DNA from: Parafrankia elaeagni
GTDB taxonomy: Bacteria; Actinomycetota; Actinomycetes; Frankiales; Frankiaceae
Assembly (NCBI RefSeq): GCF_000374165.1
Contig: NZ_KB893726.1
Span: 1-64,000, forward strand
Reading direction: 5' to 3'
Length of the DNA: 64,000 nt
Part shown: positions 1-64,000 of the stretch, piece after piece
How positions within the stretch are numbered: the first letter of the stretch is position 1
How the letters are laid out: every line of letters starts with the position of its first letter
Notes under the pieces: model-generated
Databases searched by the model: none
Told to the model about the DNA's origin: nothing
The model's input: only the letters and a program-made list of their open reading frames with translations
Position numbers and translations under genes: made by a program

Positions 1-1126
<1,126 letters not shown>

Positions 1127-2206
1127 GAATCCCTCTCCCTGACTATGACGAGTCGCCATGACACTCGCCGACGGCGCCCGTCGAACCACCGATTCTGGGA
1201 GGGGTGGCGGCGCAAGGTGCGGATCAGCGTTTGCCGGTCAGTCTCGACTGAGGCAGAAAGCTACCAACGTCTTGTTAACCCGCGACTCCTCGGGTGCAGA
1301 CCGGGAAAACGGCCGAGTGCTCGTCCGTGCTATTCGCGTACTGCGCGGCCGGCGTGCTGCCGAGGGGTCCGAGCGCATGATCGATGGAGTTCTTTCGATC
1401 ATCGCTGAGATCGCCCGAACCAGAGGCCTGATCGCGGTTTCGGTTGCCTGACAGGCATTTTCAGGGCCATGACGTCACTGTTTGTCCGAAATACGGGGAT
1501 CTGGTATGCCCTCGCGCCGGCGGCTTTCGGTGCCCGCGCGATCCCGCACCGTCAGCGATCTTCGGCCGGGCGGAGCCCGCCGGGATGCGGAGGGGATGGC
1601 GGCATCCCGGCCGCGGACCTGTATTTATCGGCACTTCCGGGTAGGCAAGTTCGGGTAGGTACCGGAGTGGTTCGCGCTGACCTGGCCCTGGTGCCGGCGC
1701 GTGGCCCACTCGTGGGAGTAGTCGGCCCGGATGGACACCCCGTGAACGGGGGTAATCGCGCCGTAGCAGTCCGTCGCCGGAGCTAAGATAGATCATCTTT
1801 GGCGCCCTGACCTGGGTAAACATCGAAACTCGCGGCCGGTGCAGCGGACGGCGAAAGACACTGCGGGGTGGCCCGGTGACCACCCCGAGGGGCGCGACGC
1901 ACCGGATGCGGGCCCTCCGGCCGGGGCCGGGTGGTGCCCGCCCGGCCGGAGCGACAAGTGGTTCTCAGCTGGCGCGGCGCGGTGGTGCCGGTCCGCCGCC
2001 GTGCTTTCCCGTCGTTGATGTATGGGTCGCCACCGGCCGCCCGGGTGCGCAGAAAGGTGGCTGCTTCTCCGCGCCGGGTGACCCCGATGCGGCGGAAGGT
2101 GCCCGAAACTTGTTGCCTGCGCGGCCGGGCGGCACCGGACGGTGATGAGCCGAATGGGCAGCCGCCAGAACTCCCTCGCCAGAACTTCCTCGCCCGAGCT
2201 CCCTGC
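1127..2206. other. Intergenic region without a convincing gene
   Basis: This stretch holds the 5' region of the secreted glycine-rich gene and the 3' flank of the sugar kinase. Open frames exist on both strands, but their translations are Arg/Pro/Gly-rich with no domain, no ribosome binding site and no wobble-position bias. A less GC-rich patch near 1255-1285 and another near 1785-1830 are plausible promoter-containing segments. A small inverted repeat (AAGAT...ATCTT) lies near 1787-1801. No RNA gene is visible. Confidence 0.5.
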
Positions 2207-3430
2207 CTACCGAACGGAACGCGCGGCCGGCGCCGGTTCCGGTGCAGCTGCCAGCGTGGACCAGTCGATCAGTTGTTCCGTGGCCGTCAGCCGGGCGGCC
2301 AGCAGCACGGCGCCGGTGGCCGGCGAAATCGTGGGCCACACGAAGCGGGCGCCCGGGCTGCCGGCGGTGACGTGGGCGGTGAACGCATCCAGGAAAGCGG
2401 GCCCGGACCGGAAGGCGCCGCCCACCATCGCGACCGGGAAATCTCCGGTGAGACCGGTTCGGGTGATGGCGGTGAGCGTCTGCTCGGCCAGCAGCCGGCC
2501 CGCCTCCGCGAGGATCCCGCGGGCCACCTCGTCACTCCGGTCGCCGCCGCCGCCGCCGCCGCCGCCGTCGCCGCCGCCGTCGCCGTCGCCGCCGTCGCCG
2601 CCGCCGCCGTCGCCGTCGCCGGCATCGGCGCCGTCCTGGCCGCCGCCTGCCGCGGCAGCGGCGACCTCCGCGGCGAACGCGGCGATCCCCGACTTGTCGA
2701 GGGTCGTGTAGACCAGATCGTCGACGTCCTCGACCTGGCTCAGGCCGTAGAAGGTGAGCAGGCGCGGCACGATGGCCGACCACGGGGCCCGGCCGTCGCG
2801 GAAGGCCACGGCCGCCCGGATCCCCTCCAGGCCGATCCAGTGCCCGGAGCCCTCGTCGCCCAGCAGATGCCCCCAGCCGCCGCAGCGCCATGTCCGGCCG
2901 TCGGCGGCCACTCCGAGAGTGTTGCTGCCGGTGCCGCTGATGACCGCCACGCCGGGCCGGCCCAGGGTGCCGGCGGCCCAGGCGGCGACGACGTCGTTGA
3001 GCACCAGCACGTGTTCGACCCGGGCGAGATGGGGCAGCCGATCGCGGAGCGCCGCCTGGTTCTCCTCGGAGTCGGCACTGGCGATCGCGAGGACCGCCCC
3101 ACCCAGGTCGCCGGCGGAGGCACCCGCCGCGTCGAGTGCGCCACGCACCGCCTCCGTGATCGACTCCGCGGCCACATCGAGCCCGTTGACGTCCGGGTTG
3201 CTCGGCCCGGCGGTGAACGTGCTCAGCGCGGCGCGGCGGAGATCGAGGACCGCGGCGGTGGTCTTGGTTCCGCCGCCGTCCACACCGAGGAGGAAGGAGA
3301 CCGGCCCGGCCGGCTGCCGGTCGGCGCCGCGCGCGGGCGGCCGGAGCGCTGCCGGCAGCCTGATCAGCGGGGTCAGGCTCTCCGGTGTGGTGCTCTCCGG
3401 TGTCGTACTCGCCGGCTGTTGGCTGTGCAC
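2207..3430 (-). CDS. N-acetylglucosamine kinase-like BadF/BadG/BcrA/BcrD ATPase
   Basis: Predicted ATP-dependent sugar kinase of the ASKHA fold (N-acetylglucosamine kinase branch). The phosphate-1 loop GVDGGGTKT is at residues about 49-57. A conserved NPDVNG segment, the acidic LNDVVAAW motif, the phosphate-2 loop SGTGSNTLG, the GWGHLLGDEGSG signature of GlcNAc kinases and a C-terminal MVGGAF adenosine loop follow in the expected order. I chose the GTG at 3430 because GAGG lies 7 nt upstream; an ATG at 3520 or 3730 would add residues unlike the family. An insert of roughly 35 Asp/Gly residues (nt about 2541-2650), encoded by GCC/GTC triplet repeats, interrupts the second lobe. It probably loops out, but it could impair the enzyme. 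The substrate is inferred from the family only. Confidence 0.82.
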   Translation of the reverse strand: MHSQQPASTTPESTTPESLTPLIRLPAALRPPARGADRQPAGPVSFLLGVDGGGTKTTAAVLDLRRAALSTFTAGPSNPDVNGLDVAAESITEAVRGALDAAGASAGDLGGAVLAIASADSEENQAALRDRLPHLARVEHVLVLNDVVAAWAAGTLGRPGVAVISGTGSNTLGVAADGRTWRCGGWGHLLGDEGSGHWIGLEGIRAAVAFRDGRAPWSAIVPRLLTFYGLSQVEDVDDLVYTTLDKSGIAAFAAEVAAAAAGGGQDGADAGDGDGGGGDGGDGDGGGDGGGGGGGGDRSDEVARGILAEAGRLLAEQTLTAITRTGLTGDFPVAMVGGAFRSGPAFLDAFTAHVTAGSPGARFVWPTISPATGAVLLAARLTATEQLIDWSTLAAAPEPAPAARSVR

Positions 3431-3834
3431 CTGCTGCCTCGCAATCCCGTCGCGCCAGGCCGGTGGCGGCGCTGGCTGGTTCCCGCGAGCGCGCTCTCGC
3501 GTGGCCCTGTCACTCCGCATCGTGCCGGTCGCCCGGCCCCCGGCCGCGGAGGCCGGACAGTGCCAGCAGCGGTGGGTCCCGTGTGTGGCCCTCCGGTGGG
3601 TGACCGCCGGCCCCTCGGTGGGCGTACGAGGCCCCTGGCCGGACGTCCAGCCCTGACCCGCCCAGGCCGTCCGTCGGCCGTCGGTGCTGCGGTGACGCGG
3701 CTGATGCTGGTGAGTGTCCCCGTCGCGCATGCCGATGCCGCGGGATGTCGGTCCTGCCCGGGCGGGACCTGTGTCCCGCTGTGTGTCCGCTCACTCGACG
3801 TCCTGTGCCGGCCGCGGAAGGAGACGGTAGGACG
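3431..3834. other. Divergent intergenic region
   Basis: The region lies between the divergently oriented sugar kinase and the small acidic protein. Both strands remain open for long distances because of base composition, but the translations are Arg/Pro/His-rich and lack family features. I place both genes' promoters here without being able to name the hexamers. Confidence 0.45.
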
Positions 3835-4290
3835 GTGACCGATGACGACGACGACTGGGCGCCGCCGCCGGTGCCCGACGGAGACGGCGATCCCGTCGCC
3901 GCCGTGGACGAGGCACTCACCGAAGCCGAGGCCGCCCTGCGGGGCTTCGCCTGGCTGCCGGACGCGGACGAGGTCGACGCCGCGACGACGATCCTGTTTC
4001 ACCTCGACCCGGCACGCCGAACCCCGGAGACGCCGCTGCGCCGGGTCCTGCACCAGGCACTGGGGGAGACGTATCCGCAGCTCACCACCTGGCGGCCACG
4101 GCCGCAGTACCTCTACGCGGCGGTGAAGACGCTGCATCAGCTCGCGTCCGACCAGGTGGCCGGGGAGAACAGCGCCGCCCTGCTCGTCGGATGGGACCGA
4201 CTGACCGCGGTGCTGCGCACCGTGACCGCGGCGGCCGGCGGCACGGACCGGGCGGCGCCGGACCCCCCCGGCCCCGGCGCGGGAGCGTGA
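3835..4290 (+). CDS. Small acidic hypothetical protein upstream of the AAA+ ATPase
   Basis: A 151-residue protein read from a GTG preceded by AAGGAG and a nearer GTAGGA. It begins with an acidic run (TDDDDDW) and a Pro/Asp-rich linker. A helical region (about residues 25-125, with AVDEALTEAEAALRGFAWLP) is followed by a Pro/Gly-rich tail. No signal peptide or membrane segment is present. It precedes the DUF5925 ATPase in the same orientation with a gap of about 170 nt, so co-transcription is plausible. I do not recognise the family. Longer starts upstream give a cysteine- and arginine-rich leader without wobble bias and were not used. Confidence 0.65.
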   Translation: MTDDDDDWAPPPVPDGDGDPVAAVDEALTEAEAALRGFAWLPDADEVDAATTILFHLDPARRTPETPLRRVLHQALGETYPQLTTWRPRPQYLYAAVKTLHQLASDQVAGENSAALLVGWDRLTAVLRTVTAAAGGTDRAAPDPPGPGAGA

Positions 4291-4462
4291 CCGATGCCAT
4301 CACGATCACGATGACGGTGATTCGGCACATCACGGACTGTCGTGGACCGTCATGTTGCTTCCGAGACGGAAAAGGGAAACCAGGTGGTGCCGGGAGCACT
4401 CGTCGCCGAGTATCTGTCTCGTGTCCATTCCACGGCAGGGGCCAACGTCCAACGGCGATCGT

Positions 4463-5800
4463 GTGAGGAGTGAGCAACCAGGCCGCGGTGCCGGGGCCAA
4501 GCTTCCCTTCGTCGTCGCTCTCGACGACTCGGACACGCCCTACGACGTCGTCGACGCGCTGGCACTGGGACCGTTCACCAACGGTGACCAGCCCTGGGCC
4601 CGCAGCGTCCGTATCGACCGCCTGCGGCCGGGCGCGAGCCTGCTGCCTGTCGACGCCGAGGTCGTGCGCACCGTTGTGGAGGACTCGCGCGACTCCCGCC
4701 TCGCGACCGGCGACGGCTGGACGGTGCGCGCGGTGCGGTGGCGAGGCGGCAGCGCAGAGGTGCTGGTGACCGCGGTCAGCGAGGAACTGGCCCGTACCGT
4801 TCTGGACGGCGTGGTGCGTCAGGCGGCGGCGGAGTCCGCCACCGAGGGCACCGTCACCATGGGTTTCTGGTATCTGTCGGCGCAGCGCGGGCCGACGCGG
4901 ATCACCCGCCGCGCCGCCACGACGGCGTGGCCGTCGATCCGGCGCAACTACCCGTCGGCGTCTCTGGAGTCGCTGGACCGGCTGATGGGCATGCGCCCCG
5001 AGGCACTCGTGGGCCGGCTGATCCTGCTGCACGGCCCTGCCGGGACGGGCAAGACGACGATCCTGCGCGCCATGGCGCACGAATGGCGGCGCTGGTGCCA
5101 GGTCGACTGTGTCCTCGACCCGGAGGCGCTGTTCGGCGACCCCGGGTATCTGATGGAGGTCGCGATCGGCTCGGATGACGGGGACGACGACGACCCCACG
5201 GACGGTGACGGGGAGAGCCTCGCGCTGGCCAGCGCACCGGGCCCGGGCGAGACGCAGCCCGGGACCACCGCGGCAGCTCCCGGCGGTACCGCGGCTCCGG
5301 CTGCTCCCGAGGTGCCCGCTGCGCCGGCTTCCTCGGGTGCCCCGGAGACACCGCCCGCTTCGGAGACACCGCCCGCTTCGGAGGCGCCGGCCGCTTCGGA
5401 GGCGCCGGCCGTGGAGGAGCGGTCCAGGCGTCGCTGGCGGCTGCTGGTCGTCGAGGACTGTGACGAGCTGCTGCGGGGCGATGCCCGCAGCGTCTCCGGA
5501 CAGGCGCTCTCCAGGCTGCTCAACCTCACCGACGGCCTGGTCGGGCAGGGCCGCGAGGTGCTGGTGGCACTCACCACCAACGAGCCGCTGGCCCGCCTGC
5601 ACCCGGCCATCGTGCGCCCGGGCCGCTGCCTGGCCCAGGTGGAGGTCGGCACGCTGCCACGGGACGAGGCGGTCGCCTGGCTCGGCAGCGGGACGGGGGT
5701 GGCCTCGTCCATGACTCTGGCGGAGCTGTTCGCGCTGCGCGACGGCCGGCTGCCCACCGCAGCACAGGAGAAGGAAGGCCACACCGGCCTCTACCTCTGA
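4463..5800 (+). CDS. AAA+ ATPase with N-terminal DUF5925 domain
   Basis: A 445-residue ATPase. Residues about 12-140 match the DUF5925 region found before AAA modules in actinomycetes (LPFVVALDDSDTPYDVVDAL, then ARSVRIDRLRPGASLLP). The Walker A motif GPAGTGKTT is at about 191-199 and Walker B LLVVEDCDEL at about 328. An arginine-containing HPAIVRPGRC segment near the end resembles the arginine-finger region of FtsH/RuvB-like modules. Between Walker A and B lies a low-complexity stretch (about 260-320) of Pro/Ala/Ser with repeated ETPPASE units. The GTG at 4463 is the first good in-frame start before the conserved region; its ribosome binding site is weak, so the N-terminus is uncertain. The cellular role of this family is not established. 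Confidence 0.8.
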   Translation: MRSEQPGRGAGAKLPFVVALDDSDTPYDVVDALALGPFTNGDQPWARSVRIDRLRPGASLLPVDAEVVRTVVEDSRDSRLATGDGWTVRAVRWRGGSAEVLVTAVSEELARTVLDGVVRQAAAESATEGTVTMGFWYLSAQRGPTRITRRAATTAWPSIRRNYPSASLESLDRLMGMRPEALVGRLILLHGPAGTGKTTILRAMAHEWRRWCQVDCVLDPEALFGDPGYLMEVAIGSDDGDDDDPTDGDGESLALASAPGPGETQPGTTAAAPGGTAAPAAPEVPAAPASSGAPETPPASETPPASEAPAASEAPAVEERSRRRWRLLVVEDCDELLRGDARSVSGQALSRLLNLTDGLVGQGREVLVALTTNEPLARLHPAIVRPGRCLAQVEVGTLPRDEAVAWLGSGTGVASSMTLAELFALRDGRLPTAAQEKEGHTGLYL

Positions 5801-5853
5801 CGCCGCCGGCCGTCCGCTGTCCACTGCCTGTGCCGTCTCTCTCCCCCCGCCTG

Positions 5854-5875
5854 CCGCGCGATGGTTTCCGCGCGG
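5854..5875 (+). terminator. Candidate hairpin terminator after the AAA+ gene
   Basis: CCGCGCG and CGCGCGG form a 7-bp stem around an 8-nt loop, 54 nt after the stop codon. There is no T-tract, as is common for actinobacterial hairpin terminators. Confidence 0.45.
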
Positions 5876-5962
5876 GCATCCGATGCCGATATCGGATGAA
5901 TTTCCGAATCATTCCCGGAATATGGGCGGACTCCGGAGTCCCCGTGGAATGTGCGAAATGAT

Positions 5963-6004
5963 CGCCGTGGCTGCGGGCAGATTCATCTGCCCGCAGCCAC
6001 GGCG
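5963..6004. repeat. Perfect inverted repeat, 20-bp arms, 2-nt spacer
   Basis: The left arm (5963-5982, starting CGCCGTGGCTG) is exactly complementary to the right arm (5985-6004), separated only by TC. No T-run follows. It could act as a very stable RNA hairpin, a dyad protein-binding site or a cruciform. It lies in the long gap upstream of the exopolysaccharide operon. Confidence 0.85.
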
Positions 6005-6605
6005 CCGGTGCTTCTCGCGATGAATGTGGTGCGGCAGGTCGGCGTAACACGCCCGCTGTCGTACTTCGGTGACCGGCGGGGTGTTTTCGACTACTCTTCC
6101 AGGGGCGGGACGGGCATTTGGGGATGCTCTGTTCTCGTTCAATCATCAGTCGATAGGAGTCTGGGGGGTCGGTTCTGGGGTCCGACCGAAATCCACTGGG
6201 GGAATACTGGTGAGACCGCGCCGGGGCGGGCGGGTCCTCGTTCCCGCGCGCACGGTTTCCTGTGCGTGGGCATCGCCGGGCGCGACCGCGTGAGACCGTG
6301 CGGCGCCGGTGTCGTGTGCCTGGCCGGGCGGGCTGCACACGATGCGGCTTCATCGTCTCGACAGTCATCGTCTAGACGGTCGTCCTTCGGGCGTTCATTC
6401 GGCTCTGCCTGACTCGACCCAGCCTCACGACCGCCATGCCCGTCTCCACGGACAAGGCGCGGTCCACGAAGAACGATCAGCGGATCGGACGGCGTAGCCA
6501 TGCCCTCCTCCGCTCAGTTCCGGACGTCTTCGTCCGCCATCGCTCGACACCGCCGGGTCATGCCCATCGCGCACGCCCGGAGCGGGCCCCAAGGAGCTTG
6601 AGATA

Positions 6606-7664
6606 ATGAGAATCTTTGTAGTTGGTTCCGGCGTTGTGGGAACGGCCACCGGCAGAGGGCTGATCGAGACCGGGAACACGGTGACATTCATCGACGCCGC
6701 GCCGGAGCGGGTTTCCTTCCTCGTCGGGCTCGGTCTGGACGCCCGTCTCGACCTCGATCTCGACGTGGAGCCGGACTCCTTCGTCTTCCTGACGCTGCCG
6801 ACCCCGAACGCCGGCAGCCGGTACGACCTCTCCGCGTTCGTCGCCGGTACCCGTACGGTCGGCCGGGCACTGCGCTCCGCCGCCGGCGTGCACACCGTCG
6901 TCGTCCGCAGCACCGTCGACCCGGGCACCACGGAGGGGCTGGTGGGCCCGTTGCTGGAGCAGGAGTCCGGTCTGCGCCAGGGCGACGGCTTCCTGCTGGC
7001 GAGCAATCCCGAGTTCCTGCGGGCGGCGTCCGCGGCCGAGGATTTTCGCTGGCCGTGGATGACCGTCATCGGCGCTCGGAACCGGCGTGTCCAGGAGCGG
7101 CTCGCCGAACTGCTCGCGCCCTTCGGCGGCCCGGTCAGGATCTTCGGTGACCCGATGACCGCCGAGTTCGTCAAATGCGCGCACAACATCTTCAACGCCA
7201 CCAAGATCTCGTTCTGGAACGAGATGCACACCGTCGCGGAGCGGCTCCAGCTCGACCTCGACGCCATCTCCGACACGGTCTCGCGCTCGGCGGAGGCCTC
7301 CTTCAACCCCGGCTACGGCATCCGGGGCGGCGCACCGTACGGCGGTGTCTGCCTGCCGAAGGACACCATGGCCTTCCTCGGGTTCGCAGCGGGCGTCGGC
7401 GTGGACCTGCCGATTCTCCGCTCCGTCATCGAGACGAACACCCGGTTCCTCGACCGCTTCGACCTGCGTGGCAGTGACGGGCTCGACGCGCTGCCCGTCC
7501 GTGCCCGGACCGGCGTGATCGACCGGGCCGCGGTCCTGTCCGCCGGGTCGGTGCAGCCAGGTGCGGGTTGGCCGGTGGATCAGCGCCCCGCTCCGGCTGC
7601 CGAAGGCTTCGGCCCGGCTGCCGAGGCCTTCGGACCGGATTCGGCGGAAGGCACCCCGCGATGA
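6606..7664 (+). CDS. UDP-glucose/GDP-mannose 6-dehydrogenase family protein, C-terminally short
   Basis: Predicted NAD-dependent oxidation of a sugar nucleotide to the uronate (UDP-glucuronate or GDP-mannuronate). The Rossmann loop GSGVVG is at residues 7-12, followed by VVVRSTVDPGTT and SNPEFLR, the central-domain FVKCAHNIFNATK (Lys190) and the catalytic cysteine in GGVCLPKD (Cys249). The protein has 352 residues against roughly 430-460 for the family. After about residue 300 a Pro/Ala-rich tail replaces the C-terminal nucleotide-sugar-binding domain, so either the enzyme works differently or it has lost activity. The start has AAGGAG 9 nt upstream. Its stop overlaps the next start by 4 nt (ATGA), marking it as the first gene of the polysaccharide operon. 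The choice between UDP-Glc and GDP-Man cannot be made from sequence alone. Confidence 0.88.
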   Translation: MRIFVVGSGVVGTATGRGLIETGNTVTFIDAAPERVSFLVGLGLDARLDLDLDVEPDSFVFLTLPTPNAGSRYDLSAFVAGTRTVGRALRSAAGVHTVVVRSTVDPGTTEGLVGPLLEQESGLRQGDGFLLASNPEFLRAASAAEDFRWPWMTVIGARNRRVQERLAELLAPFGGPVRIFGDPMTAEFVKCAHNIFNATKISFWNEMHTVAERLQLDLDAISDTVSRSAEASFNPGYGIRGGAPYGGVCLPKDTMAFLGFAAGVGVDLPILRSVIETNTRFLDRFDLRGSDGLDALPVRARTGVIDRAAVLSAGSVQPGAGWPVDQRPAPAAEGFGPAAEAFGPDSAEGTPR

Positions 7665-8980
7665 GGACCGTGCTGCCCTGGCTGCTGCTTGTCGCCTTCC
7701 TGCGACCCATGATCGAAATCTTCGTCCTCGCGGCCGGAGAATGGTGGTTCCACACTACCTTCCGGCAGAATCGGGACCTCTTCTCCCGTTACATCATCCA
7801 GATCACCACCGTCGGCCGGGAACAGGACCGGGTGAACGAGATCATCCGGGAGATCCGCTCATTCCCGATGACGATGAACTACGAGATCTGGGTGACCAAC
7901 GAGCCGGGGAACGGTGACATCTACCCCGAGGCGGACCGGGTCATCACCGTGCCGAAGGACTTCACCTGCGTCGCCCAGTACAAGGCACGCGCCCTGGAGT
8001 TCAGTCGGATTGTCCGCCAGCATCTCGGCTACGACACGGACGACACGAAAATCACGTTTCTGGACGACGACACCTCGCCGACCTGGGAGTACCTGGAGAC
8101 CGCCTACGCGGCCGACTACGACATCTGCCAGGGTGTCACCGCACCGCGTATCGACTACGGTCGTGGGCCTTTCACGCACTTCCTGCTCAGCCACATCGAC
8201 GACCTGCGTTTCCACAACTGCATGACCTACTGCTCGTCTTTCCAGGGAATTCTGGGCCGACCGCTGTTCGTGCACGGTGAGGGCCTCACGATCACGGGGA
8301 AGACGGAGCGGACCGTTACCTGGAACTGGCGGATCTTTGCCTCCGAGGACCTCACCTTCGGGTGCAACGCCGCTGCCGCCGGGCTGCGCTGGGGCTTCTT
8401 CCACGAGTACATCCAACTTACGTCGCCGTGGACCTGGAAGGCGTACTTCAAGCAGCGCCGCCGGTGGATGTGGGGAAACATCCACGCCATCGTGAACCGG
8501 GACGTCCTGCCGCTCGGTGCCGCGATCCGCATCGCGGTCCGGTACTTCCTGAGCCTGTTCACCTTCCTCGCGTCCGGGTCGGCGATCGTGCTGATCCTGA
8601 CGAACACGATCGAGGTCTCCGGCTGGGCGCACTCGCTGTTCTGGTGCTCTCTCGCGGTCTGGTTGGTGAACTTCGGGCTGAGTGGCTGGGTCAACGCCGG
8701 CCTGCGCCAGCCGGGAGTGAGCAGCGCGAAGTTCTGGACCAACCGTGTCCTGCAGTCCCTCGCCGCCGTCGTGCTCGCGCCGGTCACCGCGACGTTCACC
8801 ATCGTCGCGCTGATCACCACCCTCTACATGGGCAACCCGCGCAGCTTCGAGGTCATCGCGAAGACCGCGGCGACGAGCGGGCAGCGCGAGCGGGACCGCG
8901 GCGACCGCGGCGACAGCGGCGACGCCACAGGCGGCACCGGACGGGTGCCGGCCTCGACCGGTGGGGAGCGACACCGATGA
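7661..8980 (+). CDS. Membrane family-2 glycosyltransferase, putative polysaccharide synthase
   Basis: A 439-residue GT2 enzyme. A hydrophobic N-terminal segment (about 1-30) precedes the cytoplasmic catalytic domain. The metal/UDP-binding acidic motif is DDD at 135-137, the catalytic-base region is SEDLTFG (Glu229-Asp230), and Q265-RRRW is the QxxRW motif of processive synthases (cellulose, hyaluronan and Alg8 types). About three or four membrane spans follow (about 285-400), then a Arg/Asp/Gly-rich tail. The start overlaps the dehydrogenase stop (ATGA), which argues that the uronate made by that enzyme feeds this synthase. The general resemblance is to egghead/Alg8-like GT2 proteins. The polymer is inferred to be a polyuronate because of the neighbouring dehydrogenase and AlgG-like gene; other hexose polymers cannot be excluded. 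Confidence 0.85.
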   Translation: MRTVLPWLLLVAFLRPMIEIFVLAAGEWWFHTTFRQNRDLFSRYIIQITTVGREQDRVNEIIREIRSFPMTMNYEIWVTNEPGNGDIYPEADRVITVPKDFTCVAQYKARALEFSRIVRQHLGYDTDDTKITFLDDDTSPTWEYLETAYAADYDICQGVTAPRIDYGRGPFTHFLLSHIDDLRFHNCMTYCSSFQGILGRPLFVHGEGLTITGKTERTVTWNWRIFASEDLTFGCNAAAAGLRWGFFHEYIQLTSPWTWKAYFKQRRRWMWGNIHAIVNRDVLPLGAAIRIAVRYFLSLFTFLASGSAIVLILTNTIEVSGWAHSLFWCSLAVWLVNFGLSGWVNAGLRQPGVSSAKFWTNRVLQSLAAVVLAPVTATFTIVALITTLYMGNPRSFEVIAKTAATSGQRERDRGDRGDSGDATGGTGRVPASTGGERHR

Positions 8981-10560
8981 CGACGAGCCACCCCGGCCAC
9001 AGCGGGCACGGCGGCCAGACCGACCAACTCAGCCACGGCGGCCAGGCCGGGCCGCTGGGCCGAACCGGGCCGCTGGGCCAGGCCGGGCCGCTGGGCCGAA
9101 CCGGGCCGCTGGGCCAGACCGGGCCGCTGAGCCGAACCGGGCCGCTGAGCGCCGCGAGCACCCTGAGCCTGCCGAGCGGCGGGCCGGACCCGGCGCTCGC
9201 CGCCGAGCTGCTGCGCCGCCAGCGGGCCCGCCACCGCGGCGTGTACCTGCTCCTGGCGGTGATGACCCTGCTCAGCGCGGTCACCCTCAGCGTGACGGTC
9301 GGCCGTGACTACCGCGAGCTGACCTCGACGGCCGAGTTCTTCCACCGGCACGCCTACACACCGTCCTACGACCCGCTCAGCAACGTGATCCTCGGGTTGC
9401 CGCCGAACACGATCGACGTCGCCACCAGCCGGCCCTCGCCGGACATCCGCGGGATCGCGCTGCGCACGAGCGACATCGCCCTGGTCGCCGGTGGCGAGCT
9501 GGTGCGCAGCATTCCGCTTCCGCGCCCGGTCACCGGCCTGATGGACGTTGTCCGCGCCGTCGACGACTCGTCCTGGATCAGTGACGACGGCAACGGGCGG
9601 GTCTCGGTGTCCGCCGCACTCGTCGTTTCACCGGGTGCCGAGCTGACGATCAGCGCGCCGGTGCGGGAGCTGGTGCTGACCGTCCGGCGGGGGGTGCTGC
9701 TCGGTGTCGACGGCGGCCGGCTCACCCTGGACGGGGTGTCCGTCCGCCCGGATGTCCCAGGCGGCGACCCGCTGCTGCTGGCCGTCGACGAGCGGCGCCC
9801 GTTCGTCGTCGCGACGAACCGGGCGACCCTTGTGATCACACGCAGCCACCTGAGCTATCTCGGGCGGGACTGGAACAGCTCCTACGGTGTCTCCTGGTCC
9901 GACGGGTCGACGGGGAGCATGACCCATTCCGAGGTTGATCACAGCTTCATCGGGACGTACACGGACCATGCCCGGGACGTGGCGATCGAGCGAAACTGGT
10001 TCCACGACAACACGCTCTACGGCGTCGACCCGCACAGCTACTCGACCGGAATCGCGGTGCGCCACAACGTCAGTGAGCGCAACGGCCGGCACGGGATCAT
10101 CTTCTCCGACTTCGTCACCGGCGGGGTGGTGGAAGGGAACATCACCCGGGACAACCGCCTCAACGGCATCATGATGGACGCCTCGAGCACCGGTAACCGG
10201 ATCGTCGGCAACATCTCCTCCGGGAACCGGGGCGACGGGATCGTGCTCGCCTCCTCGCCGCACAACGTCATCGCCGACAACCGGATCGTCGACAACCGGG
10301 TCGGCATACAGGCCCGCGGGGAGCGCGAGAACCTGGAGGTCCGCGGCAACACGCTGGTCGACAACCAGCTCGCCGCGCAGGGCGTCGACCTGGCCGGCAA
10401 CACGCTGCGGGACAACGGCAGCCAGTGGCGACCCCGGGTGCTGATCGGCATCTGGTCGTCCGTGCCGGCCGTCCTGGTCCTGCTCGGCGGCGTCACCGGG
10501 CTCGCACGGCGGCGGCGGGCCCGTCACGGCGGCCGCCCCGCTCTGGCCGCCAGGTTCTGA
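8977..10560 (+). CDS. AlgG-like right-handed beta-helix protein, putative uronan C5-epimerase
   Basis: A 527-residue protein with an N-terminal tract of hexapeptide repeats (GPLGRT/GPLGQA, about residues 25-58), one membrane span (about 88-110), an extracellular region, parallel beta-helix coils rich in N-R-I/V-x-x-N turns (about 290-480) and a second C-terminal span followed by basic residues. The segment LYGVDPHSYSTG (Asp351-Pro352-His353-Ser354) and the following RHGIIFSD closely resemble the active-site region of the alginate epimerase AlgG, whose signature is DPHD. Here the last Asp is Ser, while a basic residue (Arg371) just before HGII is retained. AlgG converts mannuronate to guluronate within the polymer. 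The gene starts inside the synthase stop codon (ATGA). The function is inferred from fold, motif and operon; pectate-lyase-like or carbohydrate-binding roles are alternatives. Confidence 0.75.
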   Translation: MTTSHPGHSGHGGQTDQLSHGGQAGPLGRTGPLGQAGPLGRTGPLGQTGPLSRTGPLSAASTLSLPSGGPDPALAAELLRRQRARHRGVYLLLAVMTLLSAVTLSVTVGRDYRELTSTAEFFHRHAYTPSYDPLSNVILGLPPNTIDVATSRPSPDIRGIALRTSDIALVAGGELVRSIPLPRPVTGLMDVVRAVDDSSWISDDGNGRVSVSAALVVSPGAELTISAPVRELVLTVRRGVLLGVDGGRLTLDGVSVRPDVPGGDPLLLAVDERRPFVVATNRATLVITRSHLSYLGRDWNSSYGVSWSDGSTGSMTHSEVDHSFIGTYTDHARDVAIERNWFHDNTLYGVDPHSYSTGIAVRHNVSERNGRHGIIFSDFVTGGVVEGNITRDNRLNGIMMDASSTGNRIVGNISSGNRGDGIVLASSPHNVIADNRIVDNRVGIQARGERENLEVRGNTLVDNQLAAQGVDLAGNTLRDNGSQWRPRVLIGIWSSVPAVLVLLGGVTGLARRRRARHGGRPALAARF

Positions 10561-10561
10561 G

Positions 10562-12703
10562 ATGACAGTCGGTGTGCCACCGGGCGTGGCGGACGGCGGG
10601 ACACCCGCGGAGGTGGCCGGGAGCGACGGGCGGCTGCGGAGGTTCCGCCCGGACATCGAGGGCCTGCGCGCGGTCGCGGTGATCCTGGTCGTGCTCGGCC
10701 ATTCCGGGCTCGCCCTTCCCGGCGGCTACGTCGGCGTGGACGTCTTCTTCGTGATCTCGGGGTTCCTCATCACCCGGCAGCTGGTCACGGAGCGGGCCAC
10801 CCACGGGCGGATCTCGCTCGCCGGCTTCTACGCCCGCCGGGCCCGCCGGATCGTTCCGGCGGCCGCGGTGGTGATCGTGGCGACGATGCTGGCGGCGTGG
10901 CGGTGGATGTCACCGCTGCGCCTCCACTCCACCGGGGTCGACGCCGCGCTCTCCGCGGTCTCGGCGATCAACATCCGGCTCGCCCAGGAGGGCACCGACT
11001 ACCTGCGTGCGGAGGGGCCGCCCTCACCGTTCCAGCACTTCTGGTCCCTGGCGGTCGAGGAGCAGTTCTACGCCGTGTGGCCGCTGCTGCTGATCGTGAC
11101 GGCGGCGCTGGCCGGGCCGGTGCGCAGGCACCGGGCCGGGCCGGTGGCAGTGCTGCTGGTCGTGGTGACGGGCACGTCGCTCGCCCTCAGCGCGGTCATC
11201 ACCCCGCGGTCGGCTCCCTGGGCCTACTTCGGGGGCCACACCCGGGCCTGGGAGCTCGCGCTGGGGGCCCTTGTCGCGCTGGCGGCACCGGGGCTCGCCC
11301 GGATGCCACGAGCGCTGTCATCCCAGCTGACCTGGCTCGGCCTGGCCGGCATCATGGTCGCCGCCACGATGTTCGGGGAGGCCACGCCCTATCCGGGGCT
11401 GGCAGCGGTGCTGCCGGTGGCGGGGTCCGCGCTCGTGATCGCCGGCGGGTGCGCCGCTCCGCCGCGCGGCGCCGAGCTGCTGCTGCGCGCGTGGCCCTGT
11501 CAGCTGATGGGACGGGTGAGCTACTCCTGGTACCTCTGGCACTGGCCGGTGCTGGTCCTGTGGCCGGAGGCCACCGGGGAGCAGCCCGGCACCGCAGGAA
11601 AGATCGCCGCGGTCGTGCTGTCGCTGCTGCTCGCTGTCGCCACCTACCACGCGGTCGAACAGCCGGTCCGGTCCCGGCCGGCCCTGGTCCGCCGGCCGGT
11701 GCTGGGGCTCGGCCTCGGCGGCTTCTCGATCGGCGCCGCGGTGGCCGCCAGCCTGGTGGTCGCCCAGCTCGCCGCCCTGCCCACCGGCTCCGGGGTGCCG
11801 GCGTCGCGTCTTGATACCAGCGACGGGCCGGCAGCCGGCGGGCCGGCAGCCGGCGGGCCGGCAGCCGGCGGGCCGGCGGGCGGCGGGCCGTCCGCCGGCC
11901 TGAGCCGGGTGATCGAGGAGTCGCTCGACCTCACCGGGCTGCCGGCCGGCCTGCGGCCCTCGCTGGACCAGGCGCCGAGTGACTACAAGGCGAACCGGTG
12001 CTACACATCGATCACCAGCAGCACCCCGACCGACTGCGTGTACGGAGACCCGTCCGGCCGGCGGACGGTGGTGCTCTTCGGCGATTCGCATGCCAACCAG
12101 TGGTTCAACGCGATGAACGACATCAGCCGCCGGTACAACTGGCGGCTGGTCCCCTACACGAAGGGCGGGTGCCCGCCGGCGCACTACCCGAACTTCGTCC
12201 TGGAGACCCTCAAGCGTGTCTACACCGAATGCAACACCTGGCGTGCGGAGGCACTGCGCCGGATCAGGACGCTCGCACCCGATCTGGTGGTGGTCGGTTC
12301 CGAGGCCCGGACGGAGGCGATCCGGGTCGGTGCCGGCGGCATGACGAGGATGGTGCGGGAACTGCGCTCGACCGGGGCCAAGGTCGTCCTGATCGCGGAC
12401 ACCCCCTACCCCGGCTTCGACGTCCCGGACTGCCTGGCCCGTAACCCGGGGCATGTGCGGCGGTGTGTCGTACGGGTCTCCGAGGCGAAGCTGACCGAGC
12501 CACAGCGGGCCATCGAGACCCGCGGCGCGCTCGACGGCGGGGCGATGCTGGTGGATCCGGTGCCGTGGCTGTGCTCGAGGGACCAGTGCCCACCCATCAT
12601 CGGCGACACCGTCGTCTACTACGACAAGAGCCATATCACCGGGACGTATTCTGCCGCGCTCGCGCCCTATCTCGGACCGGAACTCGTCCGGCTGGCCGGC
12701 TGA
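10562..12703 (+). CDS. OafA-type acyltransferase with C-terminal SGNH domain
   Basis: A 713-residue polysaccharide O-acyltransferase. The N-terminal acyltransferase-3 domain (about residues 25-395, some ten membrane spans) starts with FRPDIEGLRAVAVILVV and contains GGYVGVDVFFVISGFLIT and FWSLAVEEQFY. A repeated AAGGP linker (about 420-440) joins it to an extracytoplasmic SGNH esterase/transferase domain, with GDSH at 507-510 and the Asp-x-x-His pair (Asp688, His691) in DKSHITG. Proteins of this architecture acetylate cell-surface glycans. The start is 1 nt after the stop of the beta-helix gene, so it is the fourth gene of the same operon and probably decorates the same polymer, as AlgI/J/F/X do for alginate. 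Confidence 0.9.
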   Translation: MTVGVPPGVADGGTPAEVAGSDGRLRRFRPDIEGLRAVAVILVVLGHSGLALPGGYVGVDVFFVISGFLITRQLVTERATHGRISLAGFYARRARRIVPAAAVVIVATMLAAWRWMSPLRLHSTGVDAALSAVSAINIRLAQEGTDYLRAEGPPSPFQHFWSLAVEEQFYAVWPLLLIVTAALAGPVRRHRAGPVAVLLVVVTGTSLALSAVITPRSAPWAYFGGHTRAWELALGALVALAAPGLARMPRALSSQLTWLGLAGIMVAATMFGEATPYPGLAAVLPVAGSALVIAGGCAAPPRGAELLLRAWPCQLMGRVSYSWYLWHWPVLVLWPEATGEQPGTAGKIAAVVLSLLLAVATYHAVEQPVRSRPALVRRPVLGLGLGGFSIGAAVAASLVVAQLAALPTGSGVPASRLDTSDGPAAGGPAAGGPAAGGPAGGGPSAGLSRVIEESLDLTGLPAGLRPSLDQAPSDYKANRCYTSITSSTPTDCVYGDPSGRRTVVLFGDSHANQWFNAMNDISRRYNWRLVPYTKGGCPPAHYPNFVLETLKRVYTECNTWRAEALRRIRTLAPDLVVVGSEARTEAIRVGAGGMTRMVRELRSTGAKVVLIADTPYPGFDVPDCLARNPGHVRRCVVRVSEAKLTEPQRAIETRGALDGGAMLVDPVPWLCSRDQCPPIIGDTVVYYDKSHITGTYSAALAPYLGPELVRLAG

Positions 12704-12704
12704 C

Positions 12705-12759
12705 CTTTCACCCAGCCACCTTCCCGGCTTTCCGGACCCCGCGTCCGGTCCAGTGAAAG
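12705..12759 (+). terminator. Stem-loop after the acyltransferase gene
   Basis: An outer 7-bp stem (CTTTCAC with GTGAAAG) encloses a 6-bp hairpin CCGGAC-CCCGC-GTCCGG at 12732-12748. It begins 2 nt after the stop and separates the four coupled genes from the lyase-like lipoprotein gene. Confidence 0.55.
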
Positions 12760-12900
12760 GAAGGGGTCGGAGGGGGACGGAAGCAGCCGGCACGCCGGTT
12801 CCCTGAATACGTAGGACGCCGTCCGGGCGGGTTCTAGACTGCCCGCGGCCGGGAGAGCGCGCCGGCCGGGAAGTCGTTGGGCGGTTCGCGCGGGTCGGGG

Positions 12901-12927
12901 GATTCGCGCGTCGGGGACGCGCGAATC
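12901..12927 (+). promoter_or_regulatory. Leader hairpin upstream of the lyase-like gene
   Basis: GATTCGCGCGT and ACGCGCGAATC are perfectly complementary (11 bp) around CGGGG. The structure ends 16 nt before the GTG start and just before the GGGGGAG ribosome binding site. A related TTCGCGCGGGTCGGGG sequence lies directly upstream. It could be an operator or a translational or attenuation hairpin controlling the lyase-like gene separately from the four-gene operon. Confidence 0.5.
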
Positions 12928-12943
12928 AGGGGGAGTCGTCGGG

Positions 12944-13846
12944 GTGAGCGCACCGTCGCGGCGGGCCGTCGCCGTCGTGGCACTGCTCGGCGCGGCCGGG
13001 GCCGGGGCCGGTGGCTGCACGTCCGACGGTGGCCGTGGCCGTGGCCGTGACCGTGACCGGGAACCGGCGGTGCGCCTGGCCACGACGGCCGGGCCGGCAC
13101 CGGTGGCTCCGCACCTGCAGAGCTTCTTCGGTGACGAGCTCGTCATCCGCCAGCGCGGGGCGTTCGGTCTCGACGATGTGGCGGTGCGGGCGCCGGCCCC
13201 GGGCTGCGGGTGGAGATCCATCCGGGTCCGCTACCCGGCCGGCTCGGCCAGCCAGCTGTCCGTGCAGGAGGACGGAGCGCCGTCCGGCGGGGCGCAGGCC
13301 TACCTGCTGTTCCGCGGCGGGCCGCGTGACGACCTCTTCCTGAGCTATCGCGTCCGTTTTCGGAGTGGTTTTCGGTTTGCCCGCGGTGGAAAACTCCCTG
13401 GATTCTTCGGCGGTACACACGTGGCCGGTGGGCACACCCCGGACGGTACCAATGGATTTTCGACAAGATACATGTGGCGTGACGGTGGGAAAGGGCAGGT
13501 CTACGCGTATCTCCCACTGTCCCGTGATTACGGGACGACGCTCGGCCTGGGCACCTGGGAATTCGTCCCGGGTCGCTGGGCGGCCATCCAGCAGCGGGTG
13601 CGGCTGAACACCCCGGGCCGGGCCGACGGGTCGCTGACCGTCTGGGTCGACGGCCGCGGGGTGTTCCACCAGGACGGCATGCTCTTCCGGAGCACGCCGT
13701 CACTGCGGATCGACGGTGTCTTCTTCTCCACCTTCTTCGGTGGCGACGACCTCAGCTGGGCCAGCCCGATCGACCAGTACGCGGACTTCGCCACCTTCGT
13801 GGTCTCGGACCGCTTCGTCGAGGCTGGTCCCGCCGGAACCTGCTGA
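12944..13846 (+). CDS. Lipoprotein with polysaccharide lyase family 14-like (alginate lyase-like) domain
   Basis: A 300-residue exported protein. The signal sequence ends in a lipobox with Cys25 (AGAGGC), so it should be anchored in the membrane outer face. The beta-jelly-roll region contains LSYRVRFRSGFRFARGGKLP (Gly148-Gly149-Lys150), GFSTRYMWR, YAYLP, W-FVPG-W, QRVRLN, DG-L-VWVDG and a final FFSTFFGGDDLSWASP. These are the successive strands of PL14-type alginate/glucuronan lyases and their relatives. GTG is the start, with GGGGGAG upstream. It follows the polysaccharide operon with its own leader, fitting a role in trimming or releasing the polymer, as AlgL does for alginate. The exact substrate and catalytic residues were not confirmed. 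Confidence 0.75.
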   Translation: MSAPSRRAVAVVALLGAAGAGAGGCTSDGGRGRGRDRDREPAVRLATTAGPAPVAPHLQSFFGDELVIRQRGAFGLDDVAVRAPAPGCGWRSIRVRYPAGSASQLSVQEDGAPSGGAQAYLLFRGGPRDDLFLSYRVRFRSGFRFARGGKLPGFFGGTHVAGGHTPDGTNGFSTRYMWRDGGKGQVYAYLPLSRDYGTTLGLGTWEFVPGRWAAIQQRVRLNTPGRADGSLTVWVDGRGVFHQDGMLFRSTPSLRIDGVFFSTFFGGDDLSWASPIDQYADFATFVVSDRFVEAGPAGTC

Positions 13847-13858
13847 TCCGGCGGGACC
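13826..13858 (+). terminator. Terminator hairpin spanning the lyase stop codon
   Basis: GGTCCCGCCGG pairs perfectly with CCGGCGGGACC (11 bp) around an 11-nt loop that contains the TGA stop. The convergent tex gene ends 20 nt further on, so the hairpin may serve both directions. Confidence 0.6.
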
Positions 13859-13878
13859 CCGCAACAAGCCGCCGGGGC

Positions 13879-16521
13879 CTACTGGCGCCCGCGGCGACGA
13901 CTGTCACGGTCGGAGTCACCGAGGGTGACCTCGTCGCCGGTCACCAGGCCGGCCCGACGCAGCGCGTCGGCGATGGCACCGTCGGTCCGCCCGCCGCGCT
14001 GACCGCCGCCGCGCTGCCCAGCGCCGCGGTTGCCGCCGCTACCCGGGCCACCCGGGCCGCCCGGGCCGCCCGGGCCGCCGTTACCGCCGCCGCGCTGGCC
14101 AGCGGAGCCGCCGCGCTGGCCGCCGCCCCGACCGCCGGGCGTCCCACCGGAGGCCTGGCCGCCGTCGCGCCCGGAGGCGCGTCCGGCCCCGGCCCCGGCC
14201 CCGCTCCCGGCGCTACCGGCGCCACCACTCCCGCCGCGGCCCGCTCCGCCGCGGCCGCCGCGTGCCGACCGGCGCTCGCCGGAGCTCTGGCCGCCCGCGT
14301 CCGCGGCGCCCGGCTCGTCGTCGAGGCGCAGCGTCAGCGAGATCCGCTTGCGGGGGATGTCGACGTCCAGCACCTTGACCCGGACGATGTCGCCGGGCTT
14401 GGCGACCTCGCGGGGGTCGGCTACGAAGTTCTTCGACATCGCCGAGACGTGCACGAGGCCGTCCTGGTGGACACCGATGTCGATGAACGCGCCGAAGGCG
14501 GCGACGTTGGTGACGACGCCCTCGAGGACCATGCCCGGCACCAGGTCGGCGAGGGTCTCGACACCTTCGCTGAACGCGGCGGTCCTGAACGCCGGCCGTG
14601 GGTCGCGTCCGGGCTTCTCCAGCTCGGCGAGGATGTCGGTCACGGTCGGCAGGCCGACGGTGTCGTCGACGAAGTCGGTGGGCTTCAGCGAGCGCAGCGT
14701 CTTCGTATCACCGATCAGTGTTCGCAGGTCACTGCCGGCGACGGTCAGGATGCGTCGGACCACCGGGTAGGACTCGGGGTGCACGCTGGAGCTGTCGAGC
14801 GGGTCGTCCCCGCCGCTGATGCGCAGGAAGCCGGCGCACTGCTCGAACGCCTTCGGCCCGAGCCGCGGGACGTCGAGCAGGCCGGTGCGGGAGCGGAACG
14901 GCCCGTTGCTGTCACGGTGGCGCACGATGTTGTCCGCCAGGCCGCCGGTGATCCCGGAGACCCGGGCGAGCAGCGGCGCCGAGGCGGTGTTGACGTCCAC
15001 CCCGACGGCGTTCACACAGTCCTCGACCACGGCGTCCAGCGACGACGACAGGCGCGTCTCGGACAGGTCGTGCTGGTACTGCCCGACCCCGATCGACTTC
15101 GGGTCGATCTTGACGAGCTCGGCGAGCGGGTCCTGCAGCCGCCGCGCGATCGACACCGCGCCACGCAGCGAGACGTCCAGCTCGGGTAGTTCCTGCGAGG
15201 CGTAGGCCGAGGCGGAGTACACCGACGCGCCGGCCTCGGAGACCATGACCTTGGTCAGTTTCAGGTCCGGGTGCCGGCGGATCAGGTCCTCGGCGAGCTT
15301 GTCCGTCTCCCGGGAGGCCGTGCCGTTACCGATCGCGATCAGGTCCACGCCGTGCGTCGCCGCGAGCTTGGCCAGGGAGGCGATCGAGTCGTCCCAGCGG
15401 CGGGCCGGCACGTGCGGGTAGATGGTGTCGGTGGCGACGACCTTGCCGGTGGCGTCGACGACGGCGACCTTCACCCCGGTCCGGAAGCCCGGGTCGAGAC
15501 CCATCGTGCGCCGCTCTCCCGCGGGGGCGGCGAGCAGCAGGTCGCGCAGGTTCGCGGCGAAGACCCGGGCCGCCGTGTCCTCGGCGGACGTCCACAGCCG
15601 CATCCGCAGGTCGACACCGAGGTGGACGATGATGCGGGTGCGCCACGCCCAGCGGACCGCGTCGAGCAGCCAGCGGTCGGCGGGTCGGCCCTCGTCCGCG
15701 ATGTCGAAGCGTTCGGCGATGCGGCGCTCGTAGTCGGTCGGGCCGGGAACGGGCGGCTCCGCCGGGTCGGCGGGCTCGTCCGGCTCCAGGGTCAGGTCGA
15801 GCGCCTCCTCCTTCTCCCCGCGGAACATCGCGAGGATGCGGTGGGAGGGCAGCTTGGTGAACGGCTCGGCGAAGTCGAAGTAGTCGGCGAACTTCGCGCC
15901 GTCGGTCTCCTTGCCCTCGCGGACCTTGCTCACGAGGTAACCACGGGACCACATCCGCTCGCGCAGGTCACCGATGAGATCGGCGTCCTCGGCGAACCGC
16001 TCGACCAGGATGGCGCGGGCGCCCTCCAGCGCGGCGGTGGCGTCGGCGACACCCTTCTCCGCATCGACGTAGGCCTCGGCGGCCGCGCGTGGGTCGAGCG
16101 TGCGGTCGGTCAGCAGGGCGTCGGCGAGCGGCTCCAGCCCCGCCTCGCGCGCGATCTGCGCCTTGGTGCGGCGCTTCGGCTTGTAGGGGAGGTAGATGTC
16201 CTCCAGCCGGGCCTTGGTCTCGGCCGCCATGATCTGCGCTTCAAGGGCCTCGTCGAGCTTGCCCTGACCGCGGATGGAGTCCAGGACCGCCGTGCGCCGC
16301 TCCTCCAGCTCCCGCAGGTAGCGCAGCCGCTCCTCCAGGGTGCGTAGCTGCGCGTCGTCGAGGGCGCCGGTCGCCTCCTTACGGTACCGGGCGATGAACG
16401 GCACGGTGGCCCCGCCGTCGAGCAGGTCGATCGTGGAGGTCACCTGCCCCTCGCGTACGCCCAGCTCCGCGGCGATCCGCGCCTGGACAGTCACCGTCTC
16501 CGGGACGGACACCGTCGTCAC
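13879..16521 (-). CDS. tex: Tex-family transcription accessory / RNA-binding protein
   Basis: A protein of about 880 residues with the full Tex layout: an N-terminal helical domain (ATVPFIARYRKEATGALDD, then LPYKPKRRTKAQIAREAGLEPLAD), a YqgF-like RNase-H fold (GLDPGFRTGVKVAVVDATGKV, then IGNGTASRETDKL and VSEAGASVYSASAYA), helix-hairpin-helix repeats (VGQYQHDL, GVDVNTASAPLL) and an S1 RNA-binding domain (GMVLEGVVTNVAAFGAFIDIGVHQDGLVHVS; the motif shown here as its two ends). The C-terminal 110 residues are a Gly/Arg-rich tail longer than in most homologues, likely adding RNA affinity. A TTG at 16530 is possible, but the GTG at 16521 has a better placed AAAGGCGG. The gene stands alone and is convergent with the lyase-like gene. 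Confidence 0.95.
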   Translation of the reverse strand: MTTVSVPETVTVQARIAAELGVREGQVTSTIDLLDGGATVPFIARYRKEATGALDDAQLRTLEERLRYLRELEERRTAVLDSIRGQGKLDEALEAQIMAAETKARLEDIYLPYKPKRRTKAQIAREAGLEPLADALLTDRTLDPRAAAEAYVDAEKGVADATAALEGARAILVERFAEDADLIGDLRERMWSRGYLVSKVREGKETDGAKFADYFDFAEPFTKLPSHRILAMFRGEKEEALDLTLEPDEPADPAEPPVPGPTDYERRIAERFDIADEGRPADRWLLDAVRWAWRTRIIVHLGVDLRMRLWTSAEDTAARVFAANLRDLLLAAPAGERRTMGLDPGFRTGVKVAVVDATGKVVATDTIYPHVPARRWDDSIASLAKLAATHGVDLIAIGNGTASRETDKLAEDLIRRHPDLKLTKVMVSEAGASVYSASAYASQELPELDVSLRGAVSIARRLQDPLAELVKIDPKSIGVGQYQHDLSETRLSSSLDAVVEDCVNAVGVDVNTASAPLLARVSGITGGLADNIVRHRDSNGPFRSRTGLLDVPRLGPKAFEQCAGFLRISGGDDPLDSSSVHPESYPVVRRILTVAGSDLRTLIGDTKTLRSLKPTDFVDDTVGLPTVTDILAELEKPGRDPRPAFRTAAFSEGVETLADLVPGMVLEGVVTNVAAFGAFIDIGVHQDGLVHVSAMSKNFVADPREVAKPGDIVRVKVLDVDIPRKRISLTLRLDDEPGAADAGGQSSGERRSARGGRGGAGRGGSGGAGSAGSGAGAGAGRASGRDGGQASGGTPGGRGGGQRGGSAGQRGGGNGGPGGPGGPGGPGSGGNRGAGQRGGGQRGGRTDGAIADALRRAGLVTGDEVTLGDSDRDSRRRGRQ

Positions 16522-16828
16522 GATCCGCAACCGCCTTTGCCTGTGTCCTCGTCGTCCCCGCCGGATCCTCCCGGGGGCTGTTACCTCTGATAATCCCTCT
16601 CGCCGGATAGCCCGTGGCGTTCGGGGTGAGGCCGCGCCCCGGGCGCGACGCCGTGTGCACGTTCACGGCCACCTGGCCGGGTCCGGGTGCTTTGCCACCC
16701 TTTGCGGTCGACTGCCGCCGGCTGGACGGGCCTGGCGGCCGGACGATCTGTGACGGCGCTGACGGTCCCCACCGACGCCGGCGGCGGCGCCTACCCGACG
16801 GAATATCGTGTGCATCCGTTGGCACGAC

Positions 16829-17530
16829 ATGTCAGCGAATCTGCATGAACTGTCACTTTCAGTAGAGATCTGCGGCGGCGGAGGAGCTGTGCGAGGAGTT
16901 CCGGAGCACGGTTCCGGCGGTGGGGGACTGCCCGCTCCTGCCGTGTTGTCGGACGCAGCTGTGACCCGGCTGCCGTTCACCGCCGACAACCTGCTGGCCG
17001 CCCGCCGCCAGGTCCTGTTGCTGGCCAGCAGGGCGGGGGTGCCGCCGCAGCGGGCGGCCGACCTGAAACTGGCGCTCCACGAGATCCTCACCAACAGCGT
17101 GCGCCACGGCGGCGGCGGTGGTGTGCTCCGCGTCTGGGCGGAGGAGGCCATGCTGATCTGCGAGGTCTCCGACCGGGGCCACGTACGGGACACGCTGGCC
17201 GGGCGGCGGCCTCCCGCCCTTGACGCGGAGGGCGGGCGCGGCCTGTGGCTCGCCCATCAGCTCTGTGACCTGGTCCAGCTCAGCTCGTCGCCCGCCGGCA
17301 CCATCGTGCGCCTCCACTGCCGCATCGAGAGCGGCTGTGACGCGAGCGGCAGTGTGGAGAGCGGCCGCGCGGGGGCCGGCGCTGAGACGGAGCCGGTGGA
17401 CGCCGGCCGTGCGCCGGCGCACCCGACGCACCCGGCGCACCCGACGCACCCGGCCCACCCGGCGCACCCGGCGCACCCGGCGGAGATCAGCGGAGCCTGG
17501 CCTCCAGCCCGTCCAGCACCGCATTGCTGA
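16829..17530 (+). CDS. RsbW-like anti-sigma regulatory ATPase with His-Pro repeat tail
   Basis: A GHKL-fold serine kinase/anti-sigma domain covers about residues 50-170. The N-box is LKLALHEILTNSVRHG, the G1 region is ICEVSDRG and the G2 region is GGRGLWLAHQLCD. Such proteins bind sigma factors or phosphorylate anti-sigma antagonists. The remaining C-terminus is low complexity and ends in tandem HPAHPT units, overlapping the 3' end of the convergent SRPBCC gene by 44 nt. The start is uncertain: GTG 16808 and ATG 16829 lack a ribosome binding site, and GTG 16889 has GGAGGAG very close. No sigma or antagonist gene is adjacent, so the partner is unknown. Confidence 0.72.
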   Translation: MSANLHELSLSVEICGGGGAVRGVPEHGSGGGGLPAPAVLSDAAVTRLPFTADNLLAARRQVLLLASRAGVPPQRAADLKLALHEILTNSVRHGGGGGVLRVWAEEAMLICEVSDRGHVRDTLAGRRPPALDAEGGRGLWLAHQLCDLVQLSSSPAGTIVRLHCRIESGCDASGSVESGRAGAGAETEPVDAGRAPAHPTHPAHPTHPAHPAHPAHPAEISGAWPPARPAPHC

Positions 17531-17927
17531 GCTTGCGGATACCGATCGGCGCGAAGGTCTTCTCGAAGAAGCCACCGACACCGCCCGCGCCGTCCCAGGT
17601 CGTCAGCGCCGTGACGGTGCTGCCGCCGGCGCCGGCGGCGCGGACCGACCACTGCGTGCGCAGGGACGAGCGCTGGTCGGCTTCCAGCAGGACGCCCGCC
17701 GAGGGCGTGCTGACCAGCGCCTCGACCTCGCGGATGCGCTTCTTGGTGGCGTGCAGGCGGTAGGCGATCCGGGTGCCGGCGCCCTCGCCGCCCTCGACCA
17801 CCCGGTAGTCGGTGATCATCGCCGGCCACAGCTGGGCCCGAGTGCCGGCATAGTCCGCGAGCAGGCCCAGGACACGCTCCGGTGCCCCGCCCACAGTCCG
17901 CTCCACTTCGACACTGATGCGCGCCAT
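17487..17927 (-). CDS. SRPBCC (START-like) family protein
   Basis: A 146-residue single-domain protein of the polyketide cyclase/dehydrase fold. It begins ARISVEVERTVGGAPERVLGLLADYAGTRAQLWPAMITDYRV and has the expected strand pattern through RIAYRLHATKKRIREVEAL, ending in a long C-terminal helix (FFEKTFAPIGIRKLSNAVLDGLEARL, given here as its span). The fold binds hydrophobic ligands, but no substrate can be assigned. The last codons overlap the end of the convergent RsbW-like gene. The overlap lies in that gene's repeat tail, which suggests the tail grew by repeat expansion over this gene's 3' end. Confidence 0.85.
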   Translation of the reverse strand: MARISVEVERTVGGAPERVLGLLADYAGTRAQLWPAMITDYRVVEGGEGAGTRIAYRLHATKKRIREVEALVSTPSAGVLLEADQRSSLRTQWSVRAAGAGGSTVTALTTWDGAGGVGGFFEKTFAPIGIRKLSNAVLDGLEARLR

Positions 17928-18154
17928 CGCGACTCCGTCCCTCCCTCGATGCGTCCATCCGGAAAGCCGAGACTATCCCCCGGCCCTACATAACCGCGTG
18001 GACGGGCCCCTCGCCGGCGCCGCCCGATCGCGAATTGTGGGAACGCCGGTCGGCCGTTAATGTGACCGCGCTGCCCGGCGGCGCGACCCGCGGCGCGTGA
18101 TCCGATGGGGAGAAGGCGGCCGAGGCTGTGCCATGCTGGTTGGACGGGGGTTCT

Positions 18155-19585
18155 GTGCCACATTCTCCGCAGACGTCCAGTGATACGCGAGAGCCGGTTC
18201 CGCGCCGCGGACCACTGCGGGCCGCAGGTGACATGCTGGTGTATTTCGCCGGGGCACAGGCCCGTTTCCTCCCGCCGACCGACCGGGCCCGGTTCGTCAC
18301 GGCCGGCATCCTCATGCTGCTGACCGCGGTGCTGGCCACCTACGCCGGCGCGACGGTCGCCGCCGTCGGATTCGGCACCGGAATGGCGCGGGCGCTTCCC
18401 TACGGCCTCTTCTACGCCCTTTTTATATTCTTCATCGACCGTTCCGTACTGCTCACCCAGACGTCCTACCGTTACGGCAAGGACGGTACCGTCGAAACCA
18501 CCCGTCCGGGTTTCTCGATGACGGTCCGGGTTTTCATCGCGATATGTGGCGCGGTCCTGGTGGGCGAAGCCGTCCTGCTGCGAATCTTCGAGACGTCCAT
18601 CGCCGCCCGGGTAACCGAGATCCAGCAGGAGGAGACGGGCCGCATGCTGGCCGCCTGGGATGTCAACCAGGAAGGCGAACTGGCCGCCCGCACCGCGGAC
18701 CTCGCGGCCAAGCAGAAACGTCTCGACGCCGCGAACGCGCTGGTCGAGTCGAAGACGGCCGAGGTGAACTGCCAGCTCACCGGCGGTCCGTCCTGTCTGG
18801 GCGGCGCCGGGCCGGTCTATGAGATCAAACTGGGTGAGCTGGCCGCGGCCACGGGCGCGGTCACCGAGGCGGCCCGTCTGCGCAACGCCGCCCAGGCGGG
18901 TCTCGACGAGTTCCGCGCCGGTCAGGAGAAGGACCGGGCCGCGTTCGCGACAACCGCCGCCGGCACCAGCGGCGCGGCGAACGACCTGCTCATGCGGGAG
19001 AAGGCGTTCTGGCGGCTCACCACCGAGGACAGGTCGGTCCTGGTGTGGCGGGTGCTGCTGACCCTGCTGCTTCTCGGTGTGGACCTCGCGCCGCTGCTGT
19101 TCAAGCGCGGGCTTGACGCGACCTCCTACCGCCGCCGTGAGCGGCTCGCCCGCTGGCGGGACGAGACCGATACCGAGGTGGCAGCGCTGCAGGTGGGGCA
19201 CACAGCCCGCGAGCGGCGTGATCTCGCGCCCGTCGTCGCTGCGCGGCTGGCGGCCCGCTGGGAGGACTACCAGCTCCGGCGGGACGGTGTCGAATCGGCG
19301 GTGCGCTGGACGGCGGACACAGCCGACGGCCGCCTCGCCGAGGCGGAGATCAGCGCCGAGCAGCAGTCCCGGCTGCGTGAGGTGCGCGCCCGGCACGGCA
19401 TCGTCGCGGTCCCGCGCGAGCCGTCCGGTGCCCTGCCGCGCGACGCGGTCGGGATGGTCTCGCGCGAGCCGGTCCCGCGCGAGCCGGTCCCGCACGACCC
19501 GTCCGGTACCGGGCCCCCGCCGCAGGTGCCGGGAGCCCCGATCGTCACGGCGCCGCAGACCCCGCCGGCCTCCCTGGGGCCGTGA
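18155..19585 (+). CDS. DUF4407 integral membrane protein
   Basis: A protein of about 476 residues. Two close membrane spans (AGILMLLTAVLATYAGATVA and a neighbouring LPYGLFYALFIFFIDRSVLL) are followed by a third (VFIAICGAVLVGEAVLL). A long coiled-coil region rich in Ala/Glu/Lys with two cysteines (NCQLTGGPSCLG) and a fourth span (VLLTLLLLGVDLAPLLFKRG) follow, then a charged helical tail ending in Pro-rich VPREPV repeats. This order is that of DUF4407, whose function is unknown. GTG 18155 with GGGGG upstream is preferred over GTG 18128. The gene is transcribed alone, divergently from the SRPBCC gene. Confidence 0.82.
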   Translation: MPHSPQTSSDTREPVPRRGPLRAAGDMLVYFAGAQARFLPPTDRARFVTAGILMLLTAVLATYAGATVAAVGFGTGMARALPYGLFYALFIFFIDRSVLLTQTSYRYGKDGTVETTRPGFSMTVRVFIAICGAVLVGEAVLLRIFETSIAARVTEIQQEETGRMLAAWDVNQEGELAARTADLAAKQKRLDAANALVESKTAEVNCQLTGGPSCLGGAGPVYEIKLGELAAATGAVTEAARLRNAAQAGLDEFRAGQEKDRAAFATTAAGTSGAANDLLMREKAFWRLTTEDRSVLVWRVLLTLLLLGVDLAPLLFKRGLDATSYRRRERLARWRDETDTEVAALQVGHTARERRDLAPVVAARLAARWEDYQLRRDGVESAVRWTADTADGRLAEAEISAEQQSRLREVRARHGIVAVPREPSGALPRDAVGMVSREPVPREPVPHDPSGTGPPPQVPGAPIVTAPQTPPASLGP

Positions 19586-19643
19586 CCGCCCGACGGTGTC
19601 GGTCTGACAGCCCCGACCAGGCCGACCAGGCCGACCAGGCCGG

Positions 19644-19925
19644 TCAGCCGGCGCGGCGGCGGCGCCGACGGCGTCGGATCATCGAGGTCAGCAGGCCCAC
19701 GGCGGCCAGGCCGCCTGCCGCCGTGCCGGCGGCGCGGGGGTTCTCCCGGGCCTTGTCCCGGCCGGCGCTGCTGGCGGTGGCGACCTTCGTCTTCACTCCC
19801 TGCGCGGTGCGCCCGGCGACCTTCTGCGGGCTGATCCGGTCGGAGAGCTCGTCGAGGTCATGACCGAGCTGCGCGCGGGTCGCCTCGATCTCGGAGCGGA
19901 TCTCGTCGGACTTCGTGCTTGTCAC
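19644..19925 (-). CDS. DUF3618 protein
   Basis: A 93-residue protein that opens TSTKSDEIRSEIEATRAQLGHDLDEL, the helical DUF3618 signature, followed by PQKVAGRTAQGVKTKV. One membrane span (AAGGLAAVGLLTSMI) ends in an all-basic tail of eight arginines. The GTG start is supported by the conserved N-terminus. It lies directly downstream of the holin-X-like gene on the same strand, a common actinobacterial pair thought to affect the envelope. Tandem GACCAGGCC copies at about 19614-19643 follow its stop. Confidence 0.85.
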   Translation of the reverse strand: MTSTKSDEIRSEIEATRAQLGHDLDELSDRISPQKVAGRTAQGVKTKVATASSAGRDKARENPRAAGTAAGGLAAVGLLTSMIRRRRRRRRAG

Positions 19926-20066
19926 AGTCGCCTCCCTGGCGGCGGTCGACGGATGGGTGCCGGCGGCGTGCGCCTGCTGGAGGCCGGCCGGTCTGCCGGT
20001 GTACTGAGTCTGTCGGCGTGCTGGGGTCTGTCGGCGTGCTGGGGGTCTTGTCGGTGTGCGTTGGGG

Positions 20067-20717
20067 TCAGTGCCGGCGGTTCTGCGCCCACTGGACGTCC
20101 TCGCGCAGCGTCTCCACCGTCTGGGTGGGCGCGGGGTGGACGTTCTTCACCGTCCGGCGGCCCATCAGGGCGAGGACGGCCGCGGCGGCGACGAGCAGCA
20201 CACCCACGATCAGTGCCGCCCAGCCGAGTGCCATCACCGAGCCCAGCCCGAACATGACCGCGAGGAGGATGAACACGAGGGCGAAGAACCCGGCGCCACC
20301 GGCTCCGGCGAACATCCCGGCGCCCTTGCCCGCCTTGGTCGCCTCCTCGCGGAGCTCCGCCTTCGCCAGGGCGAGCTCCTGACGGAACAGCGTCGAGACG
20401 TCGTTCGCGACCTCGCTGACCAGCTGTCCTGTGGACGAGGCGTGGCCCGGGGGGGCTTCGGTGGTCGGCGCCACCGGGCTCCGCGTAGCGGCGGGCTGGG
20501 CTCCGGTCACCGGGGTGTGGGGTCCGGCGCCGTGCCTCCCGGCGGTCGCGGCGGCGCCGTGCCGGGTCTCCGGCGGCGAGACGGCGGCGACCTCGGGGCG
20601 CGCGGCGGAACCGTCGACAGGCGTCCTGACGGTCATCTCGGCGTCGTCAGGCACGCCGGTGCGGTCCACCGGAGGCGTGGTCTGTGTCGTCGGCTGGCGG
20701 GCGAGTGCGCTGGTCAT
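20067..20717 (-). CDS. Phage holin family / actinobacterial holin-X membrane protein
   Basis: A 216-residue protein. The first about 95 residues are a Thr/Pro/Ala-rich cytoplasmic tail. The conserved part begins STGQLVSEVANDVSTLFRQE and LALAKAELREEATKAGKGAG, followed by two membrane spans (FFALVFILLAVMFGLGSVMA and LIVGVLLVAAAAVLALMG) and ends VETLREDVQWAQ. This is the holin-X family, usually not phage-linked despite its name. It is transcribed with the DUF3618 gene. The 140-nt gap between them carries imperfect repeats of a GTCGGCGTGCTGGGG unit. Confidence 0.85.
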   Translation of the reverse strand: MTSALARQPTTQTTPPVDRTGVPDDAEMTVRTPVDGSAARPEVAAVSPPETRHGAAATAGRHGAGPHTPVTGAQPAATRSPVAPTTEAPPGHASSTGQLVSEVANDVSTLFRQELALAKAELREEATKAGKGAGMFAGAGGAGFFALVFILLAVMFGLGSVMALGWAALIVGVLLVAAAAVLALMGRRTVKNVHPAPTQTVETLREDVQWAQNRRH

Positions 20718-20871
20718 ACCGTCTCCCTCTCAACCGTGCCGGTCCCGGAGCCCTCCGGTGGTTTCCCTGCTGGTCGGTGTAGACCCGGATGCCCGCCCGT
20801 GGCCGGATAAACCGTCGTCGGCTCCGTCGCTGTCGCTGTCGCTGCCGCTGTCGCTGCCGTCGCCGTCAGCG

Positions 20872-21756
20872 TCAGTCGGCGCGTTCCTGCGGGGACGAGT
20901 GCTGCCAGTCGGCGAGGATCGTGCGAATGCCGGTGACCAGCGACAACGGCTGGTCGAGCATCACGTGGTGCCCGGCGAGCGGGATCTCGATCACCGGCGC
21001 GACCCGGCCCAGCAGGTTGTACATGAGATGCCCGATGTCAGCGGTGACCAGGCCCTTCTCGGCACGGAACAGTGCGACCCGGCAGTGGACCTTGCGCAGG
21101 ACCTCGGGGGAGGGCGTCCGGTTGCCGAACACGTTCGGGTCGAACTTCCAGGCCCAGCCGCCCAGCATCGCCCCCATCGAGTTCCGGGCGATGTGATCGA
21201 TGATGTACGGGAGACTGCTCGGCTGCGCCGGCACCGTGCGGAACCGCGCCAGCGCGTCGGTCGCCGTCGGATACACGCGCAGCGGGCCGAACGCGGTCCG
21301 CTCGCGGGCGGCCCGCTCCTCAGGGGTGGACTCCTGCACCGGCGAGTCGATCAGCACGATGCCGGCGACCCGGTCCGGGTACTCGGCGGCGGTGGTGATC
21401 GTCACCCAGCCGCCCATGCTGTGGCCGATGACGATGGGGGGCGAGGTGATCCCCGCGTGGTCGATGACCGCGACGACCTCGGACGCCCACGTGCTCAGCG
21501 AGTACTCGTCGCGCCGCCCGCTGTCACCGTGGCCGGACAGGTCGAGAGCGACGACCCGGTACTCCGCCGGGATCAGCGGGGCGATGTGGTCCCACCAGCC
21601 GGCGTGGGCCGCGCCACCGTGCACGAGCACGATCCCGGGCCCGTTCACCCGCCCCCAGCACCGGTAGCTGACGGTCGTCCCGTCGACCTCGGCCTCCAGC
21701 CGCTCGGGACGTGTGTCGATGGCGGCCTCGAACCAGGCCGGTGCTTCCTCATACAT
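20872..21756 (-). CDS. Alpha/beta hydrolase
   Basis: A 294-residue hydrolase with the oxyanion HGGAAHAGWWD, the nucleophile elbow GHSMGG (Ser), the acid in the GLVTAD region and a C-terminal AGHHVMLDQP histidine. The layout is that of esterases and C-C hydrolases, and the substrate is unknown. ATG 21756 (MYEEAPAWF) is chosen because the 21 residues in front are basic and unlike the family. The gene stands alone between the holin-X gene and the Nit1C-type cluster. Confidence 0.85.
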   Translation of the reverse strand: MYEEAPAWFEAAIDTRPERLEAEVDGTTVSYRCWGRVNGPGIVLVHGGAAHAGWWDHIAPLIPAEYRVVALDLSGHGDSGRRDEYSLSTWASEVVAVIDHAGITSPPIVIGHSMGGWVTITTAAEYPDRVAGIVLIDSPVQESTPEERAARERTAFGPLRVYPTATDALARFRTVPAQPSSLPYIIDHIARNSMGAMLGGWAWKFDPNVFGNRTPSPEVLRKVHCRVALFRAEKGLVTADIGHLMYNLLGRVAPVIEIPLAGHHVMLDQPLSLVTGIRTILADWQHSSPQERAD

Positions 21757-21987
21757 CCATGTCTGCCGTTCGGCTCGTCGTTGCGGTTCTCGGCGACCGC
21801 CGCTTCCTTGATGAAACACCGTGGGCGGGCTCCCGCCGGTGTCCCTCGGCCCGGTGGCGGATACGTCGTATTTCCGACTCGCCGCCGGAGACGGACCCGA
21901 TCTGATCCGGAACCCAGGGGCACCGCGTGACCGCCGCGGCCCGCGGCCGGTCGCCTGGGCCTCGCTGCCGCGGGACCCTGCGTAGCC

Positions 21988-22011
21988 AGCCCGGACTCCG
22001 ACACCCGGGCT
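21988..22011 (-). terminator. Terminator at the end of the Nit1C-type cluster
   Basis: AGCCCGG and CCGGGCT form a 7-bp stem with a 10-nt loop starting immediately after the glycosyltransferase stop on the minus strand. Confidence 0.5.
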
Positions 22012-23286
22012 TCACGACGGCGGTGCCGCGGAACGTGCCCGGATCAGCGCTCGGTACAGGGACACATGCCGGGCGGCGCAGACGTCCCAGCTGAAGCCGC
22101 GGGCGAGCGCCCGCCCGGCCGCCACCCGCGCGGGGTCGGGCGCCCGGTCGGGCCACGGCTCGGCGGTATCGAGGCATGCCTCCAGCGCGGACGCGAACCC
22201 CGCCGGCTCCGCGGCGAACCGCACGGCACCCGCCGCCGAGGCCCCCGCCAGCACCTCCCGCAGGACCGGCAGGTCACGTGCCACCACCGGGACCCCGGCG
22301 GCCAGCGCCTCCAGCGCGGCCAGCCCGAAACCCTCCTTGGCGGAGGGGAACGCGAACACGTCCGCCGCGGCGACCAGCGCGGGCAGCTCCCCGTGCGGCA
22401 CCGGCCCGAGGATGACCGGCTCGACACCAAGGCCGGCTGCGCGGGCCAGTACCTGATCGCGGTAGTCGCGATAGTCGAACAGCGTCTCCCCACCGGCGAG
22501 GACCAGTGAGACCGGCCCGGGCTGCCGCGGGCGCAGCCGCGCGAACGCCTCGACCAGGTCCGCGGTGCCCTTGCGCGGCTCGATCCCGCCGACCGCGAGG
22601 ACATATCGGCCCAGCCGGGCCCGCCAGCGCTCCCGAGCGGCGTGAGCCGGGCCCCCCGGATCTGCCGCCGCGGTGAAGCGGGCGGCGTCGACCCCGTTCG
22701 GAATCACGGTCGCGGTGATCTCCCAGCCGGCGGCCAGCTCGGCGGCGACGGCCACCGAGACGCACACGTGCGTGTGCGGGCGGCGCAGCCCGCGCTCGTG
22801 GCAGGCGACCAGCTCGGGGGTGGTGAAACTGTCGAGATGGTGAACGGTGCGCACGCAGTCGTCCACCGCGTTCGCGGAGAGACAGTCCTGGGCGTGCACG
22901 ACGTCGTACCAGCTCCCGGCCTCGTGCTGCTGTCCTGCGCTGTGCGGCCGTCCCGCGCTGTGCTGCTGTGCCGCGCTGCGGCCTCGTGCCGTGCTGCGCC
23001 GGTGCGCGGCGAAGGCCTCGCCGAGGACGGCGATCGAGCGGAGGATGCGCGGCCCGACCGCCTCGTCGGAGACGTCCGGGAACGGCACCGCACGGATCCG
23101 CACGGCGCGGTCGACCGGTCGGAAGAAGCCGATGTCGCCGCCGCGGGCGAGTGTCCACAGGTCGACGCGGTGCCCGGCGCGGGCCAGCGCCTCGGCCAGC
23201 GCGAGGGTGGCGACCACACCGCCCCGCGGCCGGGTGGAGTAGGTGAGCAGCGCGACCGCCAGCGGCCCGTCCCCCGTCGCGTTCAT
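22012..23286 (-). CDS. MSMEG_0565-type GT4 glycosyltransferase
   Basis: A 424-residue GT-B enzyme. It starts LAVALLTYSTRPRGGVVATL, then HVCVSVAVAAEL and IPNGVD, the glycosyltransferase-1 core VGGIEPRKGTADLVEAF, and the nucleotide-sugar Glu motif FAFPSAKEGFGLAALEALAAG. This sequence type occurs in the conserved nitrilase/radical-SAM cluster of mycobacteria (MSMEG_0565 family). A repetitive insert (about residues 98-122, containing HSAG and QQH units) interrupts the N-domain. ATG overlaps the flavoprotein stop by 4 nt, making it the last gene of the cluster. Its acceptor is unknown, though a glycosylated small molecule product is a reasonable guess. Confidence 0.85.
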   Translation of the reverse strand: MNATGDGPLAVALLTYSTRPRGGVVATLALAEALARAGHRVDLWTLARGGDIGFFRPVDRAVRIRAVPFPDVSDEAVGPRILRSIAVLGEAFAAHRRSTARGRSAAQQHSAGRPHSAGQQHEAGSWYDVVHAQDCLSANAVDDCVRTVHHLDSFTTPELVACHERGLRRPHTHVCVSVAVAAELAAGWEITATVIPNGVDAARFTAAADPGGPAHAARERWRARLGRYVLAVGGIEPRKGTADLVEAFARLRPRQPGPVSLVLAGGETLFDYRDYRDQVLARAAGLGVEPVILGPVPHGELPALVAAADVFAFPSAKEGFGLAALEALAAGVPVVARDLPVLREVLAGASAAGAVRFAAEPAGFASALEACLDTAEPWPDRAPDPARVAAGRALARGFSWDVCAARHVSLYRALIRARSAAPPS

Positions 23287-24935
23287 CGGTGCTCCGGCAC
23301 GCCCGGCTGGCCCGGCACGCCCGCCGGGTTCGGTCTGTCCGGAGCGCCGGTCGGGTGGGCGTGCGCATCGGCCGCGAGGCCGACCAGGTCGTCGTGGCTG
23401 GGCCCCGGCACGACTGCTGGGCGCCAGTCCGTTGCCAGCACGGCGCGCACCCGGGCGACGAACTCGGGGTCGGCCAGCACCGAGGGCGCGAGCAGCAGGT
23501 TCTGCAGGCGGGTGAAACGGCGCCACACCCAGGGATCCCGGCGGGCGGCCAGGTACGCCTCACCGTTGGTGACCGAGGGCGTGCCCGTGCCCCCGAGGGC
23601 CGCCGTGACGGCGGCCGGGACCGCCGGCCACGGCGTGAAACCGGTCGGCGGTGCGCCTCCGGCCACCCCGGCCTGGCTGGTGGGCGGACCCCCTGGCCCG
23701 GCCGGGCGCCAGCGCAGCAGGCGGGCGGCGTCCTGGGCGCACGAATCCTCGAACCAGGGGGCGAACTCGGCGCGCAGGACCTCGTCGAGCGTGTGGGCCC
23801 ACATGGCGGGGTCGGGTGACGCCCCCACCGTCTCGGCCAGTCGGACAGCGGCGAGTACGGCGAGCGTCACCCCGCGGGTGTGGGCCGGATTGGTGATGAC
23901 CGCCGCGTCGCCGACGGGCAGCAGCCCGAGCACCACCGGACGACCGTCGGGCACCAGCGGCCGCAGCCGGTTGGTGAGGTGCGACATCGCACTCACGGGC
24001 GAGACCGGCTCGACCTGGCCGGGCGCGAGCCACGGGCCGAACATGTCGATGGAACGTGCCGCGGCGTCGAAGGCCGCACCGTGGCGCAGCACCCGGATCT
24101 CCGTGTCCTCCGGGAGCACGCCGAAGGTCATCGAGAAGACGTCCCCGTCGGCCGGGAACATCAGGCAGGAGTAGCGGTCGAAGGACGCACCCGCGGTGTG
24201 CCCGCGGTTGAGCGGAAGGCCCGGCTCCGGGCCGCGCCGGCGGTAGAAACGTGAGTAGTAGGCGATGCCGCAGTCGGCCTCGGCCGGGGCGGGCAGGTCG
24301 GCGCCCGCGTCGACCAGCCAGCGGCGCACCGGTGAGAGCCGCCCGGCCGCATCCACGACCAGGCCGGCCTCACAGCTGGACCCGTCCGCCAGACGCACCC
24401 CGCGGACCAGCAGCGGCCCCCGGCCCGGGCTGGCGGGTCCGCCCGCCACAAGCAGGCCGACGACCCGTGCCCCCGGCCGCAGGCTCACCCCGGGCTCGCG
24501 GCCCACCACATCGCGCAGCACCCAGTCGAGCACCGCGCGGCGGCACCCGAGCACGACCAGCTCGCCATCGCCATCGCCATCGCCGCTGCTACCGCCGCCG
24601 GGCGCGCCGGGCGGCGGACCGGTGAGGGTCGGCGGTGCGTGTTCGACCAGGCGGGTCTCCCGCGCGCCCGCGGCCTGCAGGGCGGCGAGGACGTCCGGTG
24701 CGTGCTCGGCGAGCAGCGATCGGCAGCGGGCGAGGAAGGCGTGTGAGTGCCAGGTCTGGGTCGCACCCGGGCGATGCCAGCCCGCGATGTCCGCGAGGGT
24801 GCGGGGGCAGTCGTCGACATCGCGTTCGAGCACGGTGACCCGCCAGCCGCGCCGTGCCAGCAGCAGGGCGGTGACCAGGCCCGACGCACCAGCACCGACG
24901 ACGACGGCGGTGGCAGGGGTGGTGGCGGTGCGCAT
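23283..24935 (-). CDS. FAD-dependent oxidoreductase (PHBH-like) in the Nit1C-type cluster
   Basis: A 550-residue flavoprotein. The dinucleotide loop GAGASGLVTALLLARRG is at about residues 13-29, a conserved GCRRAVLDWVLRDVV helix follows, then VVDAAGRLSPVRRWL in the position of the DG motif and VLGLLPVGDAAVITNPAHTR as the GD motif. This pattern fits hydroxylase, halogenase or geranylgeranyl-reductase type enzymes. A flavoprotein is expected in this cluster, but the sequence does not look like the MSMEG_0569 oxidoreductase I would have anticipated. There is a small SGDGDGDGE insert near residue 125. ATG 24935 shares a base with the carbon-nitrogen hydrolase stop. Substrate unknown. Confidence 0.82.
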   Translation of the reverse strand: MRTATTPATAVVVGAGASGLVTALLLARRGWRVTVLERDVDDCPRTLADIAGWHRPGATQTWHSHAFLARCRSLLAEHAPDVLAALQAAGARETRLVEHAPPTLTGPPPGAPGGGSSGDGDGDGELVVLGCRRAVLDWVLRDVVGREPGVSLRPGARVVGLLVAGGPASPGRGPLLVRGVRLADGSSCEAGLVVDAAGRLSPVRRWLVDAGADLPAPAEADCGIAYYSRFYRRRGPEPGLPLNRGHTAGASFDRYSCLMFPADGDVFSMTFGVLPEDTEIRVLRHGAAFDAAARSIDMFGPWLAPGQVEPVSPVSAMSHLTNRLRPLVPDGRPVVLGLLPVGDAAVITNPAHTRGVTLAVLAAVRLAETVGASPDPAMWAHTLDEVLRAEFAPWFEDSCAQDAARLLRWRPAGPGGPPTSQAGVAGGAPPTGFTPWPAVPAAVTAALGGTGTPSVTNGEAYLAARRDPWVWRRFTRLQNLLLAPSVLADPEFVARVRAVLATDWRPAVVPGPSHDDLVGLAADAHAHPTGAPDRPNPAGVPGQPGVPEHR

Positions 24936-25975
24936 CAGCAGGTGGCCCGGGTGCGCTGCGAACGCCGCGGGTCGTACGGTTCGCCGGCGAGCAGGCACTG
25001 CGGTGAGTAACTGGCGCCGCGGCGGTCCCGCAGCAGGTTCATCCCGCCGCGGGCCGCGCCCAGCGCGCCGGTGACGTCGAGGGTGGCGACGGCCAGGCCC
25101 TCCTGGGGCCCGGTCGTGGCGAGCACCGACCCGTCCGGGTGGACGACCTTGGCGCTACCGACGAAACGCAGCGCGCCGACGGCGCCGGTCTGGTTCGCCG
25201 ACACCCAGACGACCTGGTTCTCCAGCGCACGGACCTGGTCGTAGAGGTTGAAGCGGTGCAGGGAACGGTCCTCGGAGATGTCGGCGGCCGGGTGGGTGCG
25301 GGAGATCGGCCAGGCGGACAGGCAGGCGATGATCGCCGCGTCGGCGAGGGCGAGGCTGCGCCCCGCCTCCGGGAACGCCTTGTCGTAGCAGATCATCATT
25401 CCCATCCGGCCGAGTGGGCTGTCGAACGCGGTGAAGGCGCGCCCGGCCTCGTAGACGAGGCCTTCACCCAGTGGCTGGTGGACCTTGCGGTGCCGGCCCA
25501 GAACTCCGCCACCGTGCACGCACACCGCGCTGTTGTACCGGTACCGGCCATCACGCTCCGTGTATCCGGCGCAGACCACCATATCTCCGGCGAGCGCTGC
25601 GAGCCGTGCGATCTCCGGGCCGTCCGGGTCGAGCGCCGGCGGCCCGCCTCGCTGCCGGTCACCCGGGTCGGGGACGCGTCCCCGGCGCCCCGGCGGCCCG
25701 TCCGGCCCGTCTCCGAGCTCGATGACCGGGCCGCGGTACGGCCGCAGGTCGTCCGCGGTGGGCGGCAGACCATGCAGATAGCCGCCGAGCGCGCCCTCGG
25801 GCAGCACGAGGAGATCGACCCCGCGCTGCCGGGCCGCGTCGATGTGCCGGCCGATCCGGGCGAAGCATTCGTCCAGGTCACGGACAAACGGAGCGGCGGC
25901 CGCGGCGATCGTCACCGGTGGGCGGGCGGGGTGCTCCCGCTCGCCCACCGGGTCCCCGCGGCGCACTGTGCTCAT
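24935..25975 (-). CDS. Carbon-nitrogen hydrolase (nitrilase superfamily)
   Basis: A 346-residue nitrilase-fold enzyme with a complete Glu-Lys-Cys triad: Glu60 in VLPEGALGG, Lys164 in RHRKVHQPLG and Cys196 in MICYDKAFPE. The residues around the cysteine (CYDK..PE) match amidase and carbamoylase branches better than true nitrilases, which usually show CWEH, although the gene occupies the nitrilase position of the cluster. A Gly/Pro/Arg-rich insert lies at about residues 100-125. The start overlaps the stop of the GNAT-AIR gene (ATGA). The chemistry is therefore C-N hydrolysis of an amide or nitrile; which one is uncertain. Confidence 0.87.
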   Translation of the reverse strand: MSTVRRGDPVGEREHPARPPVTIAAAAAPFVRDLDECFARIGRHIDAARQRGVDLLVLPEGALGGYLHGLPPTADDLRPYRGPVIELGDGPDGPPGRRGRVPDPGDRQRGGPPALDPDGPEIARLAALAGDMVVCAGYTERDGRYRYNSAVCVHGGGVLGRHRKVHQPLGEGLVYEAGRAFTAFDSPLGRMGMMICYDKAFPEAGRSLALADAAIIACLSAWPISRTHPAADISEDRSLHRFNLYDQVRALENQVVWVSANQTGAVGALRFVGSAKVVHPDGSVLATTGPQEGLAVATLDVTGALGAARGGMNLLRDRRGASYSPQCLLAGEPYDPRRSQRTRATC

Positions 25976-27441
25976 GCGTGGCCCAGCCCCGTCACATGGC
26001 CGGACAACGCCGGGGTGAGGACGCCGTCCGGCCACCGCAGCGTCACACCGGTGCCGTTGCGCAGCCGCCCGCAGCGCCCGGACGTCGCCGGCTGGGTCGC
26101 CGGGACGGGGCGGTCGTCGACGTCGGCGGTGAGCATGGCATACCCGGGGAAGCAGGTGAGCCAGTCACCCACCGTGGTGTTCGCGGGCCGGGGGACGGCG
26201 GCGACGTCCAGTTCGGCGGCGCAGCCGCTCGCCTCGGCCAGCATGCCGAGCGTTCCGACGATGCCGACCATGCTGACGTCCTTGGCGGCACAGGGCCGGT
26301 GACGGCGTGGCAGGTCCAGCAGCGCCCGCAGCTCGGCGCTGCGCCGTCCGGACGTCGAGTCCCACTGCCGCCCGGAGTAGCCCGGGCGCCACTCGCCGCC
26401 GAGGTCGGCGGTGAGGGTCACCGCATGCCCGGGCAGGCCGCCGCCGGCGGGGACCGGGTGCTCGGCCCGCCCGAGCGCCGTCACCGACAGGGCCGACGCG
26501 ACGCCGAGCTGGGTGTGCCCGCCGAGGATCGGGACGCCGTACCGCTCCGCCGCGGCGCGCAGGCCCCCGATCACGCGGGCCACCCGGGACACCGTCGGGC
26601 CGGCGACCGCGTCCAGCAGGCCCACCGGCCGGGCTCCCATCGCCGCCAGGTCGTTGAGGTTCACCAGCACCCCGCACCAGCCGGCCCAGTACGGGTCGCG
26701 CTCGACCATCGACGGCACTATCGCGTCGCAGGCGGCGACCACGTCGGTGCCGGGCACCGGGGCGCCGTCGTCGCCGACGAACCCCGGGCCGCCGGGGCGC
26801 ATGCCCGCCAGCAGGTTCGCCAGTGGTGCCTTGATCGACGCGGCGACGGCGGCCAGCCGGTTGATGGGCCAGCGCATCAGTACATGGGGGCGCCCGCCGA
26901 CGGTCGTCGTCCCGGCGATCATCCAGCCGAGCCGGCCGAAGAAGCGGACCCGGTCGGTCTGCACCGCTGCGTCGAAGCGGAGCACACCCTCGTTCTCGGC
27001 GCGGGCGCAGGCCGCCCGGACCAGCGCCGCACCGACCCCGGCGTACCGGCCGCGGGCCGCGGCGGCGACCACCAGCCGCCCGCCCTGCCAGGCCCCGATG
27101 TCGTCGCCCCGCCAGATCGGGGCGAGGCGCACGCCGCCGATCACGGTGCCGTCGTCGACGCCGCCGACGATCCGGGCGACCAGGACGACGGTGCGCGGGT
27201 CCGCGTCGACCTCGTCGAGGTCACCGGCGACGCTCGCCGGGAACAGGCCCTGCTCGTCGACGAAGACCTCGCGCCGCAGGCGGGCGTAGGCGGTGTAGGT
27301 GGCCAGGTCCACAGCCTGTTCGACTCGGTAGGGCGGCTGCCCGGCCAGCGCGCGCCGGTCGCCCCAGACCGCCAGCGTGTCCACCGTCCGGTTCCGGATC
27401 GGTGTGTGCCCTCCCGAGAGCAGACCGGACATCTCGATCAT
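25972..27441 (-). CDS. MSMEG_0567/Sll0787-type GNAT-AIR synthase fusion
   Basis: A 489-residue fusion. Residues about 30-170 are a GNAT acetyltransferase (FRREVFVDEQGLFP region as ARLRREVFVDEQG, then RLVVAAAARGRYAGVGAALV as the acetyl-CoA loop). Residues about 185-489 are a PurM/AIR-synthase-like ATP-binding domain (VLVNLNDLAAMGARPVGLLD, ILGGHTQLG, CAAKDVSMVGIVGTLGMLAE). This fusion is a hallmark of the MSMEG_0565-0572 cluster. ATG 27441 overlaps the radical SAM stop by 4 nt. The frame stays open far upstream, but that part is antisense to the radical SAM gene's own frame and was excluded. Role in the pathway unknown. Confidence 0.88.
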   Translation of the reverse strand: MIEMSGLLSGGHTPIRNRTVDTLAVWGDRRALAGQPPYRVEQAVDLATYTAYARLRREVFVDEQGLFPASVAGDLDEVDADPRTVVLVARIVGGVDDGTVIGGVRLAPIWRGDDIGAWQGGRLVVAAAARGRYAGVGAALVRAACARAENEGVLRFDAAVQTDRVRFFGRLGWMIAGTTTVGGRPHVLMRWPINRLAAVAASIKAPLANLLAGMRPGGPGFVGDDGAPVPGTDVVAACDAIVPSMVERDPYWAGWCGVLVNLNDLAAMGARPVGLLDAVAGPTVSRVARVIGGLRAAAERYGVPILGGHTQLGVASALSVTALGRAEHPVPAGGGLPGHAVTLTADLGGEWRPGYSGRQWDSTSGRRSAELRALLDLPRRHRPCAAKDVSMVGIVGTLGMLAEASGCAAELDVAAVPRPANTTVGDWLTCFPGYAMLTADVDDRPVPATQPATSGRCGRLRNGTGVTLRWPDGVLTPALSGHVTGLGHA

Positions 27442-28604
27442 CCCCCGGCCTGGGGGAGTGCCGAGCACGCCCCGCACGCCGCGCAGCCGGCGCCCTGGTC
27501 GGCACCCCGCATCCCGGCGGCGGTCAGCGCGGCCGCCACCCGGGCGGTCACGTCCGCGACGAGGTCCGGCGAAGGTGCGCGGGCCCCGTCCCGCTCGGCG
27601 AGCGTGCCCGCCAGCGGGCGGAACGGCACGACGAACGGATAGACACCCTGGGCGATGAGCCGTCGCGCACCCTCGACCAGCTCGTCCGGATCCTCGCCGA
27701 GCCCGAGGAGCAGGTAGGTCGACACCCGGTTCCAGCCGAAGACGCGTACAGCCTCCGCCCACGCCCGCTCGTAGTGCTCCAGCGGGACGGTCGCCTTGCC
27801 GGGCGTCCACCGGCGGCGCACCTGCGGGTCGAGCGACTCGACATGCATCCCGATGGTGCTCGCGCCGGCGGCGCGCAGATCGGCCAGCACGGACAGGTCG
27901 GCGGGCGGCTCGCACTGCACCTGCACGGGCAGCTGCGGGACGGCCGCCACGACCGCGCGGACGCACTCGGCCAGCAGCGCGGCACCCCGGTCGGCGGCGG
28001 CGGTGCTGCCAGTGGTCATGACCATCTGCCGGACGCCGTCGAGCCGCACCGCGGCGCTGGCCACCTCCGCGAGCTGCGCGGGTGTCTTCAGCCGCGTGGT
28101 GGCCCCGGCGCGCAGCGACTCCTCGATCGCGCAGAACCGGCAGCGGTCCGGCTCGCGGTACCGCACGCAGGTCTGCAGCACCGTGGTGGCCAGGACGTCC
28201 GCGCTGTGCAGGCGCGCGAGCTGCGAGTACGGCACCCCGTCGGCGGTGCTCAGGTCGTAGAACCTCGGCCGGCGCACCGGAGTCGCCTCGACGCCGAGAT
28301 CGGCCCCGTCGAACAGCAGCCGCCCGGCGTCGACGGAGTACCTGCTGGTGGGGACGATCGGCAGTGCCAGCCCGCGGCCCTCGACGACGACGTGGCCGTC
28401 GTCGCTCGGGCCCGCGCCGCTGCGCCGCTGGACGGGCGCGGCGACCCGTACTCCCTGGACGGCGACGGCGCTGCGCAGGGCGAGGCCGAGATCCCCCGGC
28501 GGCCGGGGGGCGGACCGGGAGTCGGACCGGGGGCCGGGCCGGGTGGCGGGCCGGGGGCCGGGCGCGTCGTCGGGCCGGCGATCGATCGTCAGACCATTGT
28601 TCAT
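27438..28604 (-). CDS. MSMEG_0568-type radical SAM protein
   Basis: A 388-residue radical SAM enzyme. The cluster-binding cysteines are Cys146, Cys155 and Cys158 (C-x8-C-x2-C in TCVRYREPDRCRFCAI), a wider spacing than the canonical C-x3-C-x2-C but, as far as I recall, normal for this family. Downstream lie MVMTTGS, VQVQCEPP, GMHVESLD and VSTYLLLGLGE. The C-terminus carries an extra CAACGAC cysteine group that may hold a second cluster. GGGAG precedes the ATG. It is the first of five tightly overlapping genes on the minus strand, and the pathway product is unknown. Confidence 0.88.
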   Translation of the reverse strand: MNNGLTIDRRPDDAPGPRPATRPGPRSDSRSAPRPPGDLGLALRSAVAVQGVRVAAPVQRRSGAGPSDDGHVVVEGRGLALPIVPTSRYSVDAGRLLFDGADLGVEATPVRRPRFYDLSTADGVPYSQLARLHSADVLATTVLQTCVRYREPDRCRFCAIEESLRAGATTRLKTPAQLAEVASAAVRLDGVRQMVMTTGSTAAADRGAALLAECVRAVVAAVPQLPVQVQCEPPADLSVLADLRAAGASTIGMHVESLDPQVRRRWTPGKATVPLEHYERAWAEAVRVFGWNRVSTYLLLGLGEDPDELVEGARRLIAQGVYPFVVPFRPLAGTLAERDGARAPSPDLVADVTARVAAALTAAGMRGADQGAGCAACGACSALPQAGG

Positions 28605-28788
28605 CTGTGGTCTCCCGTCGGGAATCCGCGCCGGACCTGCCGGGGCGCGTGAACCAGCGCCCGCGGGCAGGGGCGGGAGAGCGGGGTGAAGATATGGATG
28701 ACGCCCGTTCCGGGACCGGACCGGTACCCGGAGGAGCGGTTGCTGTCCGCCGACCTGACGGCCGGCCCACGGCGTCCGGAAACGGCGC

Positions 28789-29298
28789 TCAGAGCATGTA
28801 CGTCGAGTTCACGATCGCACCCTTGCGGGTGTAGTGAATGACACAGTCCTGGATGTCGAGGGGATGTGCGGGGATGACCCCCTCGATCAGGTCCTCCTCG
28901 CGCAGGCCGTGCAGCGACAGGCCGAACCGGCAGACGTAGACCTTCCCGCCCTCCTTGATGAAGGTCTCGATCTGCGCGTTGATGTTGTGCTCGCCGGCGA
29001 AGGCGGAATCGCCGGTGTGCGGGAAGCCCCGGGTGGCCATGCAGTTCATCGAACCCGGGCCATAGAAATAGATGACGGATTCAAATCCTTTACGCAGTGC
29101 CCTGGTGGCCTGCAGGATCGCCACGAAACTCACCGAGGACTCGTGGGCGATGCCGTGGACGAGGGTCAGGTAGCACTCGCCGTCCTCGGCCTGGTAGTCG
29201 GGGAAGAGCTTGGTCGAGCCGTACAGATTGCTCCCGGGCGGCAGCGACGGGTGCGGAACCTCGGTGAGGCTCTGGCGCTCCAGCTCCGTCAGCTCCAT
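28789..29298 (-). CDS. MSMEG_0572/Sll0783-type protein
   Basis: A 169-residue protein of the family linked to nitrogen starvation in Synechocystis (Sll0783) and present in the Nit1C cluster. Conserved segments include YGSTKLFPDYQAEDGECYLT, HESSVSFVAILQATRALRKG, FYGPGSMNCMATRGFPHTG and KVYVCRFGLSLHGLREEDLI. The fold resembles a DsrE-like domain; the central cysteine (NCMATRG) may be functional. AGGAG lies just before the ATG. A 184-nt gap separates it from the radical SAM gene, and no MSMEG_0570-type small gene is present there. Confidence 0.88.
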   Translation of the reverse strand: MELTELERQSLTEVPHPSLPPGSNLYGSTKLFPDYQAEDGECYLTLVHGIAHESSVSFVAILQATRALRKGFESVIYFYGPGSMNCMATRGFPHTGDSAFAGEHNINAQIETFIKEGGKVYVCRFGLSLHGLREEDLIEGVIPAHPLDIQDCVIHYTRKGAIVNSTYML

Positions 29299-29359
29299 CT
29301 GCGCTCCTGTCTCGGTCTGGTCGGAAGTGATCGACTACCACAGGTTTACCCGAGGTTGA

Positions 29360-30283
29360 TCACTTCGCGCGGTCGTCAGGTGTGGTCGCCGCGTGGGGTC
29401 CGGCGGCGGATCCCGCGGCGGATCCCGCGGCGGCGGGGGTGGGAGCGGATCCGCGGCGGAGGTAGAGGTCCTGGAAGTTCTCCGCCAGGACCCGGCGGGC
29501 GAGCTCCGGGTCGCCGATCGCGGCGGTGAGCCGCGAGAGTTCCCCCGGGTAGTCGCTCCACGGCTCGTCGCTGGCGAAAAGCAGCCGGTCGTGCCCGAGC
29601 CCGCGGCGTGCCACCTCGGCCGCGAACCACCGTGGAGCGAAGCCGATCGCCCAGCTGGCGTCGGTGTAGACGCGTCGCCCGGCGGCGACCCAGTCGAAGA
29701 AGCGCCCGCCGATCAGCTTGATGTGCCCGCTCACCCCGCCGCCGAGGTGCACGAGGTGGACGGCGACCCGCTCGGCGTAGTCCTCCACCAGCCGCCCCAT
29801 CCGGTCGATGTCGGCCGGCCCGCCCGGTGAGGTGTGGACGTGCACCACGAGGTCGTGGGCCTCGGCGACCGCGAAGATCCGATCAAGCGCGCCCCGGCAG
29901 GCCGGGTCGTGCACGTCGCCTCCCGGCAGGAAGCTGAGCTTGAGCGCGGCCACGCCCGGCTCGTGGGCGAGTGCCAGTGCCTGGTCGGTGGCCTCGGCAT
30001 CGGCGGGGCGCGGGGAGACCCACAGGCCGGCGAGGATCCGGTCGTCGCGCTGTGCGGCCTCGACGCAGAGCTCGTTGAGCCCGAACGGCACCGCCGGGTC
30101 CGGGACGCCGTAGTTCGGGATCACCAGTGCCGCCGCGGTGCCCTCGTGGTCCAGGTCGGCCCGCAGCTCGGCGATGGTGGCGCGGGCACCGACGGTGGGG
30201 ACGACCGCCGGCCCGCCGTAATAGGCGTGGGCCGGCAGCGTTCCGAGATGACGGTGCCCGTCGTGTACGTCCGGTCGCGGCAC
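29360..30283 (-). CDS. Amidohydrolase (TIM-barrel, amidohydrolase-2 type)
   Basis: A protein of about 307 residues starting at GTG (VPRPDVHDGHRHLG). The HRH pair forms the first metal site, VVHVHTSPG and VHLVHLGGG give further histidines, and FASDEPWSDYPGE contributes the catalytic Asp. This is the fold of amidohydrolase-2 enzymes such as decarboxylases and lactonases. The frame is open to 30469, with a second imperfect copy of the PRPD segment (LPRPDCHVGH) upstream. I prefer the start right before the conserved strand, although its ribosome binding site is weak. It is the first gene upstream of the Nit1C-type cluster on the same strand and may belong to it. Confidence 0.8.
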   Translation of the reverse strand: MPRPDVHDGHRHLGTLPAHAYYGGPAVVPTVGARATIAELRADLDHEGTAAALVIPNYGVPDPAVPFGLNELCVEAAQRDDRILAGLWVSPRPADAEATDQALALAHEPGVAALKLSFLPGGDVHDPACRGALDRIFAVAEAHDLVVHVHTSPGGPADIDRMGRLVEDYAERVAVHLVHLGGGVSGHIKLIGGRFFDWVAAGRRVYTDASWAIGFAPRWFAAEVARRGLGHDRLLFASDEPWSDYPGELSRLTAAIGDPELARRVLAENFQDLYLRRGSAPTPAAAGSAAGSAAGPHAATTPDDRAK

Positions 30284-30489
30284 GGTGGCAGTGAAGCACC
30301 CTGGTGTTTCCCGTGTGTGGCCAACGTGACAATCCGGTCGCGGCAATGGCACGTTCTGGTCCCTGTGCTGCCAGAACCTGGTCCTGAGATCACCCCTCTG
30401 GGTAGTCGAAGCGTTGCCTCCGTCCGCTCGCTGTGATCTTTGTGTTGATCGCGCGGCTCGACCTGTCATCCCGGGAGCAAGCTGGACGC

Positions 30490-31146
30490 ATGCGGTACGC
30501 GGTCATGGCAGACCTGCACGGAAAACGCAAGGCGCTGCGTCGGGTCCTGGCGGCGGCCAGCCAGGCCGGTGTCGACGAGGTCGTGTGCCTCGGTGACTAC
30601 CTGGAGGCGAAGGTACCCATGCGCCGGCACGACCCGGCCCGCTTCTGGCCGCTCGACGAGGTCGTCGATCCCGACCCCGACCTGTGGGCCGAGCTCGTCG
30701 GCGTGCGGCGCGTCCTCGGCAACCAGGAGGAGCGGATCCGGGATCTGCTCGAGCCGGAGCAGATCCCGGACCTGCTCGCGCCGTTGCTGACCGGCACATC
30801 GATCACCCACGTCGACTGCGCGGTGGGGATGCACGGCCACCAGATCGGCTGGGACTTCGACGAGGAGTCCGACGCCTTCCTCCCCCGTGCCGGGGACGTG
30901 CCCGTCGTTCCCCTGGTCCTGGTGGGGCACACGCACCGCCGGGCCGTGTTCGAGATCCGCGGGGGCGGGCCGGGGTCGGTGCGTTCCGTGCCCGTGATTC
31001 CCGGCCGGCCGGTACCGGTGCCCGTCCGGGCTCCCGGGGCCGAGCTCGTGACGACGGTCGTCAACGTGGGTCCGGCGATCGGGCGTCCGTCCAACTGGTT
31101 GTTCTTCGACGCGGACCGCGGAGAGGTGATCTTCGAGGAGGCCTGA
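30490..31146 (+). CDS. Calcineurin-like metallophosphoesterase
   Basis: A 218-residue phosphoesterase of the YfcE/MJ0936 type. The metal ligands appear in order: ADLHG (Asp, His), CLGDYLE (Asp), GNQE (Asn), GMHGHQIGW and VGHTHRRAVFE (the GHTH motif). GGGAG lies about 12 nt before the ATG. It is divergent from the amidohydrolase. The substrate (phosphodiester or phosphomonoester) cannot be read from sequence. Confidence 0.85.
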   Translation: MRYAVMADLHGKRKALRRVLAAASQAGVDEVVCLGDYLEAKVPMRRHDPARFWPLDEVVDPDPDLWAELVGVRRVLGNQEERIRDLLEPEQIPDLLAPLLTGTSITHVDCAVGMHGHQIGWDFDEESDAFLPRAGDVPVVPLVLVGHTHRRAVFEIRGGGPGSVRSVPVIPGRPVPVPVRAPGAELVTTVVNVGPAIGRPSNWLFFDADRGEVIFEEA

Positions 31147-31191
31147 CCCGATCTGACCAGGCCTGCGATCTGCCGTTGGGCCCTCAGGATT

Positions 31192-31205
31192 GGGACTTTG
31201 GTCCT
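31192..31205. promoter_or_regulatory. DevR/DosR-like dyad
   Basis: GGGACTTTGGTCCT matches the core of the hypoxia regulator DevR/DosR box (GGGACT-WW-AGTCCC) at most positions. It sits about 45-58 nt upstream of the predicted start of the small RNA. Binding is an inference. Confidence 0.4.
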
Positions 31206-31249
31206 GTCGCCTCTGACGTCTGGGGGTCGTAAAGTCGCTATACGTCCCG

Positions 31250-31323
31250 GCGAGTTTCGCGCAGAGCCTACGTTCCCCCCGTACGTCAGGAGCTGCGAGG
31301 CCCGCCGGGGCTTCTTCTTTTTC
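31250..31323 (+). ncRNA. Small RNA with six-cytosine loop and intrinsic terminator (6C-like)
   Basis: A -10-like TATACG at 31239 predicts a start near 31250. Hairpin 1: CGCAG (31260-31264) pairs with CTGCG (31293-31297), an AG/AG internal loop follows, then CCT with AGG, then ACGT (31270-31273) with ACGT (31283-31286), closing a loop that holds exactly six C residues. Hairpin 2: AGGCCC (31298-31303) pairs with GGGCTT (31308-31313) around GCCG and is followed by CTTCTTTTT, a textbook intrinsic terminator, rare in this GC-rich DNA. The C-rich loop, two-hairpin layout and size recall the actinobacterial 6C RNA, although that family is described with C-rich loops in both hairpins. No protein-coding gene covers the region. 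Confidence 0.7.
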
Positions 31324-32063
31324 CTGGCGTTCTGGCGTTCTGGCGTTCTGGCCTCCCGGCCCCGGCCCCGGCCCCGGCCCCGGCGCCCCGGTGCCCCGGC
31401 TCCGCGTCGAGCCGTGCGAGTGATGATGCCGCAGTGTGCTGGTGATGCTGATGCAACGCCCTCGAAACACCGAGCCCGTTCGTGCTGGCTGTAGCCGGTT
31501 GGTCGCTGTGCCGGTAACCGGAAGTCGTATCGGGTGGCGGCAGCTGTTCGCTGATACGGCCCCGAGTCTCCCCGTAGTCCGGAGCGGATGCCGATTCGGT
31601 GTCCGGAACGGCCCTGACGGTGAGGGTCGTCGGCTGTACGACACCGGTTGGGCGCACCCAGGTGGTGGCAGACCTTCATTCCGATGATGACAATACGAAC
31701 ATGTCTGATAATTTTCGGTAGTACGCGATGGGTGCCGGTCTACTCTCGTCGCCCAGGTCGTGTGGGTCGTTACTTTCGGCTCGATGTCGGCCGGGTGGTG
31801 ACGGTCTGGCGGCGGCTGGGTCGGCTCAGGTGCGGTCGCGGCGGTTGGCGCCGCGAAGTGGGTCTGTAGCCTGCCAACGGCAGGGTGGGGGCAAATCGGC
31901 GTGATCCGGGCGGACCGGACCTTTGGTTTCCAGCAGTCGGATGGTCTGGTTTCGCCACGTTGGGAGCCGGCCTGGGGGCGAGCCGGTAGCGTGCGAGGCC
32001 GATCGCGTTGCGTACGCGATCGACTACAGCAACTGGGCTCGTTGACCTAGGGGGGTTGAACTG
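31324..32063. other. Intergenic region between the small RNA and the sugar module
   Basis: No supported gene. Three tandem GGCGTTCT units (about 31326-31350) are followed by GGCCCC repeats (about 31355-31385). The stretch 31680-31735 is relatively AT-rich (GACAATACGAACATGTCTGA region) and is a good place for a promoter of the aminotransferase operon. A ribosome binding site AGGGGGG lies just before the GTG at 32064. Confidence 0.5.
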
Positions 32064-33200
32064 GTGCAGGTCCCCGCGGCGCGCATCGTGTTTACACCGG
32101 AAGACCGGGCGGAGGTCGCGTCGGTCGCGGCCGAAGTCCTGACAACAGGTGCGCTGACACTCGGTGCGCACACCCAGGAATTCGAGGCGGCCTTCGCCGC
32201 CGCTCACGGTGCTCCGTACGCGGTCGCCGTGAACAGCGGAACGGCCGCTCTGGAGATCATCCTCAGAAGTGTCGACGTGGACGGATTCGACGTCGTCGTG
32301 CCGACGAACACGTTTGCGGCGACGGCCTTCGCGGTACTGCGGGCCGGCGGCAACCCGGTCTTCGCCGATGTGAGCGCGGACACCTTCGCGCTGAGCGCGG
32401 AGACCGTTTCGGCCGCCGTGACACCCCGGACGAAGGCGGTTGTCATCGTGCACATCGGCGGCCTCATTCCGCCGGACATCGACGAGCTGCGGGCCATTCT
32501 CGACGAACGCGGGATCGCCCTGGTGGAGGACGCGGCCCACGCGCACGGATCGAGCCTCGCCGGCCGGTACGCCGGCTCCTTCGGGCTCGCCGGATCCTTC
32601 TCGTTCTACCCCACCAAGCTGATTACCAGCGGCGAGGGCGGAATGGTCGTCACCGCGGACGAGCGGATACGGGACGAGGCCCGCGTCTACCGGGACCAGG
32701 GCAAGGCCGGATTCCTCGGCAACATTCACATCCGGCAGGGATACGCCTGGCGGATGAGTGAGGTGCACGCGGCGACCGGGCGGGCCCATCTTCGGCACCT
32801 GGGCGCCTTCCTCGCCCACCGGCGTGATGTCGCCGCACGGTACGACCTGGAGATCGATGCGATGGGCGTGGACCGGCCGCGGGCAGTCGAGGGCGGCATC
32901 ACCAACTACTACAAGTACCCGGTGCTGCTCGCTCCGGGCGCGGACCGCGCGCGCGTGAAGAAGGAGCTGCGGGAGGGGCACGGTGTCTCGCTCGCCGGTG
33001 AGGTGTACGAGGTCCCGCTGCACCAGCAGCCGATCTTCGAACAGTACGCCCGCGCCCACCTGCCGGTGGCCGAGGACATCTGCGCCCGGCACGTCTGCCT
33101 GCCGCTGCACTCCGACATGACCGAGGCGGAGGCCGAGCACGTCATCAGCTCGTTCCGCACCGTCATGCGCGCCCTCGACCTGGACGGTGCGTCCCGATGA
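32064..33200 (+). CDS. DegT/DnrJ/EryC1/StrS-type sugar aminotransferase
   Basis: A 378-residue PLP enzyme of the family that aminates keto-sugar nucleotides. VNSGTAALEI binds the cofactor phosphate, VEDAAHAHGS holds the pyridine-contacting Asp, FYPTKLITSGEGG carries the Schiff-base lysine (Lys185) and YAWRMSEVHAA follows. Length is normal. GTG with AGGGGGG upstream. The stop overlaps the epimerase start (ATGA), so the three genes to 35487 form one operon making and transferring an amino sugar or related residue. Confidence 0.92.
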   Translation: MQVPAARIVFTPEDRAEVASVAAEVLTTGALTLGAHTQEFEAAFAAAHGAPYAVAVNSGTAALEIILRSVDVDGFDVVVPTNTFAATAFAVLRAGGNPVFADVSADTFALSAETVSAAVTPRTKAVVIVHIGGLIPPDIDELRAILDERGIALVEDAAHAHGSSLAGRYAGSFGLAGSFSFYPTKLITSGEGGMVVTADERIRDEARVYRDQGKAGFLGNIHIRQGYAWRMSEVHAATGRAHLRHLGAFLAHRRDVAARYDLEIDAMGVDRPRAVEGGITNYYKYPVLLAPGADRARVKKELREGHGVSLAGEVYEVPLHQQPIFEQYARAHLPVAEDICARHVCLPLHSDMTEAEAEHVISSFRTVMRALDLDGASR

Positions 33201-34255
33201 GGATCGCGGTCACCGGAGGGTCCGGGTTCATCGGCGGCCATGTGGTCGACCGCCTGCTCGACGCCGGCCACGACGTCCTCTCCCTCGACCTGGCCGGATG
33301 TCACCGGCCGGATCCACGGGCCGCCTACCGCGAGCTCGACGTGCTCGACCTGGACGCGCTCACCGACGCGTTCACCGGTGTCGACACCGTCTTCCACATC
33401 GCTGGGATGTCCAACGTCGACTTCGCGTTCGCCGACCCGGTGCGCACAGTACGCCTCAACGTCGAGGGAACCGGCAAGGTCTGCGAGGCGGCCCGCCGCG
33501 GCGGCGTGCGACGAGTCGTCTTCGCCAGCACCGTCTGGGTCTACGGTGCGGTGGCCGACACCACCGCACCGGTCGGCCCCGTCAGATCATCCCAGTCATC
33601 GGGTGCAGCGATTCCGCCGCCGTCCGGGCACAGCGACGGCCCGGCCCCGGAACCGCTGACCGAGGACGCCGAGATCACGCTCGCCCGGGCCGGCCACGTC
33701 TACACCTCGACGAAACTCGCGGCCGAGCTGCTCCTGCAGAGCTACCAGCAGACCTATGGCCTGGCCTTCACCATCCTGCGTTACGGCATCCCCTACGGCC
33801 CGGGCATGCGGGACGAGCTGGTCCTCGCCCGGTTCGTCACCAACGCGATCGCCGGCCGCCCGCTGACCGTCGCCGGGGACGGCCAGCAGTTCCGGAAATA
33901 CGTCTACGTCCGTGACCTCGCTGACGCGCACGTGCTCGCACTGGCGGACGCCGCGCGGAACACGACGATCGCCCTGGAGGGCGAGGAACGGATTAGCGTG
34001 CTGGAGATGGCCCAGGCCGTCCAGGCGTACTTCCCCGACGTCGCCATCGAGCACGTTCCCGTGAGGCCCGGCGACTTCCGCGGCCGGGAGATCTCCGCCC
34101 GGCGGGCGGCGGAGCTGCTCGACTGGCGTCCGACGACGCCGTTCCGTGACGGGGTCCGGCAGTACATCGAGTGGTATCAGGCGAATCGGCAGCCACCGGT
34201 GGTGGCTGCCCAGTCAGTCGGGGATCTCGGCGTCTCCGCGGCCTCATCGGAGTGA
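33197..34255 (+). CDS. NAD-dependent epimerase/dehydratase (extended SDR)
   Basis: A 352-residue extended SDR. TGGSGFIGGHV is the NAD loop at residues 6-16, DVLDLDAL binds the adenosine, HIAGMSNVDFAF follows and the catalytic pair is Tyr169-x3-Lys173 (YTSTK). ILRYGIPYGPG and VYVRDLADAHV are typical of the C-terminal sugar-binding lobe. A Ser/Pro/Gly insert (about residues 131-160) sits just before the active site. The start lies within the aminotransferase stop. Probable role: epimerisation or dehydration of the nucleotide sugar in the same pathway. Confidence 0.9.
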   Translation: MRIAVTGGSGFIGGHVVDRLLDAGHDVLSLDLAGCHRPDPRAAYRELDVLDLDALTDAFTGVDTVFHIAGMSNVDFAFADPVRTVRLNVEGTGKVCEAARRGGVRRVVFASTVWVYGAVADTTAPVGPVRSSQSSGAAIPPPSGHSDGPAPEPLTEDAEITLARAGHVYTSTKLAAELLLQSYQQTYGLAFTILRYGIPYGPGMRDELVLARFVTNAIAGRPLTVAGDGQQFRKYVYVRDLADAHVLALADAARNTTIALEGEERISVLEMAQAVQAYFPDVAIEHVPVRPGDFRGREISARRAAELLDWRPTTPFRDGVRQYIEWYQANRQPPVVAAQSVGDLGVSAASSE

Positions 34256-34257
34256 GC

Positions 34258-35487
34258 GTGACGAAGATGGACGGGATTGACGCGACCGTGAGCGGCATCG
34301 ACGCGGTCGTGAGAGGGGCTGGTGCGGTCAGGCCCGGCCCCGGTGTCGTCATGAACGGGGCGCTGGCGGACGGCGGGTCCGAGGCACGCCGAGGCGAGGT
34401 GCTGTTGCTTTCCGGTTCCCTCGGCATGGGCCATGACGTGATGGCCGAGGCCTGCGCCATGTCGCTGGAACGCCGCGGGTTGCGCACCAGGACCGCTGAC
34501 AGCCTGCGCATGACGGACGGCCGCAACGGCATGCTGGGGCAGAACGCCTTCCGCGGGCTCATCGCGGTGCCCGGTGTGTATGACGCGCTGCACTTCTCGC
34601 AGCTTCGCACCGGCGGCCCGGTCGCCCGCGCGATCGAGCGGACGTCCAGCAGGTTCCTGGTGCCGCGGCTGCGCGAGAACCTCCGTGCCGAGCCGGTCGA
34701 CATGGTCGTCTCGATCTTTGCCTCGGCGGCCGCGGCGGTCAGCCGGCTGAAGCCGGAGTTCCCGGGGCTGGTCACGGCGGTCTTCTCGTCGGACTGCTGT
34801 GTGCACCGAATCTGGGTGCAGGAGAACACCGATCTGTTCCTGGTGACGTCGCAGACCGCCGCCCGGTACGTGCGCAGGTTCTCGCCGAACGCGCGGGTGG
34901 CGGTCGTGCCGACGCCGGTCCGGGCGGCGTTCTACGACCCGCCGACGCAGGAGGAGGCGCGGGCCAACCTCGGTATCCCGCTGGAAAGCCGCTGCGTCCT
35001 GCTCATGTCCGGCTCGTGGGGGCTGGGCCCGCTGGTGGAGGCGGCCGAGGCGCTCGCCAGGGCCGGAGTCTGGGTGCTCGCCGTGGCCGGGCGCAACGAG
35101 AAGCTCGCCGCTCGGCTCGCCGCGCTCGCCGAACGGGACCACCGGGTGATCCCGTTCGGGTTCACCACCCGTATCCCGGAGTTGATGGCTGCGAGTAACC
35201 TGGTCGTGACCTCGTCGGGCGACACCTGCAGCGAGGCCCGGGTCATCGGGCGCGACCTGCTGCTCATGGACGTCGTCCCCGGCCACGGGCGGGACAACCT
35301 GCAGAAGGAGCTCGACCGCGGCCACGCCGAGGTGACAAGCACCGACTCGCTGTCCCTGACCCGGTCGGCGCTGGCCTGCCTGGATCGGGTCAAGCCACCC
35401 TCGCAGCGGGTCGCCGCCACGCCCCAGGCCTGGGAGCAGGCCTTCGGTGCGGCGCTGGCGCAGGTGGGCCTGGGCGCCAACTGGTGA
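34258..35487 (+). CDS. MGDG-synthase/GT28-like glycosyltransferase
   Basis: A protein of about 409 residues in GT-B arrangement. LLLSGSLGMGHDVMAEACA is the MGDG-synthase type N-terminal loop (Gly-rich, then His), DMVVSIFASAAAAVSRLKPE and DLFLVTSQTAARYVRRF follow, then the GT28 C-domain LLMSGSWGLGPLVEAAEALA and VTSSGDTCSEARVIGRDLLL, which binds the nucleotide sugar. GTG 34258 has GGAG 5 nt upstream; GTG 34252 overlapping the previous stop is also possible. As the third gene of the module it likely transfers the modified sugar, possibly to a lipid acceptor. Acceptor and donor are unknown. Confidence 0.82.
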   Translation: MTKMDGIDATVSGIDAVVRGAGAVRPGPGVVMNGALADGGSEARRGEVLLLSGSLGMGHDVMAEACAMSLERRGLRTRTADSLRMTDGRNGMLGQNAFRGLIAVPGVYDALHFSQLRTGGPVARAIERTSSRFLVPRLRENLRAEPVDMVVSIFASAAAAVSRLKPEFPGLVTAVFSSDCCVHRIWVQENTDLFLVTSQTAARYVRRFSPNARVAVVPTPVRAAFYDPPTQEEARANLGIPLESRCVLLMSGSWGLGPLVEAAEALARAGVWVLAVAGRNEKLAARLAALAERDHRVIPFGFTTRIPELMAASNLVVTSSGDTCSEARVIGRDLLLMDVVPGHGRDNLQKELDRGHAEVTSTDSLSLTRSALACLDRVKPPSQRVAATPQAWEQAFGAALAQVGLGANW

Positions 35488-35687
35488 TACCCGTCGCGGC
35501 ACGATCCGTCGCGGCACAACCCCGCCCAACGTCCGGTGCGTTCTGGAGAAGCGAAGTATCACGACATGAGCTCGGAGAGCCGTCACGTTGCGGCAGATGA
35601 TGGCGCGGTGGCTGTCCGTGCCGGGGCGGTGCACCCCGGCTCGGCGGCCATCGGGAGCGGATGGGACGCTGCCCTGGTGAGCCGCGC

Positions 35688-36851
35688 ATGAACACGGCGC
35701 TCGTCCTCGGGCTGCCCATCACCATTGTCTCGGCCGCGCTGTACGGCGTCGCGCCGCTGTTGCAGGCGATGGCCGCCCGCCGAGAGGAGGCCGGCGCCGG
35801 CCTGGGCCTGGGCCTGCTCGCCCGGCTCGCCACCCGGCCGCTGTGGCTGCTGGGCCTGGCCGTCGAGGCAGGCTCGTTCCTGCTCGAGGTCTATGCGCTG
35901 TCGGTGGCGCCAGTGGCCCTGGTGGCCCCGGTGATGGCTCTCGACATGATCGTTTTTACTCTGCTGGCCCGCCGGGCCCTGGGGGAACAGATCAGCCGGG
36001 TCGGCTGGAGCGGTGTGGGCCTCATGGTGGCCGGGGTCGGCCTGCTGGCCTACGCGTTCCACCGCAACGCCGAGGTCGGCAGCCCGGCAGGGCGCAATGT
36101 CCTGCTCGCCTTCCTGGTACTCGGGCTGATCTTCTCGTTGCTGTGCGCGTTCGGCGCGAATCTCGCGGCGGCCAGGCGGAAGATCGCGGGCGCCGCGCTG
36201 GGGTTCGGCCTGGCGGCCGGCGTCAGCTACGCCATCGCGACGCTGGCGACGCGTCAGATCGGCCTGGCCGTGCACGAGCACCGCAACGGCGACTCGCCGC
36301 TGGTCGACCTGCTGTCGACGCCGACCCCGTACATCCTGATCCTGTTCTCGGTGCTCGCGCTGGGGCTGGAACAGCGCGGCCTGCAGGGGCGCGCGGCTGT
36401 CATCGCCTTCCCGGTCACCAGCGGCGTCTCCGCGTTCCTGCCGGTGACGCTCGGCCTGACCCTGTTCGACGAGCCCGCCCCGGACGGCCCCCGCCTGCTG
36501 GCCTTCGTGGTGTCGCTGGTCATGGTCGCGGCCGGCATCGCCGCGCTCGGCCGGGACCGGATGGCGGCCAACCGGTCGGTCGAGGAGGAACTGGCGCTGG
36601 AGGACCTGCCGCCGCGTGGCCCGACGTCCGGTGGTGCTGAAGCACGCCCGGGCGTGCTTCAGCACCACCGGGCCGACGACGACGGCTTCCTGATCGGGGA
36701 CGTCCACGGTGTGGCGGACGAGGACTGGGCTGCTCCGGACGCCGGTTCGGGCCTCGGTGGCAGTGGGCCCACTGCCGGCGGCGCCTCCGCGCGACGGTCC
36801 GGTGACCGGTTCGGGGTTGTCATTGACCCATTGCGGAGTGCGCAGCGCTGA
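35688..36851 (+). CDS. DMT/EamA-like multispan membrane protein
   Basis: A 387-residue protein with about nine or ten membrane spans over residues 1-300 (ITIVSAALYGVAPLLQAMAA, VALVAPVMALDMIVFTLLA, VGLMVAGVGLLAYAF, and so on), in the pattern of drug/metabolite transporters or NIPA-like carriers. The last 90 residues are a hydrophilic tail rich in Gly/Asp/Arg. The junction between the membrane core and the tail is a 44-bp perfect DNA palindrome (36628-36671), so the tail may be a late addition by read-through. The start at the internal ATG follows GGTGAG; it is transcribed after the sugar module with a 200-nt gap. Substrate unknown. Confidence 0.78.
   Translation: MNTALVLGLPITIVSAALYGVAPLLQAMAARREEAGAGLGLGLLARLATRPLWLLGLAVEAGSFLLEVYALSVAPVALVAPVMALDMIVFTLLARRALGEQISRVGWSGVGLMVAGVGLLAYAFHRNAEVGSPAGRNVLLAFLVLGLIFSLLCAFGANLAAARRKIAGAALGFGLAAGVSYAIATLATRQIGLAVHEHRNGDSPLVDLLSTPTPYILILFSVLALGLEQRGLQGRAAVIAFPVTSGVSAFLPVTLGLTLFDEPAPDGPRLLAFVVSLVMVAAGIAALGRDRMAANRSVEEELALEDLPPRGPTSGGAEARPGVLQHHRADDDGFLIGDVHGVADEDWAAPDAGSGLGGSGPTAGGASARRSGDRFGVVIDPLRSAQR
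36628..36671. repeat. 44-bp perfect palindrome inside the membrane protein gene
   Basis: The 22-bp arms 36628-36649 (starting CCGGTGGTGCTG) and 36650-36671 are exactly complementary with no spacer. The centre is GCCCGGGC. It lies in the reading frame just after the last membrane span. Confidence 0.92.
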
Positions 36852-36959
36852 GTAAAGATGCATCGCGTGGGTGAAATGTCCGGTGACACCGTCGGTCGCT
36901 GAGGGCGTTGCCTCTGGTGTTCGGGGTGTGGCCCCGCCTGGCCGGGATTGGTGGATCGC

Positions 36960-37223
36960 ATGTATGCGGACGACTCGGGGTTTGACAGCGCGGGCCCCCA
37001 GGGGTCGGGCTACCAGTCCGTCACTGTCAGTCTGCCCAGCGACCTGTTGGACGTCGTCCTGCGGCGAGTCGGCCCGAACGGTCTGTCCGCCTACGTCGCG
37101 CAGGCGCTGTGGCGGCAGGAGCCGCGCGCATCCCTGATCGACTTCCACCGCTGGACGGCTGCGCTCAGCCGGGCCGCGCTCGAGCAGGAGCCCTCCCGAG
37201 CCGAGCCGCCGGCTCTGCACTGA
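36960..37223 (+). CDS. Ribbon-helix-helix-like small protein, possible orphan antitoxin
   Basis: An 87-residue protein. SVTVSLPSDLLDVVLRRVGP and NGLSAYVAQALWRQE resemble the strand-helix-helix of RHH DNA-binding antitoxins (VapB/CopG/ParD type). The C-terminal 30 residues are helical and charged, where an antitoxin would hold its toxin. No toxin gene lies next to it, so it may be an orphan regulator. ATG 36960 with GGTGG upstream; GTG 36951 is an alternative. A strong terminator hairpin follows at 37248. Confidence 0.6.
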   Translation: MYADDSGFDSAGPQGSGYQSVTVSLPSDLLDVVLRRVGPNGLSAYVAQALWRQEPRASLIDFHRWTAALSRAALEQEPSRAEPPALH

Positions 37224-37247
37224 GGAGCCTCCCGACGGGGCAGACAG

Positions 37248-37275
37248 ATCCTGGTGCCGTGGCCGGCACCAGGAT
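37248..37275 (+). terminator. Terminator after the RHH gene
   Basis: ATCCTGGTGCCG and CGGCACCAGGAT form a perfect 12-bp stem around a TGGC tetraloop, 24 nt after the stop codon. Confidence 0.7.
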
Positions 37276-37472
37276 GGACGGCCGGGCGCCCGGGCGATCG
37301 GGGGGTGAACCCGGGCGGCCGGCCACAGCGACTATCTCACGGACCGCACATGGATTGTCACCAAGAGTTTTTGGATGTGTGCATCGCGTGAGCGAGACCC
37401 CGGGTAGGACAGCATTCGTGACGATCATCCGTTTCTGATGGCGCTCCATGCTGTCCGACCCGGTCCGCCGCG

Positions 37473-37640
37473 TTACCGAGGGTCGGGAGCGAAGCGGTCG
37501 AGCGCCTTGCGAATCCGGGAGTTCGCCTGCGCGAAACTGATCTTCCCTTCCACGTACGCTGCGAGCGCCGCGCGTCGGACCCGCTCGACTCGCGGATCGG
37601 GCAGAGGGGTGTTCAGCAGGTTGGTCGTGGCGGTGGCCAC
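37473..37640 (-). CDS. Small hypothetical protein
   Basis: A 55-residue protein from GTG 37640, preceded by GGGAGGTG at good spacing. It ends with a helical segment RRAALAAYVEGKISFAQANSRIRKAL. The AAYVEGKIS pattern is faintly reminiscent of VbhA-type antitoxins of Fic toxins, but I would not assign that. No Fic gene is nearby. Convergent with the RHH gene. Confidence 0.5.
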   Translation of the reverse strand: MATATTNLLNTPLPDPRVERVRRAALAAYVEGKISFAQANSRIRKALDRFAPDPR

Positions 37641-37795
37641 GGCAATCACCTCCCGGTACCAAGGGAACAGGGGACTACAACTCAATCCGTGGCGGACGGG
37701 CAGCGTGGCAGACACAGCTGACCGCTCGCCCGGCAGGCTTACCAGCCGGTCGGCGGCCCGACGGCCTCCGCCGAGGCCAGCCGACGCCCGACCGG

Positions 37796-37827
37796 AGCCG
37801 GCACCGCCCGGCCGGGCGGTGCCGGCT
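37796..37827. repeat. 32-bp perfect palindrome in an intergenic region
   Basis: The 16-bp arms (AGCCGGCACCGCCCGG and its exact complement) meet without a spacer at 37811/37812. It is about 155 nt upstream of the small minus-strand gene. Confidence 0.9.
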
Positions 37828-38198
37828 GGACGATCTGGGTGGCGGGTGGCGGGTGGCGGGTGTGGCGGGCGTCGTGCGGGCGGGGACGTGGGCCCTGCCT
37901 ACGCGGGCGGCCTGCCGGACGGGGTGTGCCGGGCCTGATGCCGTGACCGGCTAGGCCCGGCCAGGTGCTCGCTCAGTGGCACTCACGGCGTCACTCCTCC
38001 GCTGCAGGACGGGCTCCGGGCGGCTGGAACCCGCCTCCGAACGCTACAAAGCCGATGCAGGTGTCACCTTCGGTCAACGGTGACCGGGTGAACATCTACA
38101 GAGTGCGTGACTGCGGCTGGTTACGCAAGGGGCAGGGAACCGCCGCCACCAGGCTCGTCCCGGGCGGCGCCGGGAACCCGGGGCACCCCGGGACTGCT

Positions 38199-38216
38199 GC
38201 GGGCCTTCGGGCCCGC
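38199..38216 (-). terminator. UUCG-type hairpin after the DUF397 gene
   Basis: GCGGGCC-TTCG-GGCCCGC: a 7-bp stem with a stable tetraloop, about 20 nt past the DUF397 stop on the minus strand. Confidence 0.55.
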
Positions 38217-38236
38217 GGCGGGCGCGCGGTCGAGGC

Positions 38237-38482
38237 TCAGGGCGCGGTCGAGGACGCCGGTGCGTCGAACTCGCCGTTCCGCACCCCGGCGAGGAAGGCG
38301 TCCCACTCCGCGCCGCTGAAGACCAGGAGAGCGCGCAGCGGCGCGGTCGAATCGCGGACGGCCACGCCGCCGTCGACGTGCGCCACCTCGACGCACATGC
38401 CGCCCTCGCCGCTGCTGTAGGTGCTCCGGTGCCAGGCCAGGGCCATCGGATCCGGGACTGCCGGCTTTCTGGACGTTCTCAC
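38237..38482 (-). CDS. DUF397 protein
   Basis: An 81-residue protein with the DUF397 signature: W-RSTYSSGEGGMCVEVAHV, VAVRDST, LLVFSGAEWDAFLAGVRNGEFD. GTG overlaps the stop of the upstream XRE gene (GTGA). DUF397 and XRE-DUF5753 genes form paired regulatory modules in actinomycetes, influencing development in Streptomyces; here they are translationally coupled. Confidence 0.92.
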   Translation of the reverse strand: MRTSRKPAVPDPMALAWHRSTYSSGEGGMCVEVAHVDGGVAVRDSTAPLRALLVFSGAEWDAFLAGVRNGEFDAPASSTAP

Positions 38483-39342
38483 CGAAAATCCTCCGAAACA
38501 TCCGCTATCAGGGCCGCGGAGTCCGCCGGGCTCAGTGCGGACGCCATCAGACGATCAAGCCTGACTCTATAGCGCCGAATTTCGGCGGGACGTTCGAGGT
38601 AGAGGCTTCCGGCGCCTTTCTCTATATAGACCACGTCGTGATCCGTCTCGTCCGCGAAAGTCAGAACGGAGAATGTGCTGCCGAGCCCGGCATGTGCCCC
38701 GACGGAGAGGGGAAGCACCTGAACGGTGACATTCGGGAGCTCGGCGGTCCGGTTGATCCGCGTGAGCTGGGCGCTCATCGCGGCGGTGCCGCCGACCGGC
38801 CGCCGCAGCACGGCCTCGTCCAGGATCACCTGAAGCCGCGGTGGACTGTCCTCGTGCAGCCGCGACTGCCGGTCCAGCCGGAGAGCGACCCGCCGTTCGA
38901 TCTCGTCGTCCGACGCCTCGGGCAGGCTCGCCCGCATCACCGCCCGCGCGTAGTCGGCTGTCTGCAGCAGGCCGTGGACCAGCTGCGGCTCGTAGACGCT
39001 GATCGACGATGCCCCTGCCTCCAGGCCGATGTAGACCTCGAACCATGCCGGGACGACGTCCTGGTAGGCCTGCCACCAGCCATGCCGGCGGGACTCGCGG
39101 GCGAGCGCGAGCAGCGCCTCGCGATGCTCGCCCGGCGGCACCCCGTACAGCTGCAGCAGGTCGGCGACGTCTCTGGTCCGGACGGGCAGACGCCCGTTCT
39201 CCAGTCTGCTGATCTTGGATGCCGAGCACCGCAGCGCCTCGCACGCCTGCTCCACCTCGATGCCCGCGGCCTCGCGCAGCCGCCGCAGCTCGCCGCCGAG
39301 CCGGCGGCGCCGCACGGTCGGGCCGCTGTTTCTCGCTGTCAC
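38479..39342 (-). CDS. XRE-family regulator with DUF5753 domain
   Basis: A 287-residue regulator. Residues about 10-70 are a Cro/CI helix-turn-helix (LGGELRRLREAAGIEVEQAC, CSASKISRLENGRLPVRTRD). Residues about 95-280 are DUF5753 (EVYIGLEAGASSISVYEPQL, VHGLLQTADYARAVM, LPNVTVQVLPLSVGAHAGL, DVVYIEKGAGSLYLE). The GTG start has GGAGGAGG upstream. It is coupled to the DUF397 gene. A perfect 7-bp inverted repeat about 110 bp upstream may be its operator. Confidence 0.93.
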   Translation of the reverse strand: MTARNSGPTVRRRRLGGELRRLREAAGIEVEQACEALRCSASKISRLENGRLPVRTRDVADLLQLYGVPPGEHREALLALARESRRHGWWQAYQDVVPAWFEVYIGLEAGASSISVYEPQLVHGLLQTADYARAVMRASLPEASDDEIERRVALRLDRQSRLHEDSPPRLQVILDEAVLRRPVGGTAAMSAQLTRINRTAELPNVTVQVLPLSVGAHAGLGSTFSVLTFADETDHDVVYIEKGAGSLYLERPAEIRRYRVRLDRLMASALSPADSAALIADVSEDFR

Positions 39343-39871
39343 CTGGTCCTCCTCCAGGAGTTGCGCAGGCAGTGACGCGTTCCGTCACGTATCCACAAGC
39401 TAATGACATAGATAGTGCGCAATCTGTAGCGAAACCATCACGCAAGACCTTGCATATGCGTCATGCAAGCTCCATGCTGCAGAAGCGGTGCTCACCTTGA
39501 GTGGCGAAAGCGAGCTCCTGGGTGAGATGTTGTCGACGATTGGACCTACCAGGGGGAGCGTCGGTGGTGGTCGGGGCGGCGTGGGTAGCCACAGCTCGGC
39601 GCCGCCCGCTGCCTGCCCCGGGCGCTGCCTGCCCAGGAGCTGCCTGCCCGGGCGCGGTGGTACTTCCACCCGCCGGTCTGATCATCTCAGTGATCGCGTC
39701 CGGAGTGGGCCCTTTCCGCGGCCGGGACCGCGGCGACCGGGCTCCGGTGGACGTACAGGCGGAACCGGAGACCCGATGAACTGTTATCCGCGCGGCAGGA
39801 GTTCCTGCGGCAGACGCGTTCGCCCGGCCACGGCCAGATCAGGGGAGAAGGACGACCCGGAATCATCGTCA
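39343..39871. other. Divergent region between XRE and small genes
   Basis: Apart from the inverted repeat at 39449-39469, this holds Cys/Pro/Gly-rich open frames (tandem CTGCCCGGGCG-like units near 39606-39655) with no ribosome binding site or family resemblance. I regard them as non-coding. The AT-rich part (39395-39490) likely contains promoters. Confidence 0.45.
39449..39469. promoter_or_regulatory. Inverted repeat upstream of the XRE gene
   Basis: CTTGCAT and ATGCAAG are perfectly complementary with a 7-nt spacer, in unusually AT-rich local DNA. It is a candidate operator for the XRE regulator or the promoter region of the genes on either side. Confidence 0.45.
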
Positions 39872-40042
39872 ATGTTCGGGGTCATCCTGTTCACGGGCGG
39901 CCCGCGCCGCGCGCGTCGGATCGTCCTCGCTTTCGACTCCGCCTCCGACGCCGACGCGTTCGCTGTGGAGAACCACTATGTGGACTATCTGGTCGCGCCG
40001 CTGTCCTTCCTGGCGCCGGCCGGCAGCCGCCGGATCCGGTGA
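39872..40042 (+). CDS. Small hypothetical protein
   Basis: A 56-residue candidate. FGVILFTGGPRRARRIVLAF is followed by SASDADAFAVENHYVDYLVA. The alternation of hydrophobic strands and a helix suggests a small folded alpha/beta unit. The ribosome binding site is not evident (GAGAAGG lies 22 nt away), and the frame is open further upstream with a low-complexity leader. It precedes the next small gene by 49 nt on the same strand. Confidence 0.45.
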   Translation: MFGVILFTGGPRRARRIVLAFDSASDADAFAVENHYVDYLVAPLSFLAPAGSRRIR

Positions 40043-40091
40043 TGTGCCACGAGACCGCCGCGACGGCGGGGAGAAGAAAGGCGGGAGCACG

Positions 40092-40433
40092 ATGAGCCGG
40101 CGATTCCTGGTCTTCGACGGCGACGGCGAGCTCGTCGGCGCCTTCGCCGCGTGGGAGGACGCCCATGCCTGGGCCCACCTGCGCTCGGCCGAACCCGCGA
40201 CGATCGGTCCCGTGCAGGTCGAGGACCGCGACGAGCGCCGCACCTGGACGATGGACGGTGGCGACCACTGCCGGCTGACGGTCTGGCGGCGGCACGTCGA
40301 GTACGGCTACTGCGCGCCGTCGTCGCCCGAGCCGATGCCGCCGACCACCTTCGTCCCGCCCTCCGCCCCGCCGCCGGGCACCGTGGGCCCGCGCCCGCGG
40401 AACCGCCAGCGCCGGCAGGTCATCGCCTCCTGA
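40092..40433 (+). CDS. Hypothetical protein with proline-rich tail
   Basis: A 113-residue protein with GGGAG 5 nt before the ATG. The first 75 residues look like a compact alpha/beta domain (RRFLVFDGDGELVGAFAAWE, then HAWAHLRSAEPATIGPVQVE and CRLTVWRRHVEYGY); the remainder is Pro/Arg-rich. Not recognised. The last 14 nt overlap the end of the convergent GT87 gene. Confidence 0.6.
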   Translation: MSRRFLVFDGDGELVGAFAAWEDAHAWAHLRSAEPATIGPVQVEDRDERRTWTMDGGDHCRLTVWRRHVEYGYCAPSSPEPMPPTTFVPPSAPPPGTVGPRPRNRQRRQVIAS

Positions 40434-41862
40434 CATCCGCCGGCGACGCCGGGTCCGAGCCAGCAGCCGCTCGCGGATGGGGGAGCAGCGTCGAGACCGC
40501 GGAGACCGCCGTGGCCGGCACGCCCGCGCCCGGCACGTCCGCGCCCGGCACGTCCGCGCTCTGGGTGGATGAGGTCTCCTGCGCCGCACGCCGTGGGTGA
40601 GGTGTGACCGCGGCGTGCCACAACAGCGCGGCGAGGAGAGCGGCCGCCGCCGCGAAGTAACTGTTGGCGAGGGCGATCTGCCCCGCGGAGTGGGCCAGCT
40701 CGAGGTTCCCGCCGTGCGGTACCCACCAGATCGGGGCGAGGGCGGCCAGGACGTAACCGGCCCCTGCCGCGGCGCGTCCCCAGGGCGGGCGCTGCGGGCC
40801 GACGGACAGCCCGAGCAGCAGTGGCACCAACCAGACCCAGTGGTGACTCCAGGAGATCGGCGAGGTCAGCAGGCCGGCCAGCGCACAGGTCGCGCCACCG
40901 AGCAGCGGTCGCCCGCGGCGGGTCAGCAGAACCGCGGCGGCGAGGCCGGCCGCCAGCAGCACCCCGGCGAGCGGCAGATACAGCGGCCTCGCCGCCTCCG
41001 CGCCGCCCATCAGCCGGGACAGCACGCCGAACAGCGACTGGTTCCCGGCGTAGGGGATGCCGCCGATGTGCCCTGCGTCGAAGAACGTGTGCGTCCAGTA
41101 GGTGGCGGAGGGGCGAGGGCTGACGGCGAACCCGACGGCGACCGTCGCGCCGAAGGAGGCCGCCGCCGTGGCGGCGGCGCGCCAGCGGCCGGTGAGTAGA
41201 AGATAGGGCAGAAAAATCAGCGGCGTCAGTTTGATCCCGGCGGCGATGCCGGTCAGCACTCCGCGCGGAACAAACCTGCACCGCCCGAACAGGTCGTGGG
41301 CGACCATGAGCGCGAGAATGACGTTGATCTGCCCGAAGCTGACGGTACTCCGTACTGGTTCGAGTAACAGCGCGAAGCCGGTGAGGGAACAGCAGGCCAT
41401 GATGCGCGGACGCCACCCCGGTACAACGGCTGCCGCCCGGGCCGAAAAACCGCAGGTCGATCCGCCTGGGCTGGCCGCGCTCGCCGCGCTGCGGGCCGGG
41501 AGGGCGCAGAGAGCGCAGAGAGCACAGAGGGCGCAGAAGACGCCGAGACAGAGCAGCGTGGCGAACGTCCAGAGTACCTGCGCGGGCTGGCCGGGCAGCA
41601 GCGCGATCGGCGCGAACGCGGCCGCGGCGAAAGGCGTGTACGTGAAGGGAAGTCCGGAAGCGCTGTCCGGTTCGGCGTAGGGGTCGCCGCCGGCCAGGAT
41701 CGCGTCTCCGCCCATGCGGTAGATGTTGAGATCGACCAGCCTGCTGGTGGCGGCGAAATACAGGAAAGCGGCGGAGAAGGCGATTCCGAGCCCGATTCCG
41801 AGCACGGCTGCCGCCGTGGCAGGTGCGGTCCAGGCGCCTGGTTTCCGGATGGTGGCCGTCAA
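40420..41862 (-). CDS. GT87 (DUF2029) polyprenol-phosphate-mannose-dependent mannosyltransferase-like protein
   Basis: A 480-residue GT-C type membrane enzyme with around ten spans. DLNIYRMGGDAILAGGDPYA contains the conserved loop Asp, with TYTPFAAAAFAPIALLP, SFGQINVILALMVAHDL, AAGIKLTPLIFLPYLLLTGR and SPISWSHHWVWLVPLLL following; these are diagnostic of GT87 mannosyltransferases acting on phosphatidylinositol mannosides or lipoarabinomannan-like glycans. A CALCALCAL insert (about residues 108-118) sits in a membrane-loop region. The start is a TTG with GGAAG upstream. It is convergent with the small gene before it. Confidence 0.88.
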   Translation of the reverse strand: MTATIRKPGAWTAPATAAAVLGIGLGIAFSAAFLYFAATSRLVDLNIYRMGGDAILAGGDPYAEPDSASGLPFTYTPFAAAAFAPIALLPGQPAQVLWTFATLLCLGVFCALCALCALCALPARSAASAASPGGSTCGFSARAAAVVPGWRPRIMACCSLTGFALLLEPVRSTVSFGQINVILALMVAHDLFGRCRFVPRGVLTGIAAGIKLTPLIFLPYLLLTGRWRAAATAAASFGATVAVGFAVSPRPSATYWTHTFFDAGHIGGIPYAGNQSLFGVLSRLMGGAEAARPLYLPLAGVLLAAGLAAAVLLTRRGRPLLGGATCALAGLLTSPISWSHHWVWLVPLLLGLSVGPQRPPWGRAAAGAGYVLAALAPIWWVPHGGNLELAHSAGQIALANSYFAAAAALLAALLWHAAVTPHPRRAAQETSSTQSADVPGADVPGAGVPATAVSAVSTLLPHPRAAAGSDPASPADVRRR

Positions 41863-42091
41863 CGAATCTTCCAGCTCGGGGCCCGGGGGCAGTGGGCGGT
41901 GCGGAACTCGCGGCGGAACTACGGAAATTTACGCGCCCACTCTAGAGCGCTGTTCCCCCGGGCGGTGGAAGGCTGTTCGACGGATGGGTCTCCAGTGGCG
42001 AGAGCCGATGTTTTTCCAATGGAGGATCACGGCCTGGGCGATGGCTGCCGCGGCCGCTCGCCGGCATGCCTGAGCGGCGTCCGCGCGCGGG

Positions 42092-42574
42092 TCAGCGGGT
42101 CGAATGATGATCGTCTATCTGCTGCAGGAGGCGGAGGAGCTCCGCGCGCTCGGCAGGGGTGAGTGGGGCGAGCAGCTCCTGTTGGGTCTGGTCGACGAGG
42201 TGGTCCAGGGCGCGCAGCCGAGATCGCCCGGCCGAGGTCAGCGTGACGATGTTGCGGCGCCGGTCGTCGGGGTCGGGCGCGCGCTCCACGTGCCCGGCCT
42301 CGGTCAGGCCGCCCAGCACGGCCACCATGTCGCTGCGGTGGATGCCGGTGCGCTCGCTGAGCGTGGCCTGGCTCGCCGGCCCGCCGTCGCGCAGGGTGAC
42401 GAGTGTGGCGTACTGCCACCGGGTCGCCCCCGCGGCGGCGAGGTGCGTGTTCGAGATCCGATCGGCGTGCACCGCGGCACGGCCGAGGAGTCGGCTGGCC
42501 AGTGATCGCAGCCGCGGGGAGACGGCGACGGGGTCGGTCGGCACGTGGCGGTCGCGTTCCGGCATGAACGGCAT
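42092..42574 (-). CDS. MarR-family transcriptional regulator
   Basis: A 160-residue winged-helix protein. The fold is complete: [40 protein letters not shown] (recognition helix), [20 protein letters not shown] (wing with the DxRR motif). ATG 42574 or 42565. It is divergent from an epoxide hydrolase gene, with two operator-like palindromes between them, so it likely represses both. Confidence 0.92.
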
Positions 42575-42585
42575 CCTAAGGCTTG

Positions 42586-42625
42586 CGTTGGTCTCACCAA
42601 CGACCTAGCGTTGGTGTTACAAACG
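42586..42625. promoter_or_regulatory. Tandem MarR operator candidates
   Basis: CGTTGGT-CTC-ACCAACG at 42586-42602 is a perfect dyad. CGTTGGT-GTT-ACAAACG at 42609-42625 is the same site with one mismatch. Their 23-bp spacing puts the sites about two helical turns apart. They fill the divergent region between MarR and the epoxide hydrolase. Confidence 0.75.
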
Positions 42626-42637
42626 TTAGGGAGACTA

Positions 42638-43741
42638 ATGACGGAGATCGAGCTGTTTCGGGTGGACGTGCCGCAGGCCGACCTCGACGACCTGCACGCC
42701 CGCCTCGACCGCACCCGGTGGCCCGACGAGCTGCCAGGCGTCGGCGACGAGTTCGGCGTGCCACTGGCCCGGGTCAGGGAGCTCGCGGGCCACTGGCGTC
42801 GCCGCTATGACTGGCGTGCGGCGGAAGCGGAGCTGAACAGCCATCCGCAGTTCGTCACGGAGATCGACGGCCAGCGAATCCACTTCCTGCATGTGCGCAG
42901 TGCGCGGCCGGACGCGCTGCCGCTGGTGCTGACTCATGGCTGGCCGGGATCCGTCGTGGAGTTCCTCGACGTCGTCGGGCCGCTCTCGGCCGACTTCCAC
43001 CTGGTCGTGCCGTCGCTTCCGGGGTGGGGCTTCTCCGGGCCGACGCGCGAGCGCGGCTGGGACGTCGACCGCGTGGCCCGCGCCTGGGCGGAACTCATGC
43101 GCCGGCTGGGCTACCAGCGGTACGGCGCCCACGGGGGCGACTGGGGGGCGGCGGTGTCCCGGGCGCTGTCGCAACACGACGCCGAACACGTCATCGGAAT
43201 ACATCTGAACTACCTCCCGACCCCCGCGCTGCCCGGCGACCCGGACCGCGCGCAACTGACCCCGCAGGACCAGGAGCGGCTCGCGCAGACCGAGGCCTAC
43301 CTGCGTGACCAGCCAGCGGTCCGAAAGGTGAACGGCACCCGGCCGCAGACCCCCGCGTACGCGCTCAACGACTCGCCGGTCGGGCTGCTCGCCTGGCTGC
43401 TCGACCCGATGACGATGTGGGCGGGCAGGGACTTCACGATCAGCCCCGACCGCGTGCTCACGAACGTGATGCTCTTCTGGCTGACCGGCACCGCCGGCAC
43501 GGCACCTCGCCTGCACCGGGAGACCGGTGGACCACCTTCCTGGCGAACCGTCCAACCGGTCGGCGTCCTCGTGTTGCCCGAGGACATCACCCGCCCGATC
43601 CGTTCCCACGCCGAGCGGCGGATGCCGATCGTCCGGTGGACGGAGGCCGACCGCGGCGGCCACTTCCCGGGACTGGAAGTGCCTGAGGTGCTCGCCGCCG
43701 ACATCAGCGCCTTCTTCGGCGGCTTCTTCCGGGGCCGGTGA
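42638..43741 (+). CDS. Epoxide hydrolase (EPHX1-like N-domain, alpha/beta hydrolase)
   Basis: A 367-residue hydrolase. The N-terminal EHN domain ([20 protein letters not shown], then [18 protein letters not shown]) leads to HGWPGS (His100, oxyanion), the nucleophile Asp168 in [10 protein letters not shown], and His342 in [12 protein letters not shown]. This matches microsomal-type epoxide hydrolases. GGGAG precedes the ATG. It is divergent from MarR, and the two palindromes ahead suggest induction by a small epoxide-like or aromatic ligand. Confidence 0.92.
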
Positions 43742-43983
43742 ATTCCGGCACGAGGAAGAAGTGGTCTCGATGAGGGCCGCTGCAGGCGGCGGAGGTCCTC
43801 GCGCGTGGTTTTGTGCGGGGACGACGCAAACCGCCGATCTCGCAGACAGTCGATCTTTTGTTTTCCGGCGTCTGTACTTCTGTACTTCGCGGTGGCGGGC
43901 GTGCGGAAGAAAGCACCAGAACCGCGCGCTGCCGCGCCGCCGTCGGGGGGCCCTGTGATTCCGTGGCATCCGAGGGAGTACAG

Positions 43984-44910
43984 ATGCGAAGAAAACCGTC
44001 GTTCCTGCTGGGAGCGGCACTGGCGGCCGGGGCGACAGTTCTGTGTCAGGGGCTGGCAGGGGGAGTGGCGTCGGCCTCCCCGTACACCGAGGCGCAGGTG
44101 GCGGCCGGGCCGCAGATCCAGACGTCCCTGCTGGGGAAGGCGCTGAGCCTCGACGCAGTCGGTCTGACCACGGACGGCCGCCTGGTGCGGTTCGACACCC
44201 TGTTCCCCGGATTCGCGTCCACCATCGGCCCGGTCACCGGGCTCACCCCGGACACGACGCTGGTCGGTATCGACTACCGGGTCCAGGACGGGCGGCTCTA
44301 CGGTGTCGGGAACCTCGGCGGTATCTACGTCCTCTCCACCACCAGCGCGGTCGCCACCAGGGTCTCGCAGCTCACCGTGCCCCTGGTCGGCACCCGGTTC
44401 GGGGTGGACTTCAACCCGGCCGCCAACCGGCTGCGGATCGTCAGCGATCTCGGCGAGAACCTGCGCCACAACATCGACGACCCGGCCGGCACGCCGCCTC
44501 CCGGGGTGACGGTGATCGACGGGCCGTTGACCTTTCCCCCGTCACTGACACCGGCCCAGGGCATCACGGGCGCGGCCTACACGAACAACGATCTCGACCC
44601 GTCGACCTCGACCACCCTGTTCGACATCGACACCGCCCTCGACCGGGTCGCCATCCAGTCGCCGGCGAACAACGGCTCGCTCGCGCCGACCGGAAACCTC
44701 GGCGTCGCAGCCGGGCCCGGGGCTGGATTCGACATCTACAGCACGCTCAGCGGTGGGCGTTCCGTCGGCTCGTCCGCCTACGCGGCGCTGTCCGTCGGCG
44801 GCAGATACGCCCTGTACTCCGTCGAGCTTCTGTCGGGCCGGGTCGAGTCCGTCGGGCGTTTTCCCACCGGCAGACAGGTCTTTGATCTCGCTTTCCCGCT
44901 GAACCAGTAG
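43984..44910 (+). CDS. Secreted DUF4394 protein
   Basis: A 308-residue exported protein: signal peptide to about residue 31 (VASASP), then DUF4394 repeats such as AVGLTTDGRLVRFDT, TTLVGIDYRVQDGRLYGVGN, FGVDFNPAANRLRIVSDLGE, NLRHNID and TPAQGITGAAYTNNDLD. This forms a beta-propeller-like array of unknown function. GAGGGAGT precedes the ATG. Confidence 0.9.
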   Translation: MRRKPSFLLGAALAAGATVLCQGLAGGVASASPYTEAQVAAGPQIQTSLLGKALSLDAVGLTTDGRLVRFDTLFPGFASTIGPVTGLTPDTTLVGIDYRVQDGRLYGVGNLGGIYVLSTTSAVATRVSQLTVPLVGTRFGVDFNPAANRLRIVSDLGENLRHNIDDPAGTPPPGVTVIDGPLTFPPSLTPAQGITGAAYTNNDLDPSTSTTLFDIDTALDRVAIQSPANNGSLAPTGNLGVAAGPGAGFDIYSTLSGGRSVGSSAYAALSVGGRYALYSVELLSGRVESVGRFPTGRQVFDLAFPLNQ

Positions 44911-45176
44911 GGACAGGACCGACTCGTCAGGAACGGTCCCGAAGGGCGCCCGAACGCATGGCTCCGGGGTGTTGGGCGCATCCACGCCCGGCACCCTCGC
45001 GGCGCCGTGGCTCGGCGTGGGGCCGCCCCATGGTCCCCCGCCGGAGACCGCCGGAGACCGGCTGCCGCCGCGGCGGCAGCTGCTTCCCAGCGCCTGGCGT
45101 TCCCGAGGCGCTCGCCGTCGGCCTGCCGATAGCATCGAGGAATCGCGCGACCACCCACTGGGGAAGCCGGGGCACC

Positions 45177-45503
45177 ATGACCGTCATCAAGATCAACGCC
45201 ATCACTGTCGAGCCTGACAGCGGCGACGAACTGGCCCGCCGTTTCGCCGCGCGTGCCGGTGCCATCGACGACCGTGACGGTTTCGAGGGCTTCGAGCTGC
45301 TCCAGCCGGCCGACGACCGCACCGTGTGGCTGGTGGTGACCCGCTGGCGGGACGAGGCGTCCTTCCAGGCCTGGGTCAGCTCGCCGGCGTTCGCCCACGG
45401 GCACCGCTCCGAAGCCGAGCGCGCCGGCGGCGAGGCGCCCAAGCCGGTCGGTGTGCACAGTGAGCTGTGGAGCTACACGATCGCCGGCGGCTCGGCAGGC
45501 TGA
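45177..45503 (+). CDS. MhuD-like heme-degrading monooxygenase
   Basis: A 108-residue ABM-fold protein. It starts TVIKINAITV, as the mycobacterial heme oxygenase MhuD does (KINAIEV), including the key Asn7. Trp66 in SFQAWVSSPAF and His74/His76 correspond to MhuD's Trp66 and the heme-ligand histidine. MhuD-type enzymes open heme to mycobilin and release iron without CO. No strong ribosome binding site is visible. It converges on the ABM-truncated haemoglobin gene (31-nt 3' overlap), giving a local heme-related pair. Confidence 0.82.
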   Translation: MTVIKINAITVEPDSGDELARRFAARAGAIDDRDGFEGFELLQPADDRTVWLVVTRWRDEASFQAWVSSPAFAHGHRSEAERAGGEAPKPVGVHSELWSYTIAGGSAG

Positions 45504-46273
45504 TTCTGCTGCCAGGGCGGAGCCACTCCCCACCCCCACCGTGGCACGGGCGCGTGCGGCATGGGGGTCGCGCCAGGCTGGGAGTTCTGCACGGCGATGC
45601 GGGTTCCCCACTCGAGGTAGCCCATGAACGCGGCGCGGAACTCGGGATCGTCAGGCAGCCCGACCTCGTCCGCGGCGTCGACGAGGAGACTCACCCAGCG
45701 CCGGCGCTGCTGCTCGGTGATCGCCCTGTCGAGGTGATGCGCGAGCATGTTCTCGTAGCCGCCGCGGTGCGCGGTGTAAAGCGCGGGCCCGCCGAACACC
45801 TCGCCCAGCCACAGGGCCACATGGTGCGGATGCCCGGCATCCATGCGCGCGAACAGCGGGGCGAGCAGATCATCGTCGAGGACGGTCTCGTAGAAGCGTG
45901 TGAACAGGCGCTCGAACGCCTCTGCTCCGCCCGCCCAGTCGTGGAGGCTGGGTGGTCGTGGCTGGCCGCCGCCGGGGCCGCCGACCGCCGTCGGCGTGTA
46001 GTGCCGCATTTCCTCGATATGCTCGACATACGGACCGACCTCGGCGAGGAAAGCGCGAAAGACATCGCTCCCGCGGAATCCTTTCAGGTGGCCGTCGAGC
46101 GAGTCCCAGTCAATGCGCAGCACGTAGTGGTCGCTGTTCTCGTGGCAGCGTGCGAGCTCGAATCCGAGGCAGTTCGGTGACTCGCGCAGCGATTCGGAAG
46201 CCCGGCTGTAGGCAGCTTCGAACTCGTCGGACCTGCTCTGGGGAATCTGGTAGCGAATGTATTCGACGATCAC
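45473..46273 (-). CDS. Antibiotic-biosynthesis-monooxygenase fused to group II truncated haemoglobin
   Basis: A 266-residue chimera. Residues 1-95 are an ABM domain (IVEYIRYQIPQSRSDEFEAA, LGFELARCHENSDHYVLRID). Residues about 108-235 are a group II truncated globin (FERLFTRFYETVLDDDLLAP, GGPALYTAHRGGYENMLAHH with the proximal-histidine helix, RRRWVSLLVDAADEVGLPDD). A chimera of this type has been described in Streptomyces avermitilis. Likely roles are NO or peroxide handling or O2 delivery to the ABM site. It is divergent from HxlR, whose operator-like dyad lies between them. Confidence 0.9.
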   Translation of the reverse strand: MIVEYIRYQIPQSRSDEFEAAYSRASESLRESPNCLGFELARCHENSDHYVLRIDWDSLDGHLKGFRGSDVFRAFLAEVGPYVEHIEEMRHYTPTAVGGPGGGQPRPPSLHDWAGGAEAFERLFTRFYETVLDDDLLAPLFARMDAGHPHHVALWLGEVFGGPALYTAHRGGYENMLAHHLDRAITEQQRRRWVSLLVDAADEVGLPDDPEFRAAFMGYLEWGTRIAVQNSQPGATPMPHAPVPRWGWGVAPPWQQNQPAEPPAIV

Positions 46274-46318
46274 CGCTGCACCTCCGGTCGTCAGGCTACC
46301 AACGACTTGCTCCGCTGT

Positions 46319-46344
46319 GGGTACCCACTTTTTTGTGCGTACCC
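46319..46344. promoter_or_regulatory. Candidate HxlR operator
   Basis: GGGTACCCAC and GTGCGTACCC form an interrupted dyad with GTAC cores around a T-tract, matching the type of inverted GTAC site bound by HxlR regulators. It lies between the haemoglobin fusion and hxlR-like starts. Confidence 0.6.
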
Positions 46345-46400
46345 TGACGTGGAGGAGCGGCCCAGCGAGGGCTGGTCAGAGCCGCAGCGGAGGAATGCCG

Positions 46401-46820
46401 ATGGGCGAACGCATCTACCGGTGCCCCGTGGAGGTGACCATCGAGGTCGTCGGTGGAAAGTGGACCGCGGTGATCCTGGCCCACCTCAAGGAGAACGACC
46501 GGCTGCGCTTCACCCATATCCGTCGCCTGATCCCCGACGTCACCGAGAAAATGCTCACCCAACGCCTGCGAGAACTCGAGAAGATCGGCATCGTCGAGCG
46601 CACCCAGGTGAGCGCCACGCCCCCACACGTCGAGTACGCGCTCACCGCCGAGGGCCACTCCCTGGCGCCGATGCTGCAGTCGATGTGGGAGTGGGGCCAG
46701 CAGTGGGCGCAGACCCACCAGCTCTCGATCCGGCCCCCGGCCGAGCGGCTCGCCGGCCACCCGGGCGCCGGCTACTCGGACGAGGGCAGCAGCACGTCGC
46801 CGACATCCACGGTGTCCTGA
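46401..46820 (+). CDS. HxlR-family transcriptional regulator
   Basis: A 139-residue regulator with the HxlR signature. YRCPVEVTIEVVGGKWTAVI carries the conserved Cys, then LRFTHIRRLIPDVTEKMLTQ and LRELEKIGIVERTQ form the winged helix; an ALTAEGHSLAPML helix follows. The Cys may sense oxidants or aldehydes. GGAGGA lies 6 nt before ATG 46401. The C-terminal tail overlaps a candidate small gene on the minus strand. Divergent from the haemoglobin fusion. Confidence 0.92.
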   Translation: MGERIYRCPVEVTIEVVGGKWTAVILAHLKENDRLRFTHIRRLIPDVTEKMLTQRLRELEKIGIVERTQVSATPPHVEYALTAEGHSLAPMLQSMWEWGQQWAQTHQLSIRPPAERLAGHPGAGYSDEGSSTSPTSTVS

Positions 46821-46927
46821 CTCCACTGCCAGACAGGTACCTCGCGGATCGGATGCAGGTCGGCGTCGGTGGCGGCCCACGAGTTCTGCTGCGCGACCTG
46901 TACGCCGAACTCGACGTGCTCGCGCAC
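46772..46927 (-). CDS. Short candidate gene downstream of the siderophore-interacting protein
   Basis: A 51-residue frame from GTG (REHVEFGVQVAQQNSWAATD, then DLHPIREVPVWQWSQDTVDV and DVLLPSSE). About nine in ten third positions are G or C, as in the real genes here, and the composition is not low complexity. It follows the siderophore-interacting protein gene by 80 nt on the same strand, and its end overlaps the tail of hxlR-like. There is no good ribosome binding site, and the family is unknown. It could be the remnant of a larger gene. Confidence 0.35.
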   Translation of the reverse strand: MREHVEFGVQVAQQNSWAATDADLHPIREVPVWQWSQDTVDVGDVLLPSSE

Positions 46928-47006
46928 CGACCGGCGGCTGCCCGGACGGGTCGTGCGTGCTGACGCGACCGCGATCCCGTTGCGGGCCTCAGTCCTTCTG
47001 CGGGCG

Positions 47007-47843
47007 TCAGTCCATGCCTCGTTTGCCCGGGGTCCAGAACGGCTGGACGACTACCTGCCGGCGGTCCCAGCCGCGCTCGCTCACCAGATGGCGGCGGACG
47101 GACTGGCAGGTCCGGGCCTCACCGGCGACGTACGCGACGGGCCGGCCCTCGGTGTCGGTGTCGGCGGGCTCCCGCGGATCGGGCAGGTTGAGGCCGGCGA
47201 GCGCCGCCGGCAGCAGCGGGGAGTCGGCGGGCGAGGCGCCCTCGCGGTAGGCCCAGGTGAGGTGCTCGGCCCGGGGGAGCGGCAGCGCGTCCGCCGGGCT
47301 GTCGCACTCGAACACGCCGCGGACCTGGGCGGACGCGGGCAGCCCGCGCAGGATCGCGCCGAAGGGAACCGCCGCGGTGTCGTCACCGACGAACAGGTGG
47401 AAGGCCGCCTCGGCGCGCGCGACGAGATGGCCGTCCGGCTTCGTGATGATCGCTTCGTCTCCCGGGGCGAGGCCTCGTGCCCAGGCCGCTCCGGGGGCGT
47501 CGCCGCCGTGGTCGTACACGGCCAGCGTCAGCCGTCCGTCCGGGTCGTACTCCCAGACGGAGTAGCTGCGCTTGATGTCGCGGAGGCCCTGGCGCCAGTT
47601 GCCCAGCAGGGTCGGGTCCCGAGGAAAGAGCGTCACGTTCTGGCCAGGTGTCCAGGCGAGGCCGGCGAGCGCGGGGCCGGTCAGGACGATCCGGCGGGTG
47701 CTCCGGGCCAGCTGGTCGACGCTGTCGACCCGCGTGCGCAGCAGCAGCCGGTCCAGCAGCGCGAGGGGCCCCCGCCGAGGGCGGGCAGGGGATGCCACGG
47801 GGGAGACGGCGGGGGAGTCAGCCGCGGGGGAATCAGCAGTCAC
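47007..47843 (-). CDS. Siderophore-interacting protein (ferric-siderophore reductase, ViuB-like)
   Basis: A protein of about 278 residues. The FAD domain (WTPGQNVTLF, RSYSVWEYDP, HGGDAPGAAWARGLAPGDEA, as in ferredoxin-reductase-like folds) is followed by the SIP domain (FVGDDTAAVPFGAILRGLPA, YVAGEARTCQSVRRHLVSER, VVQPFWTPGKR). It releases iron from siderophores in the cytoplasm. The GTG start gives a Pro/Ser-rich 25-residue leader and may be too long. It is divergent from a LysR gene that probably controls it. Confidence 0.9.
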   Translation of the reverse strand: MTADSPAADSPAVSPVASPARPRRGPLALLDRLLLRTRVDSVDQLARSTRRIVLTGPALAGLAWTPGQNVTLFPRDPTLLGNWRQGLRDIKRSYSVWEYDPDGRLTLAVYDHGGDAPGAAWARGLAPGDEAIITKPDGHLVARAEAAFHLFVGDDTAAVPFGAILRGLPASAQVRGVFECDSPADALPLPRAEHLTWAYREGASPADSPLLPAALAGLNLPDPREPADTDTEGRPVAYVAGEARTCQSVRRHLVSERGWDRRQVVVQPFWTPGKRGMD

Positions 47844-47909
47844 AGGGCGAGCGTAGGCAGGGGAGGATCTGCACTCAAATGCAACTTACTCAATGGCAAA
47901 ATGCATGCC
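47844..47909. promoter_or_regulatory. LysR / siderophore-interacting protein divergent promoter region
   Basis: A 66-bp AT-richer segment with ATGCAA near 47879 and TGCAT near 47902, spaced like the half-sites of a LysR-type T-N11-A box, plus a near-palindrome TGCATGCCATGCA at 47902-47914. Confidence 0.4.
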
Positions 47910-48836
47910 ATGCAATCAGCGTCCTCGCTGGACCTCAATCTGCTGGTGGCTCTCGACGCCCTGCTGGCGGAGGGGAGCGTCAACGGTGCCGCGCGGCGGC
48001 TGCGACTGACGGAGTCCGCGGTCAGCCGCGCGCTCGGGCGGATCCGGCGGGCGATGGACGACCCGGTCCTCGTGCGCGCCGGCCATCGGATGGTGCCCAC
48101 CCCGCGGGCGCTCGCCGTCCAGGCCGAGGTGCACGCCCTGGTCGAACGGGCCCACGCGGTGTTCACCCCGCTTCGGGAACCCGATCTGGCCACCCTGGCG
48201 AGGACGTTCACGATCCTGGCCAACGACGCGCTGACCACCGCGATCGGCGTCGACCTGCTCGACCGGCTGAGCCGGGAAGCCCCCGGTGCACGGGTACGGT
48301 TCCTCCCCGAGCCGTCCGCGACCGAGGAGCCCCTCCGGGACGGGACGGCCGACCTGGAGATCGGTGAGATCGACTCGACCTCGCCGGAGATCCACATCGA
48401 GGTCCTGGCCGAGGAGCAGGCCCTCGCCGTCGTCCGCGCCGGGCATCCGCTGACCCGGGGTCGCCTGACGCCGGAACGCCTCGCCGCCGCCCGCCACGTC
48501 ACCGCGTCCCGCCGTGGTCGGTTCGCCGGCCCGCTGGACGAGGCCCTCGCGGCACGGGGCCTGCGCCGGACGGTCGCCGTCTCGGTCCCGTCCCACTCCG
48601 CCGCGCTGCTGCTCGTCGCCGGCAGCGACCTGGTCGGCCTGGTACCCGCCCGGCTTGGTCGCGGCCTGCTCACCAGCCTCGGCCTGGTGGCCCTCGACAT
48701 CGGCCTCGACCTGCCCACGTTGACCATCGCGCAGGCGTGGCATCCCCGCTATGAGGCTGACGGGCCGCACCGTTGGCTTCGCGACCGCGTCCGCGACACC
48801 GTCCGCCAGGCTCTCGCCCTCGACACCCGCTGCTAG
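47910..48836 (+). CDS. LysR-family transcriptional regulator
   Basis: A 308-residue LTTR. LDLNLLVALDALLAEGSVNG and AARRLRLTESAVSRALGRIR form the winged helix; PVLVRAGHRMVPTPRA follows. The effector-binding domain (residues about 92-300) resembles the NahR/NodD subgroup with LLDRLSREAPGARVRFLPEP. ATG 47910 is chosen; ATG 47901 is in frame. Divergent from the siderophore-interacting protein gene. Confidence 0.92.
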   Translation: MQSASSLDLNLLVALDALLAEGSVNGAARRLRLTESAVSRALGRIRRAMDDPVLVRAGHRMVPTPRALAVQAEVHALVERAHAVFTPLREPDLATLARTFTILANDALTTAIGVDLLDRLSREAPGARVRFLPEPSATEEPLRDGTADLEIGEIDSTSPEIHIEVLAEEQALAVVRAGHPLTRGRLTPERLAAARHVTASRRGRFAGPLDEALAARGLRRTVAVSVPSHSAALLLVAGSDLVGLVPARLGRGLLTSLGLVALDIGLDLPTLTIAQAWHPRYEADGPHRWLRDRVRDTVRQALALDTRC

Positions 48837-48861
48837 TCTCCCGCTCCGCCTCCGCTCCGAA

Positions 48862-49464
48862 TCATGGTGATGACGATGTCTCCACGTCCGATGAGGCCAC
48901 CTGATCGGTTGCCGGGTGAGAGACGGCCAGTTCCTGGCGCAGTCGCTCCCGGGCACGGCGCAGGCGTTGTCTGACCGCCGACGGCGTGATCCGCAGGATC
49001 TCGGCGATCTCGTCGGCGGTCAGGTCGTCCCAGCAGGCCAGAGTGAGAACCGCCTGGTCGGCCTCGGTGAGCTGTGCCAGCGCGGCCCGGATCTCGACAG
49101 CCTGCTCGGGCAGCGCGTCGTGTGCCGGGATGACCGTGGCGAGATGGGTGCGAAGACGATCGGCCAGCGCGGCCCGGCGGGTCTGGCCACGGCGGTGGTT
49201 GGCGAGCGTGTGGCGGGCGATGCCGAACAGCCAGGCAGCGGCCGCGTCGTCGTCGGACGGCAGGTCGGCGACCCGGCGCCACGCGGTCATCAGGACCTCG
49301 GCGAGCAGGTCAGCGGCGTCGGCTGGTGGGTCGACCCGGCGGGCGAGAAAAGCCAGCAGCCGTGGGCCGACCGTACTCACAAGGTCGGTGAACCATTCCG
49401 CGGTCGTTGCCGCCGCAGTTCTCGATGCCGCATCGGCACCCGAGCTGACAGGCTCAGAGCTCAC
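48862..49464 (-). CDS. ECF-type RNA polymerase sigma factor
   Basis: A 200-residue sigma factor. Region 2 includes AADLLAEVLMTAWRRVADLP and WLFGIARHTLANHRRG; region 4 includes LTEADQAVLTLACWDDLTAD and IAEILRITPSAVRQRLRRARER. GTG overlaps the stop of the membrane protein gene upstream (GTGA), so the two are translationally coupled, with the presumed anti-sigma partner encoded first. Confidence 0.9.
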   Translation of the reverse strand: MSSEPVSSGADAASRTAAATTAEWFTDLVSTVGPRLLAFLARRVDPPADAADLLAEVLMTAWRRVADLPSDDDAAAAWLFGIARHTLANHRRGQTRRAALADRLRTHLATVIPAHDALPEQAVEIRAALAQLTEADQAVLTLACWDDLTADEIAEILRITPSAVRQRLRRARERLRQELAVSHPATDQVASSDVETSSSP

Positions 49465-50321
49465 TGGTCGACACCGATCCAGCTGGAGGTGCAGTTCGCC
49501 CTGATGTGCTGACGGATCGGGCCCTCGTCGCCATGAGTCGCGGCCTCGGCGATGGAGCGAAGCCAGTCGACGGTGCCGCCCCCGTCGTTCTCGACGAAGA
49601 TGGGCCACGACGGCACGCCGCGTATGACTTCTACGGCCCGCCCGACCCGGGCGGTGTCGCCCGCCTGCCGCGCGGCGAGCCATTCACCGTCCCAGACACA
49701 GACCGCGTAGTGGGCGAAGGCCGCGTGGACGCCGGTGGCCTGCATCCTCGCGGGCTCCCGCTGGCCGTCGGCGACCTGTTGGTCGATCACGGGCTGCCAG
49801 CTGCGCCCGGCCGGCAGCGGGAGATCGGACGGGCGCAACGACTCCACGACCTCGCGGAAATCCGGCGCACCGGTGTTGAGCCACTCGCTGGTGTCGTTCT
49901 CGGTGAGTCCCGGCGAGCCGAAAATTCCTGTGCGGGCGAGGCCGTCGGTGGATGCGAACGCTGTTCCCAGGAGCGCCGCGGCCGCAAGCCCGGCCACGGC
50001 CACACGTTGCCACGCGCGAGGTCTTCCCGGCACCCGCCTCGACGTCGGTCCCTGGCGTCGTGACCGCGCCGACCGGTCCAGCCGCTCCGTCGTGGTGCCG
50101 ACCGACCCGGTCCCGCCTGCGGTCCTGTCTGTGATCCCGCCTGTAGTCCCGCCTGTAGTCCTTCCCGTGGTCCTGCCTGTGGACCCGGCGTCGGTGTCGA
50201 CGACCGCCCGCGCAAGCTCGTCGACCAGGCGGCCGACGTCCGCGCGGGTTGCCAGAGCCGGCCCGACCGGGTCCGCGGACCGCATGCGGCGATCCAGCTC
50301 GTCGTCCTCCGGCAGCCCCAT
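49461..50321 (-). CDS. Single-span membrane protein coupled to ECF sigma factor
   Basis: A 286-residue protein. A cytoplasmic N-terminus (GLPEDDELDRRMRSADPVGP) is followed by Thr/Gly repeats (TTGRTTGGTTGGITD), one membrane span (VAVAGLAAAALLGTAFAS) and an extracytoplasmic domain with two cysteines (YAVCVWDGEW, RANCTSSW). GGAGG is well placed before ATG 50321. The position and topology suggest an anti-sigma-like partner, but no zinc-binding ASD motif is present, so this is a guess. Confidence 0.75.
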   Translation of the reverse strand: MGLPEDDELDRRMRSADPVGPALATRADVGRLVDELARAVVDTDAGSTGRTTGRTTGGTTGGITDRTAGGTGSVGTTTERLDRSARSRRQGPTSRRVPGRPRAWQRVAVAGLAAAALLGTAFASTDGLARTGIFGSPGLTENDTSEWLNTGAPDFREVVESLRPSDLPLPAGRSWQPVIDQQVADGQREPARMQATGVHAAFAHYAVCVWDGEWLAARQAGDTARVGRAVEVIRGVPSWPIFVENDGGGTVDWLRSIAEAATHGDEGPIRQHIRANCTSSWIGVDQ

Positions 50322-50425
50322 TCTGATCAACCTCCGGCGTCGACATGGATCTGCTGCCCAGAACATGTCCGGCATGCCGTCCGGTGTGACGCTGTGGAAC
50401 GCGGACCTCGCGCGTGGGGTGCGCG

Positions 50426-51706
50426 TCAGGTGTGTGCGTCGGACAGGCGTAGCAGGTGGTGCAGGCGGCGCAGGCGGTGCCTGAGATGGTGTTGCTCGGC
50501 GAGGTTGACGGTGGCGGCGATGGCTCGCCGGTAGGCCGTGGCCGCGTCGCCCGCTCTGCCGGCCTGCTCCAGGAGGTGGGCGCGGACGGCGTCGAGGCGG
50601 GGAAGGCCAGGGTGGTCGGCTTCCAGCGCGTCGATCCCGGCGAGGGCGACGTCGATGCCGTCGACCATGGCCTGGGCGACGATGCGGTTGAGGGCGATCG
50701 TGGGGTTCCGGTGACCGGTCACGATCTCGAGAAGCCGGTAGAGCGCGAGGATCTCGTCCCAGTCGGTCGTCGCGATGTCGGGCGCTTCGGCATGCAGAGC
50801 GGCGATGCAGGCCTGGAGCAGGTAGGAGCCGGGCGCGGCGCCGGGGGTGGCCTGCTCGACGAGCCGGATGCCCTCGCTGATCAGATCCCTGTCCCACCGG
50901 GCCCGGTCCTGCTCGTCGAGCGAGGTGAGGCGCCCGTCCGGCCCCACCCGGGCCGGGTGGCGGGCCTCGGTGAGCAGCATGAGCGCAAGAAGCCCGGTGA
51001 CCTCGGTGGATTCGGTGGACTCGGGGACGCTGCGGCGCAGGAGCCGGGCGAGGTGGATCGCCTCGGCGGCGAGATCCGCGTCGCGGGGAGGCGCACCGGC
51101 GGTTGTGTGATGCGCCTCGGCGAACATCACGTAGAGCACGTCGAGTACGGCGGTGATGCTCTCGCCCGCCTGCTCGGGTGGCGGCAGCGGCTGGTCGAGC
51201 TCGCCGAGGCGACGCTTGGCCCGGGTGATCCGCTGGGCGATGGTGCGTTCGGGGATCTGGTAGACGTTGGCGATCTGGGCGGTGGTCAGGCCGGCGACCG
51301 CCCGCAGGGTCAGCGCGACCTGTCCGGAGCGTGGCAGGGCGGGGTGGCAACACAGCTGCAGCACCAGCAGCGAGTCGTCCCGCTGGACGGTCTCCGGCGC
51401 CACCGGGGGCGCCAGCAGCGTTGCGCGGGTCTCGCGGTCGCGGCGCCGGGCGTCACTGCGGGCGCGGTCGGCGTACCGGCGGCGCGCGGTCGCGATCAGC
51501 CAGCCGAGCGGGTCGTCGGGAAACCGCGCCGGCCACTGTTGGTACGCCTGCAGGAGCGCCTCCTGGACGGCGTCCTCGCACAGGTCGAACTGGGCGGTGC
51601 CATAGGCGCGGAGCAACCGGGCGAGGGCCTGCCGCGCGAGCTCGCGCCACCGGCCCTCGCCCTGATCCCCGGTCTCACCCTCGCCGAATGGTTCAGCTGG
51701 GATCAT
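50426..51706 (-). CDS. ECF42-type sigma factor with C-terminal extension
   Basis: A 426-residue sigma factor. Regions 2 and 4 (FDLCEDAVQEALLQAYQQWP, LTLRAVAGLTTAQIANVYQI, PERTIAQRITRAKRRLGEL) are followed by a TPR-like extension of about 230 residues with DUF6596 features (DVLYVMFAEAHHTT, YLLQACIAALHAEAPD). This architecture defines the ECF42 group, commonly encoded next to DGPF (YCII-like) proteins, as here. ATG overlaps the DGPF gene's stop by 4 nt. Confidence 0.92.
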   Translation of the reverse strand: MIPAEPFGEGETGDQGEGRWRELARQALARLLRAYGTAQFDLCEDAVQEALLQAYQQWPARFPDDPLGWLIATARRRYADRARSDARRRDRETRATLLAPPVAPETVQRDDSLLVLQLCCHPALPRSGQVALTLRAVAGLTTAQIANVYQIPERTIAQRITRAKRRLGELDQPLPPPEQAGESITAVLDVLYVMFAEAHHTTAGAPPRDADLAAEAIHLARLLRRSVPESTESTEVTGLLALMLLTEARHPARVGPDGRLTSLDEQDRARWDRDLISEGIRLVEQATPGAAPGSYLLQACIAALHAEAPDIATTDWDEILALYRLLEIVTGHRNPTIALNRIVAQAMVDGIDVALAGIDALEADHPGLPRLDAVRAHLLEQAGRAGDAATAYRRAIAATVNLAEQHHLRHRLRRLHHLLRLSDAHT

Positions 51707-52071
51707 CCCTCGCCCAGGTCGGAGAACATCACCGGCCGGAGCTCGAGGGCGAGCCCGGGGATGTTGGCGTCGGGAATCTGCTGGGCCAGCTCCACCGCCC
51801 GGGCCTCGTCCTCGACGTCCAGGAGATAGAAGCCGCCCATGAACTCCTTGCTCTCGACGAACGGCCCGTCGGTCACCTCGGGCCGGCCCCCGGAGCTGCG
51901 AACGACCTTCGACTGGCTGGGGTCGGCGAGGGCCTGCGTCGCGACGAACTCACCGCGCTCCTTGGTGGCGGCGATGAACGCGCCGTGCCCCTCCTGGATC
52001 TGCCGCTGCTGGTCGGCGGTGAGCTGCTCCAGCACGGCCGGGTCGATCTGCATGATGATCAGGTACTTCAC
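51703..52071 (-). CDS. YCII-related DGPF-domain protein
   Basis: A 122-residue protein with the DGPF motif in VTDGPFVESKEFMGGFYLLD. KYLIIMQIDPAVLEQLTADQ opens the dimeric ferredoxin-like fold. GGAGGAG precedes GTG. It is the first gene of the two-gene operon with the ECF42 sigma factor; such partners are thought to influence the sigma factor's activity or its stress output. Confidence 0.92.
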   Translation of the reverse strand: MKYLIIMQIDPAVLEQLTADQQRQIQEGHGAFIAATKERGEFVATQALADPSQSKVVRSSGGRPEVTDGPFVESKEFMGGFYLLDVEDEARAVELAQQIPDANIPGLALELRPVMFSDLGEG

Positions 52072-52272
52072 GGTCTCCTCCTAGGCGGAGCAGCCACCCG
52101 CGTGGCGGCTCACCAGGTGGTCGTCGCCGACGGTGCTTCCGCGACACTACGCAGCCAGAAATCTTCCCCGGCGTTGTCGCGCGGGGCGCGCCGGCGACGA
52201 CCACCTGGTACGCGGCCACCAGCCGGCACGCGGCCACGACGGGCGAGACGCCCACGTTCAGGGAGGTAGGCC

Positions 52273-52917
52273 ATGGCACAGCGGGTCCGGGTCCACTGCT
52301 TCACCATCAGCCGGGACGGGATCGGGGCGGGCGAGGAGCAGAGCCTCGATCGCCCCTTCGGCCACGCGGACCCCGGGCGCCTGTTCGCCTGGGCCGGCGC
52401 CACGGACAGCTGGGTCCACCGCACCGAACCCGACGGCACCCGAGGGCTCGACGACTACGTCGTCCGTGACTTCAGCCGCGACATCGGCGCCGAGATCATG
52501 GGGCGCAACAAGTTCGGCCCGATCCGCGGCCCGTGGACGGATCAGGAGTGGCAGGGCTGGTGGGGAGACGAGCCACCCTTCCACACGCCGGTCTTCGTGC
52601 TCACGCATCACGTCCGCCCGTCGTTCACCCTGAGCGACACGACGTTCCACTTCCTGGACGCAACTCCGCACGAGGCGCTGGAGCAGGCGAAGGCCGCCGC
52701 CGACGGCCGGGACGTGCGCATCGGTGGCGGCGTCACGACCGTTCGCGAGTTCCTCGACGCGGACCTGATCGACGAGATGCACATCGCCGTCGCCCCGTTC
52801 GAACTCGGCACCGGCCTCCGCCTCTGGGACGACCCGGACGAGCTGACCGACCGCTACCACCTGGAGCGCGTGCCGAGCCCGAGCGGTGTGGTGCACCACT
52901 TCTTCTGGCGGCGATAG
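52273..52917 (+). CDS. RibD C-terminal domain / dihydrofolate reductase-like protein
   Basis: A 214-residue DHFR-fold protein (RVHCFTISRDGIGAGEEQSL, IGAEIMGRNKFGPIRGPW, TPVFVLTHHVRPSF, DVRIGGGVTTVREFLDADLI, DEMHIAVAPFELGTGLRLWD). GGGAGG precedes the ATG. These proteins reduce pterin/flavin precursors or unknown substrates with NADPH. It is divergent from the DGPF-sigma pair. Confidence 0.9.
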   Translation: MAQRVRVHCFTISRDGIGAGEEQSLDRPFGHADPGRLFAWAGATDSWVHRTEPDGTRGLDDYVVRDFSRDIGAEIMGRNKFGPIRGPWTDQEWQGWWGDEPPFHTPVFVLTHHVRPSFTLSDTTFHFLDATPHEALEQAKAAADGRDVRIGGGVTTVREFLDADLIDEMHIAVAPFELGTGLRLWDDPDELTDRYHLERVPSPSGVVHHFFWRR

Positions 52918-53018
52918 GCACGCGGGGCAACAGCCCCCCGGCCGACAGACGCCTCCCCGCGGCGCTTTCGTGGCGCGCAGCCGGTGTAGCCGGTGTGCCG
53001 GTGTGCTGGTACAGGGCG

Positions 53019-53927
53019 TCAGGCGTGGGCGCGCAGTGCTCGGGCGTACCACTCCCAGGTGTCGATGATGTCGTCAGGGGCCTGGGCGGGGGCCCAGCCG
53101 TTGATGATGCCGACGAGGGTCCAGTAGCGGCCGACCCGTCGGTCGGTGAAGGCTTCGATGCGATCGGCCACGCAGGTGCGGTCTTCGGCCGGGGCCGGGC
53201 CGAGGGCTTCGAGGCGCTCGACCACGGCCAGAGCCTCGGGGGAGGCGGGGTCGACACCGGCCCGGGCGGCGGGCCCGGCGAGCTCGCCGACAGCCTTGCC
53301 GACCTCGAACTGCGCGACGTCCGGTTCCGGTCCCTCGGCCCGGGCTCGCTCGGCCATCCGGCGGCTGGTGGCGACGAAGTCGGGATCGCGCAGCAGCTCG
53401 GCGATCTCCACCCAGGCCGAGACCTGTTCCGGGGTCGGGTCGTCGGGCAGTTCGGGAGCACCCATGGCCAGCCTGTCGGCGACGGCGCTGGGACCGGCGC
53501 TGTCGCTGGTGCTGTCGCCGAAGACAGCGTCGAGGTAGTCGTCCACGATCCGCCGACGCTGTTCGGCCGTCAGGTTGGTCAGGTCGGTCATCCGTCGGAG
53601 CTCCTCGGGGTCGGTCGATCCGTTGAAGGCGCGCAGCACCGCACGCTGCAGTCGCAGCACGCGAATCTGGGCGTCGAGGGCGCGTACGTGCTCGGCCGCA
53701 ACCTCGGTCAGCGACGCCTCGGCGCCGAGCACCCGCCTGATGTCGTCCAGGCCGACGCCGAGCTCGCGCAGGGTGCGGACCAGCCGCGCCCGGGCCACGG
53801 CTTCGGGCCCGAACAGCCGGTAGCCCGACGCTGTGCGGCCCTGCGCGGGCAGCACGCCGGCGTCCGCGTAGAACCGCAGCGTCCGCACCGAGAGCCCGGT
53901 GCTCGCCGCAAGCTGGCCGATCATCAT
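53019..53927 (-). CDS. MerR-family transcriptional regulator
   Basis: A 302-residue MerR regulator. IGQLAASTGLSVRTLRFYAD and AGVLPAQGRTASGYRLFGPE form the winged helix, followed by the coiled-coil LTEVAAEHVRALDAQIRVLR and a long C-terminal effector domain with DDYLDAVFGDS and YWTLVGIINGW. ATG 53927 lies directly at the predicted transcription start, suggesting a leaderless mRNA. A MerR-type promoter with dyad symmetry overlaps its upstream region. Confidence 0.92.
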   Translation of the reverse strand: MMIGQLAASTGLSVRTLRFYADAGVLPAQGRTASGYRLFGPEAVARARLVRTLRELGVGLDDIRRVLGAEASLTEVAAEHVRALDAQIRVLRLQRAVLRAFNGSTDPEELRRMTDLTNLTAEQRRRIVDDYLDAVFGDSTSDSAGPSAVADRLAMGAPELPDDPTPEQVSAWVEIAELLRDPDFVATSRRMAERARAEGPEPDVAQFEVGKAVGELAGPAARAGVDPASPEALAVVERLEALGPAPAEDRTCVADRIEAFTDRRVGRYWTLVGIINGWAPAQAPDDIIDTWEWYARALRAHA

Positions 53928-53934
53928 GGAATCG

Positions 53935-53965
53935 ATCCTCGGGTCTCCACCGGCTGGAGAGTCAA
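53935..53965 (-). promoter_or_regulatory. MerR-type autoregulated promoter
   Basis: On the minus strand: -35 TTGACT (53965-53960), a 19-bp spacer, -10 GAGGAT (53940-53935). The dyad TCTCCA-N5-TGGAGA (53944-53960) fills the spacer. Long spacers with a central dyad are the hallmark of MerR-controlled promoters. Confidence 0.7.
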
Positions 53966-54070
53966 CCGCCCCGGACCGGCAATCTGGTGTTGGCCGTGGC
54001 GAAGGTGGGGAGGCTGGTCGGGGAACCGCTACGGCTCGTTCCCGAGGTCATCTGACGGGCGGAGGATCGG

Positions 54071-55435
54071 GTGAGCGTGCAAAAGGACGAACTGGCTTGC
54101 ATCGCGACCGAGGCGTATATCTTCGCCTACCCGCTTGTCACCATGGAAGTGACCCGTCTCCAGGCGACCGGCGTCGAACCAGGAAAGCTACCCGGTCGAG
54201 CGCCGATGAACCAGTTCGCGCATCTCCGCAGTTTTCCTGACTCGGACTTCCGGATGGTGGTTCGACCGAACTTCGACACCCTCTATTCTTCGGCATGGCT
54301 CGATCTCACCGACGGGCCGGTGACGGTATCGCTCCCGGACGTCGGTGATCGTTACTACATGCTGCCCATGCTCGACATGTGGACGGATGTCTTCGCCACC
54401 CCGGGCAAACGCGTCAGCGGAACGTACGCGGGCGTCTGGGCGGTGGTCCCGCCGGGCTGGAGCGGCGATCTTCCGGCGGGCGTGGAGCGGATCGACGCGC
54501 CGACGCCGTACGTCTGGATCATCGGCCGCATCCAGAGCAACGGCGAGTGGGACTACGACGCCGTTCACAAGGTGCAGGACGAGTTTCAGATCTCCCGTCT
54601 TCCCGGACCGAGGACCACGAACAACGGCACAATTTCGACGAGCAACGGCGCAATGCCGACCGCCGATCAAAACATCGACATGACGGCACCGCCACTCGAC
54701 CTGGTGAACGCCATGACGGGTGCGGACTTCTTCGCGCGGGCGGCCGAGCTGATGAAGCTCCATCCACCCCACATCACCGACTGGTCGCAGGTGCGGAGAA
54801 TGCGGGCCATCGGCCTGGTTCCAGGTCAGCCTTACGACGTGGGTGTCCTGGACCAGCAGGTCCGTGCGGCCGTCGAGGCGGCCCCCCGGGCCGCCCGGGA
54901 GGTTCTCGCCGCGCAGGTTCCGACGATCGCAACCGTCGCCAACGGCTGGCAGCTCAACATCAGCTCGATCGGTGTCTACGGCAATTTCTACGCCAAGCGG
55001 GCGATCGTCGCCATGATGGGGCTTGGCGCCAATCCCGCGGAAGACGCCGTCTACCCGCTTCTGCTGACCGACAGTGCTGGCGACCCTCTCGACGGTGCCA
55101 ACAACTATGTGCTCCACTTCGAGAAGAATGATCTCCCGCCGGTTTCCGCCTTCTGGTCGGTGACGATGTACGACGAGCATGGATTCCAGTTCGCCAATGA
55201 CCTCAACCGCTTCGCCCTCGGGGACCGGGATCCGCTGCGGTTCAACGATGACGGGTCCCTTGACCTGTACTTTCAGCAGGGCAGCCCGGGATCCGACCGG
55301 GAATCGAACTGGTTGCCGGCTCCGCCCGGTCCGCTGGGCGTCACGATGAGGCTCTACGGACCCGATACATCCGTTCTGCGTGGGGCGTGGTCACCACCTC
55401 CCGTGCGGAAGGTCGCCGTGGCGAATTCAGGCTGA
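54071..55435 (+). CDS. DUF1254/DUF1214 protein
   Basis: A 454-residue protein. DUF1254 (AYIFAYPLVTMEVTRLQATG, FRMVVRPNFDTLYSSAWLDL, YMLPMLDMWTDVFATPGKR) is followed by DUF1214 (LPPVSAFWSVTMYDEHGFQF, LYFQQGSPG, LRLYGPD region as MRLYGPDTSVL). No signal peptide. GGAGG before GTG. It is divergent from the MerR gene with about 140 bp between, so MerR may control it. Function unknown. Confidence 0.92.
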   Translation: MSVQKDELACIATEAYIFAYPLVTMEVTRLQATGVEPGKLPGRAPMNQFAHLRSFPDSDFRMVVRPNFDTLYSSAWLDLTDGPVTVSLPDVGDRYYMLPMLDMWTDVFATPGKRVSGTYAGVWAVVPPGWSGDLPAGVERIDAPTPYVWIIGRIQSNGEWDYDAVHKVQDEFQISRLPGPRTTNNGTISTSNGAMPTADQNIDMTAPPLDLVNAMTGADFFARAAELMKLHPPHITDWSQVRRMRAIGLVPGQPYDVGVLDQQVRAAVEAAPRAAREVLAAQVPTIATVANGWQLNISSIGVYGNFYAKRAIVAMMGLGANPAEDAVYPLLLTDSAGDPLDGANNYVLHFEKNDLPPVSAFWSVTMYDEHGFQFANDLNRFALGDRDPLRFNDDGSLDLYFQQGSPGSDRESNWLPAPPGPLGVTMRLYGPDTSVLRGAWSPPPVRKVAVANSG

Positions 55436-55489
55436 TCGGCCGGCAATCCGCACTTCGCGGCGTGGACGGAAGGCTCCCCGGCGGCCGGC

Positions 55490-55870
55490 GGCCGGGGCCC
55501 TGTCGGATGAGTCAGGACGCGGGCGCGGGAGCGGGAGCGGGGTCGAACGCGGTGTCCCGGGCCACCCGCCTGGCCGCCGTCGCCACCCGCGACCATCGCC
55601 CGGGTACCGCCGACGATGTCGGCGTAGGCACCCTGCGCGGTGCCGAACGTCCGGCGTTCCGGATCGAACAGGTTGGTGCGAACGCCCCCGGCTCGACGAT
55701 CAGCACGTCCACACCGAACGGGCGCAGCTCGTCGGTCAGACCCTCCGACCAGCCCTCCAGGGCGAACTTGGTCGCGCTGTACGTCGAGAACCCGGCGAAC
55801 GACATCTGGCCGCCCATGCTGCTCAGCTGGACGATCGCGCCGCGCCGCTGCCGGCGCAGCTGCGGGTCAT
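55490..55870 (-). pseudogene. Short-chain dehydrogenase remnant with frameshifts
   Basis: One frame contains QRRGAIVQLSSMGGQMSFAG and FSTYSATKFALEGWSEGLTD, with the SDR Tyr-x3-Lys, then LRPFGVDVLIVEPGAFA. At that point the expected RTNLFDPERRTFGTAQGAYA continues in another frame, and the Rossmann NAD-binding half is missing or scrambled upstream. At least two frameshifts and a 5' loss are needed to explain the reading. It is therefore non-functional. Confidence 0.75.
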
Positions 55871-56169
55871 GGGTGTCGAGCCGTCGACAACAGTCGGCAC
55901 GAGCGCCGGATCGGCGGTGGTGCACGGGTTGGTGCGGGCCTCCGTGTGCTCCCAACACCATTAACCGGCTCACCGTGTCGGTCATCGACAGCACCGGGGC
56001 GAACGCCAGCCAGCCAGCCCAGGTGATGTCCGTGTTCTGCCGACCGCGCGGCGAACTCTGATCGCCCGGGCCCGGGCGGCCGACGAGCCGCCCGGGCCTG
56101 CTGGTCTTCGGCCTGCGCCGAGGGCGAACGTGGTGTCCCGCGAACGCCGGGCGCGGGAACCGGGGACGG
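55871..56169. other. Decayed DNA between SDR remnant and small hypothetical gene
   Basis: Short fragments in all frames, none with a family match. A Pro/Gly-rich frame runs on the plus strand without a ribosome binding site. I see no intact gene. Confidence 0.4.
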
Positions 56170-56493
56170 TCAGGCCTCGTAGAACAGGGTGACGTTCAGG
56201 ATGTCGACGGGGGCGGCGTCCGGAGTGTCCGACTCGAAGCTGATCACGTTGATCGTCCCGAGGTGCCCGACCTCGGTGTGTAGTGTCGCGAAGTTGTTGC
56301 CGTCCGGCAGGGCGATCTTGCACTGCTCGCTGCCGTTGACCAGAATTCGGTAGACGTGGTTTCCCTTCCGCGTGTCGACCATATAGAAGAGCATGCCGCT
56401 TCCCCGCTTCGGGACGTACGGCAGCCCGACGTTGAATGTCACGGAATTACCGAGCTGTGCCGGAACCGCGCCACTGATCGCTCTGTAGTCCAT
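56170..56493 (-). CDS. Small hypothetical beta-rich protein
   Basis: A 107-residue protein with AAGGTGAG 7 nt before the ATG. The sequence is rich in alternating hydrophobic strands (GNSVTFNVGLPYVPKRGSGM, LFYMVDTRKGNHVYRILVNG, NNFATLHTEVGHLGTINVIS, DILNVTLFYEA), as in a beta-sandwich. No signal peptide. Not recognised; wobble bias supports translation. It stands intact within the surrounding decayed region. Confidence 0.7.
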   Translation of the reverse strand: MDYRAISGAVPAQLGNSVTFNVGLPYVPKRGSGMLFYMVDTRKGNHVYRILVNGSEQCKIALPDGNNFATLHTEVGHLGTINVISFESDTPDAAPVDILNVTLFYEA

Positions 56494-56999
56494 CGTCGCT
56501 CACCTTTTCACTGTTGGTTGACCGGAAGGCCGTCGAGCTCTCCGCCGTTTATGTCCCGGTTGGAAGGTCTCGGCTGACAGTCAGTCTGCCTGTCGAGTGA
56601 TACGCTTACCTAGTGCAGATTCTGGACTCCGCCATGTCTCTTTCCGGACAGCGCGCGGCCGCGCCTTTCGACTTCCCGGCCGGAGCGAATATCCGCCGGG
56701 TGAGCCGAACGTCTCATAGGCGATCCTGACGTCTTGCGTGACGGTTTGAGCTTGCTGCTCGACGCCGCGCTCTACGACTCCACCGCTGTCTGGCATGCCC
56801 GCGAGATGGCAGATGTGCTCCACAGCGGAACCCGCGTGCACGACGTGCGTTCCACGCGGCGCACTCGGCTATGACCGGCTGACCAGGCCCGTCACCGGGT
56901 GGCGCTCAGCGTCGGATGTGGCCTCGCGTCCGTCAGGTCGTGGCGGGCGCAGATCACGGCCCTGGCCGCCAGCATCTCGAACGTAGCCGCAGCCCAGGT
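56494..56999. other. Region with possible gene remnants
   Basis: A plus-strand stretch (about 56740-56860) reads DGLSLLLDAALYDSTAVWHA and REMADVLHSGTRVHDVRST in one frame and may be the remnant of a small coding sequence, but it is short, lacks a start and is broken at both ends. Nothing else is supported. Confidence 0.3.
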
Positions 57000-57308
57000 C
57001 GGGCCTGTCTGCACGGCGACGGAGCGATGGCGGGCGTCCGGCACGTCCGGCACGTCCGGCACGTCGGCCCTGGCCAGGGCCGAAAGACCGCGACCGCGAT
57101 GCGGCGTGCAGCGTCGGTCGTCGATCTCAGCCTTCCCGGCCAGCGTGAGATCGTGGCCGCTGATCCGGCCGTCCTGACCCGGCTGCCGGGGCCAGTCCTC
57201 GTCGACGAGTGGCAGCGCCTTCCCGAGGTGTGGGACCACGTGCGGCGCGCGGTCGACGCCGGCTCGCCGGCCGGTCATTTCATCATCGCGGGCAGCTCCG
57301 CGCCGCGA
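57000..57308 (+). pseudogene. Remnant of a DUF4143-type AAA ATPase
   Basis: One plus-strand frame reads VVDLSLPGQREIVAADPAVL, TRLPGPVLVDEWQRLPEVWD and HVRRAVDAGSPAGHFIIAGS. This is the Walker B-sensor 1 part of ATPases with a DUF4143 domain, including the family's VLVDEWQR. The Walker A part and everything after the SAP motif are missing. Tandem GGCACGTCC copies (57038-57064) lie in its 5' part, and an ABC-transporter remnant on the other strand begins at its 3' end. Confidence 0.65.
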
Positions 57309-57309
57309 G

Positions 57310-57970
57310 GGGCGGTGGTTCGTCGACCAGCCGCTCGGCCTCGGTCAGCGAGTGGCTGGGGACAGCACGACGGTGCAGCCCGAGTCGGCCCGTTCCCGCA
57401 ACAGGGTCCGCAGCCATCGGATCCCCTGTGGGTCCAACCCGTTGGTCGGCTCGTCCAGCACCAGGATGTCCGGATCGGCGAGCAGCGCCGCCGCGAGACC
57501 AAGCCGTGGCGCATGCCGAGCGAGTACCTCCCGACCCTGCGACGCGCGTCCTGCTCGAGGCCCACCAGCGCCAGCACCTCGGACACCCGCGCGCGCGGCA
57601 GTCCGGCCATGGTCGCCAACGAACGCAGGTGTATGCGCGCCGAGCGCCCTGGATGGGGCGCCACATGGTCCGATGAAGGCTCCCAGGGTATGGGCGTCAC
57701 GCGCAGGGGCCTCGTGACCGTTCAACAGAACCTGCCCTGCACTCGCCCGGGCAATCCCGCTGATCACCTTGAGTGCCGTGGTCTTGCCCGCTCCATTGGG
57801 TCCGAAGAATCCGGTGATGGCTCCGCTACGAATGCTGAACGATACGTTCTCAACGGCGGTAAATCTGCCGTAGTGCTTTGCCGGCCCTCGACGGTGATAG
57901 CCGCACCGGCCCGGCTGGCCGCAACCGCGTCCGCCGTTCGTGAAATCCCATGGCGGAAGAATCCAGTCCG
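57310..57970 (-). pseudogene. ABC transporter ATPase remnant with several frameshifts
   Basis: Reading on the minus strand, [20 protein letters not shown] and [20 protein letters not shown] (Walker A) are in one frame. [20 protein letters not shown] and [20 protein letters not shown] (signature region) lie in a second. [20 protein letters not shown] (Walker B) returns to the first, and [12 protein letters not shown] is in a third. At least three frameshifts separate the pieces, and the C-terminus is missing. It was probably a drug-efflux or bacteriocin-type ABC ATPase before decay. Confidence 0.8.
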
Positions 57971-58165
57971 CTGACCTCGCGGTCATCCCCCCATGGACGG
58001 ACTTCTTGTCTCGACCGTGGGCGTAGACCACGGCGACCAGTCCTCCTCCCCGGGGCTGGTGATCGCTGCTGGTTCCGGTCCGCGTGGCGGCCTGTGACGG
58101 TTCGCGAGAATTGTCAAGACCTCTTTCGGTGACGGTCTTCTGCCAGGCGAGCCGTCGCGCCGCCG

Positions 58166-59911
58166 TCAGCGGAGCCGGGACAGCGCGGCTGTCACCCCCT
58201 GAGGGTCGAACGCGGTGGGGTCGAGGTCGGCCGCGCTGCCGAGGCCCAGCCATTCCAGCCGCTCGTCGTGCTCGGGATGGCTGGGGTCGCCGAGGATCTC
58301 CAGGAGCGCCTCGTAGCCCCAGATGCCGCCGCAGTCCTCCGGCGGGGCCGCGCGGCGCCCGCCGGTGCAGCGCGGATAGCGGACCGACGGGTCGGGCTCG
58401 AGGATCTTCTCCAGGAGGATCTCGTGCTCCCAGTCGTCGCCGAAGTCGTAGGTGTAACGGATCTTTGCTTTGAGGGTGGGAAGCACCTGCTCCAGCGACA
58501 CCGGCTGCTCGGCGCGTTGGTCAAGATCCGCGTCTGGTGTGCCGAACCTGCCGTAGGGCGTCTCGAAGGCGTGCAGATGGCTGTCGTCCCAGTCGAAGGC
58601 CGCTTGGAGGATGGTGTGCAGGCGCTCCAGGCTGGTGTTGGCCGGTACCTCCAGCCGTCGCCAGATCGGTGGTTTCGCGCCGCGCAGCCCGACCTTGACC
58701 TGGTAGACGGGGGCCCGCTGTCCCTTGGCCCGCTTCGGCTTCTTCGGGAGCGGTGGTGCCAGCGCCCAGCCCGCCGCTGACAGGCCGCGTCGCCCCCTCG
58801 GGTTCCCCGTCAGGCCCGCGAGGAGCTCGGCGGGGTTCACGCCCCGCTCGTCCAGCATCCTGACGAGCTCGGCCATGCCACCGAGTACGTCGATCACCTC
58901 GTCCTCGTCCCCGTCGCCGTCCGGATGAGGCGCGGGTGGCCTCCGCGGAGTCGGGAGCGTCGCGAGACGTGACCGCAGCACCAGCGCCACGGCCTCGTAC
59001 GGCGGCCCGTCCTGGCCGTCCTCCTCGCCGAAGGGGATCTCGTCCTCCTCGCCGAACAGCTGGAGAAAGGACGCGGCTTCCCCGGCTTCCCCGTCGTCGC
59101 CATAGCCGTCGCCGTCGAACGGGAGCTCGCCGTCGTGCACCGCCCGTGCGTTCAGGGCGTTCTCGACCTGCCAGCGGAACTCCTCGGCGTCCAGCGTCTC
59201 GGTTCGCAGCCCGACCTTGTCCTTGCGAGCCTCCGCGGTGATCTCCTTCAGGATCAAGGGAAGGTCCTCGGCCGGGAGGACGAGGATGTCGTCAGCCTCA
59301 CCGCAGGCCGACGGGTCGACGCACACCAGGAACGCGTGGCGCCGGCCCGCCCGCTCGACGGTGCAGCTCAGGAAGACGGCGGCACCTTCGTCGTCGTACC
59401 GGCGCTGGAAGTCACCGGCCACCAGTGGCGCCGTCAGCTCCTGCGCCCACCCCGGCCGGGACACGCCGGCCGCGGCGAGCCGGCCGGCGGCGGCGTTCGC
59501 CGTGGCACCGACCGGCCCCGACGCGACGGAACCAACCGCCAGCAGCACCGCAAGGGCGTCCCCGGTCGCGGTGGTCTCCAGCCGCGGCACGATCTCCTGA
59601 AGAAACGCCTCCCCGACGGATCCATCGACGAGGCCGTCAAGCACAGCGAACGTCGCACCGGCCACCTCCGCCAGTAGCGGGTCGTCGTTCTCGCGGAGCG
59701 TCCTGCCGATCTCGAGCATGTCGGTGGTGAGCGTGCGCAGCCCCATCTCATCGTCGTCATGAGGCTGACCGTCGTCATGAGGCCACCGCGGAGACTGATC
59801 ACGGATGTCCGGCACGGAGGACAGCGCGGGCCGGGAGCCGCGCCCGGCGGGTGCCAGCCTCTTGGAGGAGGGCTTCTTTCCGTTCTTGCGACCGCGGCTC
59901 ACAGGGCTCAT
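58166..59911 (-). CDS. Plasmid pRiA4b ORF-3-like family protein
   Basis: A 581-residue protein. The C-terminal 175 residues are the pRiA4b_ORF-3 domain ([101 protein letters not shown]). The N-terminal part (about 60-400) is acidic and Gly/Asp-rich and of unknown function. The ATG start gives a basic Lys/Arg leader. The family is often associated with mobile or plasmid DNA; a function is not established. Its location beside the decay zone fits former mobile-element activity. Confidence 0.85.
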
Positions 59912-60087
59912 ACCCTTGAGTCTGCACAGGCTGCGGTACCTTCATGCGACCGACGCCTGACACGTGCCTGATTGGCCCGCGACGGCCCGGCCGCGTTGGC
60001 GTCCGTGGGGGGGGCAGTCACCGTGGCATCGATGATCGGCGAGCAGGCGTAGCTGACCCGTCCGGCCGACCCGGCTACGGTGATGAT

Positions 60088-60663
60088 GTGGGACTGCATC
60101 TGAGCCAGATCGTCGAGGCGGACGAGCTGCTGACGAACGACCCGTTGGCGTTGCTGATCGGGATGGTGCTGGACCAGCAGATCCCGTTGGAGCGGGCGTT
60201 CGCGGCCCCGCTGGAGCTGACGCGGCGGCTCGGTCGTTCGTTGGACGCGGTCGACCTGGCCGCGATGGATCCGGACGAGCTGGCGGCGATCTTCTCGATC
60301 CAGCCCGCGTTGCACCGCTTCCCGGCGGCGATGGCGCAGCGGACGCAGAAGCTTTGCCGGATCGTCATCGACAGCTACGACGGCGATGCCGCGCGGGTGT
60401 GGACAGGCGCCGCAGACGGGAAGGACCTGCTGAAGCGGGTCGCTGCGCTGCCCGGCTTCGGGATCCAGAAGGCGAAGATCTTCGTGGCGCTGCTCGGCAA
60501 GCAGCTGGGCGTCGAGGCGCCAGGCTGGCAGGAGGCCACCGCGCCGTTCGGTGAGGCGGGAAGCTACCTCTCCATCGCCGACATCGTCGACCCGCAGAGC
60601 CGCGACAAGGTCCGCGACTACAAGAAGCAGATGAAGGCCGCGACGAAGACCGCAGCCTCTTGA
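60088..60663 (+). CDS. HhH-GPD base-excision DNA repair glycosylase
   Basis: A 191-residue HhH-GPD protein of the short actinobacterial type. LLIGMVLDQQIPLERAFAAP opens the fold, FSIQPALHRFPAAMAQRTQK follows, and KRVAALPGFGIQKAKIFVAL is the helix-hairpin-helix. GGTGAT precedes GTG 60088. Likely removes a damaged base, with substrate unknown. A strong terminator follows. Confidence 0.88.
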   Translation: MGLHLSQIVEADELLTNDPLALLIGMVLDQQIPLERAFAAPLELTRRLGRSLDAVDLAAMDPDELAAIFSIQPALHRFPAAMAQRTQKLCRIVIDSYDGDAARVWTGAADGKDLLKRVAALPGFGIQKAKIFVALLGKQLGVEAPGWQEATAPFGEAGSYLSIADIVDPQSRDKVRDYKKQMKAATKTAAS

Positions 60664-60688
60664 CCTGCAGGTCTGTGGGCGAATTTCC

Positions 60689-60724
60689 GCCCTGTCCGCA
60701 CGGAGTCCGCTGGGCGGACAGGGC
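60689..60724 (+). terminator. Terminator after the HhH-GPD gene
   Basis: GCCCTGTCCGC pairs perfectly with GCGGACAGGGC (11 bp) around a 14-nt loop, 26 nt after the stop. Confidence 0.65.
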
Positions 60725-60815
60725 CGTCCGATTGTGTCGGGCGCCGTGTTGACTCGCTGTGGTCGCCGTCCAGCGATCCTTCCCGCGTGTGAGTAGATGT
60801 GTGACACTGTAAGTT

Positions 60816-61124
60816 GTGGTGGACGGCCTTTGGTGGGACCAGGAGGACGCGGAGTACATCCGGCGTCGGTCTGATCGCTATCCCGGTGCGACCGACATCG
60901 AGCCTGAGTGGACCTTGGAGGCTGTGAAGGATCCGCGGAGGATCGTTCGTGACCCGGATCCGAGGAGCAGGATGGGCGCGGCTCGCCTGATCGGGTACTC
61001 GCGCAGTGCCGGGTTCGTGCTGACCGTGATCGTCGATTCGATCGACGAGGCTGGGATCACCGCGTGGAAGACCCGCGGAAGCGATCTTCGAGACTACCTG
61101 GAGGGGGAGGACGACGGTGACTGA
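60816..61124 (+). CDS. BrnT-like toxin candidate
   Basis: A 102-residue protein. WWDQEDAEYIRRRSDRYPGA and TLEAVKDPRRIVRDPDPRSR, then ARLIGYSRSAGFVLTVIVDS and ITAWKTRGSDLRDYLEGED follow the layout of BrnT RNase toxins (acidic WD start, GRS strand, final helix). The 3' end overlaps an RHH antitoxin gene by 8 nt, the usual BrnT-BrnA order. GTG start. Toxin identity is an inference from fold pattern and context. A degraded copy of its central part lies at 62875-63015. Confidence 0.65.
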   Translation: MVDGLWWDQEDAEYIRRRSDRYPGATDIEPEWTLEAVKDPRRIVRDPDPRSRMGAARLIGYSRSAGFVLTVIVDSIDEAGITAWKTRGSDLRDYLEGEDDGD

Positions 61125-61410
61125 TGCGTCCAGGCGTGCCCGGCGTGACGCGATCCGCGCCGAGTACGCGACCGAGGAGGCCGAGGCTGCCGAGGCGGAG
61201 GCCGTGGAAGCTGAGCAGGCCGTCGTGTCTGTACGGGTTCCCGCATCGTTGGCGGAGGCGCTCAAGGCCCGTGCCGCCGCCGAGCAGCTGCCGACCTCGG
61301 TGTTGGTCCGGCGCATCCTTGCTCGGGCGGTTCAGAGCCCCGAAGCTCCTGTCGTGAGCGTGGAGCAGGTCGAAGAGATTGTGCGCAGGGTTCTCCGTGA
61401 ATCAGCGTGA
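61117..61410 (+). CDS. Ribbon-helix-helix antitoxin candidate
   Basis: A 97-residue protein. VVSVRVPASLAEALKARAAA and EQLPTSVLVRRILARAVQS form a CopG/RHH unit preceded by an Ala/Glu-rich helical leader. GTG with GGAGG upstream, overlapping the toxin-like gene by 8 nt. It should bind the toxin and autoregulate the pair. Confidence 0.75.
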   Translation: MTDASRRARRDAIRAEYATEEAEAAEAEAVEAEQAVVSVRVPASLAEALKARAAAEQLPTSVLVRRILARAVQSPEAPVVSVEQVEEIVRRVLRESA

Positions 61411-61654
61411 TCTGCGGTCCGCAAACAGTCCGCAGAACGCCGGAAAACGGCCCGCGTCAGTGGCGACTACTGAAAGCGAGAACCGCAGGTCAGGCGGCAT
61501 GTCGACCGGATAGACCCAGGTCGGAGGACTACGCTGTGGCGCGAAGCAGATGAAGGCTGTGGCCAAGGCGCAGGTCGTCTGGACCACAGTTTCGCGTTTC
61601 GGGGCGCGTCGTGCCCAGGGCAACTCCCGCGGATGCGGTCGTATCTAGGATGCC

Positions 61655-61912
61655 GTGACCTACAACACGATCAACAAATGGGCTGCGGGCATCAGCGACA
61701 ACTATGCCCTGGGCGTCCTGGCCGCGACGTTCGAGCTGTGGTTTTCCGGTCGTCGTCCTGCCTTTTGCCAACTCGGACTGGCCGCCGACTTCGCCTTCCA
61801 ACGCGGCGTCACCGGCCTCAGGGAAGCCGGAGCGGAACTCACGCTCGACGGGACGGACCGGATGAGCGCGCGGGGCGAGGGGCCGCGGGGAACACGGGGT
61901 GTCTCGCGGTAA
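61655..61912 (+). CDS. Hypothetical protein, uncertain
   Basis: An 85-residue frame from GTG (TYNTINKWAAGISDNYALGV, LAATFELWFSGRRPAFCQLG, LAADFAFQRGVTGLREAGAE). It is not low complexity and wobble bias is moderate, but no ribosome binding site is visible. It ends 1 nt before the convergent exonuclease stop. Not recognised; it may be a remnant. Confidence 0.35.
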   Translation: MTYNTINKWAAGISDNYALGVLAATFELWFSGRRPAFCQLGLAADFAFQRGVTGLREAGAELTLDGTDRMSARGEGPRGTRGVSR

Positions 61913-62704
61913 CTACACGTCGAAATCGGCATACACCGGTGCGTGGTCGCTCCAGCGTTGGTCGTACGTCGGCGGCCGATCCACGGCGGCGGCCGTGATC
62001 CGTCCGGCCAGCTGGTCGCTCGATATCAGATAGTCGATTCGCCAGCCGGTGTCGGTATCGAAGGCCCGACCTCGCCATGACCACCATGTGTACGGGCCCG
62101 GCTGTTCTCCCGTGAAACTTCGCACGAGATCCACGAAACCATCCTCGGTGAACAGCTGGTCAAGCCAGGCTCGTTCCGGAGGAAGGAATCCGGCCTTCTT
62201 CAGGTTGCCCTTCCAGTTCTTCAGGTCGATCTCGCGGTGGCATATGTTGAGGTCGCCGCACACAAGCACGTTCCGGCCGTCGGCTGCCAGCTTTGCCATG
62301 CGTTCTCGGATGGTGGCCAGGAAGCGGTACTTCTCCTCCTGCAGGGGTGTGTCCGCCTCGCCGGTGTGCACGTACACGGACACCACTGTCAGTAGCCCGG
62401 GATCGCCCTCCAGCGCGAAGTCCGCCTCCACCCATCGGCCGGCGCCGGTGAAGTCGCCGAGACCCGCGCGGACGCTCGTGGGTGCGATCCGGGACAGGAT
62501 CGCGACCCCTGCCCTGCCCTTCGCGCCCGACGCCTCATGGACGATGTGCCAGCCGGACCCGACCGAGTCCGCCAGCACCGCGTCGTCGGCGCGCACCTCC
62601 TGAACACACAGGATGTCCGGGCACCGGGCCTCCAGCCACGCACCCATTCCTCGCCGTCTGGCCGCGCGAATACCGTTCACGTTGACCGTCGCCACCCTGA
62701 GCAC
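61913..62704 (-). CDS. xth: Exodeoxyribonuclease III (EEP nuclease)
   Basis: A 263-residue AP endonuclease/3'-exonuclease. RVATVNVNGIRAARRRGMGA, DILCVQEVRADD (metal-binding Glu), VSVYVHTGEA, VLVCGDLNICHREIDLKNWK (catalytic Asp/Asn), WWSWRGRAFDTDTGWRIDYL and YDQRWSDHAPVYADF (final Asp-His) are all present. GGAGG lies 10 nt before GTG 62704. It acts in base excision repair, as does the HhH-GPD gene 1.3 kb away. Confidence 0.95.
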   Translation of the reverse strand: MLRVATVNVNGIRAARRRGMGAWLEARCPDILCVQEVRADDAVLADSVGSGWHIVHEASGAKGRAGVAILSRIAPTSVRAGLGDFTGAGRWVEADFALEGDPGLLTVVSVYVHTGEADTPLQEEKYRFLATIRERMAKLAADGRNVLVCGDLNICHREIDLKNWKGNLKKAGFLPPERAWLDQLFTEDGFVDLVRSFTGEQPGPYTWWSWRGRAFDTDTGWRIDYLISSDQLAGRITAAAVDRPPTYDQRWSDHAPVYADFDV

Positions 62705-63088
62705 AGTGCCCCGGCCTCCTCGTCCGTCGCCCTGTCCACCATGGAAGCAGGCTGGCAACCACCGCCCTCGGGCAGTGCCCTGGAGAAGGCGGACTGGGGT
62801 CGGGCCAGCCTCGGGTGGAGCGCAGCCATCCACCCGAGGCTGACGTTCATCTCGGAGCTACGACGGCGACGTCGGCCTGAATGGACCTTGGTGGTTGTGA
62901 AGGGTCAGCGGAGGGTCGTCCGTGAGCCGGGCCGGAGCAGGACCGGAGAGGAAGCAGTATGGGTGCGGCTCGTCTGATCGGGTAGTCGCGCAGTGCCGGG
63001 GTCGTGCTGACCGGGTGACCGTCCATCCTCGAACCTGACGTCGGCGACGAGTCTCGGAGCCGGAACGACCCAGCACTGGGAGTGGAAC
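62705..63088. other. Intergenic region containing a degraded gene copy
   Basis: The left part is the exonuclease upstream region. The right part (62875-63015) is a decayed copy of the BrnT-like toxin gene. GGGAG near 63079 is the ribosome binding site for the anti-sigma gene. Confidence 0.6.
62875..63015 (+). pseudogene. Degenerate partial copy of the BrnT-like toxin gene
   Basis: The sequence aligns with 60902-61027 of the toxin gene over almost its whole length, sharing TGGACCTTGG, GTGAAGG, GTCGTCCGTGA/TTCGTGA, GGTGCGGCTCG/GGCGCGGCTCG, CTGATCGGGTA and TCGCGCAGTGCCGGG. A small insertion and a TAG in the toxin frame show that it is not translated. No antitoxin copy accompanies it. Confidence 0.8.
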
Positions 63089-63529
63089 GTGGTTCAGATG
63101 CATGCAGCCGATGGCACGGGCAGCCCCGGCGATGGCCACGGTGGCGGTCTGCTCGATGTCGCGCACCTCAGTGTTCCCGCCGCCGGCGCTTACCTGGTCG
63201 TTCTGCGCACCGCGACCGCGTCCCTGGCCACGCGGGCGGACCTCACCCTCGACGACATCGAGGACCTGCGGATCGCCGTGGACGAGGCCGCCGCCCTGCT
63301 GCTGGTCTCCGCCGTCCCGGGATCGGCCCTGGAGTGCGTCTTCACGCTCTCCCCAGGCTTCCTGCGGGTGACCGTCTCGGTCGACAGCCTCGGCGGTGAG
63401 CCGCTGTCGAGGGACACGTTCGCCTGGACCGTGCTGAACGCACTGGCCGGCGAGGTCGGCAGCTCCACCGGGCCGGGCCAGCGAGTCGCGATCGAACTGA
63501 CGAAACGGCGCGGCGACCGCGGCGAGTAG
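63089..63529 (+). CDS. UsfX/RsbW-like anti-sigma factor
   Basis: A 146-residue GHKL-fold protein. AYLVVLRTATASLATRADLT and DDIEDLRIAVDEAAALLLVS are the N-terminal helix and N-box of actinobacterial anti-sigma factors such as UsfX; FAWTVLNALAGEV and QRVAIELTKR close the fold. In many actinomycetes the sigF-type sigma gene follows directly, but none starts in the next 470 nt here. GTG with GGGAGTGG upstream. Confidence 0.82.
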   Translation: MVQMHAADGTGSPGDGHGGGLLDVAHLSVPAAGAYLVVLRTATASLATRADLTLDDIEDLRIAVDEAAALLLVSAVPGSALECVFTLSPGFLRVTVSVDSLGGEPLSRDTFAWTVLNALAGEVGSSTGPGQRVAIELTKRRGDRGE

Positions 63530-64000
63530 CCGACCCTGCCCTGCCCTGCGCGCGAGCGGACGGGCCGGACCGAACTGCTGCGCGTCGCCGGATGCGGGGT
63601 CCAGCACCCGGCCCTGGTTGATCGCGGGCCGTGCCGGAACTCCCGTTGGCGAGAACTGCTCCGATCGCAGAAGAGCGTGGGGCGGTTCTCGCCGGCTGTC
63701 TGAAGGTGTCGATGGGTCCCCGGGTCCGCGCACGCATATCCGTGCGCGGACCCGGGGCGAACCGGTCGGACTCTCAGTGAGTGAATGCGTCACTCGGGCT
63801 CAGGGTGCCTGCGCTGATCGCTGTCTCCTGATAGGCGATCTCGCGATCGACCGCACGCTGGTCGCCTCGAGCCATGGCCGCCCAGCGTCGCGCGGCGCTC
63901 GGATGCATGTGGCATATTCCTGGCACACGCGAGTTCTTCAACAGAAAATTCGGATCCCGGGCTGAGGTCGGTTCGGAACCGGCGCCTCCGTCAGCTTTTC
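63530..64000. other. Intergenic DNA at the right edge
   Basis: Apart from the hairpin at 63718-63757 and a smaller one GAGTGA-N5-TCACTC near 63778, no gene is supported up to the window end. No sigma factor start codon with a conserved N-terminus is visible. Confidence 0.45.
63718..63757. terminator. Very stable hairpin, 17-bp arms
   Basis: CCCCGGGTCCGCGCACG and its exact complement flank the loop CATATC. It lies 189 nt past the anti-sigma gene, symmetric enough to serve both strands. Confidence 0.65.

What the first reader, a model, noticed from the sequence alone, without database searches (positions are those of the whole stretch)
6606..13846. Candidate alginate-like (acylated polyuronate) exopolysaccharide operon in an actinomycete
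Four overlapping genes encode a sugar-nucleotide 6-dehydrogenase, a QxxRW membrane GT2 synthase, a beta-helix protein with an AlgG-type active-site segment and an OafA/SGNH acyltransferase; a PL14-like lyase lipoprotein follows. This reproduces the logic of the Pseudomonas alginate pathway (precursor, synthase, epimerase, O-acylation, lyase) with single-membrane versions and none of the outer-membrane export genes (AlgE/K) or an Alg44-type c-di-GMP receptor. Alginate is established in Pseudomonas and Azotobacter; I do not know of a described actinobacterial system of this layout.
Basis: partly seen in the sequence, partly recalled or inferred. Interest (0 to 1): 0.92.

Follow-up and report, generated by a model that had tools for sequence, protein, structure and literature searches.

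The report
Alginate-like polymer operon in Frankia relatives
A five-gene cluster in Frankia-type actinobacteria looks like a single-membrane version of the machinery that makes alginate, but it is built around a polymer-making enzyme and a cut-down precursor enzyme that differ from those of the known alginate pathway; no product has been shown.

Summary
In detail: five + strand genes at 6606-13846 encode a nucleotide-sugar 6-dehydrogenase (DH), a membrane GT2, an AlgG-like beta-helix, an AT3-SGNH acyltransferase and a PL14 lyase. The set is kept in order in the 11 of 36 Frankiaceae genomes that carry the GT2 (split by a contig end in one); the other 25 lack GT2 and AlgG-like protein. The beta-helix model's first hits are AlgG, far ahead of any other protein. 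New evidence points at alginate: in three carriers a PL7 alginate lyase lies within 1 kb of the DH; a phage contig holds DH, GT2 and PL7; a distant actinobacterium keeps DH-GT2-AlgG followed by GH113. Best reading: an alginate-type polymer made by a distinct DH-GT2 pair (about 0.6). Donor sugar and product are not shown; another polyuronate remains possible.

The parts
6606..7664 (+). Short nucleotide-sugar 6-dehydrogenase (352 aa): NAD-binding and central domains, no C-terminal domain, variable low-complexity tail. Catalytic-type residues E136, K200, N205, C249, D253 kept.
7661..8980 (+). Membrane GT2 (439 aa) with DDD, SED and QRRRW motifs; proposed polyuronate (mannuronan) synthase; 81-97% identical in the 8 relatives aligned, the most conserved of the four members aligned
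8977..10560 (+). AlgG-like beta-helix (527 aa) with a hydrophobic segment towards each end (87-110, 486-510); proposed extracellular mannuronan C5-epimerase (Y348, D351, H353)
10562..12703 (+). AT3 membrane acyltransferase fused to SGNH domain (713 aa); proposed O-acylation of the polymer
12944..13846 (+). PL14 polysaccharide lyase, probable lipoprotein (C25 invariant in 9 of 9 aligned); K150, S173, R175, Y187, Y189 invariant

Best explanation
A synthase-dependent alginate-type exopolysaccharide operon for a cell with one membrane. The short dehydrogenase oxidises a sugar nucleotide (most likely GDP-mannose) to the uronate. The GT2 polymerises it and extrudes the chain through the membrane. 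The membrane-anchored AlgG-like enzyme turns part of the mannuronate into guluronate outside. The AT3-SGNH protein adds acyl groups, and the PL14 lipoprotein trims or releases chains. SHOWN by computation: the genes, their families, the conserved order, the AlgG-like fold with active-site Asp and His, the lyase families, and linkage of the same DH-GT2 pair to PL7 alginate lyases in two unrelated settings. INFERRED: the donor sugar, polymerisation and export by the GT2, epimerase activity, acyl identity, and that the polymer is alginate.
For: Beta-helix: AlgG is the best solved relative by sequence (1.2e-25) and by fold (1.7e-15); Y348, D351 and H353 align with AlgG and AlgE6, and the residue aligned with D351 is Ala in 4nk8, titled AlgG D317A. 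AlgG model score 99.5 bits here against 24.3 for the beta-helix of another uronate locus in the family. Lyase: PL14 at 184.5 bits, best solved relative an alginate lyase (7.9e-29). The close PL14 form, the AlgG-like protein and GT2 occur in the same 11 of 36 Frankiaceae genomes. PL7 is in 4 of 36, all four within those 11, in three of them within 1 kb of the DH (chance of 4 of 4 is 0.0056 if genomes were independent, which they are not). The PL7 of L020 is nearest AlgAT5 (8.4e-61) and a polyguluronate lyase (9.1e-55). Phage contig: short DH + GT2 + PL7. Distant actinobacterium: DH-GT2-AlgG-GH113. Far GT2 relative beside a gene annotated GH26 in a haloarchaeon. First PDB hit of the GT2 model is a mannosyltransferase (weak model).
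Against: No product or enzyme activity is known. The DH matches a solved UDP-glucose DH slightly better than a GDP-mannose DH (1.3e-37, 4.4e-35), and the tree does not place it with either. It lacks the domain that in known enzymes binds the nucleotide (role recalled). The AlgG score is far below the curated cut-off of 700. The Arg in 'IISREV' of AlgG (an active-site residue, recalled) is not kept: FSDFV, FSEDV or FSDNV in Frankiaceae. PL14 also sits beside a full-length DH in a second locus of the family, and 8 of the 25 non-carriers hold a more distant PL14, so PL14 alone does not mean alginate. PL7 was not found in the window's own genome nor in 6 others of the 11 carriers. L038 has DH-GT2 with no match to the window's epimerase or PL14 on its 13.7 kb contig.
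Confidence: 0.62

Rival explanations
1. A different polyuronate, for example beta-1,4-glucuronan or a mixed uronan, made from UDP-glucuronate, with an AlgG-related epimerase and a PL14 lyase acting on it.
For: The DH matches a solved UDP-glucose DH slightly better; the window DH is 34.6-37.1% identical to two haloarchaeal AglM against 30.4-32.3% to three AlgD-type DHs, though the L039 DH goes the other way (31.3-33.1 against 32.5-35.6). PL14 occurs beside a full-length DH, a different GT2 and a beta-helix elsewhere in the same family.
Against: PL7 alginate lyases beside the cluster and beside the phage-borne pair, with only a weak match to a glucuronan lyase (1.1e-05); AlgG score 99.5 here against 24.3 in the other locus; GH113 and GH26 beside relatives of the GT2; the loop before the catalytic Cys is nearer AlgD-type in length.
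Confidence: 0.22
2. A mannan-based polymer (mannose and mannuronate, or mannan oxidised only in part): the GT2 uses GDP-mannose, and the short DH acts in an unusual way because it lacks the nucleotide-binding domain.
For: GT2 relatives lie beside GH113 and GH26 proteins, families that hold beta-mannanases (activity recalled); first structural hit is a mannosyltransferase (weak model); the C-terminal domain is missing in all 7 short DHs compared.
Against: Two alginate lyase families and an AlgG-like protein expect polyuronate; catalytic-type residues of the DH are kept.
Confidence: 0.11
3. Not a free polymer: the genes decorate a wall glycan or lipid, or the locus is decayed.
For: The AT3-SGNH protein's only NCBIfam match is a mycobacterial succinyltransferase model, SucT (225.7 bits, far below its cut-off of 1275).
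Against: GT2 is the most conserved member aligned (81-97%) with intact motifs; ORFs are open in the relatives read; lyases act on polymers.
Confidence: 0.05

Closest known systems
Pseudomonas/Azotobacter alginate operon (AlgD, Alg8, Alg44, AlgK/E/G/X/L/I/J/F/A; gene list recalled)
   Same: Precursor DH, membrane GT2, AlgG-type epimerase, acylation and lyase encoded together
   Different: Short DH; GT2 without detectable similarity to an Alg8-type protein; no PilZ among 12 cluster and flanking proteins; AT3-SGNH in place of AlgI/J/F/X; PL14 (in some relatives also PL7) in place of AlgL
Alginate-type operons on Rhizobium plasmids (L040, L041)
   Same: DH beside GT2 and a beta-helix with AlgG match
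   Different: Full-length DH in both (439 and 453 aa); in L040 a different GT2 (PF13641) and a borderline PilZ match (22.6 bits, cut-off 22.5). The labels AlgD and Alg8 are mine, from gene order; NCBIfam names no family for that GT2
PcManGT, chlorella virus hyaluronan synthase and BcsA (GT2)
   Same: First Foldseek hits of the GT2 model (8.3e-06, 1.4e-04, 1.4e-04)
   Different: 11-13% identity, model mean pLDDT 58.8; the only sequence match to a solved chain is a short DnaJ-like hit I take as chance
Brown-algal alginate pathway
   Same: C5-epimerases whose closest bacterial relatives are reported as actinobacterial; transfer from an ancestral actinobacterium proposed (PMC11468063, PMC8307928; passages seen)
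   Different: Brown-algal synthase not identified (PMC11468063); brown-algal sequences could not be searched here
Second uronate locus of Frankiaceae (L048, L050; L051 and L052 look alike)
   Same: DH + GT2 + beta-helix + PL14
   Different: Full-length DH, other GT2 family (PF13641 best), beta-helix of L050 with an AlgG score of only 24.3

Membership tests
Canonical bacterial alginate operon | AlgD: full-length GDP-mannose dehydrogenase with C-terminal domain | tested here: not met
   PF03720 not matched; no C-domain similarity below E 0.9 in 14 of 14 loci, found in 7 of 7 control loci
Canonical bacterial alginate operon | GDP-mannose as DH substrate | tested here: inconclusive
   Tree of 19 DHs splits the 7 short forms from all 12 full-length ones, AlgD-type and UDP-glucose-type alike
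Canonical bacterial alginate operon | Alg8-family synthase | tested here: not met
   hhalign probability 0.1 against two Rhizobium Alg8-type proteins, BLASTP E 0.39, different best Pfam family. Low power: the same comparison also missed another GT2 family (probability 5.9), so only a close relation is excluded
Canonical bacterial alginate operon | Alg44 / PilZ c-di-GMP receptor in the locus | tested here: not met
   No PilZ among 5 cluster and 7 flanking proteins; rest of the genome not searched
Canonical bacterial alginate operon | AlgG-type C5-epimerase | tested here: met
   Sequence, fold, active-site Tyr/Asp/His; below the NCBIfam equivalog cut-off, as is the Rhizobium AlgG domain
Canonical bacterial alginate operon | AlgI/J/F/X acetylation and AlgL (PL5) | tested here: not met
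   AT3-SGNH and PL14 instead; rest of the genome not searched
Canonical bacterial alginate operon | Product is poly-mannuronate/guluronate | not testable with these tools
   Needs chemistry
UDP-glucose/GDP-mannose dehydrogenase family | NAD-binding and central domains with catalytic Lys and Cys | tested here: met
UDP-glucose/GDP-mannose dehydrogenase family | C-terminal nucleotide-binding domain | tested here: not met
Polysaccharide lyase 14 | PF21294 above cut-off and the Lys/Ser/Arg/Tyr/Tyr set of AkAly30 (set recalled) | tested here: met
   184.5 bits against 27; residues identical in the 5gmt alignment and invariant in 9 of 9 aligned
Polysaccharide lyase 7 (relatives only) | PF08787 above cut-off with RSELR, QIH, YFKAG-type motifs (motifs recalled) | tested here: met
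   L020:4222-5115, 132.6 bits, YPRSELREM, GQIHD, YFKAG; phage L059:7025-7768, 107.9 bits, PRNELRQ, GQVHD, FFKAG
Egghead-like beta-1,4-mannosyltransferases | Sequence homology to egghead | not tested
   Resemblance recalled only; no eukaryotic sequences on hand

The most novel reading that the evidence does not exclude
The short dehydrogenase and its GT2 are a second, independently built mannuronan-making machine: a domain-stripped GDP-mannose dehydrogenase working hand in hand with a mannan-synthase-like GT2 that is not of the Alg8 family. It moves between actinobacteria and phages, with AlgG-like, PL7, PL14 or GH113 enzymes added as needed. It would be a concrete actinobacterial candidate for the kind of pathway proposed as donor of brown-algal alginate synthesis, and a lead to the unidentified brown-algal mannuronan synthase.
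Probability: 0.4. Interest if true: 0.87.

Novelty: new variant of a known kind. Interest (0 to 1): 0.73.

Why it matters
Among bacteria, alginate synthesis is described for Azotobacter and Pseudomonas (PMC11468063, passages). [quoted passage not shown] A one-membrane alginate-type operon with another synthase would show how such a polymer is made without an outer-membrane export system. It would offer a compact enzyme set for making tailored alginates, and make the proposed actinobacterial origin of brown-algal alginate testable with particular genes. The phage-borne copy would parallel the hyaluronan synthase of chlorella viruses (recalled).

Tried and rejected
Rejected: (1) that the missing DH domain is a frameshift or an adjacent gene: no C-domain similarity below E 0.9 in 14 loci, while it was found in 7 of 7 control loci. 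(2) That the GT2 is a close relative of Alg8 (low-power test). (3) That PL14 alone proves alginate: a second locus of the same family pairs PL14 with a full-length DH. (4) That the DH tree settles the donor sugar: it does not. (5) The Actinoplanes sporangium-matrix cluster as a relative: its Alg6_Alg8 domain is cited to the yeast ALG8 glucosylation gene (PMC12691653, passages).

Led nowhere: Frankia sugar composition in the literature (listings only); a paper on PcManGT itself was not among the 8 listed; no relative of the phage GT2 in the phage records; three distant viral GT2s at 24% with no DH or lyase match on the stretches held. The GT2 model is weak (pLDDT 58.8).
Full report
WHAT IS THERE. 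The window is the first 64 kb of contig C57 (81.6 kb) of a 7.59 Mb genome. A scan for close relatives of its GT2 gave six named records: Parafrankia colletiae, P. soli, Parafrankia sp. EUN1f, Frankia nepalensis, Frankia sp. AgB1.9 and Frankia sp. EI5c, so the host is very likely a Parafrankia (inference). Five ORFs lie head to tail at 6606-13846. DH/GT2 and GT2/beta-helix overlap by 4 bases, one base separates beta-helix and acyltransferase, and 240 bases separate acyltransferase and PL14. Flanking genes look unrelated: a BadF-type ATPase protein, an AAA/DUF5925 protein and, after the cluster, Tex on the other strand.

THE FIVE PROTEINS. (1) DH, 352 aa: UDPG_MGDP_dh_N and central domain above cut-off, no C-terminal domain; best solved relatives are a UDP-glucose DH (1.3e-37) and a GDP-mannose DH (4.4e-35). 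(2) GT2, 439 aa: Glyco_trans_2_3, 111.2 bits; no NCBIfam family up to E 1 and no convincing solved relative by sequence. (3) Beta-helix, 527 aa: AlgG model 99.5 bits, E 1.8e-28, below the equivalog cut-off of 700; best solved relatives are four AlgG entries (1.2e-25 to 2.2e-24), then AlgE6 and AlgE4. Hydrophobic segments at 87-110 and 486-510 would hold both ends of the helix to the membrane. (4) AT3 + SGNH, 713 aa. (5) PL14, 300 aa, 184.5 bits; best solved relative an alginate lyase, 7.9e-29. An N-terminal hydrophobic stretch ends near a Cys (C25) that is invariant in 9 of 9 aligned.

STRUCTURE TESTS. The beta-helix model has mean pLDDT 76.9; ten-residue means are 84 or more over 131-480 except 261-270 (65). 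Its first four PDB hits are AlgG, 1.7e-15 to 3.5e-14, and the fifth is at 1.1e-07. Y348, D351 and H353 align with YGIDPHD of AlgG and YGFDPHE of AlgE6; in 4nk8, titled D317A, the residue aligned with D351 is Ala. The Arg of AlgG in 'IISREV' is not kept: Parafrankia has 'FSDFV', L039 has 'LSKEV'. The GT2 model is weak (58.8); its first hits are the mannosyltransferase PcManGT (8.3e-06), chlorella virus hyaluronan synthase and BcsA (1.4e-04 each). I take this only as a processive-type GT2 fold.

CONSERVATION. GT2 was found in 11 of 98 relatives at E 1e-20 and in 11 of 394 genomes of the class at E 1e-15: the 7 of genus g1 and 4 of the 8 of genus g6. The 10 carriers other than the window's own genome were fetched. 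Nine hold the five genes in order. Best-segment identities are 70-87% (DH), 82-97% (GT2), 59-93% (beta-helix), 60-93% (acyltransferase; in L013 in two segments) and 55-94% (PL14). In the tenth, G026, the contig ends after the beta-helix and another contig begins with acyltransferase and PL14. Within 36 Frankiaceae genomes the AlgG-like protein (E 1e-15), the close PL14 form (183.8 bits or more) and GT2 are in the same 11; the other 25 have neither GT2 nor AlgG-like match, while 8 of them hold a more distant PL14 (83.3-127.2 bits). As these are linked genes in related species, this counts as a few events, not eleven.

THE PL7 LINK. In G011 (L020) a divergent gene upstream of the DH is a PL7 alginate lyase (PF08787, 132.6 bits; nearest AlgAT5 8.4e-61 and a polyguluronate lyase 9.1e-55), and beyond it lies a beta-helix protein with a signal-like N-terminus and AlgG score 55.7. 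PL7 is found in 4 of 36 Frankiaceae genomes, all four among the 11 carriers. In G011, G029 and G026 the PL7 match lies about 0.8 kb from the DH start; in G003 it is elsewhere. The window's own genome has none at E 1e-5.

BEYOND FRANKIACEAE. In searches of the phylum, clear GT2 relatives outside the family were found in G546 and G570 only (4 of 296 genomes at E 1e-5, including the window's own and one weak hit, G446, at 9.4e-09; 3 of 396 at E 1e-15, including the own). In their own classes only they themselves matched (1 of 198; 1 of 27). These sets overlap. G546 (L039) keeps DH-GT2-AlgG in the same order, 45/40/31% identical in the best segment, with YGIDPHT, followed by a GH113 protein. G570 (L038) has DH-GT2 with no match to the window's epimerase or PL14 on its 13.7 kb contig; PL7 was not sought there. 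An IMG/VR contig, L059, with a phage portal protein (272.4 bits) and an ORF that I take by eye for a terminase (no Pfam match) carries short DH, GT2 (44% to the window) and PL7 (107.9 bits) side by side; INPHARED phage records hold no match to that GT2. A haloarchaeal plasmid GT2 that profile comparison links to this family (probability 99.2) lies next to a gene annotated GH26.

THE SHORT DEHYDROGENASE. In the 10 Frankiaceae relatives the ORF has 325-393 residues, conserved to about residue 285 and then a variable linker (9 of the 10 aligned); L038, L039 and L059 have 310, 285 and 297 residues. C-domain queries found nothing below E 0.9 in 14 loci and were found in 7 of 7 control loci. In a tree of 19 DHs the seven short forms are split from the twelve full-length ones (99.7/100 with LG+G4, 96.4/97 with WAG+G4+F), while their place relative to AlgD-type and UDP-glucose-type enzymes is unresolved; the type labels are mine, from neighbours and annotation. 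E136, K200, N205, C249 and D253 are kept in all seven. The loop before the catalytic Cys is within about one residue of the AlgD-type length; UDP-glucose-type enzymes are two residues shorter than AlgD-type. How the enzyme holds its nucleotide is open; a complex with the GT2 is my guess.

SECOND LOCUS. The same genome has a separate set at C48: full-length DH, PL14 (90.7 bits), a different GT2 and a large beta-helix. The like set in G015 (L050) was HMM-scanned; those in G009 and G007 (L051, L052) I know only from ORF starts and PL14 positions. The L050 beta-helix scores only 24.3 with the AlgG model. This locus shows that PL14 can go with another kind of uronate set, and it is the main reason for keeping the glucuronan rival at 0.22.

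WHAT IS KNOWN. Papers were seen only as search listings or passages. PMC11468063 (passages) says that no functional validation has identified the brown-algal mannuronan synthase, that brown-algal GT2s are not homologous to Alg8, and that the closest bacterial C5-epimerases are actinobacterial at about 30%; it holds the actinobacterial origin of the brown-algal dehydrogenase to be weakly supported. PMC8307928 (passage) says the alginate-specific steps were acquired from an ancestral actinobacterium. PMC5778160 (passages) reports other origins for some pathway genes. The 2010 paper behind the proposal is not held, so I cannot say which actinobacteria it named. Listings of searches showed no description of this cluster; most lists were capped (20 of 42, 15 of 61, 14 of 14, 15 of 50, 0 of 0 and 8 of 38 papers shown), and subscription journals and preprints are mostly not covered.

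VERDICT. A real, conserved operon; the best reading is a one-membrane alginate-type pathway with a distinct DH-GT2 core (0.62). Four tested features of the canonical alginate operon are not met (full AlgD; Alg8, by a low-power test; Alg44 in the locus; AlgI/J/F/X and AlgL), so I file it as a system that works like alginate synthesis, not as a member of that operon family.

Noticed in passing
L059 (IMGVR_UViG_3300010885_087330) 4540-7771: A phage contig carries a short nucleotide-sugar DH, a GT2 44% identical to the window's and a PL7 alginate lyase side by side: a phage-borne polyuronate-making set, reminiscent of chlorella virus hyaluronan synthase.
   Followed up: partly
L048 (G000:C48:212000-231500), L050; L051 and L052 look alike: Second, different uronate-polymer locus in Frankiaceae: full-length DH, PL14, another GT2 and a large beta-helix, near an AAA/guanylate-cyclase-type protein in L048 and L050.
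   Followed up: partly
L040 and L041 (Rhizobium megaplasmids): Alginate-type operons in nodule-associated Rhizobium: full-length DH, GT2 and a protein of about 1250 aa whose C-terminal part matches AlgG; L040 also has a borderline PilZ protein. The records carry no annotation there.
   Followed up: no
L020 2519-3979: Beta-helix with AlgG score 55.7 and YGLDGHDDS in place of YG.DPH, beyond the PL7 gene in a g6 cluster: possible second, extracellular epimerase.
   Followed up: partly
L042 6851-8978: Haloarchaeal plasmid GT2, distant relative of the window's GT2, beside a gene annotated GH26; may be a mannan-type synthase.
   Followed up: no
L065 1-2562: Deinococcus aetherius plasmid: DH that groups with AlgD-type DHs, next to a gene annotated as alginate lyase family protein and a GT4 gene.
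   Followed up: no
L066 2761-6672: Loktanella plasmid: DH grouping with Rhizobium AlgD-type DHs, followed by a glycosyltransferase and a hypothetical protein, perhaps another alginate-type operon.
   Followed up: no
window 9047-9150: Repeats coding for GPLGRTGPLGQ in the N-terminal tail of the AlgG-like protein; tail length varies between relatives.
   Followed up: no
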